From Micromonospora sp. MP36 (GTDB taxonomy: Bacteria; Actinomycetota; Actinomycetes; Mycobacteriales; Micromonosporaceae), in contig NZ_VSFA01000019.1 of assembly GCF_008119785.1 (NCBI RefSeq), positions 1-64,000 on the forward strand: DNA of 64,000 nt. The letters run 5' to 3'. The position numbers and the translations under genes were made by a program. Numbering within the stretch: position 1 is the first letter of the stretch; the number at the start of each line of letters is the position of its first letter. Below are positions 1 to 64,000 of this stretch, piece by piece. The notes under the pieces were generated by a model. It was given only the letters and a program-made list of their open reading frames with translations, made no database searches and was not told the DNA's origin.

Positions 1-51
1 CCCCGCGCCCCGCGCCCCGCGCCCCGCGCCCCGCGCCCCGCGCCCCGCGCC
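1..51. repeat. Tandem heptamer array (ccccgcg)n
   Basis: The window opens with about seven head-to-tail copies of the 7-mer ccccgcg plus two bases, without interruption. The array probably continues upstream of the window. No ORF or recognisable regulatory site accompanies it. It may be a variable simple repeat, and its copy number may differ between assemblies. Confidence 0.95.
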
Positions 52-92
52 AAGATCGTGCCCAACCCAGGAAGTAGTGGCCTCCGACCGCT

Positions 93-151
93 GGGATGGC
101 ACTCGATCCTGGATCGAGTGCCATCCCGGTGCTCGATCCAGGATCGAGCAC
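93..151. repeat. Two adjacent related palindromes
   Basis: Positions 93-127 form a perfect inverted repeat with 17-bp arms and a single central base (arm gggatggcactcgatcc). Two bases on, 129-151 form a second perfect palindrome with 11-bp arms and one central base (arm gtgctcgatcc). The two share the core ctcgatcc-N-ggatcgag. No gene lies in 1-311, so this is either a 3-prime hairpin pair for something upstream or an intergenic repeat unit. Such a tiny loop would extrude poorly in RNA, so a DNA-level role (protein site or repeat element) is possible. Confidence 0.85.
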
Positions 152-263
152 GATCCCGCGGTGCGCAGGGCACGGGTCGGCGGGGACCCGGCGGGGTAAG
201 CACCTACGGGTGCGGGGGCGGGCGATCCTCCTCGGGGCCGAGGGCGGGCCCCGCACCCGTTCC

Positions 264-304
264 TAGCGTGGAATCAGCGCGGCGGATCCGCCGCAGAGTG
301 GGAG
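264..304 (+). promoter_or_regulatory. Likely promoter and RBS of the PspC gene
   Basis: A TAGCGT -10-like hexamer lies at 264-269; the same hexamer precedes other genes in this window. A GGAG Shine-Dalgarno sits at 301-304, 7 nt before the ATG at 312. A short palindrome around ggcggatccgcc lies between them. No good -35 is visible. Confidence 0.45.
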
Positions 305-311
305 TACGACG

Positions 312-521
312 ATGAGTCGCAAACTGGTCCGGCCCCGCCAGGGGCGCATGCTCGCGGGTGTCTGCGCCGGCCTGGCGCAGCGGTTCGGCCTGTCGGCCGG
401 GTTCGTCCGGCTGCTGTTCCTGCTGTCCCTGCTGCTGCCCGGCACCCAGTTGATCATCTACCTGATCCTCTGGATCCTCATGCCCAACGAGGACCGCTAC
501 CTCGCCCCCACCCACCACTGA
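312..521 (+). CDS. PspC-domain small membrane protein
   Basis: This 69-residue protein is essentially one PspC domain. It has a basic N-terminus (residues 1-12), the motif MLAGVCAGLAQRFGL (about 13-27), and one hydrophobic segment of about 30 residues ending at ILMPNED. PspC proteins are inner-membrane stress or envelope-associated proteins related to phage-shock regulation. Stand-alone short versions are common in actinobacteria and their role is mostly unknown. The ATG is supported by GGAG 7 nt upstream. No other psp gene is nearby. Confidence 0.85.
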   Translation: MSRKLVRPRQGRMLAGVCAGLAQRFGLSAGFVRLLFLLSLLLPGTQLIIYLILWILMPNEDRYLAPTHH

Positions 522-632
522 CACTCCGCGCGCGCCCCGACACCGTCGGGCCGGCCGCTTTCCCCGCCCGGCCGCCCGCCGGAGCCTGCCACCCGCCGGA
601 GGCCAGCCGCCCGCCGGGCGGGACAGCGCCCG

Positions 633-659
633 GCCAGCAACATCGGGGAAGTTGCTGGC
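633..659. terminator. Hairpin downstream of the PspC gene
   Basis: Arms gccagcaac (633-641) and gttgctggc (651-659) pair perfectly around a 9-nt loop. A further AGCAACCTCCCCG just downstream could alternatively pair with the loop-side CGGGGAAGTTGCT. It is probably a transcription terminator of the + strand gene ending at 521. The rest of 522-760 shows only GC-rich sequence, with the unit GGACAGGCGACAGC repeated twice. Confidence 0.5.
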
Positions 660-760
660 TCCGCCGCGCCTGAAGCAGCAACCTCCCCGAACCAGCCGCC
701 TCGCGCGGCGCGGGAAGGGACAGGCGACAGCGCGGCGCGGGCCTGGACAGGCGACAGCAC

Positions 761-791
761 GGCGCCCGCCCCGGATCTCGGGGCGGGCGCC
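761..791. terminator. Strong GC hairpin at the 3-prime end of the DUF4230 gene
   Basis: Arms ggcgcccgccccg (761-773) and its exact complement (779-791) form a perfect 13-bp stem with loop gatct. It lies 17 bp beyond the minus-strand stop codon at 809, where an intrinsic terminator is expected. There is no U-run, as is common in GC-rich actinomycetes. Confidence 0.7.
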
Positions 792-808
792 GGGTGCGTC
801 GAAGGGGA

Positions 809-1573
809 TCAGGGAGCGGTGTAGGTGACCGTGATCTTCTGGTAGCCGAGGGAGCGGAGCAGGCCCTCCAGCATCTTGCGGGTGTTCTCCTCGGCCCGTG
901 CGGTGAGCCCGCTGTCCCGGGCGGCGGCGGTGATCCGGTCCTCGGCCAGCCGGTAGACCTGCTGCTGCCGGTTGGGGTTGCCGGCCACCAGGTCGTTGAG
1001 CCGGTTGATCAGGCCGCGCTCCTCGGCGAAGACGTAGCTCTTCTCCAGGTCGAGGTTGGTCTCCCCGAGCTGCGGCGCGGGCAGCTTGATCTCCACGGAC
1101 TTCTTGTCGGCCGACTCCACGATCGCCCCGTCGGCGATCTTCGAGAAGTCCACGTACGCCTCGACCCGGCCGGCCCCGACGAACAGGGTCCGCTCGTTGA
1201 GCAGGAAGTCCGGCACGTTCCTCCGGTCGTTCTGGAGGTCGACCACCACCTGGAAGTCGCCCTCGGCGGCGACGTAGCGGCTGAGGTCCCGGATCGACTT
1301 GAGCAGCGGCGGCTGGCTGCGGTCGGTCTGCTCCTTGGCGAACGGGTTGCGGAACTCCGGCAGGATCCCGGTGGCCTGCACGCCGAGCAGCACCACCACG
1401 GCCAGCGCGGCCGCGCCGAGCACCCAGAGCAGGCCGCGGGCCGGGCCACCCGCCGACGGCGGGGCACCCGGCGCGGGGTCGGGTGTGCCGTCCGACCGGG
1501 CCCGCAGAGCATCGCCGGTCGGGTATTCCGGGAACTCCCTGGTGGGCTCGTTGGTCTCACCGTCGCGGGCCAT
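809..1573 (-). CDS. DUF4230 membrane-anchored protein
   Basis: The protein has about 254 residues: a hydrophilic Pro/Ala-rich N-terminus, one transmembrane segment near residues 48-68 (GLLWVLGAAALAVVVLL), then an extracytoplasmic DUF4230 domain to the end. The domain is recognisable from the conserved run around VVVDLQNDRRNVPDFL, the stretch FVGAGRVEAYVDF, and a C-terminal GYQKITVTY. DUF4230 has no known activity. ATG at 1573 is preferred; GTG at 1582 is possible. The gene is apparently monocistronic, separated by 90 bp from the acyl-CoA dehydrogenase on the same strand. Confidence 0.8.
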   Translation of the reverse strand: MARDGETNEPTREFPEYPTGDALRARSDGTPDPAPGAPPSAGGPARGLLWVLGAAALAVVVLLGVQATGILPEFRNPFAKEQTDRSQPPLLKSIRDLSRYVAAEGDFQVVVDLQNDRRNVPDFLLNERTLFVGAGRVEAYVDFSKIADGAIVESADKKSVEIKLPAPQLGETNLDLEKSYVFAEERGLINRLNDLVAGNPNRQQQVYRLAEDRITAAARDSGLTARAEENTRKMLEGLLRSLGYQKITVTYTAP

Positions 1574-1672
1574 CGCCCTCACCGTCCTTGTCAGACAAAG
1601 CGCCTGAAGATGACGGTAAGGCCCCGGTACGATACCCGCTCGCCGAGCCGGGGCGGAGGCGAGAACCGCAGG

Positions 1673-2836
1673 TCAGGCGAACGCGGAGAGCCCGGTCAGC
1701 CGCTGCCCGATGACCAGCTGGTGGATCTCCGAGGTGCCCTCGTAGGTCAGCACGCTCTCCAGGTTGTTGGCGTGCCGCATGACCGGGTACTCGCCGGAGA
1801 TCCCATTGGCGCCGAGGATGGTGCGGCACTGCCGGGCGATCGCCAGGGCCTCCCGGACGTTGTTCAGCTTGCCCACGCTGACCTGCTCGGGGCGGAGCTT
1901 CCCGGCGTCGGCGAGCCGGCCCAGGTGCAGCGCCAGCAGCAGCCCCTTGTTCCACTCGACGGCCATGTCGGCGAGCTTGGCCTGGGTGAGCTGGAAGCCG
2001 GCCAGCGGCCGGCCGAACTGGGTCCGGGTGGTCGCGTACGACAGGGCGGTCTCCAGGCACTCGCGGGCCGCGCCGAGCGCCCCCCACACGATGCCGTGCC
2101 GGGCCTCGGTGAGGCAGCTCAGCGGCGCCTTCAACCCGACCGCCTCGGGCAGCCGGGCGTCCGCCGGAAGCCGGACGTCGTCGAGGACGACCTCCCCGGT
2201 CAGCGACGCGCGCAGCGACATCTTGTGCCGGATCTCGCGCGCCGTCACCCCGGGCGTGTCCATCGGTACGGCGAAGCCGCGTACCCCGTCGTCGGTACGC
2301 GCCCAGATCACCCCGACATCGGCGATCGGCGCGTTGGTGATCCACATCTTGGTGCCGGTCAGGATCCAGTCGTCGCCGTCCCGGCGGGCCCGGGTGGCCA
2401 TCGAGGCCGGGTCGGAGCCGTGGTCCGGCTCGGTCAGCCCGAAGCAGCCGATCGCCTCGCCGGCCGCCATCGCCGGCAGCCAACGCTGCTTCTGCTCCTC
2501 GCTGCCGTAGCGCCAGATGGCGTACATGGCCAGCGAACCCTGCACCGAGACCAGCGAGCGGACGCCCGAGTCGCCGGCCTCCAGCTCCAGGCAGGCCAGC
2601 CCGTACGCGACGGCCGACGCGCCGGCGCAGCCGTACCCGGGCAGGTGCATGCCGAGCAGGCCGAGCTTGCCGAACTCGCGCGCCAGCTCGCGGGCCGGCA
2701 CCTGGCCGTCCTCGTACCAGCCGGCGACGTGCGGGCGTACCCGGTCGTCCACGAGCTGGCGCACGACGGCGCGGATCTGCCGCTCCTCGTCACCGAGGGA
2801 CGCGTCGATGTCCAGCAGGTCGAGGGGTGCGCTCAT
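1673..2836 (-). CDS. Acyl-CoA dehydrogenase, glutaryl-CoA dehydrogenase-like
   Basis: This 387-residue flavoprotein of the acyl-CoA dehydrogenase family oxidises an acyl-CoA thioester with FAD and passes electrons to ETF. The signature FGLTEPDHGSDPASM and the C-terminal YEGTSEIHQLVIGQ, which carries the catalytic-base glutamate, are closest in pattern to glutaryl-CoA dehydrogenases (lysine/tryptophan degradation). No other glutarate genes are nearby, so the substrate is inferred. ATG 2836 has AAGGTGG 5 nt upstream; an in-frame GTG three codons earlier is a weaker start. Confidence 0.85.
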   Translation of the reverse strand: MSAPLDLLDIDASLGDEERQIRAVVRQLVDDRVRPHVAGWYEDGQVPARELAREFGKLGLLGMHLPGYGCAGASAVAYGLACLELEAGDSGVRSLVSVQGSLAMYAIWRYGSEEQKQRWLPAMAAGEAIGCFGLTEPDHGSDPASMATRARRDGDDWILTGTKMWITNAPIADVGVIWARTDDGVRGFAVPMDTPGVTAREIRHKMSLRASLTGEVVLDDVRLPADARLPEAVGLKAPLSCLTEARHGIVWGALGAARECLETALSYATTRTQFGRPLAGFQLTQAKLADMAVEWNKGLLLALHLGRLADAGKLRPEQVSVGKLNNVREALAIARQCRTILGANGISGEYPVMRHANNLESVLTYEGTSEIHQLVIGQRLTGLSAFA

Positions 2837-2868
2837 GGCCGCCACCTTAACGAAGACTCAGGGAGAGG

Positions 2869-3174
2869 TCACTCGCCCTGCGGGCTGAGCACCAGCACCC
2901 GGGCGTGGATCTGGTTGCGCTGCTGGAGCGCCGCGCGCAGCGCCCGGTGCAGGCCGTCCTCCAGGTAGAGGCCGCCGTTCCACTGCACCACGTGCGGGAA
3001 GAGGTCGCCGTAGAAGGTGGAGTCCTCGGCGAGGAGCTTGTCCAGCGCCAGCTCCCGCTTGGTGGTGATGAGCTGGTCCAGCCGCAGCGGACGCGGTGGG
3101 ATCTCCGCCCACTGCTTGAGCGTGAGGTTGTGCTCTGGGTAGGGACGCCCGTCCCGGACCGCTCTGAAGATCAC
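2869..3174 (-). CDS. Conserved small actinobacterial protein, ParB-like motif
   Basis: This 101-residue protein has no recognised enzymatic domain. The central run ALDKLLAEDSTFYGDLFPH and the following LYLEDGLHRALRAALQQR look like the DGxHRALAA motif of ParB/Srx-like nucleotide-binding folds. The length and motif match a conserved, uncharacterised actinobacterial family. The GTG start has GGGGAG 6 nt upstream. It lies 32 bp upstream of the acyl-CoA dehydrogenase on the same strand and may share its transcript. Function unknown. Confidence 0.7.
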   Translation of the reverse strand: MIFRAVRDGRPYPEHNLTLKQWAEIPPRPLRLDQLITTKRELALDKLLAEDSTFYGDLFPHVVQWNGGLYLEDGLHRALRAALQQRNQIHARVLVLSPQGE

Positions 3175-3351
3175 GGCACGCTCCCCTCCCCCAAGGCCGG
3201 GCCCGCCCCGACGCCCCGCCGATCACAGCGGGCGCTCCGGGGCAGCTGATGATGTCCGTGCCAGCCTAGCGGCACCCGCCACACCGCGTTTTACTCCCTC
3301 ATGTCGGGTTCCACCCCGCCGACACCCCGGGGCCGGACCGGGCGAACCAGC

Positions 3352-3954
3352 TCAGCTCCAGCGGCCGCGCCGGACCACCTCGTCCATCGGCCGCCGCCCC
3401 CGACGCAGCGACGGTGACCGGTGGTCGGGCGCCCGGTAACCGATCGTGATCGCGCCGATCGGCTGATAGTCGTCCGGCACCCCGAACGCCTCCCGGTACG
3501 CCCCGAGCCGCTGCGGCGGGATGCCGAAGAAGCACGCCCCCAGCCCCTCGTCCACGGCGGTGAGCAGCATCAGCAGCGCGGCGAACCCGGTGTCCACGTA
3601 CCAGTAGGGCACCGGCCAGCGGTCCTCGGCGCGATCCGCCCAGCCCTTGTCCGGCTCGGTGTACCGGTCCAGATAGGCGGAGCGGTTGGCGTGCGGCACC
3701 ACGATCAGCGGGGCCCGGCGCATCCCGGCCAGCCAGCGTTCCCGGCCGCCGCTACCCGGGGTGGCCGCCGCCCAGAACCGCTCCCGGTCCGCCGGTTCCT
3801 CCAGCACCAGGAAGCCCCAGCCCTGGGCGAAACCGGCCGAGGGCGCCCGGATCGCGTGTTCCAGCAGCCGGTCCACCACCTCCGGCGGGACCGGCCGGTC
3901 CGGGTCGTAGTTGCGGACCATCCGGCGGCGCCGGACGACGTCGGCGAACTCCAT
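3352..3954 (-). CDS. Nitroreductase-family FMN oxidoreductase
   Basis: About 200 residues. The N-terminus MEFADVVRRRRMVRNYDPDRPV is a typical nitroreductase start: the Arg-rich helix followed by R-x-Y/F binds FMN. It continues with RAPSAGFAQGW and ends with a GAITIGYRAPD-like strand. These enzymes reduce nitro groups, quinones or flavins with NAD(P)H; the substrate here is unknown. ATG 3954 is 2 nt from the TGA of the aldose epimerase gene upstream on the same strand, so the two form an operon. In-frame sequence further upstream lies inside the epimerase gene and is not used. Confidence 0.85.
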   Translation of the reverse strand: MEFADVVRRRRMVRNYDPDRPVPPEVVDRLLEHAIRAPSAGFAQGWGFLVLEEPADRERFWAAATPGSGGRERWLAGMRRAPLIVVPHANRSAYLDRYTEPDKGWADRAEDRWPVPYWYVDTGFAALLMLLTAVDEGLGACFFGIPPQRLGAYREAFGVPDDYQPIGAITIGYRAPDHRSPSLRRGRRPMDEVVRRGRWS

Positions 3955-3956
3955 GC

Positions 3957-4886
3957 TCAGGCCCCGGGCCGGACGCCCCAGGCACCCCGCCAGGTGTCGC
4001 CGGGAGCCAGCGCGATCAGGTCCCGCCCCGAGCGGAACGCGTCCGGCGGGCAGGTCATCGGCTCGATCGCCACCGACCGGCGCCGCCGCTCGCCGCTGAG
4101 CGTGTCCCCGGTGAAGACCTGCCACCAGCCGAACTCGCGGTCCGCCCAGACCTGCAGCCTGGCCGCGTCATCAGGCGCGGCGAGGCTCACCGCCGAGCCG
4201 CCGTCGGCGTCCCGGACGACGTCACCGAAGGTCACGTCGAGCACCGCGTCACCGATCGGGCGGGGCTCGGTGAAGTCGTACTCCGTGCCGGCCACCGGGG
4301 TCACCCCGATGGGCAGCAGCCGGCTGTCCACCATCACCCGGGTACGCGCCGGCACCCGCAGCGACGCCTCCGCCACGGCGGTCTTGGGGAGGCGCAGGTA
4401 GGGGTGCACCGAGAAGCCGACCGGCGCCGCCTCGCCGGCCAGGTTCGTCACCTCGTGCTCGGCCCGCAGCCCGTCCGCCCCGACCCGCCACCGGGTACGC
4501 AGCCGCAGCGGCCACGGGTAGCCGGGGCGCGCCGGCAGGTCGTACCCGACCGTGACGCTGTCGTCCGCGCGCTCGACCAGGTGCCAGGACACCCAGTTGA
4601 CCAGGCCGTGGATGGCGTTGTTGCGGCTCGGCTCGCTCACGTCGAGCTGCAACGACCGCTCGCCGAAGGTGTACGCGCCGTCCCGGATCCGGTTCGGCCA
4701 CGGGGCCAGCACCTGCCCGGCCCCGCCGGGGCAGAGCTCGTCCGCCGCGTACCCGTCGAGGTGGTCCACCCCGTCGTGCCGGTACGCCCGCAGCCCGCCA
4801 CCCACCTCGACGACGACCGCCTCGTGACCGTCGGCGGCGATGGTCCACTGTGCCCCCGACGGTGACTGCCCTACCCCGTTCCCCAT
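3957..4886 (-). CDS. Aldose 1-epimerase family protein
   Basis: A 309-residue mutarotase-fold protein. The expected catalytic residues are visible: the first histidine in NNAIHGLVNW, the second in SVHPYLRL, and the base glutamate in SVAIEPMTCPPDAF. These enzymes interconvert alpha and beta anomers of sugars. ATG 4886 is the first plausible start after the hairpin at 4910-4955. It is immediately followed by the nitroreductase gene with no meaningful gap. Confidence 0.88.
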   Translation of the reverse strand: MGNGVGQSPSGAQWTIAADGHEAVVVEVGGGLRAYRHDGVDHLDGYAADELCPGGAGQVLAPWPNRIRDGAYTFGERSLQLDVSEPSRNNAIHGLVNWVSWHLVERADDSVTVGYDLPARPGYPWPLRLRTRWRVGADGLRAEHEVTNLAGEAAPVGFSVHPYLRLPKTAVAEASLRVPARTRVMVDSRLLPIGVTPVAGTEYDFTEPRPIGDAVLDVTFGDVVRDADGGSAVSLAAPDDAARLQVWADREFGWWQVFTGDTLSGERRRRSVAIEPMTCPPDAFRSGRDLIALAPGDTWRGAWGVRPGA

Positions 4887-4909
4887 GCCGCCGACCCTAG
4901 TCGATGCGA

Positions 4910-4955
4910 GGAAGGGCCCCCGGTCAACGCCTGCGGCCGCGGAGGGCATCCTTCC
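4910..4955. terminator. Imperfect inverted repeat after the MFS gene (GGAAGGGCCCC family)
   Basis: GGAAGGGCCCCC (4910-4921) and the partly complementary ggagggcatccttcc (4941-4955) flank a GC-rich loop. It lies between the stop of the minus-strand MFS gene (4996) and the next minus-strand start (4886). It resembles the hairpins at 13255-13292 and 47469-47512 and is probably a transcription terminator. Confidence 0.55.
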
Positions 4956-4995
4956 CGACACCTGGGCCGCGGCACCAGGCCGGCGTACGACGGGG

Positions 4996-6294
4996 TCAGC
5001 TGCGGTCGGACGCCGTGGTGGCGGCGCGATAGCGGAGCAGGGCCGGGAAGGCCACCACCAGCACCACGGCGAGGACGGCCGAGACGAGGCCACCGCCCAC
5101 CCAGGCGACGCCGGCGCCGAAGCCGGCGGCCATCGTGCCGGCCCGCAGGTCGCCCAGGCGCGGGCCACCGGCGACCACCACGGTGTTCACGCCCTGGAGC
5201 CGGCCGCGCATCCGGTCCGGCGCGTAGACCAGCAGCATCGACTGCCGCAGCACCGAGCTGACCAGGTCGGCGGCCCCGGCCAGACCGAGCAGCAGCACCA
5301 CCAGCCAGAGTTGGCGGGCCAGCCCGGCCAGGGCGATCGCGACGCCCCAGCCCACCACGGCCAGCACCAGCGCCAACCCCTGCCGGCGCAGCCGGCCGAT
5401 CCAGCCGGAGGTCAGGCCACCCAGCATCGCGCCGATGGCGATGGCGCTGTAGAGCCAGCCGACCGCGCCGCCGCCACCGAGCCGCTCCTGCGCCACCTCG
5501 GGGAAGAGCGCCCGGGGCATGGCCAGGACCATCGCGATCAGGTCGATGGCGAACGACAGCAGCAGCACCGGCGTGGTGGCCAGGTAGCGGAAGCCGTCGA
5601 CGATGCTGGCCAGTCCCGCCTTCCGCGGCGTGCCGTCGCCGTCCGGGTCCGGCTCGGGCGGCATCGCCGGCAGGCGCAGGGTGGCCCAGAGCGAGACGGT
5701 GAACAGCAGCCCGTCCACCGCGTACGCGATCGGCAACCCGACGTCGATCCGCCAGCTGGCGAAGATCAGGCCGGCGGTGAGCGGCCCGAAGACCGAGGCC
5801 GCGGTGAAGGTGGTGAAGTTCAGCGTGCTGGCCGCCGGGACCAGCTCGGCCGGCACCAGGCGCGGCAGGATCGCGCTGCGGGCCGGTGAGGTGATCGCGA
5901 AGGCGATCGACTGCACCGCCACCAGGGCGAGCAGCAGCGTCGGGCTGCCCACCCGGAACAGCGACTGGAGCAGCAGGCCCAGGGTCGACGCCCAGAGCAG
6001 CCCGCCCGCGGCGAGCAGCACCTGGCGCCGGTCCCGGGCGTCGGCGACCGCGCCGCCCCACAGCCCGAAGACCAGCAACGGCAGGAATCCGGCCACGCCC
6101 AGCAGGCCGACCCAGAACGAGCCGCCGGTCAGGGAGAACATCTCCACCGGTACGGCGACCGCGGTGAACTGGAAGCCGAACATCGCCACGCCGTTGCCGA
6201 GCCACACCCGCCGGTACGCGGGCACCCCCAGCGGGCGCAGGTCGATCGCCCAGCGGCGCGCTCCGCGCGGCCGGGCCTCCTGCACCCCGGTCAC
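4996..6294 (-). CDS. MFS transporter (enterobactin-exporter/MFS_3 type)
   Basis: A 432-residue integral membrane protein with about 12 hydrophobic segments. The N-terminal [20 protein letters not shown], the loop [12 protein letters not shown] after TM2 and the central [11 protein letters not shown] are typical of the MFS_3 family of exporters; the substrate is unknown. The GTG start at 6294 overlaps the TGA of pdxH as GTGA, so the two genes are translationally coupled. A second GTG three codons on is an alternative. Confidence 0.85.
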
Positions 6295-6950
6295 GGCGCC
6301 AGCCGCTCGGTGACCCAGTCGCCGCCCTCGGTACGGCGGAACCGCAGCCGGTCGTGCAGCCGGCTGACCCGGCCGTGCCAGAACTCCACCGTCTCCGGCC
6401 GGACCCGCAGCCCGCCCCAGTGCGGTGGCGCGGGGATCGGCTCGACGTCGGCGAACCGTTCCGCCGCCGCCCGGTACGCCACGTCCAGCGCGGCCCGGTC
6501 GGGGACCACCTGCGACTGAGTGCTGGCCCAGGCCCCGAGCTGGGAGCCGCGCGGCCGGCTGGCGAAGTACGCCTCGGTCTCGGCCCGGTCGACCTTCTCC
6601 ACCCGCCCGGTGACCACCACCTGGCGCTGCATCGGGAACCAGGGGAAGACCAGGCTGATCCACGGGTTGGCGGCCGCCTCGGTGCCCTTGCGGGACCCGT
6701 AGTTGGTGTAGAAGACGAAGCCCTCCGGGTCGTACCCCTTGAGCAGGACGGTGCGGGCGCTCGGGCGGCCCGCGGCGTCGGCGGTGGCGACCACCATGGC
6801 GTTCGGCTCCGGAAGCGGGTACGCCACCGCGTCGGCGAACCAGCGGGCGAACTGGGTGTGCCAGTCCGGCGCAAGCTCCGATTCAGAAAGGCCCAGGTCG
6901 GCGGCGTACTCGTTACGCATGCCCGCCGGGGCCGGTGTGTCGCCCGTCAC
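6291..6950 (-). CDS. pdxH: Pyridoxamine 5-prime-phosphate oxidase
   Basis: About 219 residues, the usual PdxH length. It oxidises PNP/PMP to pyridoxal 5-prime-phosphate with FMN. Conserved runs include [23 protein letters not shown]-type N-terminal FMN contacts, the [16 protein letters not shown] signature, and the C-terminal [16 protein letters not shown] with [11 protein letters not shown] 6950 is chosen because GGAAGAC lies directly upstream; ATG 6920 lacks an RBS. It is followed by an overlapping MFS gene and is divergent from citrate synthase. Confidence 0.9.
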
Positions 6951-7192
6951 TCCGTCTTCCCCCTCGTCGGGGCGGCCGCGTCCCCCGACGCTGGCCAGAC
7001 CCCACCGCCCAGTCTGGCCCAGGCCGTGAGCTTGTCCACCCCGGGGGATGTCGCGTGCAGCACAGTCGCAGCGGGTCGCGCACTTGGTTACCGAGCAGGC
7101 AAGATGGCACGAACACATCCCTGAGGGTCGCCTAAGAAGCCGGGCCGGATGAGTCCGTGCGGGGCGCACCGAGCCGGAAGCCAGGAGACGAC

Positions 7193-8299
7193 ATGTCCGA
7201 CTTCAAACCGGGCCTGGAAGGCGTCGTAGCCTTCGAGACCGAGATCGCCGAACCGGACCGCGAGGGCGGGTCGCTGCGCTATCGCGGCGTGGACATCGAG
7301 GATCTGATCGGGCAGGTCTCCTTCGGCAACGTCTGGGCACTGCTGGTCGACGGGCGCTTCGGCCCGGGCCTGCCGCCGGCCGAGCCGTTCCCGGTGCCGG
7401 TGCACTCCGGCGACATCCGCGTCGACGTTCAGTCCGCGGTCGCCATGCTCGCCCCGTACTGGGGCCTCAGCCAGCTGCTCGACATCTCCGACGAGCAGGC
7501 CCGCGAGGACCTGGCCCGGGTGTCGGTCACCGCGCTCTCCTTCGTCGCCCAGTCCGCCCGCGGCCTGGGCCTGCCCGCCGTGCCGCAGAAGGAGATCGAC
7601 AAGGCGGAGACGATCGTCGAGCGCTTCATGAAGCGCTGGCGGGGTGAGCCCGACCCGCGGCACGTCAAGGCCGTCGACGCCTACTTCATCTCGGCCGCCG
7701 AGCACGGCCTGAACGCCTCCACCTTCACCGCCCGGATCGTCGCCTCCACCGGCGCAGACGCCGCGGCCTGCATCTCCTCCGGCATCGGCGCGCTCTCCGG
7801 CCCGCTGCACGGCGGCGCGCCGTCGCGGGTGCTCAGCATGCTGGAGGCGGTCGAGCGCAGCGGCGACGCCGAGGGGTACGTCAAGGGCGTCCTCGACCGG
7901 GGCGAGCGGCTGATGGGCTTCGGCCACCGGGTCTACCGGGCCGAGGACCCGCGCGCCCGGGTGCTCCGGCGCACCGCCAAGGAGCTGGGTGCGCCCCGCT
8001 TCGAGGTCGCCGAGGCGCTGGAGAAGGCCGCCCTGGCCGAGCTCCAGGCCCGCCGGCCGGACCGAGTGCTCGCCACCAACGTCGAGTTCTGGTCGGCCGT
8101 GGTGCTGGACTTCGCCGAGGTGCCGGCGCACATGTTCACCTCGATGTTCACCTGTGCCCGGATGGGCGGTTGGTCCGCGCACATCCTCGAGCAGAAGAAG
8201 CTGCAGCGGCTGGTCCGCCCGTCGGCCCGGTACGTCGGCCACGGCCCGCGCAAGCCGCAGGAGGTCGAGGGCTGGGACGCCATCCCGCACGGCGTCTGA
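7193..8299 (+). CDS. citA: Citrate synthase 2 (CitA type)
   Basis: A 368-residue citrate synthase condensing acetyl-CoA with oxaloacetate. Active-site elements are present: histidine in [11 protein letters not shown], histidine in MGFGHRVYR, and aspartate in [13 protein letters not shown]. The short N-terminus and overall length match the actinobacterial second citrate synthase rather than the 430-residue GltA. ATG 7193 has AGGAGA 4 nt upstream. It is divergent from pdxH across a 240-bp region with no other visible gene. Confidence 0.88.
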
Positions 8300-8313
8300 T
8301 CCCGCGTACCCCT

Positions 8314-8348
8314 CGAAGGGCCTCGTCCGGCGCGGACGGGGCCCTTCG
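8314..8348. terminator. Terminator hairpin of citA
   Basis: Arms cgaagggcctcgtccg (8314-8329) and cggacggggcccttcg (8333-8348) pair over 16 bp with one G-U-type mismatch and a 3-nt loop, 15 bp after the citA stop. Confidence 0.8.
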
Positions 8349-8507
8349 CGCATCGCTGTGGCGCATCCCTCACCGCCGGGTGTGGGACCAGCCGCCGGGC
8401 CCGGTGGTCCGGGTGGGAGGATGAAGGCCGGCAGTGCCGCCGGACCGGGTTCGGATCCCGGCTCCCCGCGCGCCCCCGCGCGGCCGTCGTCGGTCCGCGC
8501 CCGCTGA

Positions 8508-9677
<1,170 letters not shown>

Positions 9678-9692
9678 TCACCTGGTGACGCT

Positions 9693-9722
9693 GGGTGGCC
9701 GTCGACGCCCCGACGGCCACCC
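9693..9722. terminator. Terminator hairpin of serC
   Basis: Arms gggtggccgtcg (9693-9704) and its exact complement (9711-9722) with a 6-nt loop, 16 bp after the serC stop. Confidence 0.85.
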
Positions 9723-9866
9723 ACCGTGATCATCGCCGCAGGTCAGTCGCGACATGCCGGGGTGTCGCATCCCCCACCTTCGGGTAGATGAGCGTACGGT
9801 GGTGCGAGACGCCCGGGTGGCCGGCTCGTGGCGTGACGGCCAGCGAAGCGGGACGGAGGCAAGCAC

Positions 9867-10949
9867 ATGCGCCCAGTACGCTTCGTCGCCCTTTCCGAGG
9901 ACGGCCAGGCTCTGGTGCTCGCCGACGAGGTCGGGCGCCTGCTCGCCCTGCCGATCGACGAACGCGTCGCCTCGGTGCTGCACTCCGATCCCGGCGCGGC
10001 GCCCCTCGCGGTGGTGGCGACCGCCGCCGATCCGACGCCGTCGCTCTCTCCCCGGGACATCCAGGCCCGGATCCGCTCCGGCGAGTCCGCCGAGGACGTC
10101 GCCCGGATCGCCGGCGTCCCGGTCGACCGTGTCCTGCGCTACGCGGGCCCGGTGCTCCAGGAGCGGGCCATGCTCGCCCAGCACGCCCGGCGGACCAGGC
10201 TCAAGGGCGCGGAGAAGCCGACCCCGCTGGCCGAGGTGGTCAACGGCCGGCTGGCCCAGCACGGGATCGACACCGAGAAGATCTCCTGGGACGCGTACCG
10301 CCGCGACGACGGCACCTGGCGCATCATCGCCACCTGGCCGTCGGGCAAGGCCACGGCGCAGGCGGTCTGGGACCTCGACAAGACCCGGCAGCACGTCACC
10401 CCGCACGACGACATGGCGCAATACCTGTGCGCCGAGCGGCCCACGCCGATCCTCGGCCAGGAGCCGGCGCCGGAGCGCGGCGGCCACGCGCTGCCCGGCC
10501 CGTCGCGTGGCGAGCCGAGCCGGGGCGGGCACGGCCTGCCGGCGCCCGCCGAGCACCCCCGTCCGGGGCGGGACCCGATCCGGGCCGGCCGGGACGCCCT
10601 GCTCGCCTCGCTGGACCGGCCACTCGGCGGCACCCCCGGGCGCGGTCTCGACACCCGGTCCCCGGCCGCCCTGGCCGGGTCAGAGGCGCCCCGCCAGCGG
10701 GCGGTCTCCGGCGGTGCGGCGGCGCTGCTCGGCGGTGGGCCCGGTTCGGCGTTCGACGACGACTCGGACGCGCCGAAGGAGGTCCCGGCCGTACCATCGC
10801 TGGCCGTGCTCCGGCCGCGACGCACCGGCGCGGCGGCGGCCACCGGCGGAGGCGAGTCGGCGGAGGCCGGCGGCAAGCCGCGCAAGCGGCTGCCGAGCTG
10901 GGACGACGTCCTCTTCGGCAGCGGCCCGGCGGCCCGCGAGTCGTCCTGA
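9867..10949 (+). CDS. sepH: Septation protein SepH (DUF3071)
   Basis: A 360-residue protein. The N-terminal ~170 residues form the conserved DUF3071/SepH region: MRPVRFVALSEDGQALVLAD, then the HTH-like SPRDIQARIRSGESAEDVAR with VPVDRVLRYAGPVL, then WRIIATWPSGKATAQAVW. The remaining half is a low-complexity Pro/Gly/Arg linker ending in RLPSWDDVLFG. In actinobacteria SepH binds FtsZ and promotes filament assembly at division sites. The ATG has GGAGGC upstream. Confidence 0.9.
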   Translation: MRPVRFVALSEDGQALVLADEVGRLLALPIDERVASVLHSDPGAAPLAVVATAADPTPSLSPRDIQARIRSGESAEDVARIAGVPVDRVLRYAGPVLQERAMLAQHARRTRLKGAEKPTPLAEVVNGRLAQHGIDTEKISWDAYRRDDGTWRIIATWPSGKATAQAVWDLDKTRQHVTPHDDMAQYLCAERPTPILGQEPAPERGGHALPGPSRGEPSRGGHGLPAPAEHPRPGRDPIRAGRDALLASLDRPLGGTPGRGLDTRSPAALAGSEAPRQRAVSGGAAALLGGGPGSAFDDDSDAPKEVPAVPSLAVLRPRRTGAAAATGGGESAEAGGKPRKRLPSWDDVLFGSGPAARESS

Positions 10950-11010
10950 TCCACTCGGGCCACCCTGGTCACGAGAGGCACTCGAAGTGCCCGCGTGCCA
11001 GGGTGGACCC

Positions 11011-11997
11011 ATGGAGTACACGAACCTGGGACGCACCGGTCTCTCGGTGAGCCGGCTCTGCCTCGGCACCATGAACTTCGGGCCGCAGACCGACGAGCCG
11101 GACAGCTTCGCCATCATGGACCGGGCGCTGGAACACGGGATCAACTTCTTCGACACCGCGAACGTCTACGGCTGGAAGCTCGGCGAGGGCGTCACCGAGC
11201 AGATCATCGGGCGCTGGTTCGCTCAGGGCGGCGGGCGCCGCGACAAGGTCGTCCTGGCCACCAAGGTGTACGGCAAGATGGGCGAGTGGCCCAACGAGCA
11301 GGGCCTCAGCGCCCGGCACATCATCCGGGCCTGTGAGGAGTCACTGCGCCGGCTGCAGACCGACACCATCGACCTGTACCAGATGCACCACATCTCCCGG
11401 ACCACGCCGTGGGAGGAGATCTGGCAGGCCATGGAGACCCTGGTCGCCCAGGGCAAGGTCTGCTACGTCGGATCGTCCAACTTCGCCGGTTGGCACATCG
11501 CCCGGGCGCAGGCGGCGGCAGAGCGGCGTAACTTCCTCGGCCTCGTCTCCGAGCAGTGCATCTACAACCTGCTCACCCGCCACGTCGAGTTGGAGGTGAT
11601 CCCGGCCGCGCAGGAGTACGGGCTGGGCGTCATCCCCTGGTCGCCGCTGCACGGCGGGCTGCTCTCCGGGGTCATCCGCAAGATGGCCGAGGGTGGCGCC
11701 GCCCGCGGCACCACCGGCCGGTCCGCCGACGCGCTCGCCGCGCACCGGTCCACCATCGAGGCGTACGAGAAGCTCTGCGCCGACCTCGGTCACGACCCGG
11801 CCGACGTGGCGCTGGCCTGGCTGCTCTCCCGGCCGGGGGTGACCGCCCCGATCGTCGGCCCGCGCACCCTGGACCAGCTCGACCGGAGCCTCGGCGCGCT
11901 GGCGGTGGACCTCGACGAGGCCGCCCTGAAGCGGCTGGACGAGCTCTTCCCGCCGCTCGGCAACGGCGGCCCCGGCCCGGAGGCCTGGGCCTGGTGA
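11011..11997 (+). CDS. Aldo/keto reductase
   Basis: A 328-residue TIM-barrel NADPH oxidoreductase. The catalytic tetrad is visible as D and Y in FFDTANVYG, K in VLATKVYG and H in IDLYQMHHISR. The NADPH-binding C-terminal part includes APIVGPRTLDQLDRSL. It resembles the Kv-beta/YhdN-like AKR group; the physiological substrate is unknown. It stands alone between sepH and convergent thpR. Confidence 0.88.
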   Translation: MEYTNLGRTGLSVSRLCLGTMNFGPQTDEPDSFAIMDRALEHGINFFDTANVYGWKLGEGVTEQIIGRWFAQGGGRRDKVVLATKVYGKMGEWPNEQGLSARHIIRACEESLRRLQTDTIDLYQMHHISRTTPWEEIWQAMETLVAQGKVCYVGSSNFAGWHIARAQAAAERRNFLGLVSEQCIYNLLTRHVELEVIPAAQEYGLGVIPWSPLHGGLLSGVIRKMAEGGAARGTTGRSADALAAHRSTIEAYEKLCADLGHDPADVALAWLLSRPGVTAPIVGPRTLDQLDRSLGALAVDLDEAALKRLDELFPPLGNGGPGPEAWAW

Positions 11998-12049
11998 CCC
12001 CGTCCGGGCCGGCCGGGCAGGTCCCGGCTCGGCCCGGGCGCGGCCCCGG

Positions 12050-12628
12050 TCAGATGGGCCAGGCGGCGAGGCGGTCGTAGGTGGAGCGGGAACCGGGGTG
12101 GCTGCGGACCAGCACCAGTTCCTCCGCCGGCCATTCCGGGCCGAGGTAGTCGTGCAGGGCCTCCCGGTCGGCCAGGACCTCGGTGCGGTCGATCCGGTCG
12201 CCGGGGCGGGCGATGGTCAGGTGGGCCCGGAAGGGCTTCTCGTCGTGCGGCAACTCGGCCCGGCGCAGCCCGAACCGGATCAGCCGGGCCAGCATGGCCA
12301 GATCCTCGACGTCGCCCCGGACGTCCACCCAGAGCACGGTGAACCGCCCGCGCCCGAAGCTGCCCCCACCGCCGAGCCGGAGCCGCGGTGCGGCGTCCCG
12401 GCCGTCGCGGAACGTCTCGGCGGCCAGCCCGAGGGCGCTCTCCACGTCGACCAGTCGGTCCTCCGGCACGTCGCCGAGGAAGGCCAGGGTGAGGTGGGCT
12501 TTGGTCGGGTCGGCCAGCCGGACGTTGGTGCCGGCGGCGGACGCGACGCCGACCCGCAGCCGGGCCACCTGGGCGGTCAGGTCGTCGACCGCCGGCCGGG
12601 GCGGGTAGACCGCGACGAAGAGCCGCAC
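12050..12628 (-). CDS. thpR: RNA 2-prime,3-prime-cyclic phosphodiesterase (2H family)
   Basis: About 192 residues. It carries the two HxTx motifs of the 2H phosphoesterase superfamily, HLTLAFLGDV and HLTIARPGD. The N-terminus VRLFVAVYPP is characteristic of ThpR/LigT proteins, which hydrolyse 2-prime,3-prime-cyclic phosphates in RNA. GTG 12628 is chosen; the frame is open further upstream without an ATG, and a CTG overlapping the preceding TGA is an alternative. It lies 11 bp downstream of the small membrane-protein gene. Confidence 0.85.
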   Translation of the reverse strand: MRLFVAVYPPRPAVDDLTAQVARLRVGVASAAGTNVRLADPTKAHLTLAFLGDVPEDRLVDVESALGLAAETFRDGRDAAPRLRLGGGGSFGRGRFTVLWVDVRGDVEDLAMLARLIRFGLRRAELPHDEKPFRAHLTIARPGDRIDRTEVLADREALHDYLGPEWPAEELVLVRSHPGSRSTYDRLAAWPI

Positions 12629-12639
12629 CGGCGCCGCCG

Positions 12640-13149
12640 TCAGCGGTGCCGCTGGTGGTGGCCGGGGCGGGCGGCGGGCAGGGTGAGCCCGGCGGCGTGC
12701 AGCAGCCCCTCCACCCGGACCCGCTCGATCTCCCGGTCGACGCCCTCGAGGTCGGCGAGGTGCTCGGTGATGCCCAGCGCCCGGCAGGCGGCGCGCAGCC
12801 GCTCGTCGTACGCGTCGATGACCGCGCCGTGCCACACCACGGAGCGGTCGGCGGCGGCGAGCCGGTGGCCGCCGAGCCGGCGCAGGTCGACGGCGAGCTG
12901 TTCCAGCGGGCGCCGGTCCGCCCGGTCGAGCTCGGTGAGGTCGATGTCGCGGGTGAGCGAGTCCGCCTCGATGGCCCGGTCCAGCCGGGCGATGGTGCGC
13001 CGTGCCCGGCGCTGCTCCCGCCACTCGGCCCAGCCACAGGCCACCCGGTCGATGATCTCGTCGGCGCAGAAGATCAGCGCGAAGGCGGCGGGCAGGCAGC
13101 AGACGGCGAGGATCGCCAGCATCAACAGCAGTCCCCGCCCCACTCCCAC
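12640..13149 (-). CDS. Conserved N-terminally anchored membrane protein, unknown function
   Basis: 169 residues. One hydrophobic segment (about residues 5-28, GLLLMLAILAVCCLPAAFAL) is followed by a charged, mostly helical cytoplasmic part rich in Arg/Asp/Leu (RRARRTIARLDRAIEAD). No domain recognised. Start GTG 13149 has no good RBS; GTG 13143 is possible. It sits directly upstream of thpR and is probably co-transcribed with it. Confidence 0.65.
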   Translation of the reverse strand: MGVGRGLLLMLAILAVCCLPAAFALIFCADEIIDRVACGWAEWREQRRARRTIARLDRAIEADSLTRDIDLTELDRADRRPLEQLAVDLRRLGGHRLAAADRSVVWHGAVIDAYDERLRAACRALGITEHLADLEGVDREIERVRVEGLLHAAGLTLPAARPGHHQRHR

Positions 13150-13254
13150 ATATCGACGCTAAGCCGCCTCGTGGCGCCCCGCCACCCGTTTGCCGAGATC
13201 CGGCCGGAATGAATAAGCCAGCGGCCGCCTTCCTCACCCGGCCCAGCGTCAACC

Positions 13255-13292
13255 GGGCCCCCTGCTACGCATCAGGCGTTAACAGGGGACCC
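13255..13292. terminator. Hairpin of the GGG-CCCCTG/TAACGC family
   Basis: GGGCCCCCTGCTACGC (13255-13270) pairs with GCGTTAACAGGGGACCC (13276-13292) with two substitutions and one bulge. It lies 12 bp beyond the stop of the minus-strand MFS gene at 13304. Similar elements are at 4910-4955 and 47469-47512. Confidence 0.7.
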
Positions 13293-13303
13293 TTCCGTGC
13301 CCC

Positions 13304-14590
13304 TCACTCGGCGCGGGGCGAAACCACGTAGAAGCGGGGCATCGGCAGCACCCGCATCCGCAGCCGGGCGCCGGAGCGGCGCAGCTGCCAGGTGAGCGCG
13401 AGGATCGCGGCGGCCAGCGAGATCAGACCACCGATCCAGATGCTCGCCCCGGCGCCGTACGTCTCGGCCACCCAACCGATGATCGGCGCGCCGACCGGGT
13501 TGGTGCCGAGGAAGACCAGCACCCAGAGCGCCATGACCCGACCCCGGAACGCGGCGTCCACGCCGAGCTGGACCCGCTGGTTCGCGGCCTGGGCGAAGAA
13601 GACCATGAAAAACCCGGTGGGCAGCAGCAGCGCCACGACCAGCCAGTACGACGTGGAGAGCCCGACCAGCGTGCCGAAGGTGGCGCAGCCGACCGCCGCG
13701 CCCAGCACCAGCCACACCGTGGGACGGCTGCGCCGCCCGGTGCCGGCCAGGGCACCGATCAGCGCGCCGACCGCGAGGGCCGTGGTGAACAGGCCGAACG
13801 AGGCGGCACCGGTGTTGAACACCGTCTTGGCCAGCGCGGCGAGGGTGAGCTGGAAGTTGAACAGCGTCATCCCGGTCACCGACATCAACGCCATCGGCAG
13901 CAGGATGTCCGGGCGCCGCGCGACGTACCGCAGGCCGTCCACCACCCGGGCCTGGTCGCGCTCGCCGGCCGGCGGCAGGTCCTTGCGGTACAGCTCGCTG
14001 GTACGCATCCGCACCACGTTGACCAGCGGGGCGATCGAGCTGAACGCGGTGATCAGGAAGACCGGGCCGACGCCGAACGCGGCGATGGCCAGGCCGGCAA
14101 CGGCCGGGCCGAGGATCCGGGCGGAGTTGAAGGTGGCCGCGTTGAGCGAGAGCGCGTTCGGCAGCAGCGGCATGCCGACCAGCTCGGAGACGAACGCCTG
14201 CCGGACCGGGGTCTCCACCGCGTTGAACACGCCGAGCAGTGCGGCGAACACGTAGACGTGCCAGAGCTCAACCAGCCCGGTGACCACCAGGAGGCTCATC
14301 GCCAGCGCCAGCACGGTCCAGAACACGTTGGCGATGAACAGCAGCATCCGCTTGTCGTACCGGTCGGCGAGCCGGCCGGAGAACAGGGTCAGCAGCAGGA
14401 CGGGGGTGAACTGGAGCGCGGTGACCACGCCCAGCGCGGTGGCCGAGTTGCCGGTGAGCTCGAGGACGAGCCAGTCCTGGGCGATGTACATCATCCAGAC
14501 GCCGATCAACTTGATCAGCTGTCCGGTGGCGAAGAGTCGGTAGTTGCGGACTCGTAGGGACTGGAACATCGTGCTGAGCTTGGCCTGCAC
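13304..14590 (-). CDS. MFS transporter (exporter-like)
   Basis: A 428-residue protein with about 12 membrane segments. It has the N-terminal FQSLRVRNYRLFATGQLIKLIGVWM, the conserved GRLADRYDKRM loop and the ETPVRQAFVSELVG motif of the MFS_3 exporter family. GTG 14590 is chosen because AGGAGG lies 10 nt upstream; in-frame codons further up lack an RBS. It lies 75 bp downstream of a MarR regulator on the same strand, a usual arrangement for drug-efflux pairs, so export of a toxic small molecule under MarR control is inferred. Confidence 0.85.
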   Translation of the reverse strand: MQAKLSTMFQSLRVRNYRLFATGQLIKLIGVWMMYIAQDWLVLELTGNSATALGVVTALQFTPVLLLTLFSGRLADRYDKRMLLFIANVFWTVLALAMSLLVVTGLVELWHVYVFAALLGVFNAVETPVRQAFVSELVGMPLLPNALSLNAATFNSARILGPAVAGLAIAAFGVGPVFLITAFSSIAPLVNVVRMRTSELYRKDLPPAGERDQARVVDGLRYVARRPDILLPMALMSVTGMTLFNFQLTLAALAKTVFNTGAASFGLFTTALAVGALIGALAGTGRRSRPTVWLVLGAAVGCATFGTLVGLSTSYWLVVALLLPTGFFMVFFAQAANQRVQLGVDAAFRGRVMALWVLVFLGTNPVGAPIIGWVAETYGAGASIWIGGLISLAAAILALTWQLRRSGARLRMRVLPMPRFYVVSPRAE

Positions 14591-14665
14591 GCTAGGTGCG
14601 CCTCCTCGCGTCGTCGGGTACGCCTCATCCACGGCGGACGAAGCGGACCGCACGACGCGGTCGGC

Positions 14666-15115
14666 TCAGGCGCGAGCGATCCCCTGGAGGATGTCGGCGG
14701 CACGCCGCAGCGTGTCGCGTTCCTCCTCGGTGAGCTCGGCCAGCCGGTTGGCCAGCCACTCGTTGCGGGCCCGCTCGAACTGCTCGAGCACGGCCCGTCC
14801 TCCCTCGGTCGCCGCGAGGATGACCTGGCGGCCGTCGGTCGGGTGGGGGGTGCGCTGCACGAGGCCGCGCTCCTCCAGCTTCGCGATGGTCTTGGTCATC
14901 GTGGGCGGCTGCACCCGCTCGATGTCGGCCAACTCCCGCGGAGTCAGGGCACCCGCCAGGTTGAGGCTGGTGAGCGCCGAGATCTGGCTGAGAGTCAGAT
15001 CGCCGACCGGGCGGGCCTGCCGGACCCGCCGGTTGAGTCGGGTGATCGCATCACGCAGCTGAGGGGCCAGCTGCGCCGGTGGCACGCGTTTCGCCGTCAC
15101 CGTCCACTCCGTCAC
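14666..15115 (-). CDS. MarR-family transcriptional regulator
   Basis: 149 residues with a winged-helix MarR domain: LTLSQISALTSLNLAGALTP, the recognition region VQPPTMTKTIAKLEERGLV, and the wing QRTPHPTDGRQV. MarR proteins are ligand-responsive dimeric repressors. It starts at GTG 15115, with a palindromic site immediately upstream suggesting autoregulation. The MFS gene follows. Confidence 0.9.
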   Translation of the reverse strand: MTEWTVTAKRVPPAQLAPQLRDAITRLNRRVRQARPVGDLTLSQISALTSLNLAGALTPRELADIERVQPPTMTKTIAKLEERGLVQRTPHPTDGRQVILAATEGGRAVLEQFERARNEWLANRLAELTEEERDTLRRAADILQGIARA

Positions 15116-15119
15116 ACTA

Positions 15120-15147
15120 GTTAGCTTAGCTAATGAGCCTGGCTAAC
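15120..15147. promoter_or_regulatory. Probable MarR operator
   Basis: TTAGC-TTA-GCTAA at 15121-15133 is a 13-bp palindrome. It is overlapped by a longer GTTAGC (15120-15125) / GCTAAC (15142-15147) inverted pair. The site lies 5 bp upstream of the marR GTG start in an AT-richer stretch, the expected place for autorepression. Confidence 0.6.
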
Positions 15148-15194
15148 GACATGCGATATGACCAGGCTCACCAGAAGATCGACTTTTCCCCGCG

Positions 15195-16673
15195 TCAAGA
15201 CACCACGGACTCGATCGGCCCGCGCAGGAAGTACAGGATGAACAACAACGCCACGGCGTACAACAGGGGGTGGATCTCCGCGGCCTTGCCCCGGGCCAGT
15301 TTGATCACCACGTAGGTGATCACCCCGGCACCGATGCCGTTGGAGATGGAGTAGGTGAACGGCATCAGCACGATGGTGAGGAACGCCGGGACGGCCACCT
15401 CGTAGTCCGCCCAGTCGATGGTCCGCACCGCGGTCATCATCAGGAAACCGACCACCACCAGCGCGGGCGAGGCGGCCTCGAAGGGCACCACCTCGGACAG
15501 CGGTGCCAGGAACATGGCCAGCAGGAAGAGGCCGCCGGTGACCAGGTTGGCCACCCCGGTCCGGGCACCCTCCGCGACCCCCGCCGCGCTCTCTAGGTAC
15601 GACGTGTTGCTGGAGATGCTCGCCGCACCACCGGCCGCCGCGGCGATCGAGTCGACCAGCAGGATCTCCCGGGCCCGGGGCGGGGTGCCACGCTCGTCCA
15701 GCATGCCGCCCTCCTGGCCGATCGCGACCATCGTGCCCATCGTGTCGAAGAAGTCCGTGATCAGCAGGGTGAAGACGAACATCAGCGGGACCAGCCAGCC
15801 GACCCGGCTCCAGGAGTCCAGCACGTCGAACCGGCCCAGCAGGGAGAGATTCGGGACGTCCACGATCTTCGCCGGCAGGGTCGGCACGTTCAACGCCCAG
15901 CCCTTCGGATTGGGCCGGCCGTTGACCAGGTTCGGGCCGATGTGGCCGACCGCCTCCACGATGATCGCGAGCACCGTGGAGAACAGGATGCCGATCAGGA
16001 TCGCACCGCGTACCCGGCGCACCACCAGCACCAGCGTCAGCAGCAGGCCGAGCACGAAGACCAGCGTCGGCCAGCTGACCAGCTTGCCCCCGATGCCCAG
16101 GCCGACCGGCACGGTCGTGTTCGCCACGTCCGGCACGCGCCGCACGAAACCGGCGTCGACGAAACCGATGATGGTCAGGTAGAGGCCGATGCCGACGCCG
16201 ATCGCCGTCTTCAGCTGGGTCGGCACCGAGCGGAACACCGCGGTACGCAGCCCGGTGAGCACGAGGATGCCGATGAGCACGCCCTCGATCACCACCAGCC
16301 CCATCGCGTCGGCCCAGCTCATCTGCGGCGCGATCTCGAACGCCACCAGCGCGTTCACGCCCAGCCCGGCGGCCAGCGCCAGCGGGAACCGGGCCACCAC
16401 GCCCATCAGGATGGTCATCAGGCCGGCCACCAGCGCGGTCGCCGCGGCGAGCGCCGGGATGCCGAGCTTGTGACCGTCGCCGTCGACGGCGCTGCCCAGG
16501 ATCAGCGGGTTGAGCACCACGATGTACGCCATCGTGAAGAAGGTGGCCAGGCCACCGCGTACCTCCCGACCCGGGGTGGAGCCGCGGGCGGTGATCTCGA
16601 AGAAGCGGTCGAACGCGGTGCGCGGGCCGGCCGGCTCGCGGGGCGTGGCGTTGTCCGGTGGCGATATGGCCAT
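15195..16673 (-). CDS. NCS2-family purine permease (AzgA-like)
   Basis: A 492-residue transporter of 12-14 membrane segments. Family hallmarks are FFEITARGSTPGREVRGGL, TFFTMAYIVVLNP, GLGVNALVAF, LITDFFDTMGTMVAIGQEGG and SSNTSYLESAAGV. These match AzgA-type guanine/hypoxanthine:H+ symporters. ATG 16673 has GAGGA 4 nt upstream; the in-frame ATG at 16706 lacks an RBS. Purine uptake is inferred from the family. Confidence 0.88.
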   Translation of the reverse strand: MAISPPDNATPREPAGPRTAFDRFFEITARGSTPGREVRGGLATFFTMAYIVVLNPLILGSAVDGDGHKLGIPALAAATALVAGLMTILMGVVARFPLALAAGLGVNALVAFEIAPQMSWADAMGLVVIEGVLIGILVLTGLRTAVFRSVPTQLKTAIGVGIGLYLTIIGFVDAGFVRRVPDVANTTVPVGLGIGGKLVSWPTLVFVLGLLLTLVLVVRRVRGAILIGILFSTVLAIIVEAVGHIGPNLVNGRPNPKGWALNVPTLPAKIVDVPNLSLLGRFDVLDSWSRVGWLVPLMFVFTLLITDFFDTMGTMVAIGQEGGMLDERGTPPRAREILLVDSIAAAAGGAASISSNTSYLESAAGVAEGARTGVANLVTGGLFLLAMFLAPLSEVVPFEAASPALVVVGFLMMTAVRTIDWADYEVAVPAFLTIVLMPFTYSISNGIGAGVITYVVIKLARGKAAEIHPLLYAVALLFILYFLRGPIESVVS

Positions 16674-16756
16674 CAGGTCCTCGCAGGTGTCGACCGGCGT
16701 GCGCATCGTCCCAGATCACCGGCGGGCAGGACAGGATGATCGCGTACGCTGTGCCC

Positions 16757-17017
16757 GTGCCTCAGGAGCAACCGCCGCGGCCCGAGCCGCTCGACCCCCC
16801 GATGGTGCCGATCGCCGTCACCGGGCTGATCGTCTGGGCGGTGGTCGGCCTGGTGCTGCTGGTCTTCTTCCGCGGTTGGCTCACCGAGCACGGGCACCAG
16901 AACTGGCTCTGGACCTGCCTGGCCGGTTTCCTGTGGGGCTTTCCCGGTCTCGCCGTGATGATGCGGCACGACGCCAACCGGCGCCGCCGCCGGGAGGCCG
17001 CAGCCCGTCGGGGCTGA
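16757..17017 (+). CDS. DUF2530 small membrane protein
   Basis: 86 residues: a Pro-rich N-terminus, then two membrane segments (VPIAVTGLIVWAVVGLVLLV and a WLWTCLAGFLWGFPGL segment), and a basic C-terminus (RRRRREAAARR). It matches the DUF2530 family. A -10-like TACGCT at 16745-16750 ends 6 nt before GTG 16757, suggesting a leaderless transcript; ATG 16736 is the alternative start. Function unknown. Confidence 0.75.
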   Translation: MPQEQPPRPEPLDPPMVPIAVTGLIVWAVVGLVLLVFFRGWLTEHGHQNWLWTCLAGFLWGFPGLAVMMRHDANRRRRREAAARRG

Positions 17018-17042
17018 CCCGGCCCTCCCTCAGGCCGACCCG

Positions 17043-17882
17043 TCAGGGGTGGCCGTACGGCTCCGCCGGCTCGGCCGCCTCCACCGAGCCGGGGGCCCGG
17101 CTGACCGACACCGCCTCGACCGCGCTGTCGTCGTAGACCGTGGGCAGCTCGTCGACCGGGGTCTCGGCCGTCTCGGCCAGCGTCTCCGAGTGCGCGCCGC
17201 AGCCGTGGTCGGCACTCACCACCCGGCCGTCGTCGGGCGCGTAGAAGTTGCCGCAGGCGCCGAAGGACTGCCGCAGCGCGCCGGCGAGGGGGAGGTAGAA
17301 GCCGCAGGTGCCGCAGCGGGCGGCGGCCGGTGCGGCCACCGAGATCGCGGCGTGCGGGCCGTGGTCGCCGTCGTACCAGCGCTGGGCGGCCTCCGAGCGG
17401 CCCTCCCGGGACAGCACCCGGGCCCGGCCCAGGCCCAACTCCCACGCGGTCTCCTCGACCGCCGGGTCGTCGGAGAGCAGGTAGCCCGGGGCGAGGCGCT
17501 CGTCGTCCGGCGGGGTGGGCAGCAGGTCACCCGGGCCCAGGTCGCCCGGCTTGAGCCGCTCCTGCCAGGGCACCCAGCCCGGGGCGAGCATCGCGTCGGA
17601 GCCGGGCAGCAGGACGGTGTCGCAGATCGTGACGTGCCGGCTGCGTGGCACCCGGGTCACTGTGACGGCCCAGCGCCAGCCGCGGTATCCGGCCAGCCGG
17701 CACTCGAAGTAGTGGGTGACGAGCCGGTCGCCCTCGGCGACGGCTTGGAGGTGATCGCCGATGTCGGCGGGGTCCACCTCGGTGATGGCGTCGCGGGCCA
17801 CCTCGACGGCAGCGGCGCAGACCTGGTCGAGCCGGGGAGCGCGGGCGGAGGCGGGCCTGGTCACCTGCCCATTGTTCCCCAT
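17043..17882 (-). CDS. DUF3027 protein
   Basis: 279 residues. It begins with a helical region (LDQVCAAAVEVARDAI), has a central RWAVTVTRVPRSRHVTICDTVL segment and the DAMLAPGWVPWQERL motif, then a C-terminal Cys pair region (CGTCGFYLPL and GACGNFYAP). This pattern is the conserved actinobacterial DUF3027 family of unknown function; the cysteines may bind metal. ATG 17882 is used; upstream frame is open but lacks an RBS. It is divergent from the MFS gene at 17970. Confidence 0.8.
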   Translation of the reverse strand: MGNNGQVTRPASARAPRLDQVCAAAVEVARDAITEVDPADIGDHLQAVAEGDRLVTHYFECRLAGYRGWRWAVTVTRVPRSRHVTICDTVLLPGSDAMLAPGWVPWQERLKPGDLGPGDLLPTPPDDERLAPGYLLSDDPAVEETAWELGLGRARVLSREGRSEAAQRWYDGDHGPHAAISVAAPAAARCGTCGFYLPLAGALRQSFGACGNFYAPDDGRVVSADHGCGAHSETLAETAETPVDELPTVYDDSAVEAVSVSRAPGSVEAAEPAEPYGHP

Positions 17883-17969
17883 GCCCACGGTCGACTGACA
17901 GGCACTCCCCGGAGTCGTTCTCGCCAGGTGGTGCGGCACAGGTCGATCAGATGGGTCAGGATGGGGGAC

Positions 17970-19577
17970 ATGCCGCTGTCCTCCCGCTCCGGCCGGTCCG
18001 TCCTCGGGCGGACCGTCGGCACCGGCATCCGCGCCACCCGCCTGCTGCTGCGCGGCTCTGTGCGCAGCGGGCGGTGGATGACCCGGCGGGCCGGCTCGGC
18101 CCGGGCCCGCAGCGCGGGCAACGAGGTGGGCATGGTCCGCCTCTTCGACCTGCACGCCCTCTCCTGTGCCGGGGACACCCTGATCGCCATCGGCCTGGCC
18201 GGGACGATCTTCTTCGACGTGCCGCTCGGTGAGGCGCGGAACAAGGTCGCGCTCTACCTGCTGGTGACCATGGTGCCGTTCGCCATGCTCGCCCCGGTGG
18301 TCGGGCCGCTGCTGGACCACTTCCGGCACGGCCGCCGGTACGCCCTGGCGACCACCATGCTCGGCCGGGCCTTCCTCGCCTGGCTGATCTCCGACTACCT
18401 CGGCAGTTTCGGGCTCTATCCGGCGGCGTTCGGCGTCCTCGCCCTCTCCCGGGCGTACGGGGTGGCCCGCTCGGCGGCCGTGCCCCGGCTGCTGCCGGAA
18501 GGATTGGGGCTGTCCCAGGTGGGGGCCCGGGCGAGCGTCTACGGCACAGTGGCCGGCGGGCTGGTCGCCCCGCTCGGGTTGGCCACGTTCTGGTTCGGGG
18601 CGCAGTGGCCGCTCCGGGTGGCCTCGCTGATCTTCCTGGTCGGCATGGTGATCGCGCTGCGCCTGCCGCCCCGGGCCGACTCCGAGCCGCCGGAGCGGGT
18701 GCCGCAGCCGTTCCGGGCGCTGCGCCGCCGCGACGGAGAACGGCCGCTGGGCCGGGGTCGCCCCGCCGGCCGCCTGGTGATCGCCACCCTGCTCGGGGCG
18801 GCGGCGCTGCGCGGGGTGTACGGCTTCCTGCTGCTCTTCCTGGCGTTCGCCGTCAAGGCCGGCGACCTGACCACCGACTTCTTCGGCCGGGACCTGGGCG
18901 CGCAGGGCGCGCTGGGCCTGGTCGGCGGCGCGCTGGCGGTGGGCACCTTCCTGGCCACCGCGATCGGCACCCGGCTGCGGATCCACCGGCCGGCCGCGAT
19001 CCAGTCCAGCGGCATGATCATCGTGGCCGGGGTGGCGGTGCTGGCCGCGTTGAAGTTCTCGCTGCCGCTGGTGGCGCTGCTCTGCCTGGTCGCCTCGCTG
19101 ATGAGCGGGATCGCCAAGCTCGCCGTCGACGCGTCGATCCAGGAGCGGATCCCGGAGCGGCTGCGGGCCAGCTCCTTCGCCCACTCGGAGACCGCGCTCA
19201 TGCTCGCCTTCGTGGCCGGGGGCGGGCTCGGGCTGGTCCCCTTCACCGGCCGGATCGGGATCGCGGTCGTCGCCTGCGTCGCGACGCTGGTGGCCGCGCG
19301 CGGCCTGCTGGTGGCCAGCCGGCTGCGCAACGAACGCCTGGTCGGCCGGCCGCTCGGGGACGAGGAACTGGCCGCCGAGCAGACCGAGCCGACGCAGCAG
19401 TTGGCTGACTCCGCGCCCACCTCGCCGGCCCCCGTCCACGCCGCCGCGCCCGCCCCGGCCGACGACGACGGCCTGGCGCCGCCCGGCTTCCACATCTACC
19501 GCCCCTCCTCCTCTCCCGTCGGCGGGGGCGGGGCCGAGGAGGAGAACCGGCAGGGGCCGCGGGGGCCCGTCACGTGA
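17970..19577 (+). CDS. MFS-type membrane protein
   Basis: About 535 residues: a basic N-terminal extension, roughly 12 membrane segments (from LSCAGDTLIAIGLAGTIFF to IAVVACVATLVAARG), and a hydrophilic Ala/Pro/Glu-rich tail of about 70 residues ending GFHIYRP. Substrate unknown. ATG 17970 has GGGGGA very close; ATG 17961 is an alternative. Its TGA overlaps the GTG of mqnB (GTGA), so it is coupled to menaquinone biosynthesis, though a mechanistic link is not shown. Confidence 0.8.
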   Translation: MPLSSRSGRSVLGRTVGTGIRATRLLLRGSVRSGRWMTRRAGSARARSAGNEVGMVRLFDLHALSCAGDTLIAIGLAGTIFFDVPLGEARNKVALYLLVTMVPFAMLAPVVGPLLDHFRHGRRYALATTMLGRAFLAWLISDYLGSFGLYPAAFGVLALSRAYGVARSAAVPRLLPEGLGLSQVGARASVYGTVAGGLVAPLGLATFWFGAQWPLRVASLIFLVGMVIALRLPPRADSEPPERVPQPFRALRRRDGERPLGRGRPAGRLVIATLLGAAALRGVYGFLLLFLAFAVKAGDLTTDFFGRDLGAQGALGLVGGALAVGTFLATAIGTRLRIHRPAAIQSSGMIIVAGVAVLAALKFSLPLVALLCLVASLMSGIAKLAVDASIQERIPERLRASSFAHSETALMLAFVAGGGLGLVPFTGRIGIAVVACVATLVAARGLLVASRLRNERLVGRPLGDEELAAEQTEPTQQLADSAPTSPAPVHAAAPAPADDDGLAPPGFHIYRPSSSPVGGGGAEEENRQGPRGPVT

Positions 19578-20239
19578 CCGAGCGGAGCGTGAGCGGGCTG
19601 CTGGTGGTCACCGCGGTACCCGCCGAGGCGGAGGCGATCGGGGCGGGGCTGGCCGACCCGACGGTCACGGTCACCCCGGTCGGGGTGGGCCCGGCCGCCG
19701 CCGGGGCCGCCACCGCCCGGCTGCTGGCGCTCGCCGAGGCGGCCGGGCGGCCGTACCGGGCGGTGGTCAGCGCGGGCATCGCCGGCGGCTTCGTCGACCG
19801 GGTGGCAGTCGGCGGCACCGTGCTAGCGACCCGGAGCGTGGCGGCGGACCTGGGCGCCGAGTCGCCGGAGGGCTTCCTCCCGATCGAGGAGCTGGGCATG
19901 GCGCCGGAGCTGCTCGGCGTCGGCAGCACCATACCCGCCGACCCGGCGTTGCTGGACGCCCTGCGTGCGGCCCTACCGGAAGCCACCCTCGGCGCAGTGC
20001 TCACGGTCAGCACGGTGACCGGCTCGGCCGCCAGCACGACGGCTCTCACCGCCCGGCACCCTGACGCAGTGGCCGAGGCCATGGAGGGGTACGGCGTCGC
20101 CGTGGCCGCCGCCCAGGCCGGCCTGCCCTTCGCCGAGCTGCGCACGGTCTCCAACCCGATCGGCCCACGCGACCGCGGCGCCTGGCGGATGCGGGAGGCG
20201 TTCGCCGCCCTCACCGCGGCGGCGGCCGCCCTACGCTGA
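19574..20239 (+). CDS. mqnB: Futalosine hydrolase
   Basis: A 221-residue nucleosidase of the futalosine (alternative menaquinone) pathway. It hydrolyses futalosine to hypoxanthine and dehypoxanthine futalosine. Recognisable features are LLVVTAVPAEAEAI, SAGIAGGF, EAMEGYGVAVAA (nucleoside-binding Glu-Met-Glu) and the C-terminal NPIGPRDRGAWR. It starts at GTG 19574 overlapping the MFS stop. The partner gene mqnD lies 1.5 kb downstream, across an apparently inserted segment. Confidence 0.88.
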   Translation: MTERSVSGLLVVTAVPAEAEAIGAGLADPTVTVTPVGVGPAAAGAATARLLALAEAAGRPYRAVVSAGIAGGFVDRVAVGGTVLATRSVAADLGAESPEGFLPIEELGMAPELLGVGSTIPADPALLDALRAALPEATLGAVLTVSTVTGSAASTTALTARHPDAVAEAMEGYGVAVAAAQAGLPFAELRTVSNPIGPRDRGAWRMREAFAALTAAAAALR

Positions 20240-20540
20240 CCGGCCGCTCCAGCCGCAACGCGGCGGGCCGGCTCGCCTCCAGCTCGAACCCGCACCGGAG
20301 CAGGAAACTACTGCTACCACCGCCCTCGGCGAGGGCGCTCACGGAGCTGACGCCGGCCCGGTCCAGCTCGGCCGAGAGCGCGTCGACCAGCCGACGCCCG
20401 ATGCCCAGCAGACGGTACGCCGGGGCGACGAGCACTGCGTCGAGCACCAGCTCCCGCTCGCCGGCCGGATAATGCCCGATCATCAGGTCGACGCTGCGCT
20501 CGTGGGCCCGAAGCTCACCGATCAGCTCCCCGTCGGGCAA
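20211..20540 (-). CDS. GNAT-type N-acetyltransferase, possibly partial
   Basis: 109 residues containing the acetyl-CoA-binding core (ELVLDAVLVAPAYRLLGIGRRL) and the C-terminal SFLLRCGFELE of a GNAT fold. The N-terminus is uncertain: the frame is open well upstream (reading STAWRFIAELPDGELIG) but offers only the TTG at 20540. It overlaps the end of the frameshifted HTH gene on the same strand, so it may depend on coupling from that gene or be a decayed fragment. Its end overlaps mqnB tail-to-tail by 29 bp. Confidence 0.6.
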   Translation of the reverse strand: MPDGELIGELRAHERSVDLMIGHYPAGERELVLDAVLVAPAYRLLGIGRRLVDALSAELDRAGVSSVSALAEGGGSSSFLLRCGFELEASRPAALRLERPVSVGRPPPR

Positions 20541-21053
20541 CTCGGCGATGAAACGCCAGGCGGTCGACGGGGACCGTTGGATCGACGTAACGGCGGATGG
20601 CGCAGTCCCGCCGCACCCGATCGCGATGCCGCTGTCGATCCCGCTCGCTCCGGTCCAACGCGTATGTCAGGGCCGGCAGGGCTGGCCAGCGTTCGGGCGG
20701 GACGTCGTACCAGGGCGCCCACCAGGCGCCGGGCCAGTCTCGCGGCTGGCGCACCTCGCGGGCATCGAGGTGGGCGGGAGGGTGCCGTCCGGCCGCGTCG
20801 TGCAGCTCCTCCTGCGGGACCGGGGGAATCCCGTCCGCCGCCGGGGCCGAGATCGTGACCTGGCCGGCCACAGCCCAGACGAGGCGCTCGATGGTGCGGA
20901 AGCCCGGATCGGGCGACCTGCCCGACTCGATCCGCGCGATCGTCGCCTGCGGCACCCGGACCTTCCCGCCAGCTCACGCTGGCTGAGGTCGGCCATCCGG
21001 CGCAACGCCCGCAGGGTCGCGCCCAGGTCCGTCGGGGACTCCGCAGCGGTCAC
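20515..21053 (-). pseudogene. XRE-type helix-turn-helix gene with a frameshift
   Basis: The N-terminal part reads VTAAESPTDLGATLRALRRM, then ADLSQRELAGRSG, in one frame from GTG 21053. The HTH recognition helix and rest (VPQATIARIESGRSPDPGF through to ARRGADR) continue in another frame. The switch is at about 20955-20962, where one G appears missing in tccgggtgccgcag. Joined, they make a normal XRE domain followed by a conserved DAAGRHPPAHLD and WAPWYDVPPERWP region. As read, no full HTH can be made, so the gene is inactive unless the gap is a sequencing error. Confidence 0.75.
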
Positions 21054-21160
21054 TGGCCCATGCTCGACCGCGCCTCGACAGCACCGCAACCCGCCGGTAT
21101 CCACCTGTGGACAACGCTGTGGAAAACGCGTGCGGCTGGGGATGAGTGCTTGTTCTGGCC

Positions 21161-21377
21161 GCTACGAACTTGATGACGTGAACGATTCAGCATTCGCCGA
21201 GGGGAGCGCTGGCCATGCTGAGAAGCTCCGGCATGCAGACAGGGCTGGCACGCACCCGCGCTGCGGTACGGCGGAGGGTGCCGGCTGGTACCCACGCCGG
21301 GGTGCTAGTTCCTACGACCTCGCACTCCCCACAAACCCGCAGCGGCCGCGATCCATTTACGTCATCAAGTTCGTAGC
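21161..21377. repeat. 217-bp unit with perfect 19-bp inverted ends
   Basis: GCTACGAACTTGATGACGT at 21161-21179 recurs as its exact reverse complement at 21359-21377. The left copy continues GAACGATTCA. A close third copy (two mismatches over 29 bases) is at 29346-29374. The ends and size would fit a small non-autonomous element, but no target duplication is evident. Alternatively the repeat is a binding site. A local HTH gene ends 107 bp away. Confidence 0.8.
21215..21376 (+). CDS. Possible 53-residue small protein between inverted repeats
   Basis: ATG 21215 is preceded by GAGGGGAG with 8-nt spacing. The frame encodes 53 residues, beginning MLRSSGMQTGLARTRAAVRR and ending in a Thr/Ser run whose codons and TAG lie inside the right inverted repeat. 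No family recognised; composition is Arg/Ser/Thr-rich with no membrane segment. Only the RBS supports it, so it may be chance. Confidence 0.3.
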   Translation: MLRSSGMQTGLARTRAAVRRRVPAGTHAGVLVPTTSHSPQTRSGRDPFTSSSS

Positions 21378-21711
21378 GTGCGAAGGAGAGGTTCGCCCAC
21401 CAGCCCTGCCGCGGCGATGGCGGCCCTGGAGGCCGGCAACCGGGCCGCCATCGCCGCCGCCCCGGGATCGAAGCCACGGTCGAGCGAAGGGGACGGCTCC
21501 ACATCCAGGGCAGGCAGCGAGTCTTGTCCCGGCTGGCACGAAACCCGGGTCAGGGGCCGCCATCGCGCAGGAGGGCGGCCGCGGGACGAGTGCCGCGCGG
21601 CATGGCGAGGACCTGCCGGTCCACCGCCCAGCCCTCGTCGCTCACCGGGTGGCGTCACAGGGGCGGGACCGGGGTGGCGGGCGGTGCGCGACGCGGGGTT
21701 ACGGTGGGGGC

Positions 21712-22542
21712 GTGGCGCTCTCGCTGGCGATCTCCCCCTGCCCCAACGACACGTTCGTCTTCGACGCCCTGGTGCACGGCCGGGTGCCGGACGCGCCGCC
21801 AGTCGAGGTGACCTACGCCGACGTGGACGTGACCAACACGGCGGCCGAGCGCGGGGCGTTCGACCTGGTGAAGGTGAGCTACGCGGCGCTGCCCTGGCTG
21901 CTCGACGACTACCACCTGCTGCCCTGCGGCGGCGCGCTCGGCCGGGGCTGCGGCCCGCTGGTGCTCACCCGCGGCGACCGGCCCGACCTCACCGGCGCGA
22001 CGGTCGCGGTGCCCGGCGAGCGGACCACGGCGTACCTGCTGTTCCGGCTCTGGTCGGCGGAGCGGCCGCCGGCGCGGATCGAGGTGGTGCCGTTCCACGA
22101 GATCATGCCGGGCGTCGCCGCCGGCCGGTACGACGCCGGTCTGGTGATCCACGAGGCCCGCTTCACGTACCCCCGGCACGGCCTGACCGCCCTGGTCGAC
22201 CTCGGCGAGTGGTGGGAGGGCGACACGGGCCTGCCGATCCCGCTCGGCGCGATCCTGGCCCGCAAGGGCACGGTCGACCCGGTGGAGGCCGCCGCCTGGA
22301 TCCGCGAGTCGGTCCGCCAGGCGTGGGCCGACCCGGAGGCCAGCCGGGAGTACGTCCTCTGCCACGCCCAGGAGATGGAGCCCGACGTGGTGGACCGGCA
22401 CATCGCCCTCTACGTCAACGAGTTCACCGCCGACCTGGGAGAGGCCGGCTTCGCCGCCGTCGAGGCGCTGCTGGGCCGGGCCGCCGACGCCGGGCTCGTC
22501 CCTCAGACCTCCAGCTCGCGCGCCACCGCGTGGACCAACTGA
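21712..22542 (+). CDS. mqnD: 1,4-dihydroxy-6-naphthoate synthase
   Basis: A 276-residue periplasmic-binding-protein-fold enzyme of the futalosine menaquinone pathway, converting cyclic dehypoxanthine futalosine to 1,4-dihydroxy-6-naphthoate. Signatures are LSLAISPCPNDTFVFDALVHG, DVDVTNTAAERGAFDLVKVSY and AGLVIHEARFTY. The GTG start has GGTGGGGG upstream. The last 40 bp overlap the end of the convergent cold-shock gene. MqnA, MqnC and MqnE are not in the window. Confidence 0.9.
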   Translation: MALSLAISPCPNDTFVFDALVHGRVPDAPPVEVTYADVDVTNTAAERGAFDLVKVSYAALPWLLDDYHLLPCGGALGRGCGPLVLTRGDRPDLTGATVAVPGERTTAYLLFRLWSAERPPARIEVVPFHEIMPGVAAGRYDAGLVIHEARFTYPRHGLTALVDLGEWWEGDTGLPIPLGAILARKGTVDPVEAAAWIRESVRQAWADPEASREYVLCHAQEMEPDVVDRHIALYVNEFTADLGEAGFAAVEALLGRAADAGLVPQTSSSRATAWTN

Positions 22543-22889
22543 GCGATCTTCTGCGCGGTCTTCCGGTCCGGGAAGCGGCCCCGGCGCAGGTCCGGCTGGA
22601 CCTTCGCCTCCAGCACCTTGATCATGTCCTCGACCAGGCCGTGCAGCTCCTCGGCCGGCCGGCGGCGCAGCTCCGCCACCGACGGCGGCGCCTCCAGCAG
22701 CTTGACTCCCATCGCCTGGGCGCCCCGGCGGCTGTCGACCACGCTGAAATCGACCCGCTGGCCGCCCTTCAGGTCGGTGACACCGGCCGGTAGCGCGCCC
22801 TTGGGCAGGAACACGTCGCCACCCTCGTCGCTGGTGACAAACCCGTATCCCTTGGCCGCGTCATACCACTTCACTCGACCCGTCGGCAC
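22503..22889 (-). CDS. Cold-shock domain protein with C-terminal extension
   Basis: 128 residues. Residues 1-65 are a cold-shock domain with RNP1-like KGYGFVTS and RNP2-like DVFLPK, binding single-stranded nucleic acid. The second half is a charged helical extension (PSVAELRRRPAEELHGLVED to AVARELEV) absent from the ~67-residue classical Csp; this longer form is common in actinobacteria. GTG start. It overlaps mqnD tail-to-tail. Confidence 0.88.
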   Translation of the reverse strand: MPTGRVKWYDAAKGYGFVTSDEGGDVFLPKGALPAGVTDLKGGQRVDFSVVDSRRGAQAMGVKLLEAPPSVAELRRRPAEELHGLVEDMIKVLEAKVQPDLRRGRFPDRKTAQKIAQLVHAVARELEV

Positions 22890-22917
22890 CTGACAACCCC
22901 TGCTTCGCTCGAGACAA

Positions 22918-23541
22918 CTACCCCTTCAAGGCTAGCCGGATGATCCGGTCCAGCGCCGCCGGGAATCCGGTGAGATCATCCAGCACCACATGGGCACCCG
23001 CGTCCCGCAGTTCGTCCGATGAGCAGGGACCGGTCGCCACTCCCACGCCCGGGATTCCCGCGGCTTTCGCGGCCGCCATGTCCGCAACGTGATCCCCGAC
23101 GTAGAGGGTGGCGCCGTGCTCCCGCAACGCGGTCGCCTTCTGCTCGGCGAAGAGGTCCCCGGCCAGCTCGTCGACCGCCAGCCCGAGGTGGTCCAGGTGC
23201 AGCTTCGCCAGCCGGCCGATCTTCGAGGTCACCACCATCACCCGACCGCCACGGGCGTGCACGGTGTCGATCGCGGCCTCCGCGCCCGGCATCGGCAGCG
23301 TCGGCGTGATCGCGTACGCCGGGTAGAGCTCGCGGTACGCGACCACCGCCTCCTCCACCCGCTCCGGCGGGAACCAGTGGGCGATCTCCGTACGCAGCGG
23401 CGGGCCGAGCCGGGACACCGCCAGCTCCGCGTCCACGGGCACGCCGGTCAGCGCGGTCAACGCCCGGTACGCGGCGGCGATGCCGGGGCGCGAGTCGACC
23501 AGGGTCATGTCGAGGTCGAAGCCGACCATCAGCGGAGCCAT
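22918..23541 (-). CDS. HAD-family phosphatase (phosphoglycolate phosphatase-like)
   Basis: 207 residues with HAD motif I GFDLDMTLVDS (nucleophile Asp), motif II VVTSK, a Lys near GRLAKLHLDHLG, and motif IV YVGDHVADMAAAKAAG. It has the cap-subclass layout of Gph-like phosphatases. The substrate is a small phosphomonoester, not identifiable from sequence. It is adjacent to and in the same orientation as the cold-shock gene (28-bp gap). Confidence 0.85.
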   Translation of the reverse strand: MAPLMVGFDLDMTLVDSRPGIAAAYRALTALTGVPVDAELAVSRLGPPLRTEIAHWFPPERVEEAVVAYRELYPAYAITPTLPMPGAEAAIDTVHARGGRVMVVTSKIGRLAKLHLDHLGLAVDELAGDLFAEQKATALREHGATLYVGDHVADMAAAKAAGIPGVGVATGPCSSDELRDAGAHVVLDDLTGFPAALDRIIRLALKG

Positions 23542-23628
23542 GCCGCGAACCTACCTGTCCCCGACCTCGACTCCAGCCGGACGTCCGAGGGGCGGGAGGC
23601 CCCCCGGCCGGGCTAGCGTGGAACGACG

Positions 23629-26100
23629 ATGACCACCTCACTCGCCGACCACCTGCGGACGCTCTCCGACGAGTCCCTGGCCGCCCTCCTCCGGCTGCGG
23701 CCGGACCTCGTCGTGCCGGTGCCGGCCGACGTCTCCGCCCTCGCCATCCGCGCCCAGTCGCGGGTCTCCGTGGCCCGGGCCCTCGACGGGCTGGACCAGT
23801 TCACCCTGCAGATCCTGGACGCCGCCCGGCTCACCCGCCACCCGGAGGAGGGCGGCACCAGCGTCGACGCCATCCTGGCGCTGGCCACCACCGGCCCGCA
23901 CCCGCCCGCCCCGACCGCCGTCCGGGGCGCACTGGACCGGCTGCGCGCGCTCTTCCTGCTCTACGGCCCCGAGCACGACCTGCACCTGGTGGGCGGCGTC
24001 GACGAGGTGTCCCCGTACCCGGCGGGGCTGGGCCGACCGGCGGCGGAGCTGGCCCCGCGGGCGGCGGCCGTGTGCACCGATCCGGCGAAGCTGCGGCGGA
24101 CGCTGCTGGCCGCGCCGCCGTCGGCCCGGGCGATCCTGGACCGGCTCGCCGCCGGCCCGCCGGTCGGCACCGTGCCCCCGGGCGCGCTGGAGGCCCCCGC
24201 CACCGGCACCGAGGACGCGCTCCCGCCGGACCTGGTCAACGGCGGCGCGCCGACCGGCTCGCCGATCCGCTGGCTGGTCGAGCACCGGCTGCTCGTGCGG
24301 ATGTCGGCCGTCAAGGGCGGTGGCACCGTCGAGCTGCCCCGCGAGGTGGGGCTGCTGCTGCGCCGGGACAGCGGCCCCCTCGGCCCGCTGCGGACCAGCC
24401 CGCCCGTGGTGGCGACCCCGCCCCGGGAGGCGAAGGCCGTGGACTCCGCCGGGGCCGGGCAGACCATGGAGGTGGTACGCCAGACCGAGGCGCTGCTGGA
24501 GAGTCTGGCCGCCGAGCCGGCCCCGGTGCTGCGCTCCGGCGGCGTCGGTGTCCGCGACCTGCGCCGGCTCGCCCGCGGGCTCGGGCTGGACGATTCGACT
24601 ACCGCCCTGCTCTTCGAGGTGGCGTACGCGGCCGGGCTGGTCGGTGAGCTGGACCTGACCGGGGCCGCCACCACCCGGTACGGCGGCGACCAGCAGATCC
24701 TGCCGACCGGCGGGTACGAGGTGTGGCGGGCCAGCTCCCTGGCCGAGCGCTGGGAGCAGCTGGCCCGGGCATGGCTGACCATGACGCGCCAGGTGGGCCT
24801 GGTCGGCCAGCGGGACGACCGGGACCGCCCGATCTCGGTGCTCTCCGCCGAGGCGGAGCGGGCCGGCGCGCCGGCCGCCCGGCTCGCGGTGCTCGCCATC
24901 CTGGCCGACCTGGCCCCGGCGACCGCCCCGACGCCCGACGAAGTGCTGGAGCTGCTCGACTGGCGGGCGCCCCGGCGGGCCCGGGGCCGGGAGGCCGCGC
25001 ACCGGGAGGTGCTGGCCGAGGCGGCCCAGCTCGGGGTGACCGGGCTCAACGCGCTCACCTCGTACGGGCGGCTGCTGCTGGCCGACGTGACCGAGGCCGA
25101 CGAGCGGGCGGACGACCCGCTCGGGCTGCTCTCCGACGCCGAGTCGGGCGAGCCGTCCACCGCCGTACGCGCGCTGGACGCGCTGCTCCCCGCCCCGGTC
25201 GACCACTTCCTCGTGCAGGCCGACCTGACCGTAGTGGTGCCCGGCCCGCCCGACCCGACGCTCGCCGGCGAGCTGGACGTGGTGGCCGAGCACGAGTCGG
25301 CCGGTGGGGCCAGCGTGCACCGGGTCACCACGGCCAGCGTCCGGCGGGCCCTGGACGCCGGCTACTCCGCCGACGACCTGCACGCGCTGTTCCGCCGCCG
25401 GTCGCGCACCCCGGTGCCGCAGGGCCTGACCTACCTGGTCGACGACGTGGCGCGCAAGCACGGCGGGCTGCGGGTCGGCTCGGCCGGCGGGTACGTGCGC
25501 AGCGACGACGAGGCGCTGCTCACCGAGGTGCTGGCCGACAAGCGGCTGGAGGCACTGGCGTTCCGCCGGCTGGCTCCGACCGTGCTCGCCACCCCGTACC
25601 AGGTGCAGCGGATGCTGACCGCGCTGCGCGACGCCGGGTACGCGCCGGTGCCGGAGGACGCCAGCGGCGCGACGGTGCTGGCCCGGCCGAAGACCCGGCG
25701 GGCGCCGGCCCGGGTGCCGGTCGCCACCCGGGGGCTGGACCCGCTGGCGGCGCCCCGGCTGCCCATGCCCCGGCTGCTCGGGGTGGTGGAGCAGATCCGG
25801 CGGGGTGAGGCGGCGGCGCGGGCGGCCCGGCGTGCGCCGGCAGTGGTCCGGGGCGGCGCGGCGCGCACCGGCCCGGCGCCCGCGCACACCCACAGCGACG
25901 CGCTGGCCGTGCTGCAGCAGGCGGTCCGCGACAAGGCGCTGGTCTGGGTCGGCTACGTCGATGCGCACGGGGCGACCGCGTCCCGGCTGGTCCGGCCGGT
26001 GTCAATCGGCGCGGGCTACCTGCGGGCCGAGGACGAGCGCACGGAGATGCTGCACACCTTCGCGCTGCACCGGATCACCGCGGCGGTGCTGGAGGACTGA
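23629..26100 (+). CDS. Helicase-associated protein with C-terminal WYL-like domain
   Basis: An 823-residue protein of the actinobacterial family related to Mycobacterium Rv0862c. The N-terminal half (ADHLRTLSDESLAALLRLRP) contains winged-helix-like repeats. Residues ~500-680 match the XPB/Ssl2 helicase-associated domain (VQADLTVVVPGPPDP, LTYLVDDVARKHGGLRVG). The last ~80 residues look like a WYL-type ligand domain (DKALVWVGYVDAHG). It lacks Walker A/B motifs, so it is not itself a helicase. A TAGCGT -10 at 23614-23619 gives a near-leaderless start. An XPB helicase is encoded 1.4 kb downstream. Confidence 0.8.
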   Translation: MTTSLADHLRTLSDESLAALLRLRPDLVVPVPADVSALAIRAQSRVSVARALDGLDQFTLQILDAARLTRHPEEGGTSVDAILALATTGPHPPAPTAVRGALDRLRALFLLYGPEHDLHLVGGVDEVSPYPAGLGRPAAELAPRAAAVCTDPAKLRRTLLAAPPSARAILDRLAAGPPVGTVPPGALEAPATGTEDALPPDLVNGGAPTGSPIRWLVEHRLLVRMSAVKGGGTVELPREVGLLLRRDSGPLGPLRTSPPVVATPPREAKAVDSAGAGQTMEVVRQTEALLESLAAEPAPVLRSGGVGVRDLRRLARGLGLDDSTTALLFEVAYAAGLVGELDLTGAATTRYGGDQQILPTGGYEVWRASSLAERWEQLARAWLTMTRQVGLVGQRDDRDRPISVLSAEAERAGAPAARLAVLAILADLAPATAPTPDEVLELLDWRAPRRARGREAAHREVLAEAAQLGVTGLNALTSYGRLLLADVTEADERADDPLGLLSDAESGEPSTAVRALDALLPAPVDHFLVQADLTVVVPGPPDPTLAGELDVVAEHESAGGASVHRVTTASVRRALDAGYSADDLHALFRRRSRTPVPQGLTYLVDDVARKHGGLRVGSAGGYVRSDDEALLTEVLADKRLEALAFRRLAPTVLATPYQVQRMLTALRDAGYAPVPEDASGATVLARPKTRRAPARVPVATRGLDPLAAPRLPMPRLLGVVEQIRRGEAAARAARRAPAVVRGGAARTGPAPAHTHSDALAVLQQAVRDKALVWVGYVDAHGATASRLVRPVSIGAGYLRAEDERTEMLHTFALHRITAAVLED

Positions 26101-26142
26101 ACGGCTCCGGGGCCGGGCCCGGGCGACCCCGGCCCGGCCGGC

Positions 26143-26379
26143 TCAACGCCCGTTGTGGCGGATCATGCCGATCACCGACACCGCCAGCAGCAGGCCGAAC
26201 GCCGCACCGGCCGACTCGCCGACCGAGTCGACGAAACCCTGCCGCTGCACCAGCAGACCGAAGAAGAACCAGCCGACGATGCCGGCGGCGGCGGCCGCGT
26301 ACCCGACCAGGGCCACCGGGGAGACCTCGTCCCCCGGTGCGCGGTCATCCTCGGGGAGCACCTCGTGATCGATCGTCAT
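26143..26379 (-). CDS. Small two-span membrane protein
   Basis: 78 residues: an acidic N-terminus (TIDHEVLPEDDRAPGDE), two hydrophobic segments (VALVGYAAAAAGIVGWFFFGLL and AFGLLLAVSVIGMI), and a short basic end. No family recognised. The ATG has GGGAGGGGC upstream on its strand. Confidence 0.65.
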   Translation of the reverse strand: MTIDHEVLPEDDRAPGDEVSPVALVGYAAAAAGIVGWFFFGLLVQRQGFVDSVGESAGAAFGLLLAVSVIGMIRHNGR

Positions 26380-26498
26380 CGTCAGCCCCTCCCGCCCCGT
26401 CCGGACCCGCCTTCCAGGGTGGCACCGGAAAGGCCCGCCGAACAGGGGATAAACCCCCCAGTCAACCCGGGGCGCTCAGGGGTACGGGCGGAAGACGC

Positions 26499-27359
26499 TC
26501 AGGTGCCGGGGCGGCGGCCGAAGACGACCACCCGGGTACCGACCGAACCCAACTCCCAGAGCCGCACCGCGTCCTGGTGCAGCAGGTTCACGCAGCCGTG
26601 CGAGCCGATCGACCCGTTGTGCAGGTACGTGGTGGTCTCGTGGAAGCCGATGCCGCGGTTGAACCGCTGCCAGTACGGCAGCCACACCTCGTACGGGTTG
26701 GACCACTCCTTCAGGTTCCGGTTGGCGACGCGGTAGGTGCCGCTCGGGGTGGCGTACCCGCTCATGCCGGTGCGGGTGACCGTCGGGCCCATCACCACCT
26801 TGCCGCCCTTCATCGCCCAGACGGTCTGCCGGGTCAGGTCGACGCAGAAGGTGAGGCCGGAGCCGGCGTGGCAGCGGCTCACGTCGGTGGCGGCCAGGCG
26901 GCGTGCCACGTCGTACGTGGTGCCGCCGGCGCGCCCGGCCGCGGGGCTGATCCCGTACCGGCGCTGGAACTTCTTGATCGCGGCGCAGTCGGCGGCGGAC
27001 TGCTGCCCGTCCACGGTCACCGTCCCGAATCCGCCCAGCCTGGCCAGGTACGTCTCCACCTCGCGCTGCCGCTCGCCCTGCGGGCAGACCGGCTTCGGCG
27101 TGGTGCTCGGCTTCGGCTTCGTCGACCGGGTCGGTTTCGGACTGGCCGCCCAGCTGGGCGACGTCGACGGGGACGACGTCCGCTGGTCGGGCGTGGGCGT
27201 CGCGCTCGCCCCCGATGCCCTTTCCGTCACGGCGACGGGCGCCGGAGCGGCCGCCCCGGATCCGTCGTCGCCCTGCGGATCGAGCGCGCACGCACCGACG
27301 CCGACCAGCACGACCGCCGCCAGGCTGACGACCCGGGCAGCGAACCGGAAACGCTTCAT
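26499..27359 (-). CDS. L,D-transpeptidase lipoprotein (YkuD domain)
   Basis: 286 residues. A signal peptide with lipobox VGAC (Cys ~24) is followed by a Ser/Thr/Pro linker, a peptidoglycan-binding-like segment (AADCAAIKKFQRRYGI), and a YkuD catalytic domain with HNGSIGSHGCVN (nucleophile Cys ~256). These enzymes make 3-3 cross-links in peptidoglycan outside the membrane. It is divergent from the XPB gene. ATG 27359 is chosen by the signal peptide. Confidence 0.9.
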   Translation of the reverse strand: MKRFRFAARVVSLAAVVLVGVGACALDPQGDDGSGAAAPAPVAVTERASGASATPTPDQRTSSPSTSPSWAASPKPTRSTKPKPSTTPKPVCPQGERQREVETYLARLGGFGTVTVDGQQSAADCAAIKKFQRRYGISPAAGRAGGTTYDVARRLAATDVSRCHAGSGLTFCVDLTRQTVWAMKGGKVVMGPTVTRTGMSGYATPSGTYRVANRNLKEWSNPYEVWLPYWQRFNRGIGFHETTTYLHNGSIGSHGCVNLLHQDAVRLWELGSVGTRVVVFGRRPGT

Positions 27360-27531
27360 GGGCCCTCCCCTGGACAGACGTTCCCTTCCTAGACGTACGA
27401 GACGGATGTCCCGTTGCCTTCTCGGCGTGACTTTTTTCGGACACCTCCGGACGTGCAACACTGGATGGTCCGCCTTCGGCAGGTCAGCGCCGTGCGGGCG
27501 AGGAGAATCCGGCAAACGAAAGGACGCTGGG

Positions 27532-29211
27532 GTGAGCGGTGGACCACTGATCGTGCAGTCGGACAAGACCCTGCTGCTGGAGATCGACCACCCCGACGCG
27601 CAGGCGTGCCGGATGGCCATCGCGCCCTTCGCCGAGTTGGAGCGCTCTCCCGAGCACGTGCACACCTACCGGCTCACCCCGCTGGGCCTGTGGAACGCCC
27701 GGGCCGCCGGCCACGACGCCGAGGGCGTGGTGGACTCCCTGATCAAATACTCCCGCTACCCGGTGCCGCACGCGCTGCTGGTCGACGTGGCCGAGACCAT
27801 GGACCGGTACGGCCGGCTCCAGCTCGTCAACGACCCGGCGCACGGCCTGGTGCTACGCGCGCTGGACCGGGTGGTGCTGATCGAGGTCGCCAAGAGCAAG
27901 AAGCTCGCCGGGATGCTCGGCGCGAAGCTCGACGACGACACGATCGCGGTCCACCCGTCGGAGCGGGGCCGGCTCAAGCAGGCGCTGCTCAAGCTCGGCT
28001 GGCCGGCGGAGGACCTGGCCGGATACGTGGACGGCGAGGCGCACCCGATCGAGCTGGCCGAGGCCGGCAAGGACGGCGTGAAGCCGTGGACGCTGCGGTC
28101 GTACCAGCGGGAGGCCGTGGAGGCGTTCTGGGCCGGCGGGTCCGGCGTGGTGGTGCTCCCCTGCGGCGCCGGCAAGACGCTGGTCGGGGCGGCGGCGATG
28201 GCCGAGGCGAAGGCGACCACCCTGATCCTGGTGACGAACACGGTCGCCGGCCGGCAGTGGAAGCGGGAGCTGATCGCCCGCACCTCCCTGACCGAGGAAG
28301 AGATCGGCGAATACTCCGGCGAGCGCAAGGAGATCCGCCCGGTCACCATCGCCACGTACCAGGTGCTCACCTCGCGCAAGAAGGGCGCGTTCACCCACCT
28401 GGACCTGTTCGGCGCCCGCGACTGGGGCCTGGTCGTCTACGACGAGGTGCACCTGCTGCCCGCGCCGATCTTCCGGTTCACCGCGGACCTCCAGGCCCGC
28501 CGCCGGCTGGGGCTGACCGCGACGCTGGTCCGCGAGGACGGCCGCGAGGGCGACGTGTTCAGCCTGATCGGCCCCAAGCGGTACGACGCGCCGTGGAAGG
28601 ACATCGAGGCGCAGGGCTGGATCGCCCCGGCCGAGTGCACCGAGGTACGGGTCACCCTGACCGACGCCGAGCGGATGGCGTACGCGACGGCGGAGGCCGA
28701 GGAGCGCTACCGGATGGCGGCGACGGCCCGGACCAAGCTGCCGGTGGTGAAGGCGCTGGTCGACCGGCACCCGAACGAGCAGGTCCTGGTCATCGGCGGC
28801 TACATCGACCAGCTCCACCAGCTCGGGGAATACCTGGACGCACCGATCGTGCAGGGCTCGACCACCAACAAGGAGCGCGAGCGCCTCTTCGACGCATTCC
28901 GCTCGGGCGAGGTGCGCACCCTGGTCATCTCGAAGGTCGGCAACTTCTCCATCGACCTGCCCGAGGCGGCGGTCGCGATCCAGGTGTCCGGCACGTTCGG
29001 CTCCCGGCAGGAGGAGGCGCAGCGGCTCGGCCGGGTGCTGCGGCCGAAGGCCGACGGCCGGCAGGCGCACTTCTACACGGTGGTCTCCCGGGACACCATC
29101 GACACCGAGTACGCCGCCCACCGCCAGCGATTCCTCGCCGAGCAGGGGTACGCGTACACGATCGTGGACGCCGACGACGTCCTCGGCCCGTCGCTGCCTT
29201 CCTTCGACTGA
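27532..29211 (+). CDS. XPB-type DNA repair helicase
   Basis: A 559-residue SF2 helicase of the bacterial XPB/ERCC3 family (Rv0861c-like): an N-terminal damage-recognition-like region (~1-180), Walker A PCGAGKT (210-216), DEVH box (304-307), motif III TATLVRED, and motif VI QEEAQRLGRVLRP. It unwinds DNA 3-prime to 5-prime with ATP. GTG 27532 has AAAGGA 9 nt upstream. It forms a conserved neighbourhood with the helicase-associated gene at 23629, which suggests a shared repair or transcription role (inferred). Confidence 0.92.
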   Translation: MSGGPLIVQSDKTLLLEIDHPDAQACRMAIAPFAELERSPEHVHTYRLTPLGLWNARAAGHDAEGVVDSLIKYSRYPVPHALLVDVAETMDRYGRLQLVNDPAHGLVLRALDRVVLIEVAKSKKLAGMLGAKLDDDTIAVHPSERGRLKQALLKLGWPAEDLAGYVDGEAHPIELAEAGKDGVKPWTLRSYQREAVEAFWAGGSGVVVLPCGAGKTLVGAAAMAEAKATTLILVTNTVAGRQWKRELIARTSLTEEEIGEYSGERKEIRPVTIATYQVLTSRKKGAFTHLDLFGARDWGLVVYDEVHLLPAPIFRFTADLQARRRLGLTATLVREDGREGDVFSLIGPKRYDAPWKDIEAQGWIAPAECTEVRVTLTDAERMAYATAEAEERYRMAATARTKLPVVKALVDRHPNEQVLVIGGYIDQLHQLGEYLDAPIVQGSTTNKERERLFDAFRSGEVRTLVISKVGNFSIDLPEAAVAIQVSGTFGSRQEEAQRLGRVLRPKADGRQAHFYTVVSRDTIDTEYAAHRQRFLAEQGYAYTIVDADDVLGPSLPSFD

Positions 29212-29550
29212 TCTGTTCCTGGTCAGCTCCGTTTGCGGCACGTTGCGGTGTCCGGGTGACCCCGACGCCCCGATGTCCCGCAAACGGGGTCGATCGCGGT
29301 GCTCGCGACGGGCGACCGCGGCGGGAGCGACTGTCCCTCGCGCTCGCTACGAACTTGATGTCGTAAACGATTCACCCGTCAGCGCTCGCTTCGGGCGCCG
29401 TCCGGCGGCCCTGGGGCGCTGGTGAATGACCGCTGTCTCATCGGGTACGCGGGCTGCGGATACGCGAAGGATCAGGCCGGTGGAGCCGCGCCCGCTGCCA
29501 TGCTGCGGCGCGGTGGCCGATCTGACGTACCGAGAAGAGAGGCCCATGCG
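29212..29550. other. Intergenic stretch with a repeat copy
   Basis: No recognisable gene. It holds imperfect inverted sequences around gtttgcggcacgttgc / cccgcaaacggg just after the helicase stop (possible terminator), and the third copy of the GCTACGAACTTGATG repeat at 29346-29374, followed by GC-rich sequence leading to the RBS of a small ORF. Confidence 0.6.
29346..29374 (+). repeat. Third copy of the GCTACGAACTTGATG repeat
   Basis: This 29-base copy matches 21161-21189 except at two positions: T for A after GATG, and A for G after CGT. No inverted partner is found near it. It lies upstream of a small RBS-preceded ORF, as does the copy at 21161. Confidence 0.8.
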
Positions 29551-29676
29551 ATGAGAGACCGAATCCTCAAGGGGTTGAAGCGGAAGGCAAACACGATCAT
29601 GGTGCGTCGCAGACGCAGGGATTCCATGATCAGCAAGCGGGGCCGCTCCCGCAGGCCCGGCCGGCTCTTCCAATGA
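29551..29676 (+). CDS. Possible 41-residue highly basic protein
   Basis: ATG 29551 follows GAAGAGAGG at 8-nt spacing. The product begins MRDRILKGLKRKANTIMVRR and ends RRPGRLFQ, about 40 percent Arg/Lys, without a membrane segment. No family recognised. It could be a small nucleic-acid-binding protein, an antimicrobial-like peptide, or a non-coding coincidence. Confidence 0.4.
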   Translation: MRDRILKGLKRKANTIMVRRRRRDSMISKRGRSRRPGRLFQ

Positions 29677-29714
29677 GCACACCACCCGGGCTGATGACCG
29701 GGTGACATCACGGG

Positions 29715-29744
29715 CTGATACCGAGGCATCCCGCTCCGTATAGT
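29715..29744 (+). promoter_or_regulatory. Sigma-70-like promoter of the lysyl-oxidase gene
   Basis: CTGATA (29715-29720) and TATAGT (29739-29744) are separated by 18 bp in an AT-richer stretch. They lie 40 bp upstream of the ATG at 29784, which has GAGGGGG at 10-nt spacing. Confidence 0.55.
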
Positions 29745-29783
29745 GTGGCTTTCACGGCCACCTATATTGAGGGGGATGCGCGT

Positions 29784-31100
29784 ATGCGTACCTCGGTATC
29801 AGGGCGTTTTTCATCAGGGCGGACCCGGCGGGCCGGGGCGGTGCTCGCGGCCGGTCTGCTGGCCGTCGCCGGCACCGCGCTGCCGCGGGCGGCGCAGGCC
29901 GCCGAGCCGGGCCAGCTGACGGTCGCGTCGGACGGGCCAGCCTCGTACTGGACGGGCGCGGTCCGCAGCGACGGGCCCGGCACCCGGGGCGTTCCGGAGT
30001 GCCGGACGGTCCACTGCGACAAGCTGCGGCTCAAGGTCGACCTCCCGGCTCGCACCTGGACCCGCCCCGGCGGGGTGCAGGTGGCGATCCGGTGAGACGG
30101 CGCCACCGAAGGCGGCCTCGGCCTCTTCGTCTACCGGGGCGGGGAGCTGGTGGCGAAGTCCACCGCCGGCGTCGGCACCGCCCAGTCGGTCATCATCCCG
30201 TCCGCACGCAACGGCTCCTACGACGTGTACGTCTCGTACGGGGTCACCTTCGGCGCGGTGGACCCGGACCCGGTCATCGCCTACCAGGGCCTGGCCGAGG
30301 TCGAGTACAAGCCGGCGGTGCAACCGGTACGCGACCTGCTGCCGGACCTCAAGTCACTGCCGCAGGAGAACGTCACCTACGACAACCCGGGCACCATCTT
30401 CGGGGACACCGCCGAACCGGGGCAGTCGTGCTTCGACAGCGAGCGCAGCGAGCAGGGCGCCCGCCAGTGCCTCCGGTTCGACCAGGTGCTGCAGAACGCC
30501 GGAACCGGCCCGGTGGAGCTGCACTACTCCCGGGAGTCCGGCGTCTTCCAGGACGAGGACGTGTGGCAGCGGATCTACCGCTCCGACTCGACGTGGCAGG
30601 ACGTGTCGGCCGGTCAGGTCGAGTTCCACCCGATCCACGGGCACTACCACTTCAAGGGGTTCGCGCAGTCCGAGCTGTGGCTGGCGGACACCACGGGCAA
30701 GGTCGTCGGCAGCGCGCCGGCCGCCGTGGCGGACAAGGTCAGCTTCTGCATCGCCGACACTGACCTGATCGGCTGGGGCACCAAGGGGGACGCGGCTCTG
30801 TCGTACCCGGCCCCGGCTTGCCTGGACCCGAAGTCGACCAGCGGCGGCCGGGACTACTTCGACATGGGCATGTCGCCGGGCTGGGCGGACCGCTACAACT
30901 GGTACCTCCCCGACCAGATGATCGACACGTACGGGCTGGCGGACGGGACGTACGTGCTGTTCACGACGGTGGACCCGGACGGCAAGCTCAGCGAGTCCGA
31001 CGAGGGCAACAACTGCTCGTCGGTGATTGTGGAGCTTGCGGGGTTGGCGACCAGCCAGCCGCAGGCGCAGTTGCGGGGCGTCGGCCCGGCCTGCCCCTAA
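29784..31100 (+). pseudogene. Secreted lysyl-oxidase-family gene with in-frame TGA
   Basis: A twin-Arg-free signal peptide (RRAGAVLAAGLLAVAGTALP, AQA cleavage) starts a reading frame that stops at TGA 30093-30095, after residue 103 (GVQVAIR). The same frame then continues without interruption to 31100 (DGATEGGLGLFVYRGGELV onward). It includes a lysyl-oxidase-like copper region HPIHGHYHFKGFAQSEL and a C-terminal CARDB-like end (DPDGKLSESDEGNNCSS). Family logic predicts Trp (TGG) at the TGA, so a single G-to-A change explains it. The full product would be 438 residues. Start at ATG 30150 would give a truncated product without a signal peptide. Confidence 0.85.
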
Positions 31101-31118
31101 ACCGCTCGGGGCTCACGA

Positions 31119-31150
31119 GAGGCGGTGTCATCCTGCGGTGGCACCGCCTC
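31119..31150. terminator. Terminator hairpin after the lysyl-oxidase gene
   Basis: Arms gaggcggtg (31119-31127) and caccgcctc (31142-31150) pair perfectly, 19 bp after the stop codon. Confidence 0.65.
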
Positions 31151-31419
31151 GGGCTGCTAGCCCACACCATGCCCAACCAGCCGTCGACTCTCGGCCGACT
31201 GCGATGACCACAACCATGGTTCGACCGCCGGCCCTGCCAGGTGAAGCCGCCCCCTGAAACCGCGGGCCTCCAGGCCCGCCGCCCGGCCCGGCCTGACCGC
31301 GGCGCTGGTTCGCGAGGACGCCCATAAGCCGGACCTGACGCCCGCCGGGGGGGCCTGGTCGCCGTTGCCGACTGGTGTCAGCCGATGTCGCCTCGTGCTC
31401 TCACGAACCGCCAATACCG
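31151..31419. other. Intergenic stretch with a second hairpin
   Basis: Together with 31101-31150 this makes about 320 bp without a gene. It contains a perfect 8-bp hairpin gcgggcct-cc-aggcccgc at 31262-31279. No promoter, ORF or repeat is otherwise convincing. Confidence 0.5.
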
Positions 31420-31686
31420 ATGACGGACCGCTGGGTGATCCATCTGCCGGTGACCGCGCCCGACCTGCACCGGGCCCGGATCTTCGCCCGTACCGCCGCC
31501 CGGGTGTTGGCCCAGCTCAGCGCCCGGGTCGAGCCGGGCGGGGTGACCGTGTCGGCCGAGGACCAGCAGTGCGTACGCCATTGGGTGTTCTGCGACCGGC
31601 CGCTGCCCGGCGGCGGGCGGTGCGCGCTGCCGGTGGATCACACCTCGCCCTGCGCGCGGCGCGCGCCGTGGCTCAACCCGCGCTGA
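31420..31686 (+). CDS. Small Cys-containing protein of unknown function
   Basis: 88 residues, beginning TDRWVIHLPVTAPDLHRARI. The second half has four cysteines (QQCVRHWVFCDRPLPGGGRC and SPCARR) with His residues, a pattern that could bind zinc. No domain recognised. No clear RBS; in-frame codons upstream (from 31375) are possible. Confidence 0.5.
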   Translation: MTDRWVIHLPVTAPDLHRARIFARTAARVLAQLSARVEPGGVTVSAEDQQCVRHWVFCDRPLPGGGRCALPVDHTSPCARRAPWLNPR

Positions 31687-31743
31687 CCCGGCCAGGAACC
31701 GTCGCCCGGCTCCGCCGAGGTCAGCGCCGATAGCGGCGGTGGG

Positions 31744-32589
31744 TCATCCCCACCGCTCCGCGACGGCGGCCGCGTGTGCCGCGCCCACGGCCCGGCCGGC
31801 GCGGGCGGGTGCCGCCCGGGTCGCGGGCGACAGGGCGTTGGTGCCGAACGCGTCGACGGACGCCTGGTCGGCGCTGATCACGTGGACGGCGGCCGGGGCG
31901 AGCGCGGCGATCTCGGCGTTGAGGTCGCCCCACGGTTGCGGTGCGTCGCGGAGGACGGGCTGGATGATCAGCACCCGGTCGGCGCCGGCGGCCAGGTCGG
32001 CGTTGGTCATGGACCGCACCCCACCGTCCACATAGTGGCGGTCGCCGATCCCGACCGGCGGCCAGACGCCGGGCACCGCGCAGCTGGCGGCGACGGCGTC
32101 TAGCAGGGTGACGCCGGATTCGCGGGTGAAGACCGCTGCCTCGCCGGTCTCGGCGTCAACCGCGGGCAGCCGCATGTCCCGGTCGGGCCACGACTTGACC
32201 GGGAGGCGGGCGTCGATCGCGGCGAGCCGTACGGACGGGTGCACGGTCTGCGCGGCCAGCGCGAGCTGACCCAGCCGGCGGCGGGCGTCCTCGACGCCGG
32301 ACGCGTCGGCCAGCGCCGCGCCGTATTTGGCGAAGAGCTCCTCCGTGTTGACGTCGACCTCGATCTCAGCGGTCTCGGGGCGCAGCTGAGCTTCATACAG
32401 CTCGTCGAGCGGGATACCGCTGGTGATCTGGGCGGCGACGGAGGAACCGGCGGAGGTACCCACGATCAGATCGGCGGCGAGGACCTGCTCGGCGAGCGCT
32501 GGATCGACGTCGGCGATGCCGCGCAGGACGCCGAGTTCCCAGGCGATGCCGGCCACCCCGCCGCCGGCCAGCACGAGTGCGTTGCTCAT
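31744..32589 (-). CDS. Patatin-like phospholipase family protein
   Basis: 281 residues: the oxyanion loop LAGGGVAGIAWELGVL, the nucleophile elbow GTSAGS (Ser), and the dyad Asp in YVDGGVRSMTNAD. The family hydrolyses acyl chains of lipids; many bacterial members are cytosolic with unknown substrates. The ATG has GGAAGG 9 nt upstream. It is apparently monocistronic. Confidence 0.88.
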   Translation of the reverse strand: MSNALVLAGGGVAGIAWELGVLRGIADVDPALAEQVLAADLIVGTSAGSSVAAQITSGIPLDELYEAQLRPETAEIEVDVNTEELFAKYGAALADASGVEDARRRLGQLALAAQTVHPSVRLAAIDARLPVKSWPDRDMRLPAVDAETGEAAVFTRESGVTLLDAVAASCAVPGVWPPVGIGDRHYVDGGVRSMTNADLAAGADRVLIIQPVLRDAPQPWGDLNAEIAALAPAAVHVISADQASVDAFGTNALSPATRAAPARAGRAVGAAHAAAVAERWG

Positions 32590-32681
32590 GGCGTGAGCCT
32601 TCCACATGCTCCGACAGGCGTTCGTGGGTGACGGCGACCCCACCCGCCGATCCGGCCGGCTGTGACGACCGAGATTGCTGT

Positions 32682-33425
32682 CTATCCCTGGCCTGGATCT
32701 GGTTGGGGGGTTGTTTCGGGTTTGGTGTGGAGGACTTCGCGGGCCTGTTCGGCGGCGCGGGTGATGCTTTCGCTGATGAAGTCGAGGAAGCGGGCGATGT
32801 TCTCCAGGCGGGTGGCGGCGGGGGTGTGGGGGCCGAGGATGGTGACGCCTTGGCGTGCGGTTTCGACGAGTTGGTCGTTGGCTCGGGCGCTGGCGATCGT
32901 CGCCTGGTAGAAGAGTTCGTCGTCGACGATGTAGCGGTCGCGGCGGCGTTCGTCGCGTTCTCGCCGGACGAGGCTCTGGCTTTCCAGGAAGGCGATCGCT
33001 TTGGAGATGGACGCTGGGCTGACCTGGAGGCGCTGGGCGAGTTGGGAGGCGGTGAGGCTGCCCGCGTCGGTGGTGAACAGGCAGGTCAGCACCCGGGCTG
33101 TCATCTTGGGCAGGCCTGACGCCATGAGGACCGTGGTGAGCGTCTCCTCGTACTCGGCCACGGCCTCGGCGTCGCGTCCGTGTGGCTGGGGGACCGACTC
33201 CGACCCGCGGGTGGAGGCGGGCCGGCGCCGGTGTGCGCGGCGTTCGGTGGCGCGGTGGGCCAGGTCGGCGCGGTAGGCGGTGGGGCCGCCGTTGCGCATC
33301 ACCTCACGGGTGATCGTCGAGGTCGGACGGTCGAGGCGTCGGGCGATCTCGGCGTAGGGGAGGCTGTCGGCCAGCCCCAGCGCGATCTGCTGGCGTTCCT
33401 GCTGGGTGAGCCTGCCTCCCGGCAT
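32682..33425 (-). CDS. GbsR/MarR-type regulator with N-terminal IS30-like HTH
   Basis: 247 residues. Residues 1-65 (GGRLTQQERQQIALGLADSL, then IARRLDRPTSTITREVMRNG and YRADLAHRATERRAHRRR) match the N-terminal HTH of IS30-family transposases, without any catalytic DDE domain. Residues ~90-230 are a winged-helix GbsR/MarR domain (LTASQLAQRLQVSPASISKA, LVRRERDERRRDRY). It is divergent from the DUF4097 gene, the usual target neighbour. The ATG has GGGAGA upstream. Confidence 0.82.
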   Translation of the reverse strand: MPGGRLTQQERQQIALGLADSLPYAEIARRLDRPTSTITREVMRNGGPTAYRADLAHRATERRAHRRRPASTRGSESVPQPHGRDAEAVAEYEETLTTVLMASGLPKMTARVLTCLFTTDAGSLTASQLAQRLQVSPASISKAIAFLESQSLVRRERDERRRDRYIVDDELFYQATIASARANDQLVETARQGVTILGPHTPAATRLENIARFLDFISESITRAAEQAREVLHTKPETTPQPDPGQG

Positions 33426-33492
33426 CGCGTTCTCCCTGGTGATCCGTCGTGGTGGTCCCGTGGTCCCCGACCATAGCGTTCACTTCCCATCT

Positions 33493-33588
33493 ATTGCAAC
33501 GCTCGGCGCTGTCGCCGTTGCTTTGATTTCAGGGCCGTTGCAACGATTTCATGGGCTTGACCTGCCGAAACTGGGATTCTGTGCAACG
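33493..33588. promoter_or_regulatory. Repeated TTGCAACG sites in the divergent promoter region
   Basis: ATTGCAACG (33493-33501), the perfect palindrome CGTTGCAACG (33536-33545) and TGCAACG (33582-33588) recur between the divergent regulator (start 33425) and the DUF4097 gene (start 33664). They are good candidates for operators of the adjacent regulator. A TTGACC at 33557-33562 could be a -35 element for the DUF4097 gene. Confidence 0.5.
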
Positions 33589-33663
33589 AACGTGTTGTCG
33601 GGTTATGGAAAGCAACGTAGCGTTTCCGACATCAGAAACAACAACCGAGCATGGGAGAGCACG

Positions 33664-34329
33664 ATGCAGAAGTTCGACACCCCCGCCCCGATCTCCGCCG
33701 TCCTGGACATCCCCGCCGGACGCGTCCAGCTCATCGCCGCCGACCGCGCCGACACCACCGTCGAGGTCCGGCCCGCCAACCCCGCCAAGAGCCGCGACGT
33801 CCAGGTCGCCGAGCAGACCACCGTCGCCTACGCCGACGGCGTCCTGCGGATCCACACCCCCGCGCCCACAAACCAGCTCTTCGGCCCCTCCGGATCCCTG
33901 GAGATCACCGTCCAACTGCCCACCGGCTCCCACCTCGAGGCCAAGGCCGCCAGCTCCGAACTCCGCGGCGTCGGCCGCCTTGGCGACGTCGCCTTCGAAG
34001 GCGCGTACCGCCAGATCAAGATCGACGAGGCCGCGAGCGTCCACCTCACCGCGATCGACGGCGACGTCGAGGTCGGCCGGCTCAACGGCCCCGCAGAGAT
34101 CAGCACCGCACGCGGCGACATCCGCATCACCGAGGCCGTACGCGGCACGGTCGTGCTCCGCACCCAGTCCGGCGACATCTCGATCACCGCCGCCGCCGGC
34201 GTCTCGGCCACCCTGGACGCCGGCACCAGCCACGGCCGCATCAACAACGCCCTCAAGAACAACGGCACCACCGAACTCGACATCCACGCCACCACCTCCC
34301 ACGGCGACATCACCGCCCACAGCCGCTGA
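33664..34329 (+). CDS. DUF4097 beta-repeat protein
   Basis: 221 residues of short beta-strand repeats (ISTARGDIRITEA, LRTQSGDISITAA, ATTSHGDITAHSR) typical of DUF4097/adhesin-like beta-helix families. There is no signal peptide. In many actinomycetes such genes lie between a MarR/GbsR-type regulator and an ABC transporter; here only a stub of the ABC gene follows. The ATG has GGGAGAG upstream. Role unknown. Confidence 0.82.
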   Translation: MQKFDTPAPISAVLDIPAGRVQLIAADRADTTVEVRPANPAKSRDVQVAEQTTVAYADGVLRIHTPAPTNQLFGPSGSLEITVQLPTGSHLEAKAASSELRGVGRLGDVAFEGAYRQIKIDEAASVHLTAIDGDVEVGRLNGPAEISTARGDIRITEAVRGTVVLRTQSGDISITAAAGVSATLDAGTSHGRINNALKNNGTTELDIHATTSHGDITAHSR

Positions 34330-34423
34330 ACAAGCAGAACGAGGACCATCCGGCCGGGCCCACCACGATCGAGATCCTGTCGGTCGTGGTGGGCGACGTG
34401 GCCGTCCGTCCCGAGGGCCTGCG

Positions 34424-34459
34424 GTCCACGTGCAGGGCCTGAAGAAGTCGTACGAGACG
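34424..34459 (+). pseudogene. Stub of an ABC-transporter ATPase gene
   Basis: In one frame this reads VHVQGLKKSYET, the typical first strand of ABC ATPases (xxVxGLxKSYG). It stops making sense immediately afterwards and runs into the alpha/beta-hydrolase gene start. The position, right after DUF4097, is where a full ABC ATPase would be expected. It suggests deletion of the rest. The match is only about 12 codons long. Confidence 0.4.
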
Positions 34460-34482
34460 CCTAACCCGACCAGGTGGAGAAC

Positions 34483-35160
34483 ATGACGAAGAACAGCACC
34501 TCGACCAATTCGAGGTGGACCGGCATGGTGCCGGTCGACGATACGGCCCTCGCCGTCACCGACACCGGCGGTTGCGGTATCCCTGTGGTCTACCTCAATG
34601 GCCAGTTCGCCACTCAGGGGTACTGGCGACGGTCATCGCTGAACTGGGGACGGGGTGGCGGCACATCACCTACGACGAGCGGGCTCGCGGCAGATCGAAG
34701 CGTTCGGCGGACTATTCCTTCCAGGTCGCCGTCCGTGATGTCGATGCCGTTCTCGCGGCCAGGGGTGTGGAGCGGGCGCTGCTGGTGGGCTGCTCCTACG
34801 GAGCGGTCGTCGCGGCGCACTGGGCCAGCCGGAATCCGGACCGTGCCTTGGGCGCGGTCCTGGTTGACGGCGCGTTCCCCTACGACTGGCTCGACGAGGC
34901 TATGGAACAGCGGATCCGGAAGCTGTTTCGGCGGTTGGGCTGGTTCCTGCCGCTGCTACGCCCGACGGGCCTGGCCCCGCGGATGACCGCCGCGCAGCAG
35001 GCCGACAGCAACATCGAACTCGGCAAGCTCTCCCGCGAGCGCGAGTTGGGCCCCGTGCTGGACAACATCACCGTCCCGGCGCGGTACGTGGTTGCTTCGG
35101 GGACGTCCTTCGGCAGCCGCGGTGATGAGCAAGAACGGATACGCACCAGCGTCCCTGATC
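34483..35160 (+). pseudogene. Alpha/beta-hydrolase gene, 5-prime part (frameshifted)
   Basis: From ATG 34483 (RBS GGTGGAGA) the frame encodes the N-terminus (MVPVDDTALAVTDTGG, YLNGQFATQGYW). At about 34627 one base seems missing, and homology continues in another frame (TVIAELGTGWRHITYDERARG, nucleophile elbow VGCSYGAVVAA, GSRGDEQERIRTS). Near 35157 the gene is cut by the TnpB element. The missing C-terminus is found at 37263-37436. Confidence 0.85.
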
Positions 35161-35330
35161 AGCTTAGCGATCCTGAGTCGGGTTGTGTTTCCGGGATCGT
35201 TTCCCACCGTGCTGGGGACGCGTGGGCGTGGAAGTGGAATCCTGCGCCCAGGGCGGCTCCGCGTGGCTGATGGCCGGTGGTGGGTGTGCTGGTCGTGTTC
35301 ACGCCCTGGTGTCGGTGGGCTGCGCGGGGC
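35158..35330 (-). ncRNA. Possible omega (re)RNA at the element right end
   Basis: TnpB guide RNAs overlap the 3-prime end of tnpB and run across the right end, so their guide comes from the flanking DNA. Here the last ~60 codons of the long C-terminal tail of tnpB fill this position and the coding frame ends exactly at the junction. No structure was computed; the call rests on position and family knowledge only. Confidence 0.3.
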
Positions 35331-37120
35331 AGCCTCCGGTCCGTTGGTGCGTGTCCCTCCGGACGCTTACCCGCCCGGCTGTGGGGCCGGGTGGGGGAGG
35401 GTGCCCCGCGTCGCCTGGGCGCGGGGCGTGATGGCTTGCGCCGGGTAGGGCCGGTCTTCGACCGGTCCCCCCGGTGGCTTTTCGTGATGACCGCTGCCGT
35501 TTCGAGTTTGTCGACCACGGCGCGGATCACCATGTGCCCGTTGGTCTTGTCGGTGACGGTCTTGGCCTGATGGGTGAGGCCGCGGGCGGCGATCCGCCGC
35601 CATGCCCCGTGGTCGCGGTCGCCCTGCCAGCGGCAGGACTGGTTGGGGCAGACAGCCCACTTCCAGCCCGCCACGGTCGGCTTGTCGGGGGCTTTGCGAT
35701 GCTGCAGCGGAGTCAGGCACTGCGGGCAGTGTTTCGAGGTGTTGCGGGCGGGGACGGTGACCACGGCGATACCGGTCTCGGCGGCGAGGTGCCGCATCCG
35801 GTCGACGATCTGCCCGCGGACCTGCTGCGACAGCCGGGTGTTGAGGGTGGCGCCCATGCCCTTGGCTTCCAACGACCGCAGGTCTTCCACATAGATCACG
35901 CTCGCCCGGGAGGCGATGGCCTGGTCCACGGCCCAGCGGGCGGCGGCCCACGCGAGCGCGGCGTTCAGGTTCGTCCGGCGGTCGGAGACGTGGCGGATCT
36001 CGGCGCGTAGTACCGCCAGTTTGCCGGCGAGGTGATGCTGCTCGTCACGGCCGGCGAGGCGTTGGTAGTGGTCGGCTTTGGCGTGCAACCGCTCTGACAG
36101 CCGCCGTAGCCGGTGCTGTTTCGCGAGGATGCCGGCGGCCCGGAACTGACCACCCGCCCCCAACGCGGTGATCCGCCCGCCCTCGTGCAGGCGCAGGGCT
36201 CCCGCGCTGAGGAGAGTGTTGAGACCCCAGTCCACCCCGACCGCGACCGTGTGGCCGGTGCGCCGGGCTTTCGGCACCGGATGGCTGTATGCCATGTCGG
36301 CGTGCACCTGCCGGCCGATCACGCGCAGGGTGGGCAGGTGCAGCACCGCCGAGGCGGGGACCGTGGGCGGCAGGATGATCGGACAGGCCACCCACGCCCA
36401 ATCCGCATAGGCTCGCGGATCCGGGCGCGTGGGCAACTGCAACCGCAGCAACACCCTCCGAGGGTCGGTGTCGCTGCGTTCGATGGTGGCCTGCTGCCGG
36501 TCACACGCGGCCAGCAGCAGCATCCGCGCGACCCGTGGGACGCCTTCCAGTTCGAACACGTCCACCGGCAGCCGGCCATTGACGGCAAGGAACCTGGCGG
36601 CCTGCCGGGTGCGGGACTTGATGACGCTCGACGGCAGATGTTCCCCGCCAGGGATCGACGCCCGAACCTGCTCCCACTCCTGCGGGGTGCGTTTACGCGG
36701 ATCAGCCGGCCACGTCGCCAACACCCCGCCAGTCAGACCAGCACGCCACGACGCCGAACGCAGAACCCGCCCGGCCTGCTCCTGCACCATGCGCACGATC
36801 CGGTCATTGACCCTCACACCCACCGGCGCGGTAACCGTCCAGCCCAAACGCCGCAGCGCCATCCACGCATTCGACGGCAGCTTCCGGCCACCCGCGTCGT
36901 GTCCGGACGCCAACACCTCCACATCCGCGCAGTTCCACCGCTCCGCCAACAGGCCGGACACCATCCCCGCCACCAGATCGGCACACCAGCCAACACGCTG
37001 CGCCAGCACCGCCTGCGACAGAACCTCACCACTCTCCTCGTCCACCCCCGATCGCAGCAAAGCACGGGCGCAAGCGGTACGGGAAGCCTCACCCTCAGCC
37101 AGCGGCAGCTTCCCGCTCAC
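35159..37120 (-). CDS. TnpB-family RNA-guided nuclease/transposase-associated protein
   Basis: 653 residues from GTG 37120, longer than the ~400-residue classical TnpB. The RuvC-like triad is intact: Asp ~297 (GVDWGLNTLLS), Glu ~412 (VIYVEDLRSLEAKG) and Asp ~503 (GDRDHGAWRRIA). A zinc ribbon is present (CPQC ~465-468 and CPNQSC ~491-496). The extra length is a long N-terminal region (~290 residues) and an Arg/Pro/His-rich tail (~130 residues) reaching the element end. The start is uncertain (TTG 37147 possible). It is probably active by motif content. Confidence 0.8.
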   Translation of the reverse strand: MSGKLPLAEGEASRTACARALLRSGVDEESGEVLSQAVLAQRVGWCADLVAGMVSGLLAERWNCADVEVLASGHDAGGRKLPSNAWMALRRLGWTVTAPVGVRVNDRIVRMVQEQAGRVLRSASWRAGLTGGVLATWPADPRKRTPQEWEQVRASIPGGEHLPSSVIKSRTRQAARFLAVNGRLPVDVFELEGVPRVARMLLLAACDRQQATIERSDTDPRRVLLRLQLPTRPDPRAYADWAWVACPIILPPTVPASAVLHLPTLRVIGRQVHADMAYSHPVPKARRTGHTVAVGVDWGLNTLLSAGALRLHEGGRITALGAGGQFRAAGILAKQHRLRRLSERLHAKADHYQRLAGRDEQHHLAGKLAVLRAEIRHVSDRRTNLNAALAWAAARWAVDQAIASRASVIYVEDLRSLEAKGMGATLNTRLSQQVRGQIVDRMRHLAAETGIAVVTVPARNTSKHCPQCLTPLQHRKAPDKPTVAGWKWAVCPNQSCRWQGDRDHGAWRRIAARGLTHQAKTVTDKTNGHMVIRAVVDKLETAAVITKSHRGDRSKTGPTRRKPSRPAPRRRGAPSPTRPHSRAGKRPEGHAPTDRRLPRAAHRHQGVNTTSTPTTGHQPRGAALGAGFHFHAHASPARWETIPETQPDSGSLS

Positions 37121-37262
37121 CGGCTCATCGCCCCGCCATCGACCCAAGAGAACCCGCGATCACGACCGGCCCACATCACCGGAATCTCCCCCGAACCAGC
37201 CCAAAAGCGAAACGCCACGATCCACACGGCTAACCTAGGATCACCGACGATTCCTAATCAAG

Positions 37263-37436
37263 TTGGTCAGCCTCGAAGCGGTGACCGTCCGCAACCCGAA
37301 CATCAAGGTGAGCGCGAAGGTCGGGAGCAACCACGGCGCGATCCTGAAGAGGGACTACCCGGCCATCGCCGAGGCCGCACGCGAGGTCGCCGCCCTCGAC
37401 CGCGAGGGCACACTGAAGACACGACCAGCGGACTGA
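37263..37436 (+). pseudogene. Alpha/beta-hydrolase gene, 3-prime part
   Basis: Reads LVSLEAVTVRNPNIKVSAKV, then GSNHGAILKRDYPAIAEAAR and EVAALDREGTL to TGA 37434-37436. This is the C-terminus of the hydrolase interrupted at 35157: it supplies the catalytic His (SNHGAIL) absent from the 5-prime part. Joining cctgatca (35154-35161) to gttggtcagc (37262-37271) restores the frame of the middle part. Confidence 0.85.
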
Positions 37437-37557
37437 CGGAACCATACGTCCTCGCCACCGGCGTCATCCTCGTTACTGATCTCGTAGCCCTCGACGCGGA
37501 GCCAGGCCGCCTCGGACCGGCGTCCACCAGGAGTGGGCGCCGGGCCTTCGCCGTTCG

Positions 37558-38427
37558 TCAGGGGCGGCGCAGCAGGTAGCGGGCCCGTCGGCCGGCGTCG
37601 GCGAAGCCCAGCCGCCGGTACAGCGCGGCGGCCGGGTTGTTGTCGTTGACGCAGAGCCACACCTCCCGGGCACCCTCCGTGGCCAGCGAGCGCAGCGCGC
37701 TCGCCACCAGGTACGCCCCGACCCGCCGGCCTCGCCATTCCGGTACGACGCCCACCTGGTCGATCCAGTTGTCGAGGATGTTGAGGAAGCCGACCGCCGT
37801 GCCGTCGGGGCCACGGGCGATCATCGACAGGTCCGGCCGGTAGTCGTCGTCGTCCCGCAGTTCACCCAGCCACTCCTCGGCGGTGGGGGCTGCGAAGCCG
37901 GGCCGGTCGGCGAAGGACGCACTGTACGTCTCGAACAGCTCGGAATCGAGCGTCACCGGCTCGGTGCGCAGGCCGTCGGGGCGCGCGACCACCGGGAGTT
38001 CCGTGAGGTCGTGCCGCAGCACCCACTCGGTGAAGGTCCGCTCGAAGCCGCGCGCCGTGAAGAGGGCGTCCGCGCCCGGGCTCCACGATTCGGTGGTGAG
38101 CAGCAGGTCGCCGTCGCCGGCCTGCTCGTCCGCCCAGCTCAGCAGCCGGCCGCCAAGGCCCCGCCTCCGCCAGGCAGGATGCACCAGGCCGGTGCTGGTG
38201 GCCGGCCGCCGCGCGGTGCCGACCCCGACGGCCGCGACCAGGCCGCCGTCGTGCCAGGCACCGAGGGTACGGGTCTGGAGCAGTCGCGCCCGCAGCAGCG
38301 GCGGGCGGGCGAACAGCGGCAGCCCACCGTCGGCGGCCAGGCACGCCTCGGCCAGTCCGGTCAGCGCGGCGAGGTGTTCCTCGCCGAACTCTTTCCAGGT
38401 CAGCGCGTCCCCGCCCGGTTCCGCCAT
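37558..38427 (-). CDS. Tandem GNAT acetyltransferase
   Basis: 289 residues with two GNAT folds. In the first, motif A is STGLVHPAWRRRGLGGRLL with a FTARGFERTF end; in the second, VGVVPEWRGRRVGAYLV with AAALYRRLGF. The layout resembles mycothiol synthase MshD and related tandem acetyltransferases, but shorter catalytic features do not allow a substrate call. ATG 38427 has GAGGA nearby. Confidence 0.85.
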   Translation of the reverse strand: MAEPGGDALTWKEFGEEHLAALTGLAEACLAADGGLPLFARPPLLRARLLQTRTLGAWHDGGLVAAVGVGTARRPATSTGLVHPAWRRRGLGGRLLSWADEQAGDGDLLLTTESWSPGADALFTARGFERTFTEWVLRHDLTELPVVARPDGLRTEPVTLDSELFETYSASFADRPGFAAPTAEEWLGELRDDDDYRPDLSMIARGPDGTAVGFLNILDNWIDQVGVVPEWRGRRVGAYLVASALRSLATEGAREVWLCVNDNNPAAALYRRLGFADAGRRARYLLRRP

Positions 38428-38616
38428 GATCCTCTGCCCCTTTGCCTGCCGCCGTCCGCACGACGCCCAGTGGGCAAGTAGGCATCCCGGCCGGGACCAC
38501 TGTCAACGAGTTTCCGTCGGGCCGGCGCGCTGTCCCGCACGGCGACCGGAACCGGTGGCCAGACCGGTCAGGAATCGAGAAGCCCAGGTCACCGGGCCGC
38601 CGCTAGCGTCACCGCC

Positions 38617-38685
38617 ATGGATGTCCCGCCCCGGCAGGCGCTGGGTGCCGGGGGGGTTGCTCGTCTTCGGAGGAGGTTCCGTTGA
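38617..38685 (+). CDS. Possible 22-codon leader ORF overlapping the next gene
   Basis: ATG 38617 lies about 7 bp after a TAGCGT -10 box (38604-38609), so it could be read leaderless. The peptide begins MDVPPRQALG and its TGA overlaps the TTG start at 38682 as TTGA. The strong GGAGGAGG of the downstream gene lies inside this ORF. Translational coupling is plausible but unproven. Confidence 0.35.
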   Translation: MDVPPRQALGAGGVARLRRRFR

Positions 38686-38918
38686 ACTGGAACAAGTGGG
38701 TCCGGCAGATCCACCGCTGGCTGGCCATCGTCTTCACGCTGACCGTCATCGTCACCTTCGTCGCGCTGGCACAGAAGGAGCCCGTCATCTGGGTGTCCTA
38801 CGTGCCGCTGCTCCCGCTCTTCCTGCTCCTGTTCACCGGCCTGTACCTGTTCGTGCTGCCGTACGCCACCAAGTGGCGTAGGGCGCGGCGCACCGCGACG
38901 GCCCCAGCCGAAAACTGA
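38682..38918 (+). CDS. Small two-span membrane protein
   Basis: 78 residues beginning MNWNKWVRQIHRWLAIVFTL. It has two hydrophobic spans (LAIVFTLTVIVTFVAL and YVPLLPLFLLLFTGLYLFVL) and a basic C-terminus. The N-terminal WVRQIHRWL resembles PepSY-type membrane anchors. The TTG start is supported by GGAGGAGG at 5-nt spacing. Function unknown. It ends 3 bp from the convergent TIGR03089 gene. Confidence 0.75.
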   Translation: MNWNKWVRQIHRWLAIVFTLTVIVTFVALAQKEPVIWVSYVPLLPLFLLLFTGLYLFVLPYATKWRRARRTATAPAEN

Positions 38919-38921
38919 TGC

Positions 38922-39674
38922 TCAGAGCACCCGGGTGATCTGCTCGGCCTCGATCCGGGCGTCCAGTTTCGACCGATCGAGGTTGGCGCAGATCACCACG
39001 GATGCGCCGGCGGCGAGCGGGGCGAGCAGCCACTTCAACGGCTGCTCGTGCTCGGCGGCGTCGACCAGCAGCCGGTCGCCGGCCCGTAGGTCGAGCTGCG
39101 CGGCGATCTCCGAGGCCAGCTGCCGCCACATGGCGTAGCTGGTGCCGTCCGGGGTGGCCGGGTCGGACGGGTGGACGGCGGTGTAGTCGGGTGGGGTGTC
39201 GGTGTGCCGGAGCACCTCCGTGGACCAGTCGAGCCAGCCGACGGACACGTCGGCCAGCGGCCCGGGCCCGGTGCCGACCAGGTAGCGGTGCACCCCGTCG
39301 GGCACGTCCTCCAGCCAGTCGTCGAGGCGTTCCGGGGTCACGAACACCGCGTCGTACGGCTGGTCGCCGCCGGGTTCGAGGACCGGCAGCCCGGCGGTGG
39401 CCCGCGGCCGGAACGACACGGCCATCCCGACCGACCAGGCGCCCATCAGCACGGCGGCGGTACGCCAGTGCGGCGGCAGCAGCACCGCCACCCGGCTGCC
39501 CGGGCCCAGCCCGCAGCCGTCCCGGAGCAGGCTCGCGGTGCGCGCCGCCCAGCCGCCGAGCTGCCGGGCGGTCAGCTCGACCCGCTCCCCGGTGGCGTCG
39601 TCGCACCAGGTCAGCAGCGGCGGCCTGCCATCGGTGAGCGGGTCGGCCGGCACGGGTGCGGTCACCAGATCCAT
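38922..39674 (-). CDS. TIGR03089-type protein (AMP-binding N-domain-like)
   Basis: 250 residues resembling only the N-terminal subdomain of acyl-adenylate enzymes: TWCDDATGERVELTARQLGG, AARTASLLRDGCGLGPGSRV, LPPHWRTAAVLMGAWSVGM. It lacks the P-loop-like AMP-binding motif (YTSGTTG) and C-terminal lid, so it is unlikely to adenylate. It is a conserved actinobacterial family of unknown role; in several genomes it neighbours cell-wall genes. Confidence 0.75.
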   Translation of the reverse strand: MDLVTAPVPADPLTDGRPPLLTWCDDATGERVELTARQLGGWAARTASLLRDGCGLGPGSRVAVLLPPHWRTAAVLMGAWSVGMAVSFRPRATAGLPVLEPGGDQPYDAVFVTPERLDDWLEDVPDGVHRYLVGTGPGPLADVSVGWLDWSTEVLRHTDTPPDYTAVHPSDPATPDGTSYAMWRQLASEIAAQLDLRAGDRLLVDAAEHEQPLKWLLAPLAAGASVVICANLDRSKLDARIEAEQITRVL

Positions 39675-39797
39675 TGCGCGCTCCCTACTCCCGGTTCCTC
39701 ACCATAGCGACCGGATCCGGCCTCGACGCGTTACCCCGCGCTCACCGGCGGCTGACTAGACTCGCCGGCACACCGGCAGGGGAAACGAGGCCAGGGT

Positions 39798-40535
39798 ATG
39801 GGCGAGCTGTTGTCGACCGTCGCGCAGATCGTCAGCTCGTACGTCGCCCGGCTGCTCGAGCGGCGGGTGCTTGCCCGGGACGCGAGGGTCGCGGCCGACC
39901 TGATGGCGATCGTCCTCGCCCTGCAGGAGCTGTGCCTCACCGGCGATCGGATCCTCGCCCTCGCCGGCACCATGGCCGCCGGCACCGCTCGGCCCGATGA
40001 CCTGACCGAATTCGCCGCCCTGGTACGTCGGCAGTCCACACAGGTCGACGAGCTCCGGGCCCGGGTCGAGGGGTCGCGTGCCCTGCTCGCCACCGTCGAG
40101 GTGGAGTTCGCCTTCGCGCTGGCGCCGCTGCTCGATCACAAATCGGGGCTGCTCGCCCGTTGGCAGCAGCAGGCCGCCCTCAGCCAGTTCTCCACCACCA
40201 CGCTGCTCTTCCTTCCCGCTGCGGGCGTCACCCGGGCGATCGCGGCGAGCCGCCCCGACCCCACCGGCACCGACCTCGACCTCGACCGGACCGATTTCGT
40301 GCTGGTGGTGGCGGACGAGGTGCGGAGCGTACGGCGGCGAGAGGTGCGGGATGTCCGCAACCCCGGCGACGGCGAGCGCGACCGGTTGCTCCGTGACATC
40401 GAGGAGGCCCGGGTCCGGCTCGGCGACACCCGGGAGCTCTGCCGCCGGCTGGGCGCGACGATTCAGCAGACCGTCGGTGCCGAGGCCATGGCACAGCTGA
40501 GGCGGACGCTGGCCGGCCGGGAACAGCAGCGCTGA
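39798..40535 (+). CDS. Hypothetical protein, helical, unknown function
   Basis: 245 residues, mostly predicted helix with heptad-like Leu/Arg/Glu patterns (VARLLERRVLARDARVAADL, RQSTQVDELRARVEGSRALL, IEEARVRLGDTRELCRRLG). There is no signal peptide; a mid-region hydrophobic patch (TTLLFLPAAGV) is short. No family recognised. It converges with another unknown gene 14 bp away. Confidence 0.65.
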   Translation: MGELLSTVAQIVSSYVARLLERRVLARDARVAADLMAIVLALQELCLTGDRILALAGTMAAGTARPDDLTEFAALVRRQSTQVDELRARVEGSRALLATVEVEFAFALAPLLDHKSGLLARWQQQAALSQFSTTTLLFLPAAGVTRAIAASRPDPTGTDLDLDRTDFVLVVADEVRSVRRREVRDVRNPGDGERDRLLRDIEEARVRLGDTRELCRRLGATIQQTVGAEAMAQLRRTLAGREQQR

Positions 40536-40548
40536 CCGGGCCCGACGG

Positions 40549-41619
40549 CTACACCTCCGGGTCGCGGGGATACCCGCCGTACCGGGCCAGGGCGTACGCG
40601 CCCACGCCGGTGGCCAGCAGCTCGATCGAGTCGCAGCCGAGGGCCCGGCTCAGTTCCTCCGTGTTGAACAGGAGTCGCTGGAACAGCCCGGTGCCGGTCG
40701 CGGCGTCGGTGAGCCGGATCTCGTCGAGCCATGCGCGCCGCTCGGGAAACGAGATGCGCAGCGCGAGCAGGGCGTGCAGCGTGTCGTTCGGCGCGATCCG
40801 CAGGTCGACTCCGCACCCGCCGTCGGGGTAGAGGGAGACCTCGATCCGCGCTTCGGGCAGACCCGCGGCGATCAGCTCATGGAACCGGCGCGGCGACACG
40901 GGAACCCACCGCCGCCAGGTGGCGAGGAACTCCTCGTCGGCCCGTGCCGCCGTCAGCGCCGGCTCCAGCGCCGTCAGGTCGGCGACCGTCAGGTCGGCGA
41001 TCTCGGCCTGGGCGTCACGTGCCGTGGGCTCGGCCGGGAGGAGCAGCCGCACCCGGCTCGCCTCCTCCACCAGTCCGTCCCATTCCCGGTCCGGCCGGAA
41101 CCGACCGAGGCAGAAGTCGTCGCCGAGGCGGGACGAGAGGTGCCGCCACCACGCGGCGGCGCGTACCGGCCTCAGCCCGAAGCGCATGGCGCCCACGATG
41201 ATGCAGCGTTGCAGCAGAAGCGTGGCGCTGAGGCCGCTCACGTCGACCGTCGGCTGGTCGATGGCGCGCGCCGAACCGACGCCGTTCCGTTCCATCTCGG
41301 TGTACGCGACGAGCGGCGGCATGTCCTCGATCCGCACCGGGATCGCACTGTCGAGCTGGGAGTCGGGGTCGACCGGCCGCCACACGACGTCGTCGTTCAG
41401 GACGATCAGCGGTTGCAGCCCGTCGTCGTGCCGCACCACAAGCTCCAGGGCGGGTTCTCCGCGGGGCGAGAAGATGCGGCGCACCCGGAGCACCGCGTCG
41501 GGGTGTAGCCGCAGCCCGTCGTCGATCGCCGGCACAGCCACGTGCAGCTCGCTGCCGGATGTCTGGATCTCGAGTGCCGGGAGGGTGGCCAACTCCCGAA
41601 CAAGTTCACCTCTGTCCAT
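40549..41619 (-). CDS. Hypothetical protein, 356 residues, unknown function
   Basis: Soluble-looking protein without recognised domain. The central part has WWRHLSSRLGDDFCLGRF and two Asp/Glu/Leu-rich stretches. The C-terminal ~60 residues (FQRLLFNTEELSRALGCDSI, ELLATGVGAYALARYGGYP) look like the end of a GNAT fold, but the acetyl-CoA loop is not evident. ATG 41619 is plausible. Confidence 0.65.
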   Translation of the reverse strand: MDRGELVRELATLPALEIQTSGSELHVAVPAIDDGLRLHPDAVLRVRRIFSPRGEPALELVVRHDDGLQPLIVLNDDVVWRPVDPDSQLDSAIPVRIEDMPPLVAYTEMERNGVGSARAIDQPTVDVSGLSATLLLQRCIIVGAMRFGLRPVRAAAWWRHLSSRLGDDFCLGRFRPDREWDGLVEEASRVRLLLPAEPTARDAQAEIADLTVADLTALEPALTAARADEEFLATWRRWVPVSPRRFHELIAAGLPEARIEVSLYPDGGCGVDLRIAPNDTLHALLALRISFPERRAWLDEIRLTDAATGTGLFQRLLFNTEELSRALGCDSIELLATGVGAYALARYGGYPRDPEV

Positions 41620-41721
41620 GGGCCACTGTATCGGGCACCTCGGCCGGGTGGCTGCCCCGTCGTCTCAGACTCGACCCGCTGACGCGACCGGGGGCGCGCC
41701 GGGAATCGTCAACAGTCACCG

Positions 41722-42294
41722 TCAGCGGGTGAACCGGTCCACCAGGATCGCCAGCCGCCGCTCGTGGTCCGTATGCCGGAGCCGGCCGTTGCGCATGAGC
41801 GTGACGAGGCCGTGCAGCCCGCTCCAGAAGGTCTCGGTGAACGTCTCCAGGTCGTCGCCGCCGGCGACCGGCCGCAGGGTCTCGGCCAGCTCGGCGAAGG
41901 CCCGGGCCAGCTCGACCGGCGCGTCCTTACTGGCGAAGGACAGGTCGACGGGGAGGTTGAATATCGCGTCGTAGAGCGCGGGCCGGCGCTCGGCGAACGC
42001 GACGTACGCCCTGGCGATGCCGGCCACCGCCTGCCGCGGGTCGGTCGCGGCGGCCCGGGCGGCGGCGAGTTCGGCGGCCAGCTCACCGCAGCCTTCCACG
42101 GCGACCGCCGCCATGATGGCGCCCTTGCCCTTGAAGTGGCTGTAGAGGACGGGCTGGCTGTACTCGATCTCGGCGGCGAGCCGGCGGGTGGTGACGGCGT
42201 CCCAGCCCTCCGACTCGGCCAGATCCCGGGCTGCGGCGACGATCGCCCGTTCCCGTTCCGCCCGCTCCCGCTCCCGGCGGGCCTGAATCGACAT
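41722..42294 (-). CDS. TetR-family transcriptional regulator
   Basis: 190 residues: N-terminal TetR HTH (IVAAARDLAESEGWDAVTTR, then LAAEIEYSQPVLYSHFKGKG) followed by a ligand domain with the WHG-like region (VAFAERRPALYDAIFNLPV). ATG 42294 is 10 bp from a palindromic operator. It is divergent from the DUF4267 gene and probably represses both. Confidence 0.9.
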   Translation of the reverse strand: MSIQARRERERAERERAIVAAARDLAESEGWDAVTTRRLAAEIEYSQPVLYSHFKGKGAIMAAVAVEGCGELAAELAAARAAATDPRQAVAGIARAYVAFAERRPALYDAIFNLPVDLSFASKDAPVELARAFAELAETLRPVAGGDDLETFTETFWSGLHGLVTLMRNGRLRHTDHERRLAILVDRFTR

Positions 42295-42304
42295 GCTCGC
42301 CAGT

Positions 42305-42367
42305 CTAGCACCGCTAGCCAATCTGCCGCCGCTCTGCTAGCTTCGCTCTCAGACCTAGCAGTGCTAG
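42305..42367. promoter_or_regulatory. Two TetR operators, CTAGC-N3-GCTAG
   Basis: CTAGCACCGCTAG at 42305-42317 lies just upstream of tetR; CTAGCAGTGCTAG at 42355-42367 lies 15 bp upstream of the divergent gene. Both are 13-bp palindromes with the same half-site and 3-bp spacer, 50 bp apart centre to centre. Each overlaps one promoter. Confidence 0.8.
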
Positions 42368-42382
42368 AACTTGGAGTCGAAC

Positions 42383-42754
42383 ATGCTTACCCCCGTCGCC
42401 TACGGGCTCGCCGTCGTCCTCAGCCTCTTCTGCGTCTTCATCGGCGCCCGGTTCCTGCTGGCGCCCCACGCCTCGGCCGCCGGCTACGGCGTGCCGGCCG
42501 CGCCGGACGGCGACCCCGCCTACCTCACGATCAAGGGCCTGCGCGACCTCAGCTACGGCCTCCTCGGCCTCGCCCTGATCGCCTTCACCAGCGCCCATGC
42601 GGTCGCCTGGTTCATGCTGATCGTCGCGCTCAACCCGTTGGGGGACACGCTGATCGTGCTGCGGCACGGCGGCCCGAAGGCCGTCGCCTTCGGCATCCAC
42701 TTCGCCACGGCCGTGGTCGTCCTCCTCGACGCCGCCCTGCTGTTCGCCCTGTAG
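42383..42754 (+). CDS. DUF4267 membrane protein
   Basis: 123 residues, four hydrophobic segments (VAYGLAVVLSLFCVFIGARF, YGLLGLALIAFT, AWFMLIVALNPL, AVVVLLDAALLFAL). It matches the DUF4267 family of small membrane proteins often controlled by TetR repressors. The ATG has GGAG 7 nt upstream. It is followed after 22 bp by the cupin gene; operon likely. Confidence 0.85.
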   Translation: MLTPVAYGLAVVLSLFCVFIGARFLLAPHASAAGYGVPAAPDGDPAYLTIKGLRDLSYGLLGLALIAFTSAHAVAWFMLIVALNPLGDTLIVLRHGGPKAVAFGIHFATAVVVLLDAALLFAL

Positions 42755-42776
42755 CCACCCGCGAAGGAGCCGTCAG

Positions 42777-43271
42777 ATGTCCCTGATCACGCCCGACTTC
42801 ACCGAGTCCGTCATCGTCCGCGCGGCCGACGCCGAGGTGGTGGGCCGCGCACCGACCACCGTGCGGCTGCTCGCCGACAGCAGCGCCACCGGTGGTGCCC
42901 TCTCCACCCAGCGGGTCACCCTGACCGACGGCGCGGACGGCGCCCGGCCGCACCACCACGCCAACTCCGCCGAGCTGTTCTACCTGCTGGACGGCACCGC
43001 GCAACTGCTCTCCGGCGAGCAGGTCGTCACCGCCGAACGCGGCGACCTGGTGATCGTGCCGCCCGGCCTGGCGCACGCTTTCGCCGCCGCCCCGGGCGAG
43101 AACGCCGACATCCTCATCGTCATCACGCCCGGCGTCGAGCGGTTCGAGTACTTCCGGCACCTGGAGCGCATCGCGTACGGGAAGGTGCCGCCGCAGAGCC
43201 TGCTGGAGGTGCAGGAGCTGTACGACACGTACTTCCGCGACAGCGCCGCCTGGGACGCCGCCCGCCGCTGA
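42777..43271 (+). CDS. Cupin-domain protein
   Basis: 164 residues with one cupin barrel: motif 1 PHHHANSAELFYLLDG (metal-binding His/Glu) and motif 2 GDLVIVPPGLAHAF. The C-terminal helices end YDTYFRDSAAWDAARR. It is likely a small metal-dependent oxygenase/isomerase or sensor; substrate unknown. RBS GAAGGAG. Part of the TetR regulon by position. Confidence 0.85.
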   Translation: MSLITPDFTESVIVRAADAEVVGRAPTTVRLLADSSATGGALSTQRVTLTDGADGARPHHHANSAELFYLLDGTAQLLSGEQVVTAERGDLVIVPPGLAHAFAAAPGENADILIVITPGVERFEYFRHLERIAYGKVPPQSLLEVQELYDTYFRDSAAWDAARR

Positions 43272-43295
43272 TCCCCGGTCCCGAACCGCCAGGGC

Positions 43296-44210
43296 TCACC
43301 GTCCGGGCAGTTCGGGACCGCCGTCGAGCAGCGGAGCCAGCAGGTCGCCCTGCTGCTCCACCCGCTTGAGCACCTCGCCCGCCGTGTACGGCTTGGTCGA
43401 CGGTCGCTTGCCCGCCGCGCCCGCCTCGACCTCGTCCCAGGTCAGCGGGGTGGACACCGACGGCACCGCCTGGGCGCGCAGCGAGTACGGCGCCACCGTC
43501 GTCTTGGCCGCGTTGTTCTGACTCCAGTCGATAAACACCTTGCCGGGGCGCAGGTTCTTCGCCATCTTCGACACGATCAGCTTCGGGTGCGCCCGCTCCA
43601 ACTCCTGGGCGATCCGCTTGGCGTAACCCGAGACGAAATCAGAGTCCTGGGTGCCGGCGATCGGGCAGCACAGCTGCATGCCCTTCTTCCCCGAGGTCTT
43701 CGGATAGCTCTCGATGCCGTCGGAGGCGAGCCGGTCGCGCATCAGCAGCGCCACCTGGCAGCACTGCTTCAGCGCGGCCGGGGCGCCCGGGTCCAGGTCG
43801 ACCACCATCATGTCCGGGTGCTCGCCGATCTTCCACTGTGGCGTGTGCAGCTCCAGGGCGGCCAGGTTGGCCAGCCAGACCAGGGTGGGCAGGTCGTCGC
43901 AGACGACGTAGTCGATGGTCTCCCGCCCCTTGCTCGACCCGGGGGCGGGCAGGTTCTCGGTGCGTACCCATTCCGGCGTCGCCGCGGGCTGGTTCTTCTC
44001 GAAGAACGAGCCGCCCTCGACCCCGTTCGGGTAGCGGATCCGGGTCAGCGCCCGGTCCTGCAGGTGCGGCAGCAGCACCGGGGCGATCCGGGTGTAGTAG
44101 TCGATCACCTCGCCCTTGGTGAAGCCGGCCTTCGGGTAGAGGATCTTGTCCAGGTTGGACAGGTCCAGCGAGCGTCCCTCGACGTCCACCTTCAACCGGT
44201 CAGCTGGCAT
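43296..44210 (-). CDS. LigD-type primase-polymerase domain protein (NHEJ)
   Basis: 304 residues equal to the polymerase domain of LigD: VEGRSLDLSNLDKILYPKAG, EKNQPAATPEWV, the catalytic MMVVDLDPG (metal-binding Asp pair), SGKKGMQL and VFIDWSQNNAAKTTVAPYSL. It fills gaps with ribonucleotides at Ku-held breaks. The ATG overlaps the end of the ligase gene by 11 bp, with GAGGAGG inside that gene. Confidence 0.92.
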   Translation of the reverse strand: MPADRLKVDVEGRSLDLSNLDKILYPKAGFTKGEVIDYYTRIAPVLLPHLQDRALTRIRYPNGVEGGSFFEKNQPAATPEWVRTENLPAPGSSKGRETIDYVVCDDLPTLVWLANLAALELHTPQWKIGEHPDMMVVDLDPGAPAALKQCCQVALLMRDRLASDGIESYPKTSGKKGMQLCCPIAGTQDSDFVSGYAKRIAQELERAHPKLIVSKMAKNLRPGKVFIDWSQNNAAKTTVAPYSLRAQAVPSVSTPLTWDEVEAGAAGKRPSTKPYTAGEVLKRVEQQGDLLAPLLDGGPELPGR

Positions 44211-45162
44211 CGTCGACCTCCTCGGGCGGCTTGTCGGGCCGCAGGCGCAGGATCCGGGGGAAGCGCAGCCGCCCGTCCGGCGTGCGCTGGCCGTACTTGA
44301 CCTCGACCACCACCTGCGGGGTTACCCAGATCGCGCCGCGGGCATCCTCGCGCGGCACGTCCCCGGCGAACGGCGACCCGGCGGTGCGCAGCGGCTCCAA
44401 CTCGCGCAGCAGCTCCCGTTCGAGGGCCGAGCCGATCCCGCCGCCGACCCGGCCCCGGAAGGTGAGCTGCCCGTCGGGCCGCGGCACCCCGACCAGCAAC
44501 CCGCCGATCTTGCGCGCGCCGGGCCGCCAGCCGCCGACCACGAAGTCGCCGGTCACCTCCAGCTTGACCTTCACCCAGTCGGGCGAACGCATCCCGGGCC
44601 GGTAGACCGCGTCGACCCGCTTGGCCATCACCCCTTCGAGCCCGTGCTCGCCGGCCGCCTCGTAGGTGGCCGGGCCGTCGGCGAAGGCGGGCGGCACCGC
44701 CCACCGGGCGGCGCCGAGCCCGAGCGACTCCAGCGCCGCCCGCCGCTCCCGGTAGGGGCGGCCGGTCAGGTCGTCGCCGCGCAGCCGCAGCACGTCGAAG
44801 ATCATGTACGTCACGGGCATGGTGGCCGCCAGCCGGGCCGCCTTGGCCGGGTTCCGCACGTGCATCCGCTCGGCCAGCGCGGTGAACGACGGCTGCCCGA
44901 GCTCGTTGAAGAGGACCACCTCGCCGTCCAGCAGCGCGTCGTCGACCTGCTCGGCGAGCGTGATCAATTCCGGGTACGCGGTGGTGATCTCGACGCCGGA
45001 GCGCGCGTACATGTGCTGGTCGCCGTGGGAGATGTCGGCGAGCGCGCGGACCCCGTCCCACTTGAACTCGTACGCCCAGCCGGCACCGGCCGGGAGATGC
45101 CCGGTCATCGCGAGCATCGGCTTCAACGGCGCGCCGGGCACCCGATCACTGTAGTTGCGCAC
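44200..45162 (-). CDS. ATP-dependent DNA ligase, LigD/LigC type
   Basis: 320 residues with the nucleotidyltransferase lysine motif EFKWDGVRA and further ligase motifs (LLDGEVVLF, FDVLRLRG, GLEGVMAKR, WVKVKL), then the OB-fold end. It seals double-strand breaks in bacterial NHEJ. GTG start. It forms a two-gene operon with the polymerase domain and is divergent from Ku across 64 bp, a shared promoter region. Confidence 0.9.
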   Translation of the reverse strand: MRNYSDRVPGAPLKPMLAMTGHLPAGAGWAYEFKWDGVRALADISHGDQHMYARSGVEITTAYPELITLAEQVDDALLDGEVVLFNELGQPSFTALAERMHVRNPAKAARLAATMPVTYMIFDVLRLRGDDLTGRPYRERRAALESLGLGAARWAVPPAFADGPATYEAAGEHGLEGVMAKRVDAVYRPGMRSPDWVKVKLEVTGDFVVGGWRPGARKIGGLLVGVPRPDGQLTFRGRVGGGIGSALERELLRELEPLRTAGSPFAGDVPREDARGAIWVTPQVVVEVKYGQRTPDGRLRFPRILRLRPDKPPEEVDDAS

Positions 45163-45226
45163 GGAAGAGCGTGCGTGCCGTTCGATCGTTTGCGATTCTG
45201 ATCAGAACCAGGGAGAGGAGCGCGGA

Positions 45227-46258
45227 ATGCGGGCCATCTGGAAAGGAGCGGTCTCGTTCGGCCTGGTGTCGATCGGAGTGCGGGTCTACTCGGCCACCGA
45301 GGAGAAGGACATCCGCTTCCACCAGGTGCACCGGGACGACGGCGGCCGCATCCGCTACAAGCGCACCTGCCAGGTGTGCGGCGAGGAGGTCACCTACGAC
45401 GACATCGCCAAGGGGTACGACATCGGCGGCGGCGAGATGGTCATCCTCACCGACGAGGACTTCGCCGACCTGCCGTTGACCACCTCGCACGCGATCGACG
45501 TGCTGGAGTTCGTCCCCGCCGAGCAGGTCGACCCGATCCTCTACAACAAGGCGTACTTCCTCGAGCCGGAGGGCTCGGCCACCAAGCCGTACGTGCTGCT
45601 GCGCGACGCGCTGACCGACTCGGAGCGGGTGGCGATCGTCAAGGTCGCCCTGCGCCAGCGGGAGCAGCTCGCCACCCTCCGGGTACGCGAGGGCGTGCTG
45701 CTGCTCAACACGATGCTCTGGCCGGACGAGGTGCGTACCCCCGACTTCGGGTTCCTGGACGAGGACCTGAAGGTCCGTCCCCCCGAGCTGGCCATGGCCA
45801 GCTCGCTGATCGACTCGATGGCCGGCGACTTCGAGCCGGACGCCTTCACCGACGACTACCGGGCGGCGCTGCAGGAGGTGATCGACGCCAAGATCGAGGG
45901 CCGCGAGGTGGTCCAGCCGGAGGAGGAAGAGGCCGCGCCGGCCGCCGCGGTGGACCTGATGGCCGCCCTGAAGGCGTCGGTCGAGCGGGCCCGGGCCGCC
46001 CGGGGTGAGGCCCCGGCTGGCGGCGGAGCCGAGCCGACCCCGATCACGTCGGCCCGTTCGGCGCAGCAGGCCGCCAAGGCGGCGAAGACGGCGAAGGCGC
46101 CGGCCAAGAAGGCGGCCGCGAAGAAGGCACCGGCGAAGAAGGCCGCCGCTAAGAAGGCCGAGCCGGCGAAGAAGGCGGCGGCCAAGAAGACCGCGGAGAA
46201 GAAGGCGGCGCCGGCCAAGAAGGCCGCCAAGAAGGCGGCCCCCCGGAAGACCGCCTGA
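45227..46258 (+). CDS. ku: Ku protein (NHEJ)
   Basis: A 343-residue bacterial Ku. The N-terminal AIWKGAVSFGLVSIGVRVYS starts a beta-barrel bridge core (to ~250), followed by an Ala/Lys tail (AKAPAKKAAAKKAPAKKAAA and on) that binds DNA and is typical of actinobacterial Ku. It holds broken ends and recruits the ligase encoded divergently. ATG 45227 has GGGAGAGGAG. Confidence 0.93.
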   Translation: MRAIWKGAVSFGLVSIGVRVYSATEEKDIRFHQVHRDDGGRIRYKRTCQVCGEEVTYDDIAKGYDIGGGEMVILTDEDFADLPLTTSHAIDVLEFVPAEQVDPILYNKAYFLEPEGSATKPYVLLRDALTDSERVAIVKVALRQREQLATLRVREGVLLLNTMLWPDEVRTPDFGFLDEDLKVRPPELAMASSLIDSMAGDFEPDAFTDDYRAALQEVIDAKIEGREVVQPEEEEAAPAAAVDLMAALKASVERARAARGEAPAGGGAEPTPITSARSAQQAAKAAKTAKAPAKKAAAKKAPAKKAAAKKAEPAKKAAAKKTAEKKAAPAKKAAKKAAPRKTA

Positions 46259-46318
46259 CGGCGAACGGGGTTGACGAGCCGCTGGCCGCGGCCCGTCAAC
46301 CCCGACACCGAGGCCTGG

Positions 46319-47284
46319 TTACTGCTTGCCGCCGCCGGCCCGGAAGGCCACCCAGGCGTCGCTCATCCGGTCCGCCTGGCCCGCCGTGAACATGTTCATG
46401 CAGGAGTCCTGCGTGTAGTCCATGAAGTTGTGGATCGGGTCCAGCCCGGGTGCGGTGCAGGTGTCCGCGCCCACCGGGCAGTTGAACTGCGGCGCCGCCT
46501 CGCGCGGGGTGTCCGCGACGAAGTCGCCGGAAGCGGAGCAGCCGTGCGCGAAGGTGTGCTCCAGCATCAGCCAGTGCCCGACCTCGTGGGTCAGCGTGTC
46601 ACCCAGGGCGTACTTGCCGGCCGTCCCGCCCGGCATCGACTCGTCGAGCATCACCACGCCGTCGATGTAGTCCCGGCCGTTGTTGTAACCCTTCGGGAAG
46701 TACGCCCAGCCGAGGAGCCCGCCGCCGATGTTGGCCGCGTACACGTTGAGGGTGCGGGCGTCGCCGGTGTACAACGCCTTCTTCATGTCGCGCTCGTTCT
46801 TGCCGGGCACGACCGTGTACCAGGCGCTGTTCACCGTCCACGTGGTGTCGACGAGCGAGAACCGGAACGGCGTGTCGGAGGCGTCGGGCGCCGTGCGGCC
46901 CGCGTACGAGTCGTTGAGCACCTGCATCTGCGCGGCGATCATGGTGTTGAACCGGTTCGTCTCGGCCGCGCTCAGGGGGTGGTCGGAGATCATGTGGAAG
47001 ACCGTGGGGATCGTGACGCTGCCGTTGGGCAGGCGCGGCGCATCCTTGATCACGCCGTAGGCGTTCGCCTCGTTCTTCGAGTACAGCTCGGGCTCCTGGG
47101 CGGTGGCGCCCTCCTTCACCCGCGCCGCGCTGTGCCCCTCGGCGCCCGGCTCGCACGCCGCCGCACCGGGGGAGGCGGTCGCGGGTGCCGCCGTGGCCAC
47201 CGCCCCGGAGGCGCCCCCGGCCGCCAGGAACGTCGCCGCGGTAGCGGTCAGGACTGCCAGCTGGAAAGTCGATCTTCTGCGCAT
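46319..47284 (-). CDS. Secreted M43-type zinc metalloprotease
   Basis: 321 residues: a signal peptide (FQLAVLTATAATFLAAGGAS), a pro-region, and a pappalysin-like catalytic domain with HEVGHWLMLEHTF (two His and a third zinc ligand) and the Met-turn region HNFMDYTQDSCMNMFTAGQ. An extracellular protease. ATG 47284 has AAAGGT 7 nt upstream. Confidence 0.9.
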   Translation of the reverse strand: MRRRSTFQLAVLTATAATFLAAGGASGAVATAAPATASPGAAACEPGAEGHSAARVKEGATAQEPELYSKNEANAYGVIKDAPRLPNGSVTIPTVFHMISDHPLSAAETNRFNTMIAAQMQVLNDSYAGRTAPDASDTPFRFSLVDTTWTVNSAWYTVVPGKNERDMKKALYTGDARTLNVYAANIGGGLLGWAYFPKGYNNGRDYIDGVVMLDESMPGGTAGKYALGDTLTHEVGHWLMLEHTFAHGCSASGDFVADTPREAAPQFNCPVGADTCTAPGLDPIHNFMDYTQDSCMNMFTAGQADRMSDAWVAFRAGGGKQ

Positions 47285-47468
47285 CGTTGCACCTTTCACG
47301 CCTGGGTTGGAGGCAGGGCGGAATGGACGAGTGCCGCCGCGACGAGGTCGATGACGTCGTCGTCCCGGTATGAGAACACGCCGATGCCGTCAACAACAGA
47401 CCCAGGTGCCGGCACCCGGACTCAGCGCGCCTTTCGGCCGAGTCGCCGGGTGGCCGTCTGCCTTGCGG

Positions 47469-47512
47469 GGAGGGCCCCTGCGCTATCTGAGGCGCCAACC
47501 AGGGGCCCCTCC
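47469..47512. terminator. GGAGGGCCCCTG hairpin
   Basis: GGAGGGCCCCTG (47469-47480) pairs with CAGGGGCCCCTCC (47500-47512) with a single-base bulge and a 19-nt loop, 7 bp beyond the stop of the minus-strand PPOX gene (47519). It is the same family as 13255-13292. Confidence 0.75.
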
Positions 47513-47518
47513 GTTCCG

Positions 47519-47911
47519 TCAGCCCCGGCCGAGCTTCTCGGTCGGGGTGACCAGGACGATGACCCGCTCCTCGCCGGGCTGGCGGAACGGATAGGAGTCC
47601 TGCCCGAGATACTTCTTCGCCATCCGGTCGATGTGCTCGTCGGCGCCCTCGGTGACGAACTTCGCGGTGCCCTTCACCCAGAGCGTGCGGAAGTCGTCGG
47701 CCTTGTCCACCACAGAGATCGCAACCACCGGGTTGCGCGCCATGTTGCGGTACTTCTTCCGGCCCTTGACGGTGTTGAACACGATGTGCTCGCCGTCGGT
47801 GTCCACCCAGACCGGGGTGACGTGCGGGGTGCCGTCGGGCTCGATGGTCGCCACGTGCGCCAGCTGCGGCTCGGCGAGCAGGGCAAGGTCTACTTCGGTG
47901 AGGATCGCCAT
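47519..47911 (-). CDS. PPOX-class flavin/F420-dependent oxidoreductase
   Basis: 130 residues of split-barrel fold: LLAEPQLAHVATIEPDGTPH, VTPVWVDTDGEHIVFNTVKG, RKKYRNMARNPVVAISVVD. The family includes actinobacterial F420- or FMN-dependent reductases and haem-binding members; cofactor is not certain from sequence. The ATG is near a divergent DUF4241 gene. Confidence 0.82.
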   Translation of the reverse strand: MAILTEVDLALLAEPQLAHVATIEPDGTPHVTPVWVDTDGEHIVFNTVKGRKKYRNMARNPVVAISVVDKADDFRTLWVKGTAKFVTEGADEHIDRMAKKYLGQDSYPFRQPGEERVIVLVTPTEKLGRG

Positions 47912-47995
47912 GGTCGTGAACGTACTCCGGTGAGGTGTGGGTCGCGGTCGTTAACCGCCGGTACGCTCCACCGACCACTCGCGAAAGGACCGTCC

Positions 47996-48646
47996 GTGCC
48001 GTACATCCCCGCCTTCGACCGGCTGCTCAGGCCCGGCGCCCGCTTCGCCGACGAGTACGGCGAGCACGTGATCGAGGTGCATCCGGCCGGCGAGGTCGTG
48101 CTGCCGACCGGCCGGGTGGTGGGCTGCGATCCGCTGGTCTGCCCGGAGAGCGACCCGTACACCGTCCCGATCGACCCTGGCCGCTACCCGGCACGTGCCT
48201 GGGTGTCCTCGATCCGCAGCGACGGCGTCGAGAGCGACCGCCGGGTGGCGGCCCTGGAGTTGGTGGTCCGGGACGAGCCGGTGGCCCGCTGGGAGCCGGC
48301 CCTGGCTGGCGACCAGGACCCCACCGAGCTGGGCGAGGACGACTTCTTCGGCTACGGGGTCGACGCCGGCACCGGCACGCTGGCCGACCCGGTGGCCCTC
48401 GCCGTGCTGGAGGGCTGGGACTACGACCGAATCGAGGAGGTCTTCCTCGCGGAGGACCCGGATCACTCCCCCGGCCCGGTCCCGGGGCTGCTCAGCGTGG
48501 TCACCGACGAGGCGACCGGGGCGAACGTGCTGACCGTCTCGTCGGGCTGGGGCGACGGCTGCTACGGGACCTGGGTCGGCCGGACCGCCGACGGCCTGGT
48601 CGCGTCGTTCGTCACCGACTTCATGGTGGTGCCCGCGGAGGGCTGA
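47996..48646 (+). CDS. DUF4241 protein
   Basis: 216 residues: VPYIPAFDRLLRPGARFADE, VVLPTGRVVGCDPL, the acidic GYGVDAGTGTLADP and a C-terminal SSGWGDGCYGTWVGRTADG, matching DUF4241. The role is unknown; the family is common near toxin-immunity loci but no toxin is seen here. GTG 47996 has AAAGGA 7 nt upstream. Confidence 0.82.
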   Translation: MPYIPAFDRLLRPGARFADEYGEHVIEVHPAGEVVLPTGRVVGCDPLVCPESDPYTVPIDPGRYPARAWVSSIRSDGVESDRRVAALELVVRDEPVARWEPALAGDQDPTELGEDDFFGYGVDAGTGTLADPVALAVLEGWDYDRIEEVFLAEDPDHSPGPVPGLLSVVTDEATGANVLTVSSGWGDGCYGTWVGRTADGLVASFVTDFMVVPAEG

Positions 48647-48761
48647 GCTGTCGGAATCGGAGCCGGCCGTAGGAGCACTGGCGGCCTCTGTCCGGGTACC
48701 GTGTGCGCTGGTCTCGACAGCGGCCGCCGAGCCGCACCACCCACCCAGCAGGGGAGTCGAC

Positions 48762-49415
48762 GTGAGCGAGCGTGTGCAGAACCGGTCGGCGGGCCAGGGC
48801 CCGGGCACCAAGGCAGAGCGGCGGCTGGCCGCCCAGCTGGCGGCGAAGAAGGCCGCCGAGGCGCGACGCCGACGGCAGTCGATGCTGGGTGCGTTTGTCG
48901 GTGTCCTCGCGGTCGCCGCGCTGATCGGGGGCATCGTCTGGCTGAACAGCGGGGACGACGACACGAAGTCCACCGCCGCCGCCCCGTCGGCGAGCGCCAC
49001 CGTCCCGGCCGGCGAGACCGCTCCCCCGGCGCCGCAGCTCCCCGAGGGCGCCGACCCGGCGCTGAAGACCAAGCCGGCGGTCGAGGCGGGCAAGGGCGAC
49101 CTGAAGAAGCTCACCGTCACCACCCTGATCAAGGGCAACGGCCCGGCGGTGAAGGCCGGCCAGCAGATCACCACCAACTACGTCGGGGTGTTCTACAAGG
49201 ACGGTAAGCAGTTCGACTCCTCCTGGGACCGGGGCCAGCCGGCCACCTTCGGGATCGGCGTGGGCCAGGTCATCAAGGGCTGGGACCAGGGCCTGGTCGG
49301 CGTGCCGGTGGGCAGCCGGGTGCAGCTGGACATCCCGGCCGACCTGGCGTACGGCGACAGCGGTCAGGTCTCCGGGCCGCTGCGCTTCGTCGTTGACGTG
49401 CTCGCCGCGCAGTAG
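48762..49415 (+). CDS. Membrane-anchored FKBP-type peptidyl-prolyl isomerase
   Basis: 217 residues: basic cytoplasmic N-terminus, one TM (LGAFVGVLAVAALIGGIVWL, ~42-61), Ala/Pro linker, and an FKBP domain (~115-217) with TTNYVGVFYKDGKQFDSSWD and QVIKGWDQGLVGVPVGSRVQ. It probably folds secreted proteins at the outer membrane face. GTG start with GGGGAG upstream. Confidence 0.9.
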   Translation: MSERVQNRSAGQGPGTKAERRLAAQLAAKKAAEARRRRQSMLGAFVGVLAVAALIGGIVWLNSGDDDTKSTAAAPSASATVPAGETAPPAPQLPEGADPALKTKPAVEAGKGDLKKLTVTTLIKGNGPAVKAGQQITTNYVGVFYKDGKQFDSSWDRGQPATFGIGVGQVIKGWDQGLVGVPVGSRVQLDIPADLAYGDSGQVSGPLRFVVDVLAAQ

Positions 49416-49458
49416 GTCACAGCAGGCTTCCTTCCGATCACCCAGCGGCAGTAGGTTC

Positions 49459-50409
49459 ATGGTCACCGTGGGCGGTCCACCCGCCCGCGGCGACCTGCCC
49501 AACGACGCGGAGGTGCACGTGGCGCTGGACGACCCCGGGCTGGCCCGGCTGATGTGGACCCACTTCGAGCCGGTCCACGCCGTGACCTACTTCCACCCCC
49601 GGTCCCGGGCCGCGTACGAGGCGGTCGGGCTGCGCGGCTACTGGCGGGGTTACTTCGCCGGCCGGGCCGCCCCGCTCGGGCCGGTCGACGCACCGGTGGT
49701 GGTGGCCGCCTTCTTCAGCTTCGCGCCGTCGATGGTGGCCCGGGCGCTCCCCTCGGTGTGGCGCCTGGCCACCCCGCAGGAGGCGCTGCGCGCCCGACTC
49801 ACCGGCGCCGTGCAGGCGCTGGCCGAGTTCACCTACGAGCTGCCCGAGGCGCACCTCGTCGAGGCGGCGGAGCTGCTGGAGGAGGCGGCCGCCCAGGTCG
49901 AGACGGCGGGCCGGGTGCTCGGCGCGGTCAACGCCGCGCTGCCCCGGGGCGAATACCCGCTGGCCCGGCTCTGGCAGGCGGCCACCACGCTGCGCGAGCA
50001 CCGGGGCGACGGTCACGTGGCGGCGCTGGTCACCACCGGGCTGGATCCGGTCGAGGTGGTGGCCTGGCGGTGCCGGGCCGACCAGTCCCGCGAGTTCCAC
50101 CAGATGGCCCGGGGCTGGACCGACGAGGAGTGGGCCGCCGCCGAGGAGCGCCTGGTCGAGAAGGGCTGGCTGACCGCCGACCGGGCGCCGACCGACCACG
50201 GCACGCAGACGTTCCGGGCGGTCGAGGAGGCCACCGACCGGGCCGCCCTCGGCCCGTGGCGGGCGCTGGGCGCGGAGCGTACGGCGCGGCTGCGCGAGCT
50301 GCTCGACCCGATCGCGAGCCGGTGCCACACGATCATCCCGCCGCAGAGCCCGATCGGCCTGCCCGCGCCGCGCACCGCCACCGAGGACGCGTCCATCCCG
50401 GCCCGCTGA
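49459..50409 (+). CDS. SCO6745-family protein
   Basis: 316 residues: ARLMWTHFEPVHAVTYFHPR, GLRGYWRGYFAGRAAPLG, a helical central part and a winged-helix-like end (EWAAAEERLVEKGWLTADR). It resembles the uncharacterised SCO6745/SalK-like family. ATG 49459 is chosen; the upstream frame overlaps the FKBP stop region. Confidence 0.72.
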   Translation: MVTVGGPPARGDLPNDAEVHVALDDPGLARLMWTHFEPVHAVTYFHPRSRAAYEAVGLRGYWRGYFAGRAAPLGPVDAPVVVAAFFSFAPSMVARALPSVWRLATPQEALRARLTGAVQALAEFTYELPEAHLVEAAELLEEAAAQVETAGRVLGAVNAALPRGEYPLARLWQAATTLREHRGDGHVAALVTTGLDPVEVVAWRCRADQSREFHQMARGWTDEEWAAAEERLVEKGWLTADRAPTDHGTQTFRAVEEATDRAALGPWRALGAERTARLRELLDPIASRCHTIIPPQSPIGLPAPRTATEDASIPAR

Positions 50410-50440
50410 CCCGCCGGCCGGGGTCCGGCAGGATGGGCTC

Positions 50441-51094
50441 ATGGTGGACGCGGTGCTCTTCGACCTGGACGGCGTGATCGTGGATTCCGAGCCGGTCTGG
50501 GAGGAGGTCCGGCGGGCGTACGTGGCCGCGCACGGCGGCACCTGGCAGCCGGACACCCAGCGCCGGCTGATGGGGATGAGCACCGGCGAGTGGGCCGCCT
50601 ACCTCAGCGGTGAGCTGGGCGTGGACCGCACCGCCGAGCAGGTCGCCACCGAGGTGGTGGCCGAGATGACCCGGCGGTACGCGGCACACGTACCGCTGAT
50701 CGACGACGCCGACGCGGTGGTGCGCCGGCTGGCCGGGCGGTGGCCGCTCGGGCTGGCCAGCTCCTCCCCCACCCGGCTGATCGGGGCGGCGCTGGCCGCC
50801 ACCGGCCTGACCGACGCCTTCCGGGCGACCCTGTCGACGGAGGAGACCGCCCGGGGCAAGCCGGCCCCGGACGTCTGGCTGGGCGTGGCGGCGCGGCTCG
50901 GCGTGGACCCCGCCCGGTGCGTGGCGATCGAGGACTCCTCCAACGGGGTCCGTTCCGCGGCCGCCGCCGGGATGCGGGTGGTGGCCGTGCCGCACGGGTC
51001 GTACCCACTGGACCCGGACGCCGAGGCGCTGGCGGCGGTGCTGCTGCCGTCGATCGACGCGCTCACCCCGGAGGTGGTGGCGCAGCTCGACTGA
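50441..51094 (+). CDS. HAD phosphatase, beta-phosphoglucomutase-like
   Basis: 217 residues: motif I LFDLDGVIVDSEPVWEE, motif II GLASSSPTRLIG, motif III Lys in RGKPAPDVWLG, and motif IV VAIEDSSNGVRSAAAAGM. This is typical of the beta-phosphoglucomutase/phosphosugar-phosphatase subgroup. Substrate not deduced. Confidence 0.88.
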   Translation: MVDAVLFDLDGVIVDSEPVWEEVRRAYVAAHGGTWQPDTQRRLMGMSTGEWAAYLSGELGVDRTAEQVATEVVAEMTRRYAAHVPLIDDADAVVRRLAGRWPLGLASSSPTRLIGAALAATGLTDAFRATLSTEETARGKPAPDVWLGVAARLGVDPARCVAIEDSSNGVRSAAAAGMRVVAVPHGSYPLDPDAEALAAVLLPSIDALTPEVVAQLD

Positions 51095-51099
51095 ACGGC

Positions 51100-51130
51100 T
51101 TGCTCCTGACGCGACGTCAGGTCCTAGCGT
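51100..51130 (+). promoter_or_regulatory. MerR-type promoter with operator in a 19-bp spacer
   Basis: TTGCTC (51100-51105) and TAGCGT (51125-51130) are 19 bp apart. The palindrome CTGACG-CGA-CGTCAG fills 51106-51120 of that spacer. This overlong spacer with a central operator is the hallmark of MerR-activated promoters. The MerR gene starts 46 bp downstream. Confidence 0.75.
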
Positions 51131-51176
51131 CGGTTTCTGTCGCCGCAGGGTGCGGTGACGCGAGAGGGAGTGGGAC

Positions 51177-51926
51177 GTGGCGTCCACCTGGCGGATCGGC
51201 GAGCTGGGCCAGCGTACCGGGCTCACCGTCCGGACCCTGCACCACTGGGACCACGTGGGGCTGCTGCGGCCGTCCGCGCGCACGTCCGCCGGCCACCGGC
51301 TCTATGACGAGCGGGACGTCGACCGGCTGTACCGGATCGTCGCGCTGCGCGAGCTGGGCCTGCCGCTGGAGACCATCGGCGTGCTGCTGGACGGCGGCGG
51401 TGGCGGCGGCCTGGAGCTGGCCGGGCTGCTCGACGACCACCTGGCGCACGTGGAGCGGCAGCTCGCCGCGCTGGGCAGCCTCCGTGACCGGCTGGCCATG
51501 TTGGTGCCCGCCGTACGTGCCGCCGGGGGCGCCACGCCCGTCGACCTGCTCGCCGTGATCGAGGAGGTGACCAGGGTGGAAGACACGATTCGGAACTACT
51601 TCACCGAGGAGCAGCTCGCCGCGTTGGCGCAGCGGCGGGAGCAGCTCGGCGAGGCGGCGATCCGCAGCGTCGAGGAGGAGTGGCCGCGGCTGATCGCCCA
51701 GGTCCAGGCGGAGCTGGACGCCGGGACCGATCCGGCGGAGCCGCGGGTGCGGGCGCTGGCCACGCGGTGGATGGAACTGCTGGAGGCGTTCCACGGCGGG
51801 GACCCGGGACTGCGGGACTCGCTCTACCGGATGTACGCGGAGCAGCGCGCGGAGATCACGCAGGAGCACGGCGGCCCGTCGCCGGAGCTGATCGACTACG
51901 TGAAGCGGTCGGTCGCGGCGGGCTGA
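51177..51926 (+). CDS. MerR-family regulator with C-terminal TipAS-like domain
   Basis: 249 residues: N-terminal MerR wHTH (WRIGELGQRTGLTVRTLHHW, then PSARTSAGHRLYDERDVDRL), dimerisation helix, then a TipAS/antibiotic-recognition-like helical domain (YFTEEQLAALAQRREQLGEA, RVRALATRWMELLEAFHGGD). It is probably activated by a drug-like ligand. GTG start. Autoregulation is inferred from its own promoter. Confidence 0.88.
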   Translation: MASTWRIGELGQRTGLTVRTLHHWDHVGLLRPSARTSAGHRLYDERDVDRLYRIVALRELGLPLETIGVLLDGGGGGGLELAGLLDDHLAHVERQLAALGSLRDRLAMLVPAVRAAGGATPVDLLAVIEEVTRVEDTIRNYFTEEQLAALAQRREQLGEAAIRSVEEEWPRLIAQVQAELDAGTDPAEPRVRALATRWMELLEAFHGGDPGLRDSLYRMYAEQRAEITQEHGGPSPELIDYVKRSVAAG

Positions 51927-52097
51927 TCGCTGGCGGCGGGCCGCGCCCGGCCCACCGCCCTCCGCCGATATGTCCCGCGCCACCCCCCTCCTGCCCCCGA
52001 CCACCTCGATGTACGTTTTCCCCGGCGGGTCTGGTCGAATGATCAGGGTGAGTCCGGGTAGCGCAGCCGGTGGCGTGTCGGCGGTGAGGGGACGGCG

Positions 52098-53111
52098 ATG
52101 AAGGCGATCGTGTACGAAGGCAACGGGGACGTCTCGGTGCTCCAGGTGGCCGAGCGCCCGATCCCGGAGCCGGGCCCCGGCGAGGTGCTGGTGCGGATGG
52201 CCGTGTCCGGGGTGAACCCGACGGACTGGAAGGCCCGCCGGCAGTGGCCGCTCCCGGCCGGCTGGCAGATCCCCGGGCAGGACGGCGCCGGGGTGATCGA
52301 GGCGGTCGGCGAGGGCGTCGACCAGATCCTGATCGGTGCCCGGGTGTGGCTCTGGGAGGCCGCCTGGCAGCGGCCGTGGGGCACCGCCAGCGAATACACG
52401 GTCGTCCCGGTCCGGCACACGGTGCGGCTCGGTTCCGCCTCCTTCGACCTCGGCGCCTGCCTGGGCATCCCGTTCATGACCGCGCACCGCTGCCTCACGG
52501 CCGGCGAGTTCATGCCGGACAAGCTGCACGCGGGCGCGCTCAGCGGCCATGTGGTGCTGGTGCAGGGCGGGGCGGGCGCGGTGGGCAACGCCGCCATCCA
52601 GCTCGCCCGATGGGCCGATGCCTGCGTGATCACCACGGTGAGCAGCCCCGAGAAGGCGCAGCTCGCGGCGGCGGCCGGCGCCGACCTCGTGATCAACTAC
52701 CGCGAGCAGGACGTGGTCCAGGAGGTCCGCAAGCTCGCGCACGACGGGGTGCACACCATCGTCGAGGTCTCCGCGGCCCGCAACGCCGCCACCGACGTGC
52801 AGATCCTGCGGAACGGGGGTGCGGTGTGCGTCTACGCGGACGACGGCGGGTCCGAGGTGACGTTGCCGATCCGGGCGCTGATGGTGCCGAACGCGCGCTG
52901 GCAGTTCGTGCTGATCTACACCGCGCCGAAGGCGGCCAAGGCGCAGGCGGTGACCGACGTGGCGGCGGCGGTGGCGCAGGGGGCGATCCGGGTGGGCGAG
53001 GAGGCCGGGCTGCCGCTGCACCACTACCCGATGTCGGCGGCCCAGGCGGCGCACAAGGCGGTGGAGGACGGCGCGGTCGGCAAGGTGCTCATCGCCACGG
53101 CCGAGGCGTGA
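52098..53111 (+). CDS. MDR-superfamily NADPH quinone oxidoreductase
   Basis: 337 residues: MKAIVYEGNGDVSVLQVAER, SGVNPTDWKARRQ, GQDGAGVIEAVGEG, and the nucleotide motif VLVQGGAGAVGNAAIQLARW. It lacks the zinc-ligand pattern, so it is a quinone/enoyl reductase type using NADPH. Substrate unknown. Its promoter region (51927-52097) shows no other gene. Confidence 0.85.
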   Translation: MKAIVYEGNGDVSVLQVAERPIPEPGPGEVLVRMAVSGVNPTDWKARRQWPLPAGWQIPGQDGAGVIEAVGEGVDQILIGARVWLWEAAWQRPWGTASEYTVVPVRHTVRLGSASFDLGACLGIPFMTAHRCLTAGEFMPDKLHAGALSGHVVLVQGGAGAVGNAAIQLARWADACVITTVSSPEKAQLAAAAGADLVINYREQDVVQEVRKLAHDGVHTIVEVSAARNAATDVQILRNGGAVCVYADDGGSEVTLPIRALMVPNARWQFVLIYTAPKAAKAQAVTDVAAAVAQGAIRVGEEAGLPLHHYPMSAAQAAHKAVEDGAVGKVLIATAEA

Positions 53112-53172
53112 CAACGCGAAACGGATTTCGCTGACATCAGGACAGAGGCGAACAAGTTTCGCGACAATGAAC

Positions 53173-53192
53173 ATGCGGGTCGCCCCGCATGG
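53173..53192. terminator. Hairpin after the MDR gene
   Basis: catgcggg and cccgcatg (within 53173-53192) pair around a short loop, about 60 bp after the MDR stop. The rest of 53112-53298 has no gene. Confidence 0.5.
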
Positions 53193-53298
53193 ACGGGCGG
53201 CCCCGGCGCGGTGCGAACGCCGGGACCGCCCTCTGGGGAGGGATGCCCATGAGGAGGACGAAGTCCCTACCCGTCCAGCGACGGTACGCCGGAAAGTG

Positions 53299-54948
53299 TT
53301 ACGGCGCGGCCAGTTCGCGTACCTCGAGCCCGCCCTCGGCGTAGCGGGAGCGCACCACCTTCTTGTCGAACTTGCCGACGCTGGTCTTCGGGACGGCGTC
53401 GATGAACGCCCAGCGCTCCGGCAACTGCCAGCGGGCCACCGACTTCGCCAGGAAGTCCCGCAGCTCCTCGGCGGTGACCGAGGCGCCCTCCCGGACCACC
53501 ACGGTGGCCAGCGGCCGCTCGTCCCAGCGCTCGTCCGGTACGCCCACCACGCACGCCTCCAGCACCGCCGGGTGCGCCATCAGGGCGTTCTCCAGCTCGA
53601 CCGAGGAGATCCACTCCCCGCCCGACTTGATCACATCCTTGGCCCGGTCGGTGAGCGTGATGTAGCCGTCCGGCGAGAGCATGCCGACGTCGCCGGTCCG
53701 CAGCCACCCGTCCCGGAACTTCTCCTCGTCCGGGGCCCCGCCTCCGACGTACCGGGCGGTCACCCACGGCCCGCGGACCTCCAGCTCGCCCACGGAGGTC
53801 CCGTCGGCGGGCAGCGGCTCGCCCAGCGGGCCGACGATGCGCGCGGCGACCCCGGCCGGGATCCGGCCCTGGGTGTAGCGGTAGCGCCAGGCCGTCTCGC
53901 CGGTCGCGCCGGCCGGCGGCCGGGAGACCGAGCCCAGCGGGGACATCTCGGTCATCCCCCAGGCGTGGATCACCTCGATGCCGTGCCGGTCGTGGAAGGC
54001 ATGCATCAGCGCCGGCGGGCAGGCCGAGCCGCCGACGATCACCTCCTTGAGCGACGAGGTGTCGACATCGTGACTGTCCAGGTAGGCCAGCAAGTCGGTC
54101 CAGATGGTGGGGACCGCGCCGGCCAGGGTGGGGCGCTCGGCGGCGATCATCGCGGCGATCGGCTCGGCCTGGAGGAACCGGTCCGGCATGATCAGCGACG
54201 CGCCGGAGAGGAACGCCGCGTACGGCAGACCCCAGGACATCGCGTGGAACATCGGCACAATGGCCAACTCCCGGTCGGTCGGGCCGAGCCCGAAGCCCTC
54301 CGGCATGCAGATCTGGAGCGAGTGCAGGTAGATGGAGCGGTGCGAGTAGGCGACCCCCTTGGGGTTGCCGGTGGTCCCGGAGGTGTAGCAGAGCGCGGCG
54401 GCGTCGCGCTCGTCCACCTCGGGCCAGTCGTAGACGTCCGGCCGGTCGGCCAGCAGGGCGTCCCAGTGGTGTACGACGATCCGGTCGCCGGCCGCCGCCA
54501 GCAGCGGCGCCGGGTCCCCGCCGCCGACCACCACCACGTGCCGCACCGTGGTCAACTGCCCAATCACCCGGGCCAGCAGCGGGATCAGCGTCGAGTCGAC
54601 CAGCACCACCCGGTCCTCGGCGTGGTTGCCGATGTAGGCGATCTGGTCCGGGAAGAGCCGGAGGTTGAGGGTGTGCAGCACCGCGCCCATGCTCGGCACG
54701 GCGAAGTAGGCCACCAGGTGCTCGTTGTTGTTCCACATGAAGGTGGCGACCCGCTCGTCGCCGGTCACCCCGCACTCGTCGCGCAGCGCGTGGGCCAGCC
54801 GGGCGGCGGTCCGCCCGACCTCGGCGTACGTCATCCGACGGGGCTCTGCGCCGGTCCAGGTGACGACCTCCGCCGTGCCGTGCACGGTGGAGCCGTGTTC
54901 GAGGATCCGGGCGACCTGGAGGGGGGCGTCCATCATCGTGCTACGCAT
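53299..54948 (-). CDS. Long-chain fatty acid-CoA ligase
   Basis: 549 residues with acyl-adenylate motifs: the P-loop CYTSGTTGNPKGV, HAWGMTEMSPLG, GWLRTGDVGMLSPDGYI, and the C-terminal lid Lys region KTSVGKFDKKVVR. It activates fatty acids with ATP and CoA. ATG 54948 is the first of three clustered Met codons; no clear RBS. It is divergent from the Nudix gene (83 bp). Confidence 0.9.
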   Translation of the reverse strand: MRSTMMDAPLQVARILEHGSTVHGTAEVVTWTGAEPRRMTYAEVGRTAARLAHALRDECGVTGDERVATFMWNNNEHLVAYFAVPSMGAVLHTLNLRLFPDQIAYIGNHAEDRVVLVDSTLIPLLARVIGQLTTVRHVVVVGGGDPAPLLAAAGDRIVVHHWDALLADRPDVYDWPEVDERDAAALCYTSGTTGNPKGVAYSHRSIYLHSLQICMPEGFGLGPTDRELAIVPMFHAMSWGLPYAAFLSGASLIMPDRFLQAEPIAAMIAAERPTLAGAVPTIWTDLLAYLDSHDVDTSSLKEVIVGGSACPPALMHAFHDRHGIEVIHAWGMTEMSPLGSVSRPPAGATGETAWRYRYTQGRIPAGVAARIVGPLGEPLPADGTSVGELEVRGPWVTARYVGGGAPDEEKFRDGWLRTGDVGMLSPDGYITLTDRAKDVIKSGGEWISSVELENALMAHPAVLEACVVGVPDERWDERPLATVVVREGASVTAEELRDFLAKSVARWQLPERWAFIDAVPKTSVGKFDKKVVRSRYAEGGLEVRELAAP

Positions 54949-55019
54949 GGGTAACAAGCTAGTGGCGCCGGTCACACCACGGAAGCCCCGGAACGACCGA
55001 CCCGACAACGGAAACTGCG

Positions 55020-55025
55020 TAGATT
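55020..55025 (+). promoter_or_regulatory. -10 box placing a leaderless start on the Nudix gene
   Basis: TAGATT at 55020-55025 ends 6 nt before GTG 55032, so transcription would start at or beside the start codon. No Shine-Dalgarno precedes the GTG, consistent with leaderless translation. Confidence 0.5.
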
Positions 55026-55031
55026 GTCCGG

Positions 55032-55523
55032 GTGAGTATCTCGTGGGCCGACTCGTATGTGGGGCAGCTGCGCGCCCTGGCCGGTGACCGCACCCTCATG
55101 TTCGTCGGGGCCCGCGCCGTGGTCCGGGACAACGCCGCCCGGGTGCTGCTGATCCAGCGCTCCGACAACGGCCAGTGGGCGATGCCGGCCGGCGCGATGG
55201 AACTGGGCGAGTCGATCGCCGACTGCGCGGTCCGGGAGGTCCGCGAGGAGACCGGGCTGCGTGCCCTGCGGGTCAGCGCCTTCGCCCTCTACACCGGCCC
55301 CGACCGCACCCACACCAACATGTACGGCCACACGTACCAGGTATTCACCACGGCGTTCCGGGTGGACGAGTGGGACGGCGAGTTGGCCCGGGTGACCGAC
55401 GAGACCAGCGACGCCGCCTTCTTCCACCCGGAGGAGCTGCCCAACCCGCTCTCCGCCAGCGTCATCGAGACCCTCGCCGACCTGGACGTCTTCGAGCAGA
55501 CCAACCGGCTGATCCTCAAGTAG
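55032..55523 (+). CDS. Nudix hydrolase
   Basis: 163 residues. The Nudix box runs from Gly of GAMELGE to GL of REVREETGL, with all conserved Glu/Arg positions of the GX5EX7REUXEEXGU pattern. It hydrolyses a nucleoside-diphosphate derivative; substrate unknown. GTG start, probably leaderless. Confidence 0.9.
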   Translation: MSISWADSYVGQLRALAGDRTLMFVGARAVVRDNAARVLLIQRSDNGQWAMPAGAMELGESIADCAVREVREETGLRALRVSAFALYTGPDRTHTNMYGHTYQVFTTAFRVDEWDGELARVTDETSDAAFFHPEELPNPLSASVIETLADLDVFEQTNRLILK

Positions 55524-55556
55524 CCCGGGCCACCCGAGGACCAGCCGGTCCCAGCA

Positions 55557-56450
55557 TCAGGCCGCCGGCGGCTCCACGTAGCGGAACCAGACGTCGGCGT
55601 CGGCGCGGTCGCTGCGCCACTGCGGGCTGGGCGTGGTCACCGTGCCGTGCACGGCGAAGGTCTGGTCGGCCGTGCCGGCCGGAGCCACCATCGGGATGCT
55701 GATCGAGGCGGTCCCGCCCGCGGCCAGCGGACCCGCGGTGCAGACCACCAGGTTGCCGGACAGATCGCACTGCCAGTTGGTGTTACCGGCGGGCGGGGCG
55801 ATGTCGGGCGTGACGCCCGCCGGCATCTCGACGGCCAGCCGCAGCTCGGCCGCCTCACCCGTGCCGTCGTTGCGGACCGTGAAGGTGGGGTTGATGGAGC
55901 CGCCTGTGGTGGCCACCTCCGTCTCCGTCCACGGCCCGCCGTCCGGGCCGGGCAGCAGGCTCAGGTCGGGCAGGTAGGCGTACGTGGCGGCGGCCTCGTC
56001 GGTGTTGTTGGTCCGGGTGGCCTCCCGGGCGCTGGTCGACGCCGTGGCGGCCAGGACGGCAACCGTGCCCGCCGGGGCGGCGGGCAGTTCGAGGTACATC
56101 CTGAGCGGCTCCGCCGATCCACCAGCGGCCACCGGGCCGTAGATGTTTGTGCACACGAAGGTGCTGTAGTCGCAGGACCAGCTCGGGTCTCCGACGATCC
56201 GGCTGCCGGCCGGCGCCTTGATCGCGACGGTGATGTCCTCGACCCCCGCCGCGCCGATGTTGTCCACGGCGGCGACCAGGCGTACCCGGGCGCCGGTCGA
56301 GGTGATCATCGCGCTGGTCGTGGTGAGGGTGAGCTGGAGGTCGGCCCGGGGAGGCGGGGCCGCCGCGGCCGGCGCGGCCGGCAGGAGCGCGGCCGAGGCG
56401 GCGAGGGAGAGCAGGGCGAGTCCGGTACGCAGGGTGCGGTGGGAGGTCAT
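55557..56450 (-). CDS. Secreted protein with CARDB/DUF11-like repeats
   Basis: 297 residues: a signal peptide (TGLALLSLAASAALLPAAPA) and two immunoglobulin-like repeats (LVAAVDNIGAAGVEDITVAI; TFTVRNDGTGEAAELRLAVE), each with a Cys pair (WSCDYSTFVC; WQCDLSGNLVVC). It is probably an extracellular adhesion/structural protein. ATG 56450 has GAGGGA upstream; there is no anchor. Confidence 0.82.
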   Translation of the reverse strand: MTSHRTLRTGLALLSLAASAALLPAAPAAAAPPPRADLQLTLTTTSAMITSTGARVRLVAAVDNIGAAGVEDITVAIKAPAGSRIVGDPSWSCDYSTFVCTNIYGPVAAGGSAEPLRMYLELPAAPAGTVAVLAATASTSAREATRTNNTDEAAATYAYLPDLSLLPGPDGGPWTETEVATTGGSINPTFTVRNDGTGEAAELRLAVEMPAGVTPDIAPPAGNTNWQCDLSGNLVVCTAGPLAAGGTASISIPMVAPAGTADQTFAVHGTVTTPSPQWRSDRADADVWFRYVEPPAA

Positions 56451-56607
56451 GACGTCCCTCGTTCGCAGGGAGCCGCACCGGCGGCCGTCGGCCGGCGGTA
56501 CGGCACGGCCGACGCCCCCGTCGACGGCGGCCGGGCGACCGCGCGATGACGGTCCCACCCGTATGGACGTCGATCGACCTCATTCCGTTACATGATCCAA
56601 CCGGCGG

Positions 56608-58284
56608 TCAGAGCATCGTCTGGGACTTGGCCTCCATCTCGGCGGCGGCCTCCTCCTTCGACTCCTTGGCCAGGGGCTTGCCGCCGGGCGCGGCTGCCTT
56701 CCCGCCCAGCGGATCCGCGCCGCCGGTGGCGCCCTGCGGGCCGGTGCCGCGCAGCTGATGGTTCGGCAGGGCCAGGGTCACCAGCACCGCGACGATGGCG
56801 ATCAACCCGGTGGTCAGGAAGACCAGGTGCAGCGACTCGACGAACGCGGCCTGGATCGCGGCGCGGACCGGTCCGGGCAGGGCGAGGATCGTCCCCGGTT
56901 CGTTGATCGAGATGTGCGCCCCGCCCCGAGCCGCCACGATGGCCCGCTCAGCGGGCGGCAGCTGCGCGATGGCGGGCGGCAGCCGGTCGGCGAGCTGGTG
57001 GGTGAGCTGCGACGAGAGCACCGCGCCGAGGATGGCGACCCCGAACGAGCCGCCCAGCGAGCGGAAGAAGGTCGCCGAGGAGGTGCCGGCACCCAGGTCC
57101 CGCGGGTGCACCGCGTTCTGCACGGCCAGGATCAGCGACTGCATGCACAGGCCCAGCCCGACGCCGATCACCACCATGTAGCCGAAGGCCGCCCAGAGCG
57201 AGCTGGTCACCTGGAGCTGCCGGAAGAGCAGCATGCCGGCGACCAGCACCGCCGAGCCGGTCACCGGGAACCACTTGTAGCGGCCCCTCCGGCTCATCGC
57301 CCGGCCGGTGAGCACCGAGGTGACGATGATGCCGGCCATCATCGGCAGCATCAGCAGGCCGCTGCGGGTCGGCGAGGCGCCCTTGACGATCTGGAGGTAC
57401 AGCGGGATGAAGATGATCGACCCGAACATCACCAGACCGAGCACGAAGCCCGCCGCGTTGGCCAGGCTGAACGTTCGGGTACGGAACAGCCGCAGCGGCA
57501 GGATCGGCTCACGTACCCGAGCCTCCTGGAGCACGAAGAGGGTGCCCAGCACCGCACCGGCCGCGAACAGCCCGATGATCACGCCGGAGCCCCAGGCGTA
57601 CTGGCTGCCGCCCCAGCTCAGCGCCAGCAGCAGGCTGCTCACGCCGGCGACCAGCAGCACCGCCCCGGTCCAGTCGATGGAGTGTTCCCGCCGCTGGAAC
57701 GGGATCAACCGCATCACGTGGTAGCAGACCACGATCGCCAGGATCGCCAGCGGCACGTTGATGTAGAAGATCCAGCGCCAGTTGGTCTCCGCGAAGTAGC
57801 CGCCGACCAGCGGACCGGCCACCGAGGAGATCCCGAAGACCGCGCCGAAGAGGCCCTGGTAGCGCCCACGTTCGCGGGGCGTGACCACGTCCGAGATGAT
57901 CGTGAACGCCAGCGTCATCAGACCGCCGGCGCCCAGCCCCTGCACACCCCGGGTGACGATCAACTGGGTCATGTTCTGGGACAGACCGGCCAGCAGCGAG
58001 CCGAGCAGGAACGTGCCGATCGAGAAGAGGAACACCGGGCGTCGGCCGTACAGGTCGGCCATCTTCCCGTACAGCGGGGTGGAGGCGGTGGAGGCGAGCA
58101 GGTAGGCGGTGACCACCCACGAGTAGTGGTTGATCCCGCCCAGCTGGCCGACGATGGTCGGCAGCGCCGTACCGACGATGGTCTGGTCGAGCGCCGCCAG
58201 CAGCATGCCGGTCATCAGACCGAACATCAGCAGGCGGATCTGGCGGGCGTGCAGCAGGGGACGACCGTTGGCCTGGGCAGTCAT
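56608..58284 (-). CDS. DHA2-family drug/proton antiporter (MFS)
   Basis: 558 residues with 14 membrane spans and the QacA/EmrB signatures LAALDQTIVGTALPTI, YLLASTASTPLYGKMADLYG and GLFGAVFGISSVAGPLVGG. The cytoplasmic tail is acidic/Ala-rich (AKESKEEAAAEMEAKSQ). It exports cationic or lipophilic drugs or lipids. ATG 58284. A long hairpin separates it from the upstream DJ-1 gene. Confidence 0.92.
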   Translation of the reverse strand: MTAQANGRPLLHARQIRLLMFGLMTGMLLAALDQTIVGTALPTIVGQLGGINHYSWVVTAYLLASTASTPLYGKMADLYGRRPVFLFSIGTFLLGSLLAGLSQNMTQLIVTRGVQGLGAGGLMTLAFTIISDVVTPRERGRYQGLFGAVFGISSVAGPLVGGYFAETNWRWIFYINVPLAILAIVVCYHVMRLIPFQRREHSIDWTGAVLLVAGVSSLLLALSWGGSQYAWGSGVIIGLFAAGAVLGTLFVLQEARVREPILPLRLFRTRTFSLANAAGFVLGLVMFGSIIFIPLYLQIVKGASPTRSGLLMLPMMAGIIVTSVLTGRAMSRRGRYKWFPVTGSAVLVAGMLLFRQLQVTSSLWAAFGYMVVIGVGLGLCMQSLILAVQNAVHPRDLGAGTSSATFFRSLGGSFGVAILGAVLSSQLTHQLADRLPPAIAQLPPAERAIVAARGGAHISINEPGTILALPGPVRAAIQAAFVESLHLVFLTTGLIAIVAVLVTLALPNHQLRGTGPQGATGGADPLGGKAAAPGGKPLAKESKEEAAAEMEAKSQTML

Positions 58285-58328
58285 TCGCCGTTCTTTCCCA
58301 CGTCCCGCAGAACATGCCCCTAAAACCG

Positions 58329-58389
58329 GTTGATCATGAAGTTGGCGGCGATGTCGATCTCCGCGGCCGCCGCCAACCTCATGATCAAC
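58329..58389. terminator. Long 22-bp hairpin after the DJ-1/PfpI gene
   Basis: Arm gttgatcatgaagttggcgg plus cg (58329-58350) pairs with 58368-58389 with a single mismatch, loop 17 nt. It lies 13 bp past the stop of the minus-strand gene (58402). It is much longer and more AT-containing than the other terminators here and may be an interspersed repeat. Confidence 0.75.
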
Positions 58390-58401
58390 GAAAGACGGCG
58401 G

Positions 58402-58950
58402 TCAATGCCGGCCCTCGGCGAACTCCTCGACGAGCTTGGCGCAGAACGCCGGCAGGTCGTCCGGCTTGCGGCTGCTCACCAGGCCGTTGTCGGTGACCAC
58501 CTCCTCATCGACCCAGGCCGCGCCGGCGTTGGTGAGGTCGGTACGCAGGCTCGGCCACGAGGTGATCCGGCGGCCGCGCACCACGTCCGCCTCGACCAGC
58601 GTCCACGGGCCGTGGCAGATCACCCCGACCGGCTTGCCGGCCGTGAAGAACGACTTCACGAACCGGACCGCGTCCGGGTCGGTGCGCAGGAAATCCGGAT
58701 TGGCCACGCCGCCGGGCAGCACCAACCCGTCGTACGCCCCGGCGTCCGCCTCCTTCGTCGTCACGTCCACCTCGTACGTCCGGCTCTGGTCCAGGTGGTT
58801 GACGGACTGGATCGAACCGGGCCGCACCGAGACCAGCTCGACCCGCGCGCCGGCCTTCTCCACCGCCTCGCGGGGCATCGTGTACTCGACCTCCTCGACG
58901 CCGTCGGCGGCCAGGAAGGCGATGCGCTTGCCCTGCAGTGTCGCTGCCAT
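58402..58950 (-). CDS. DJ-1/PfpI-family protein
   Basis: 182 residues: IAFLAADGVEEVEYTMPREA, the GLVLPGGVANPDFLR loop, and the nucleophile elbow VICHGPW (Cys). The family includes glyoxalase/deglycase-like stress proteins and YhbO/PfpI. Activity not proven. The ATG has GGAGAGG upstream. It is divergent from the hldE-like gene. Confidence 0.9.
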   Translation of the reverse strand: MAATLQGKRIAFLAADGVEEVEYTMPREAVEKAGARVELVSVRPGSIQSVNHLDQSRTYEVDVTTKEADAGAYDGLVLPGGVANPDFLRTDPDAVRFVKSFFTAGKPVGVICHGPWTLVEADVVRGRRITSWPSLRTDLTNAGAAWVDEEVVTDNGLVSSRKPDDLPAFCAKLVEEFAEGRH

Positions 58951-59083
58951 GGTGGTCTCTCCTCTCCAGGGGGCTCGGACAATCCGTGCCCGGGCTCAAG
59001 CGGGCGAAACCGGACGCCGGACGTGGTTCGGACCGCACCGGTGGGCAGGTTTGGCCGGACCGGCTCGGGGGACCCGGAGGGAC

Positions 59084-60940
59084 ATGGCAGGAGCAGCAGC
59101 CGAAGAGCGCCGGCTCGCCAAAGTGGTGGAGAGCTGGCAGGGGCGTCCCGTGCTGATCATCGGGGACGCCATGCTGGACGAGTGGCGGTTCGCGGAGTCC
59201 GAGCGGCTCTGCCGGGAGGCCCCCGCTCCGGTCCTCACCCTGCGCCGACGTACCTCCGCCGCCGGTGGCGCGGCGAACACGGCGGTCAACGTCTCCGCCC
59301 TCGGTGGTCGGGCCGTGCTGGTGGCGCCGGTCGGGGCCGACGCGGCCGGCGACGAACTGCACGACTGCCTCGACCGGGCGGGCGTCTGGGACCGGACGGT
59401 CAACCAGCCCGGGCGGCAGACGCCGGTGAAGCGGCGGATGCTGGCCGGCAACCAGATCCTGCTCCGCGAGGACTCCGGCGAGCCGGAGGACCCGCTCGAC
59501 GACGGCGGGGTGGCCCACCTGCTCACCGCGCTGCACTGCGCGACCGAGGAGCTGAAGGCCGTCGCTGGTGGGCGGCCGCTCACCCTGGTCGTCTGCGACT
59601 ACGGCCTGGGCGCGCTGCCCCGGGCGGTCCGCGCCTGGCTGGTCGCCAACCGGGACCGCTACGCCACCGTGGCCCTCGACGCGCACGACCTGGCCGACTG
59701 GCGCGGCCTCAACCCGACCGTGGTGACCCCGAGCTTCGCCGAGGCGACCCGCCTGCTGGCCCGGGCCGCCGTGGGCTTCGGCGGCGGCAGCCGTACCGCC
59801 GCGCGCGGCACCACGGCCGGTGACCTGCACCTGGACCACCCGGCCGATCCGGTCGACGGCCCCTCTGAGCTGGTCGTGGGCGCGGCGCCGGGCGGCGCGG
59901 GCGAGCGGATCGCCGGCACCCCGCACCCCACCTCCGGCGCACCGTCGACCGACCAGGCCGGCGCGGCCGGCCCCGGCCCGACCGGCGAGCCCACCCCCGG
60001 CGAGGAGCGCGTCGCGCTGACCGGGGACGGCGTCAGCGTGACCGGCACCGGCGTCACCGTGAACGCGGCGGCCGGCGACGGCGTGGACCGGGCCATGCTG
60101 GCCGAGTCGCGCCTGGCCGAGCTGCGCGCGCACACCGGTGCGGACGTGGTGGCGGTGACCCTGGACACCGAGGGCGCGGTCGTCGGCGGGGCCGACGGCG
60201 AGCCCCGACGCAGCCACAGCACCCCGGTGCCGGCCAGCCACGCCGTGGGCGCCGGGGACGCGTACCTCGCCGCGATGACCCTGGCGCTGGCGGCGGACGC
60301 GAGCCTGCCCACCGCCGCCCAGCTCGCGCAGCTCGCCGCCACCATCACGGTCTCCGACACCGGCACCTGCGTCTGCCGGCGGGAGGACCTGCTGGGCGCG
60401 CTGGGCGCCGGCCCGGAGCAGACCGGCCACCCGAGCCTGGTCGGCGCCGAGGAGCTGAGCGCGATCGTCGAGGAGCACCGCCGGGCGGGGCGCTCGATCG
60501 TCTTCACCAACGGCTGCTTCGACGTGCTGCACCCGGGGCACGTCCGCTACCTGACCCAGGCCCGCGCGCTGGGCGACCTGCTGGTCGTGGCGGTCAACTC
60601 GGACGACAGCGTACGGCGGCTCAAGGGGCCGGACCGGCCGGTGAACCCGGTCGAGGACCGGGCCGCGCTGCTGGCCGCCCTGGAGTGCGTGGACCACGTG
60701 GTGGTCTTCGAGGAGGACTCCCCGGCGGCGCTGATCGAGGCGGTCCGTCCGGACGTCTACGTCAAGGGCGGCGACTACCCGCCGGAGATGGTCCCGGAGG
60801 CGCCGCTGGTCCGCCGGCTGGGCGGGCAGGTGCGCACCCTCGGGTACGTGCCGGACCGCTCCACCTCGGCGATCATCGACCGGATCCGGGCCCACTCGGT
60901 CACGCCCACCGTCGGTGGCAGTACGGGCAGGCCGGCGTGA
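59084..60940 (+). CDS. hldE: HldE-like bifunctional heptose kinase/adenylyltransferase
   Basis: 618 residues. The N-terminal PfkB kinase part has GDAMLDEW, SAAGGAANTAVNVSALGG and, at its end, the catalytic HAVGAGDAY (~386-394). The C-terminal nucleotidyltransferase part (~460-618) has TNGCFDVLHPGHVRYL with HxGH at ~483-486. The pair makes ADP-heptose from heptose 7-phosphate via the 1,7-bisphosphate (the GmhB step is not seen). Unusual: residues ~231-333 are a Gly/Pro/Ala/Thr low-complexity insert inside the kinase domain. ATG 59084 has GGAGGG. Its TGA overlaps the GT2 gene. Confidence 0.85.
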   Translation: MAGAAAEERRLAKVVESWQGRPVLIIGDAMLDEWRFAESERLCREAPAPVLTLRRRTSAAGGAANTAVNVSALGGRAVLVAPVGADAAGDELHDCLDRAGVWDRTVNQPGRQTPVKRRMLAGNQILLREDSGEPEDPLDDGGVAHLLTALHCATEELKAVAGGRPLTLVVCDYGLGALPRAVRAWLVANRDRYATVALDAHDLADWRGLNPTVVTPSFAEATRLLARAAVGFGGGSRTAARGTTAGDLHLDHPADPVDGPSELVVGAAPGGAGERIAGTPHPTSGAPSTDQAGAAGPGPTGEPTPGEERVALTGDGVSVTGTGVTVNAAAGDGVDRAMLAESRLAELRAHTGADVVAVTLDTEGAVVGGADGEPRRSHSTPVPASHAVGAGDAYLAAMTLALAADASLPTAAQLAQLAATITVSDTGTCVCRREDLLGALGAGPEQTGHPSLVGAEELSAIVEEHRRAGRSIVFTNGCFDVLHPGHVRYLTQARALGDLLVVAVNSDDSVRRLKGPDRPVNPVEDRAALLAALECVDHVVVFEEDSPAALIEAVRPDVYVKGGDYPPEMVPEAPLVRRLGGQVRTLGYVPDRSTSAIIDRIRAHSVTPTVGGSTGRPA

Positions 60941-61821
60941 ACCGACCGCTCGACCCCGGCACGCCGGACGGGTTCCGCCAGCCGCGGCTGCTCGACGTGC
61001 TGATCCCCACGCGCAACCGGCCCGCGGAGCTGGCGGTCACGCTCTCCGGGCTGGCCGCCCAGGAGGGCGTACCCGATTTCGGAGTGGTGGTGAGCGACCA
61101 GTCCGACGACGGACCGGCGTACGCGCACCCGGCGGCGGCCACCATGGTCCGGGCGGTGCGCCACCGGGGCCACCCGGTGCTGCTGACCCGACGGCTGCCC
61201 CGGCGCGGGCTGGCCGAGCACCGGGCGTACCTGCTGCGCCAGTCGACGGCCCGGTACGTGCTCTGCCTCGACGACGACGTCTGGCTGGAACCGGGCACCC
61301 TCGCCCGGCTGGTCACCGCGATCCGCGAGTTGGGCTGCGGGTTCGTCGGCAACGCGGTGCACGGCCTCTCCTACGCCGACGACGTACGCCCGGAGACCCA
61401 CGCGCACTACGAGGAGTGGCACGGCCGGCCGGTCCCCGAGCGGGTCCGACCGGGTACGCCGGAGTGGGACCGGGCCGCCATCCACCCGGCGGCGAACCTG
61501 CTGCACGTCACCGAGAAGCTGCGGCTGCCGGCGGGGGCCTGGCGCGCGTACAAGGTCTCGTGGATCGGCGGGTGCGTGCTCTACGACCGGGCGAAGCTGA
61601 TCGACGCCGGCGGCTTCGAGTTCTGGCGCCAGCTGCACGAGAAGCACCAGGGTGAGGACGTCGCGGCGCAGCTCGCGGTGCTGGAGCGGCACGGCGGCGC
61701 GGGAGTGCTGCCCAGCGGCGCCTTCCACCTGGAGTCGCCGACCACGGTCACCGAGCGGGACGTGGAGGCGTGGGAGGTCGTCCTGGTCGACCAGCCCTCG
61801 GACACCCCACAACCGGCCTGA
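60937..61821 (+). CDS. Glycosyltransferase family 2
   Basis: 294 residues, GT-A fold: LDVLIPTRNRPAELAVTLSG, the metal DxD as LCLDDDVWLEPG, and the acceptor-side WIGGCVLYDRAKLIDAGGF. It starts GTG 60937 overlapping the hldE TGA (GTGA), so it is translationally coupled; the donor may therefore be a heptose nucleotide (inferred). The acceptor is unknown. Confidence 0.85.
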   Translation: MNRPLDPGTPDGFRQPRLLDVLIPTRNRPAELAVTLSGLAAQEGVPDFGVVVSDQSDDGPAYAHPAAATMVRAVRHRGHPVLLTRRLPRRGLAEHRAYLLRQSTARYVLCLDDDVWLEPGTLARLVTAIRELGCGFVGNAVHGLSYADDVRPETHAHYEEWHGRPVPERVRPGTPEWDRAAIHPAANLLHVTEKLRLPAGAWRAYKVSWIGGCVLYDRAKLIDAGGFEFWRQLHEKHQGEDVAAQLAVLERHGGAGVLPSGAFHLESPTTVTERDVEAWEVVLVDQPSDTPQPA

Positions 61822-61849
61822 CGCCCGGCCGTCGCCACGACACCGCCGG

Positions 61850-62956
61850 TCAGCCCGCCAGCAGTTCGCGGGCCGCCTCGACCACCTCGACAGCGGGCAC
61901 GTCCGCGACGAACGAGTCCCGGTGCGGGCAGTCGCCGTCGCCGGGGCGGTGCGGATAGATCCCCGGGGTGCAGTCGACGCCGCAGACCGGGCAGTGCGTG
62001 GTCCAGGAGGCGATCGGGCGGTGCCGGGTCCGCAGCGGCGTGGCCCCGTTGATCAGGTTGCCGACCCAGTAGACGCCCACCGTGGGGGCGCCGACCGCGG
62101 CAGCCAGGTGCAGCGGCCCGGTGTCGTTGGAGACCACCAGCGCGCAGTCGGCGTAGCAGGCGGCCAGCCCGCCCAGGGTGAGCGTGCCGACCTGCGGGCG
62201 GACCGGGACGCCCGCCGCCACCACCACCGCGTCCACCGTCTCCCGCTCGGCGGGGGTACCGGTGACCAGCACCTCGTACCCGTCGCCGGCCAGCGCGCGG
62301 GCCACGTCGCCGAAGCGCTCCGGGGGCCAGCGCCGCCGGGTGTCGGTCGCCCCAGGGTGCAGCGCCACCCGGGGCCGCTCCGGCGCGCCGAGCACCTGCC
62401 GGGCCTCGGCCCGGTCGGCGTCGGTGACCGCCAGCGCCGGGGTGATCGTGGTGGCCGGCGCGCCGACCAGGGCCACCGCCTCCAGGTAGCGGATCACCTC
62501 GTGCTGGTAGTAGACGTACCGGATCCAGCGGTCCAGCGGCGACGCGCCCTCGGCCCGCAGTCCGGCGGTGACCCGGGCGCCCAGTCGGGTGATCAGCGGG
62601 TTGGAGTTGGCCCCACCGCCGTGCAGCTGCATCGCCAGGTCGAAGCGCTCCGCGCGGGCCGCCGCCAGGAAGTCCGCCAGCTCCGCGGGCGGCTCGGCCG
62701 GCCCGGCGTCCCGGATGCCGGGGGCGGGCGGCACCACCAGCACCCGGTCCACCGGGCCGGGGCGGTCGTGCCAGAGCTCGACGTGCCAGGGCGCGCCGAG
62801 CAGCACGATCTCCGCCCCGGGGTACGCGGCCCGCAGCGCCTCCAGCGCCGGCAGGACGAAAATGAAGTCACCGAGCGCGTTCGCCCGGAGCACGGCGATC
62901 CGCTCGACGTCGGGCACGCGCTCGCCGACCGGGCCGAGCACCGACGGGGTGGTCAC
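61850..62956 (-). CDS. Glycosyltransferase family 9 (heptosyltransferase-like)
   Basis: 368 residues, GT-B fold of family 9: N-terminal IAVLRANALGDFIFVLPALE, the ALHPGATDTRRRWPPERFGD donor motif, and the SNDTGPLHLAAAVGAPTVGV signature. Family 9 contains the heptosyltransferases of LPS; in a Gram-positive background it likely glycosylates another glycan. It converges with the GT2 gene (28-bp gap). GTG start. Confidence 0.87.
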   Translation of the reverse strand: MTTPSVLGPVGERVPDVERIAVLRANALGDFIFVLPALEALRAAYPGAEIVLLGAPWHVELWHDRPGPVDRVLVVPPAPGIRDAGPAEPPAELADFLAAARAERFDLAMQLHGGGANSNPLITRLGARVTAGLRAEGASPLDRWIRYVYYQHEVIRYLEAVALVGAPATTITPALAVTDADRAEARQVLGAPERPRVALHPGATDTRRRWPPERFGDVARALAGDGYEVLVTGTPAERETVDAVVVAAGVPVRPQVGTLTLGGLAACYADCALVVSNDTGPLHLAAAVGAPTVGVYWVGNLINGATPLRTRHRPIASWTTHCPVCGVDCTPGIYPHRPGDGDCPHRDSFVADVPAVEVVEAARELLAG

Positions 62957-62963
62957 GCGACCC

Positions 62964-63503
62964 CTACGGCCGGTCGAGCTCGTCGACCGTGGTGTCCGGG
63001 TGGTGCAGCTCCCGGTCCGCGGCCGGGTCCGCCAAGGTCCGCGTACCCACGGCGGTGGGGCGGGGGCCGGTGCGGCCGACGGTGATGGTGCGCGGCGTGG
63101 GCCGGGCCGCCCGGGGCAGCCGCACCCGGAGCAGGCCGTGGTCCATCACCGCGTCGATCCGGTCGGGGTCCACCCGGGACGGCAGGTCCACCCGGTACTC
63201 GAAGCCGCGCGTCTCGAACCCACCCTGGATGCCGTGGTCGGCGTTCACCTCCGCCTCCGAGCGGGCCCGGACGCACAGCTCCCGGTCGTCCAGCTCGACG
63301 GCCACCTCCTCCGGCGCCACGCCGGGCAGCCGGACGACGACCTCCCAGCCATCGGCGGTCTCGGCCAACTCCACCTCCGGCGGGCCGGCCCGGCCGCCGA
63401 CCAGGCGGCGCAGCTCGGCGCGCAGCGACTGCAGCTCGCCCATCGGGTCCCAGCCCTGCTGCCGACCGCGCCAGAAGCCACGTACTCCGGACTGTTCCGT
63501 CAT
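62964..63503 (-). CDS. Hsp20/alpha-crystallin small heat-shock protein
   Basis: 179 residues with an alpha-crystallin domain (~40-130): ELAETADGWEVVVRLPGVAP, RGFEYRVDLPSRVDPDRIDA, and the GLLRVRLPRAA variant of the GxLxxxxP motif. It acts as an ATP-independent chaperone. The ATG overlaps the TGA of the DUF2231 gene (ATGA). It ends 7 nt before the GT9 start. Confidence 0.87.
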   Translation of the reverse strand: MTEQSGVRGFWRGRQQGWDPMGELQSLRAELRRLVGGRAGPPEVELAETADGWEVVVRLPGVAPEEVAVELDDRELCVRARSEAEVNADHGIQGGFETRGFEYRVDLPSRVDPDRIDAVMDHGLLRVRLPRAARPTPRTITVGRTGPRPTAVGTRTLADPAADRELHHPDTTVDELDRP

Positions 63504-64000
63504 CGCACCTCTCCGATCCGCTCCGGTGCCGAGGGGGGTCGCAGCGAGCTCGACGCGTTCAGGTCGGCCTCCGGGTCGACCCCCACGCCCAGCCGATCCA
63601 CCAGCTCGCCGCCGAGCCAGGCGCTGATCCCCAGGAGCCCCACGGCGACCACCTCGATGGCCAGCAGGGCACCCCCGGCGGCCCGGTACTCGGCGTTCAG
63701 CCGGACCACCCAGACCGCCGCGAAGAGCAGGATCACCGCGAGGTTGGCGCCCGCGTGCGCGAGGCCGACCCGCTTGGCGCGGGTGCCGGTGGGCAGGGCG
63801 AGCAGGTCGACGGAGCCGGCCGCCGCGGCCAGCACGCCGCCGATCAGGCCGACCAGGATGTTCCAGTACGCGACCTCGCCGAGGAAGTTCGGCCCGCCTG
63901 CGGTGTCGATGACGTCGAAGATCACCGCGGTGACCAGGAGCGCCACCGGGAACATCACCAGCATCGGGTGCACGGGGTGACCGAGCACCTTCAGTCGGCT
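63500..64000 (-). CDS. DUF2231 membrane protein (partial)
   Basis: At least 166 residues to the window edge. The frame continues upstream as SRLKVLGHPVHPMLVMFPVA, so the true start is outside. Four hydrophobic segments (VMFPVALLVTAVIFDVI, LVGLIGGVLAAAAGSV, LAVILLFAAVWVV, LLAIEVVAVGLLGIS) match DUF2231, which often accompanies haem/nitrite or stress genes. It is coupled to Hsp20 by a 4-bp overlap. Confidence 0.82.
   Translation of the reverse strand, partial: SRLKVLGHPVHPMLVMFPVALLVTAVIFDVIDTAGGPNFLGEVAYWNILVGLIGGVLAAAAGSVDLLALPTGTRAKRVGLAHAGANLAVILLFAAVWVVRLNAEYRAAGGALLAIEVVAVGLLGISAWLGGELVDRLGVGVDPEADLNASSSLRPPSAPERIGEVR

Follow-up and report, generated by a model that had tools for sequence, protein, structure and literature searches.

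Introduction

Elements of the IS607 family (IS607, IS1535, ISC1904) carry a TnpA with HTH and serine-recombinase parts just upstream of tnpB. According to PMC6188088 the 2-bp core of most members is GG, which is thus typical but not required. The published excerpts at hand report GG cores together with the TAMs AGGAG, GAGGG or GGG. Two RNA-guided members are close to the locus described here. For ISFba1, which has a RAGATH-18 RNA, the available text gives AGGAG or GAGGG as TAM, a reRNA separate from the open reading frame and a TnpB of about 390 aa. For ISXfa1, excerpts likewise describe a GG crossover, a GGG TAM and a crossover-fixed nucleotide that enters the RNA scaffold. As far as the accessible passages go, the guide RNA overlaps the 3' end of tnpB in IS200/IS605 systems such as ISDra2. 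The IS1341 group contains elements with TnpB only. A serine-recombinase remnant beside TnpB was counted as IS607 decay by the authors of one survey.

We investigated a locus in Micromonospora sp. MP36 (GCF_008119785.1, a draft assembly of 339 contigs). The window, meaning the whole stretch analysed, comprises positions 1-64,000 of contig NZ_VSFA01000019.1, forward strand. The best reading of the comparisons is an element of the known IS607-type kind, with lost tnpA, a 653-aa TnpB and the target AGGCT as variant features. Absence of target duplication and ends that would allow a common core of 2 bp agree with the IS607 family, and its gene order is found in autonomous relatives and in copy C323 of the same genome. 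In contrast to this family, the core would be CT or GC instead of GG, a 5-bp target is conserved, the window copy has no tnpA and the copy number is high. RuvC D-E-D residues and a TAM-like motif adjoining the left end are shared with ISFba1, and the CU of GACGCU would correspond to the crossover-fixed nucleotide of ISXfa1. Like ISDra2 the element encodes TnpB, and its guide RNA would overlap tnpB; ISDra2, however, uses a Y1 transposase. As in the IS1341 group no intact tnpA is present, but a serine-recombinase remnant is.

Results

The element on the minus strand interrupts an alpha/beta-hydrolase gene, as the first-pass annotation had proposed. Sequence matches on the plus strand comprise an N-terminal piece (34,468-34,656), a middle piece in another frame (34,632-35,153), whose match enters the element by a few bases, and a C-terminal piece (37,266-37,403), whose match starts a few bases inside it. 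The statement that both halves are still readable is correct in part only: the hydrolase is in three pieces, and its frame is shifted near 34,650 ahead of the insertion.

Homology to other copies in the genome and empty sites in other genomes limit the whole tnpA-less element to 35,148-37,273 (2126 bp), with the left end at 37,273. The ends first assumed, about 35,158 and 37,262, have to be given up: empty sites rejoin at 35,147/37,274 around a single 5-mer. TTGAT (37,257-37,261, minus strand), formerly taken to be abutted by the element, is found at positions 13-17 of the left end (37,224-37,273, delimited by comparison of copies) and at the same place in other copies of the genome. Thus, it is no flanking TAM. 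In ISDra2 the TAM TTGAT is situated outside the element. Genome-wide, the left-end pattern matched 32 times and the right-end pattern 30 times, and the reversed control patterns never. The 5-mers are consistent across copies, AGGCT at the left (37,269-37,273) and ACGCT at the right. From the closest empty sites and the left ends of copies, AGGCT appears to be target-derived and is a candidate TAM. The right end reads GACGCT (35,148-35,153), with ACGCT where the target has AGGCT, and pairing with AGCGTC inside the scaffold is predicted. When the flanks of copies were compared, no motif was seen outside the apparent ends, because AGGCT had been counted as element. Direct or inverted similarity between the two ends gave p values of 0.098-0.98 in five copies, except for direct similarity in L078 (p=0.004). 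Since only this copy reached such a value, a role of TTGAT in a repeat bound by TnpA is a guess only.

The closest empty sites read flank-AGGCT-flank, and the occupied ones flank-AGGCT, element, ACGCT-flank. Target duplication is absent at the empty sites of the window copy, L014 and L010, as originally stated for the window. Six genomes with an empty window site always have five bases between the flanks on the tnpB strand: AGGCT in two (L123 and L120, the nearest), AGGCC in two and ACGCT, the right-end 5-mer of the element, in two. AGGCT was also present in five of nine empty sites for L014, in 3/3 for L010 (one with a 1-base offset) and in one of five for L013, where the remaining four were unaligned past the left flank. 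It was missing at both empty sites for L011 (ACGCC, AGGCG) and at the one for L060 (AGACT). Many empty sites, chiefly from less related genomes, differ from AGGCT (AGGGT, AGGCC, ACGCC, AGGCG, AGACT).

All 34 left ends recognised in the window genome (one shifted by 1 nt) and 21 of 23 elsewhere carry AGGCT, where eight loci of this count were fetched with a pattern including AGGCT (up to 2 mismatches allowed) and hits with 5-6 errors, not element ends, were removed by eye. L079 and L082 yielded no left end, and in L085 and L094-L099 none was visible; that of L091 is ambiguous, and the first left end of L024, a solo end, was not counted. One set of right ends was restricted to those ending in ACGCT (55 places, 46 after the coverage filter, 45 in alignment A1 after removal of near-duplicates), so that ACGCT in 45/45 is not independent evidence there. 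The separate right-end set for the flank-motif comparison was found with up to 5 errors. Alignments A2 and A3 leave out L071, L072, L077, L081 and other fetched loci. AGGCT and ACGCT have GC and CT in common, and L074 (CATCT) favours CT; a GG core is absent from the right-end ACGCT. AGGCT or a part of it is the likely TAM.

The gene tnpB (35,159-37,120, minus strand) is a 653-codon open reading frame with a GTG start deduced from relatives, in line with the TnpB-family protein initially described. RuvC residues D297, E412 and D503 and zinc ribbon cysteines C465, C468, C491 and C496 are the same in all 19 sequences aligned, so both are intact as claimed. The extended N-terminal region and the Arg/Pro-rich tail were likewise confirmed and also occur in relatives. 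With 653 aa, this is an unusually long TnpB subfamily, about 1.6 times the approximately 400 aa (361-447 aa) reported for TnpB in one survey of six species. The protein matched Pfam Cas12f1-like_TNB (35.6 bits, cut-off 26.3) and, among PHROGs, two generic transposase families and one family of unknown function; with NCBIfam NF040570 guided_TnpB it reached 44.1 bits, under the cut-off of 100. Fold matches to Cas12f, TnpB of ISFba1 (8iaz, weak) and Fanzor2 (query-normalised TM-score ≤0.21) are supporting only, because the AlphaFold2 model is poor (mean pLDDT 51.7). TnpB is probably RNA-guided. For codons 1-520 of nine open-frame post-deletion copies, a set picked because their frames are open (of type I, L010, L019 and L021 are broken), dN/dS was 0.19 (bootstrap 0.15-0.25). 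On the sequence level, purifying selection thus acts on tnpB in copies with an open frame, whereas what is left of tnpA is decaying.

This remnant (about 37,122-37,225, minus strand) was recognised by alignment with the autonomous copy. It represents the 5' part of tnpA (HTH region), decayed and with the catalytic domain deleted. Similar remnants were found at six other places with TnpA as query. The catalytic domain is missing in 26 of 27 copies with readable 5' region, the window copy among them; 7 of the 26 retain the first part of tnpA and 19 have a common further deletion. The copies of these classes (19/7/1) each have distinct flanks. Shared deletion forms thus occur at many different sites, and the copies therefore multiplied after the loss of tnpA.

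In Streptomyces, Actinacidiphila and Nonomuraea, autonomous relatives have the matching tnpB immediately preceded by the gene for a serine transposase (TnpA) of IS607 type. In the window genome, C323 is the one copy with both genes; its TnpA lies directly upstream of tnpB, its left end is of the same kind and its right end is cut off by the contig end. The NCBIfam IS607 equivalog NF033518 (cut-off 110 bits) was matched by TnpA of L075 (142), L078 (136.5), L089 (142.5) and C323 (129.6), and HTH and Resolvase domains were found in L075 and L078. Lacking an intact tnpA, the window copy would need a helper, as had been expected, and C323 is a candidate in the same genome. The elements most likely borrow the transposase of this complete relative. 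That the insertion is recent, as also suggested earlier, found no support: identity to the closest copy of full length is 92%, although the draft of 339 contigs may have merged copies that are almost the same. Short contig-end fragments are up to 98% identical.

A putative omegaRNA scaffold covers the 3' codons of tnpB (35,148-35,450, minus strand, 5' limit approximate). It is indicated by a lower synonymous rate and a consensus structure in which few pairs (4 of 47) covary; further pair types were no more frequent than in shuffles (372/500 as high). In four loci (L001, L012, L075, L078), Rfam, RAGATH-18 included, gave no hit at E values up to 5. Third-position excess among the own copies is lost at codons 561-600 and kept at codons 601-653, so that the tail is not cleanly non-coding. 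The compared frames extend nearly to the element end in 34 of 34 cases, partly by construction, since rows were chosen by frame length. The omegaRNA probably overlaps the end of the tnpB frame. By analogy to published TnpB systems, the 20-nt guide would be the stretch of host DNA that immediately follows the right end on its 3' side (35,128-35,147, minus strand).

Discussion

We consider it likely that the window holds one copy of a high-copy, non-autonomous IS607-type element that would be moved by TnpA in trans and whose TnpB-omegaRNA complex would cut empty alleles. The intact TnpA of the autonomous C323 copy, or that of a former relative, would move the elements through serine recombination with a core of 2 bp, more likely CT than GC. 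The 3' end of tnpB would double as omegaRNA scaffold, ending with GACGCU and followed by the guide from the right flank. Empty alleles reading AGGCT-guide would be cut, and the junction of the element itself, ACGCT-guide, would be spared through one base difference. Repair of the cut allele could then copy the element back in.

The type first assigned, an IS200/IS605 (ISDra2-like) element inserted beside TTGAT as TAM by Y1 single-strand transposition, is very improbable. TTGAT near the left end, the absence of target duplication and 8 Y1_Tnp matches in the genome would fit, but TTGAT is internal in the copies, no motif was seen beside their apparent ends, and the closest empty sites read AGGCT. 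Empty sites and copies thus refute this type. All four autonomous copies tested carry an IS607 serine TnpA, not Y1, and a Y1 partner was dropped after this finding. The similarity of the two terminal 5-mers could also be taken to mean that a DDE transposase duplicated a 5-bp target and the duplicates are imperfect. This is hardly credible, because duplicated targets would be identical, while AGGCT is consistently left and ACGCT consistently right, and because the relatives have a serine transposase.

It is quite possible, though not what we favour, that the transposase alone sets AGGCT as a 5-bp target, and that TnpB has another TAM, none, or no nuclease function. Decayed copies and mini copies such as the 196-bp L060 still have AGGCT at their left end, as this would predict. 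On the other hand, described IS607 TnpAs require little beyond a dinucleotide, and published IS607 TAMs match the sequence adjoining the left end, both according to the accessible parts of the literature; the purifying selection on tnpB also argues against it. Presently inactive IS607 copies, with the tnpB-only state as degradation, are an unlikely explanation. Truncations, frameshifts or interruptions are seen in many copies, and the closest pair among nine compared type I copies is 92% identical. But movement postdates the deletion for two shared deletion forms, and tnpB is still open in nine copies of type I, one of which runs into a contig end, with the low dN/dS given above.

Returning to the trans-mobilised IS607-type element, the candidate TAM AGGCT differs from AGGAG, GAGGG and GGG, the IS607 TAMs found in the published excerpts. 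The one-base rule for self and target, AGGCT in the empty and ACGCT in the occupied allele, is offered here as testable. Tentatively, selection may keep the nuclease and not the transposase, and the tnpA-less IS607 lineage may live by guided homing. An AGG-beside-CT TAM would then set where copies persist, the AGGCT/ACGCT base would separate self from target, and the coding tail would serve both protein and omegaRNA. The lineage is a natural experiment on the role of TnpB: copies without tnpA kept multiplying with tnpB under selection, as would be expected if the nuclease served to protect the element that encodes it or to install it again.

Element ends and copies in the genome

The genome of Micromonospora sp. 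MP36 (9.17 Mb in 339 contigs, the window being contig C101) contains 49 matches to the element DNA, and many of these are truncated or are contig ends. Identical copies may be hidden in the draft assembly, which leaves copy number and recency uncertain. Alignment of the copies of this genome placed the left element limit, 5' of tnpB, at 37273 and the right limit at 35148. Left ends begin AGGCTGACCAACTTGATTAGG and right ends finish GATCAGGGACGCT, with slight variation among copies. By pattern scans of this genome 32 left and 30 right ends were detected, and none with reversed control patterns. TTGAT, regarded as the flanking TAM in the first-pass annotation, lies within the element at 37257-37261, where it makes up positions 13-17 of the left end.

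Several derived arrangements were also observed. In a mini-element of 196 bp (L060, contig C22, 530-725) the left tip is fused to the right end's final ~170 bp, and both AGGCT and ACGCT are still present. At L019 (contig C332, 254-2158) an element copy is split close to its right end by ~1.9 kb of DNA. This DNA encodes a protein of 431 aa that, judged by eye from a FADD motif, resembles the reverse transcriptase of a group II intron. At L055 (contig C91, 988-2121) a left end is followed by an IS3-like orfA (identified by eye), probably a nested insertion. A solo left end at L024 (contig C130, ~1210-1279) is located 70 bp upstream of the left end of another copy, as if one copy had inserted in or beside the remnant of another.

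Insertion sites

Left ends were located via their interior, and the preceding 5-mer was then read on the tnpB strand. AGGCT was found at 33 left ends of the genome, a count including eight loci that had been retrieved by an AGGCT-containing pattern, and with a one-base shift at the copy on contig C323. Outside this genome it precedes 21 of 23 left ends. The exceptions are L074 (CATCT) and L076 (AGACT), though the counterpart of the latter, L090, shows AGGCT.

Empty sites were sought for the window copy in 31 genomes, including the own one, and for 12 further copies in a search that scored two candidates per genome. Five genomes of the same genus and one of the same order have the window site unoccupied, and in each of them the flanks are separated by five bases. 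These read AGGCT in the nearest genome, L120, as well as in L123, whereas L121 and L125 have AGGCC, and L122 and L124 have ACGCT. For copy L014, five of nine empty sites carry AGGCT (L146, L147, L152, L153, L165) and three AGGGT; L150 is rearranged. All three empty sites of copy L010 have AGGCT, with an offset of one base in L156; their likeness to its own right flank is limited to the first bases right of AGGCT. Among the five sites compared for copy L013, L159 has AGGCT next to the left flank, and L160-L163 do not align past this flank. ACGCC and AGGCG were found for copy L011, and AGACT ahead of the right flank in L164, the empty site of the mini-copy L060. AGGCT thus occurs in at least one empty site at four of the six sites. 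The comparison indicates that a single 5-mer is replaced by AGGCT, element and ACGCT without duplication, in agreement with the lack of a target duplication noted before.

GC and CT are common to AGGCT and ACGCT. Since L074 retains CT alone, the crossover core is more probably CT. The element lacks the GG core that is typical of IS607.

Family and loss of tnpA

Micromonospora, Streptomyces, Actinacidiphila and Nonomuraea contain TnpB relatives with 48-91% identity over most of the protein, at a total of 33 loci, fragments among them. L075 and L078 encode a protein of 209-211 aa with HTH and Resolvase domains, terminating at the tnpB start. The NCBIfam cut-off for the IS607 transposase equivalog was passed by the proteins of L075, L078, L089 and C323. 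A similar ORF of 205 aa ends at tnpB in L073 (Actinacidiphila). The window's genome has a close match to this TnpA at one place, C323:29181-29792 (75% identical, intact). It immediately precedes a tnpB copy whose left end reads AGGCTGCTAATTTGATTAGGG and whose right end is cut off by the contig end. The other 18 TnpA matches comprise 12 with 32-36% identity and six short remnants. In a tree of the first 525 codons the C323 tnpB adjoins the window-type copies within the IS607 relatives. The suggested assignment to IS607 rests on the tnpA of the relatives and of C323.

On the Streptomyces mirabilis plasmid NZ_CP108478.1 (258376-260951) a TnpA relative (88%) immediately precedes a TnpB relative (71%), as though this 1.03-Mb plasmid carried a complete element. 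In Streptomyces tailanensis (L099, 2854-3137) a stretch of 284 bp bounded by two right ends of the family, inverted relative to each other, looks like a foldback mini-element.

The distribution is patchy, with matches in four of 160 congeneric genomes, the own one included (E up to 1e-60; two candidates per genome scored). In a six-species survey, IS607 TnpBs had 361-447 aa and mean copy numbers were mostly below 4, IS605b in C. difficile reaching ~13; proteins above 600 aa were discarded during mining (PMC9956272). With subscription journals mostly uncovered, no literature on IS607 with Micromonospora was found, and in the TnpB/IS607 literature on TAM, actinomycetes, Streptomyces, non-autonomous elements and copy number no title or abstract opening described the subfamily.

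The distance from left end to tnpB start, determined for the 27 copies of the genome showing both features, is 152-154 nt in 19 copies (type I, including the window copy), 197-199 nt in seven (type II) and 658 nt in the C323 copy. In type II the HTH part of tnpA is still present, and a further stretch of ~45 nt is missing from type I. Because the tnpA-tnpB junctions look alike, the catalytic domain was likelier lost once than twice. Both deletion classes occur in Micromonospora sp. CB01531 (L067, L068 and L083; L069-L072, L087 and L093). The 12-nt flanks differ in 27 of 27 copies, which indicates that the deletions came first and the copies spread afterwards without a transposase of their own. 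We infer the C323 TnpA as candidate helper. The Streptomyces copies L081, L084, L088 and L092, with 149-202 nt, also lack tnpA by this distance, perhaps through separate losses.

TnpB and its 3' end

As described in the first-pass annotation, the RuvC and zinc residues are intact: D297, E412, D503 and four zinc cysteines were unchanged in 19 of 19 cases. Among nine type I copies (88-92% identical in codons 1-520), which were selected for open frames, dN/dS is 0.19 in codons 1-520 (bootstrap 0.15-0.25) and 0.55 in codons 521-653; the type I copies L010, L019 and L021 are frameshifted, interrupted or deleted. In the same nine copies the synonymous proportion drops from 0.243 to 0.138 in codons 521-653, and for the copies of the genome it is 0.074 in codons 561-600. 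This reduced synonymous change fits a putative omegaRNA beneath the ORF end.

In the 45-row alignment of right ends 98.3% of the cells of 47 predicted pairs are paired. Four of these pairs changed on both sides, with 13 both-side cells against a shuffle mean of 4.2 (0 of 500 as high), mostly in a hairpin that spans columns 291-306. For further pair types this alignment showed no excess over shuffles. Pairing is predicted between the GACGCU end and AGCGUC, but AGCGUC is nearly invariant in the alignment, so that no covariation support comes from it. Codons 601-653 retain some coding signal, hence the tnpB tail may be protein and RNA at once.

Proposed mechanism

For IS607, a GG core with little further specificity of TnpA, TnpB TAMs of AGGAG, GAGGG or GGG, of which AGGAG and GAGGG are placed beside the left end, and a fixed right-flanking nucleotide as part of the RNA scaffold of ISXfa1 are described in PMC4058570, PMC6188088, PMC11061315 and PMC10711439. 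By the same logic AGGCT, or a portion of it, is the candidate TAM, the guide would begin after GACGCU, and the own right junction ACGCT would differ from the target AGGCT by one base. Such a one-base rule for self and target must accommodate the two empty window sites with ACGCT, the 5-mer of the right end. In IS605 TnpB work, repair after cutting restores the element. A model of this kind is pointed to in PMC11061315. TnpB is probably RNA-guided, and this element may likewise be restored by repair after cutting. The strict AGG may reflect either the specificity of TnpA or the loss of copies not beside a TAM.
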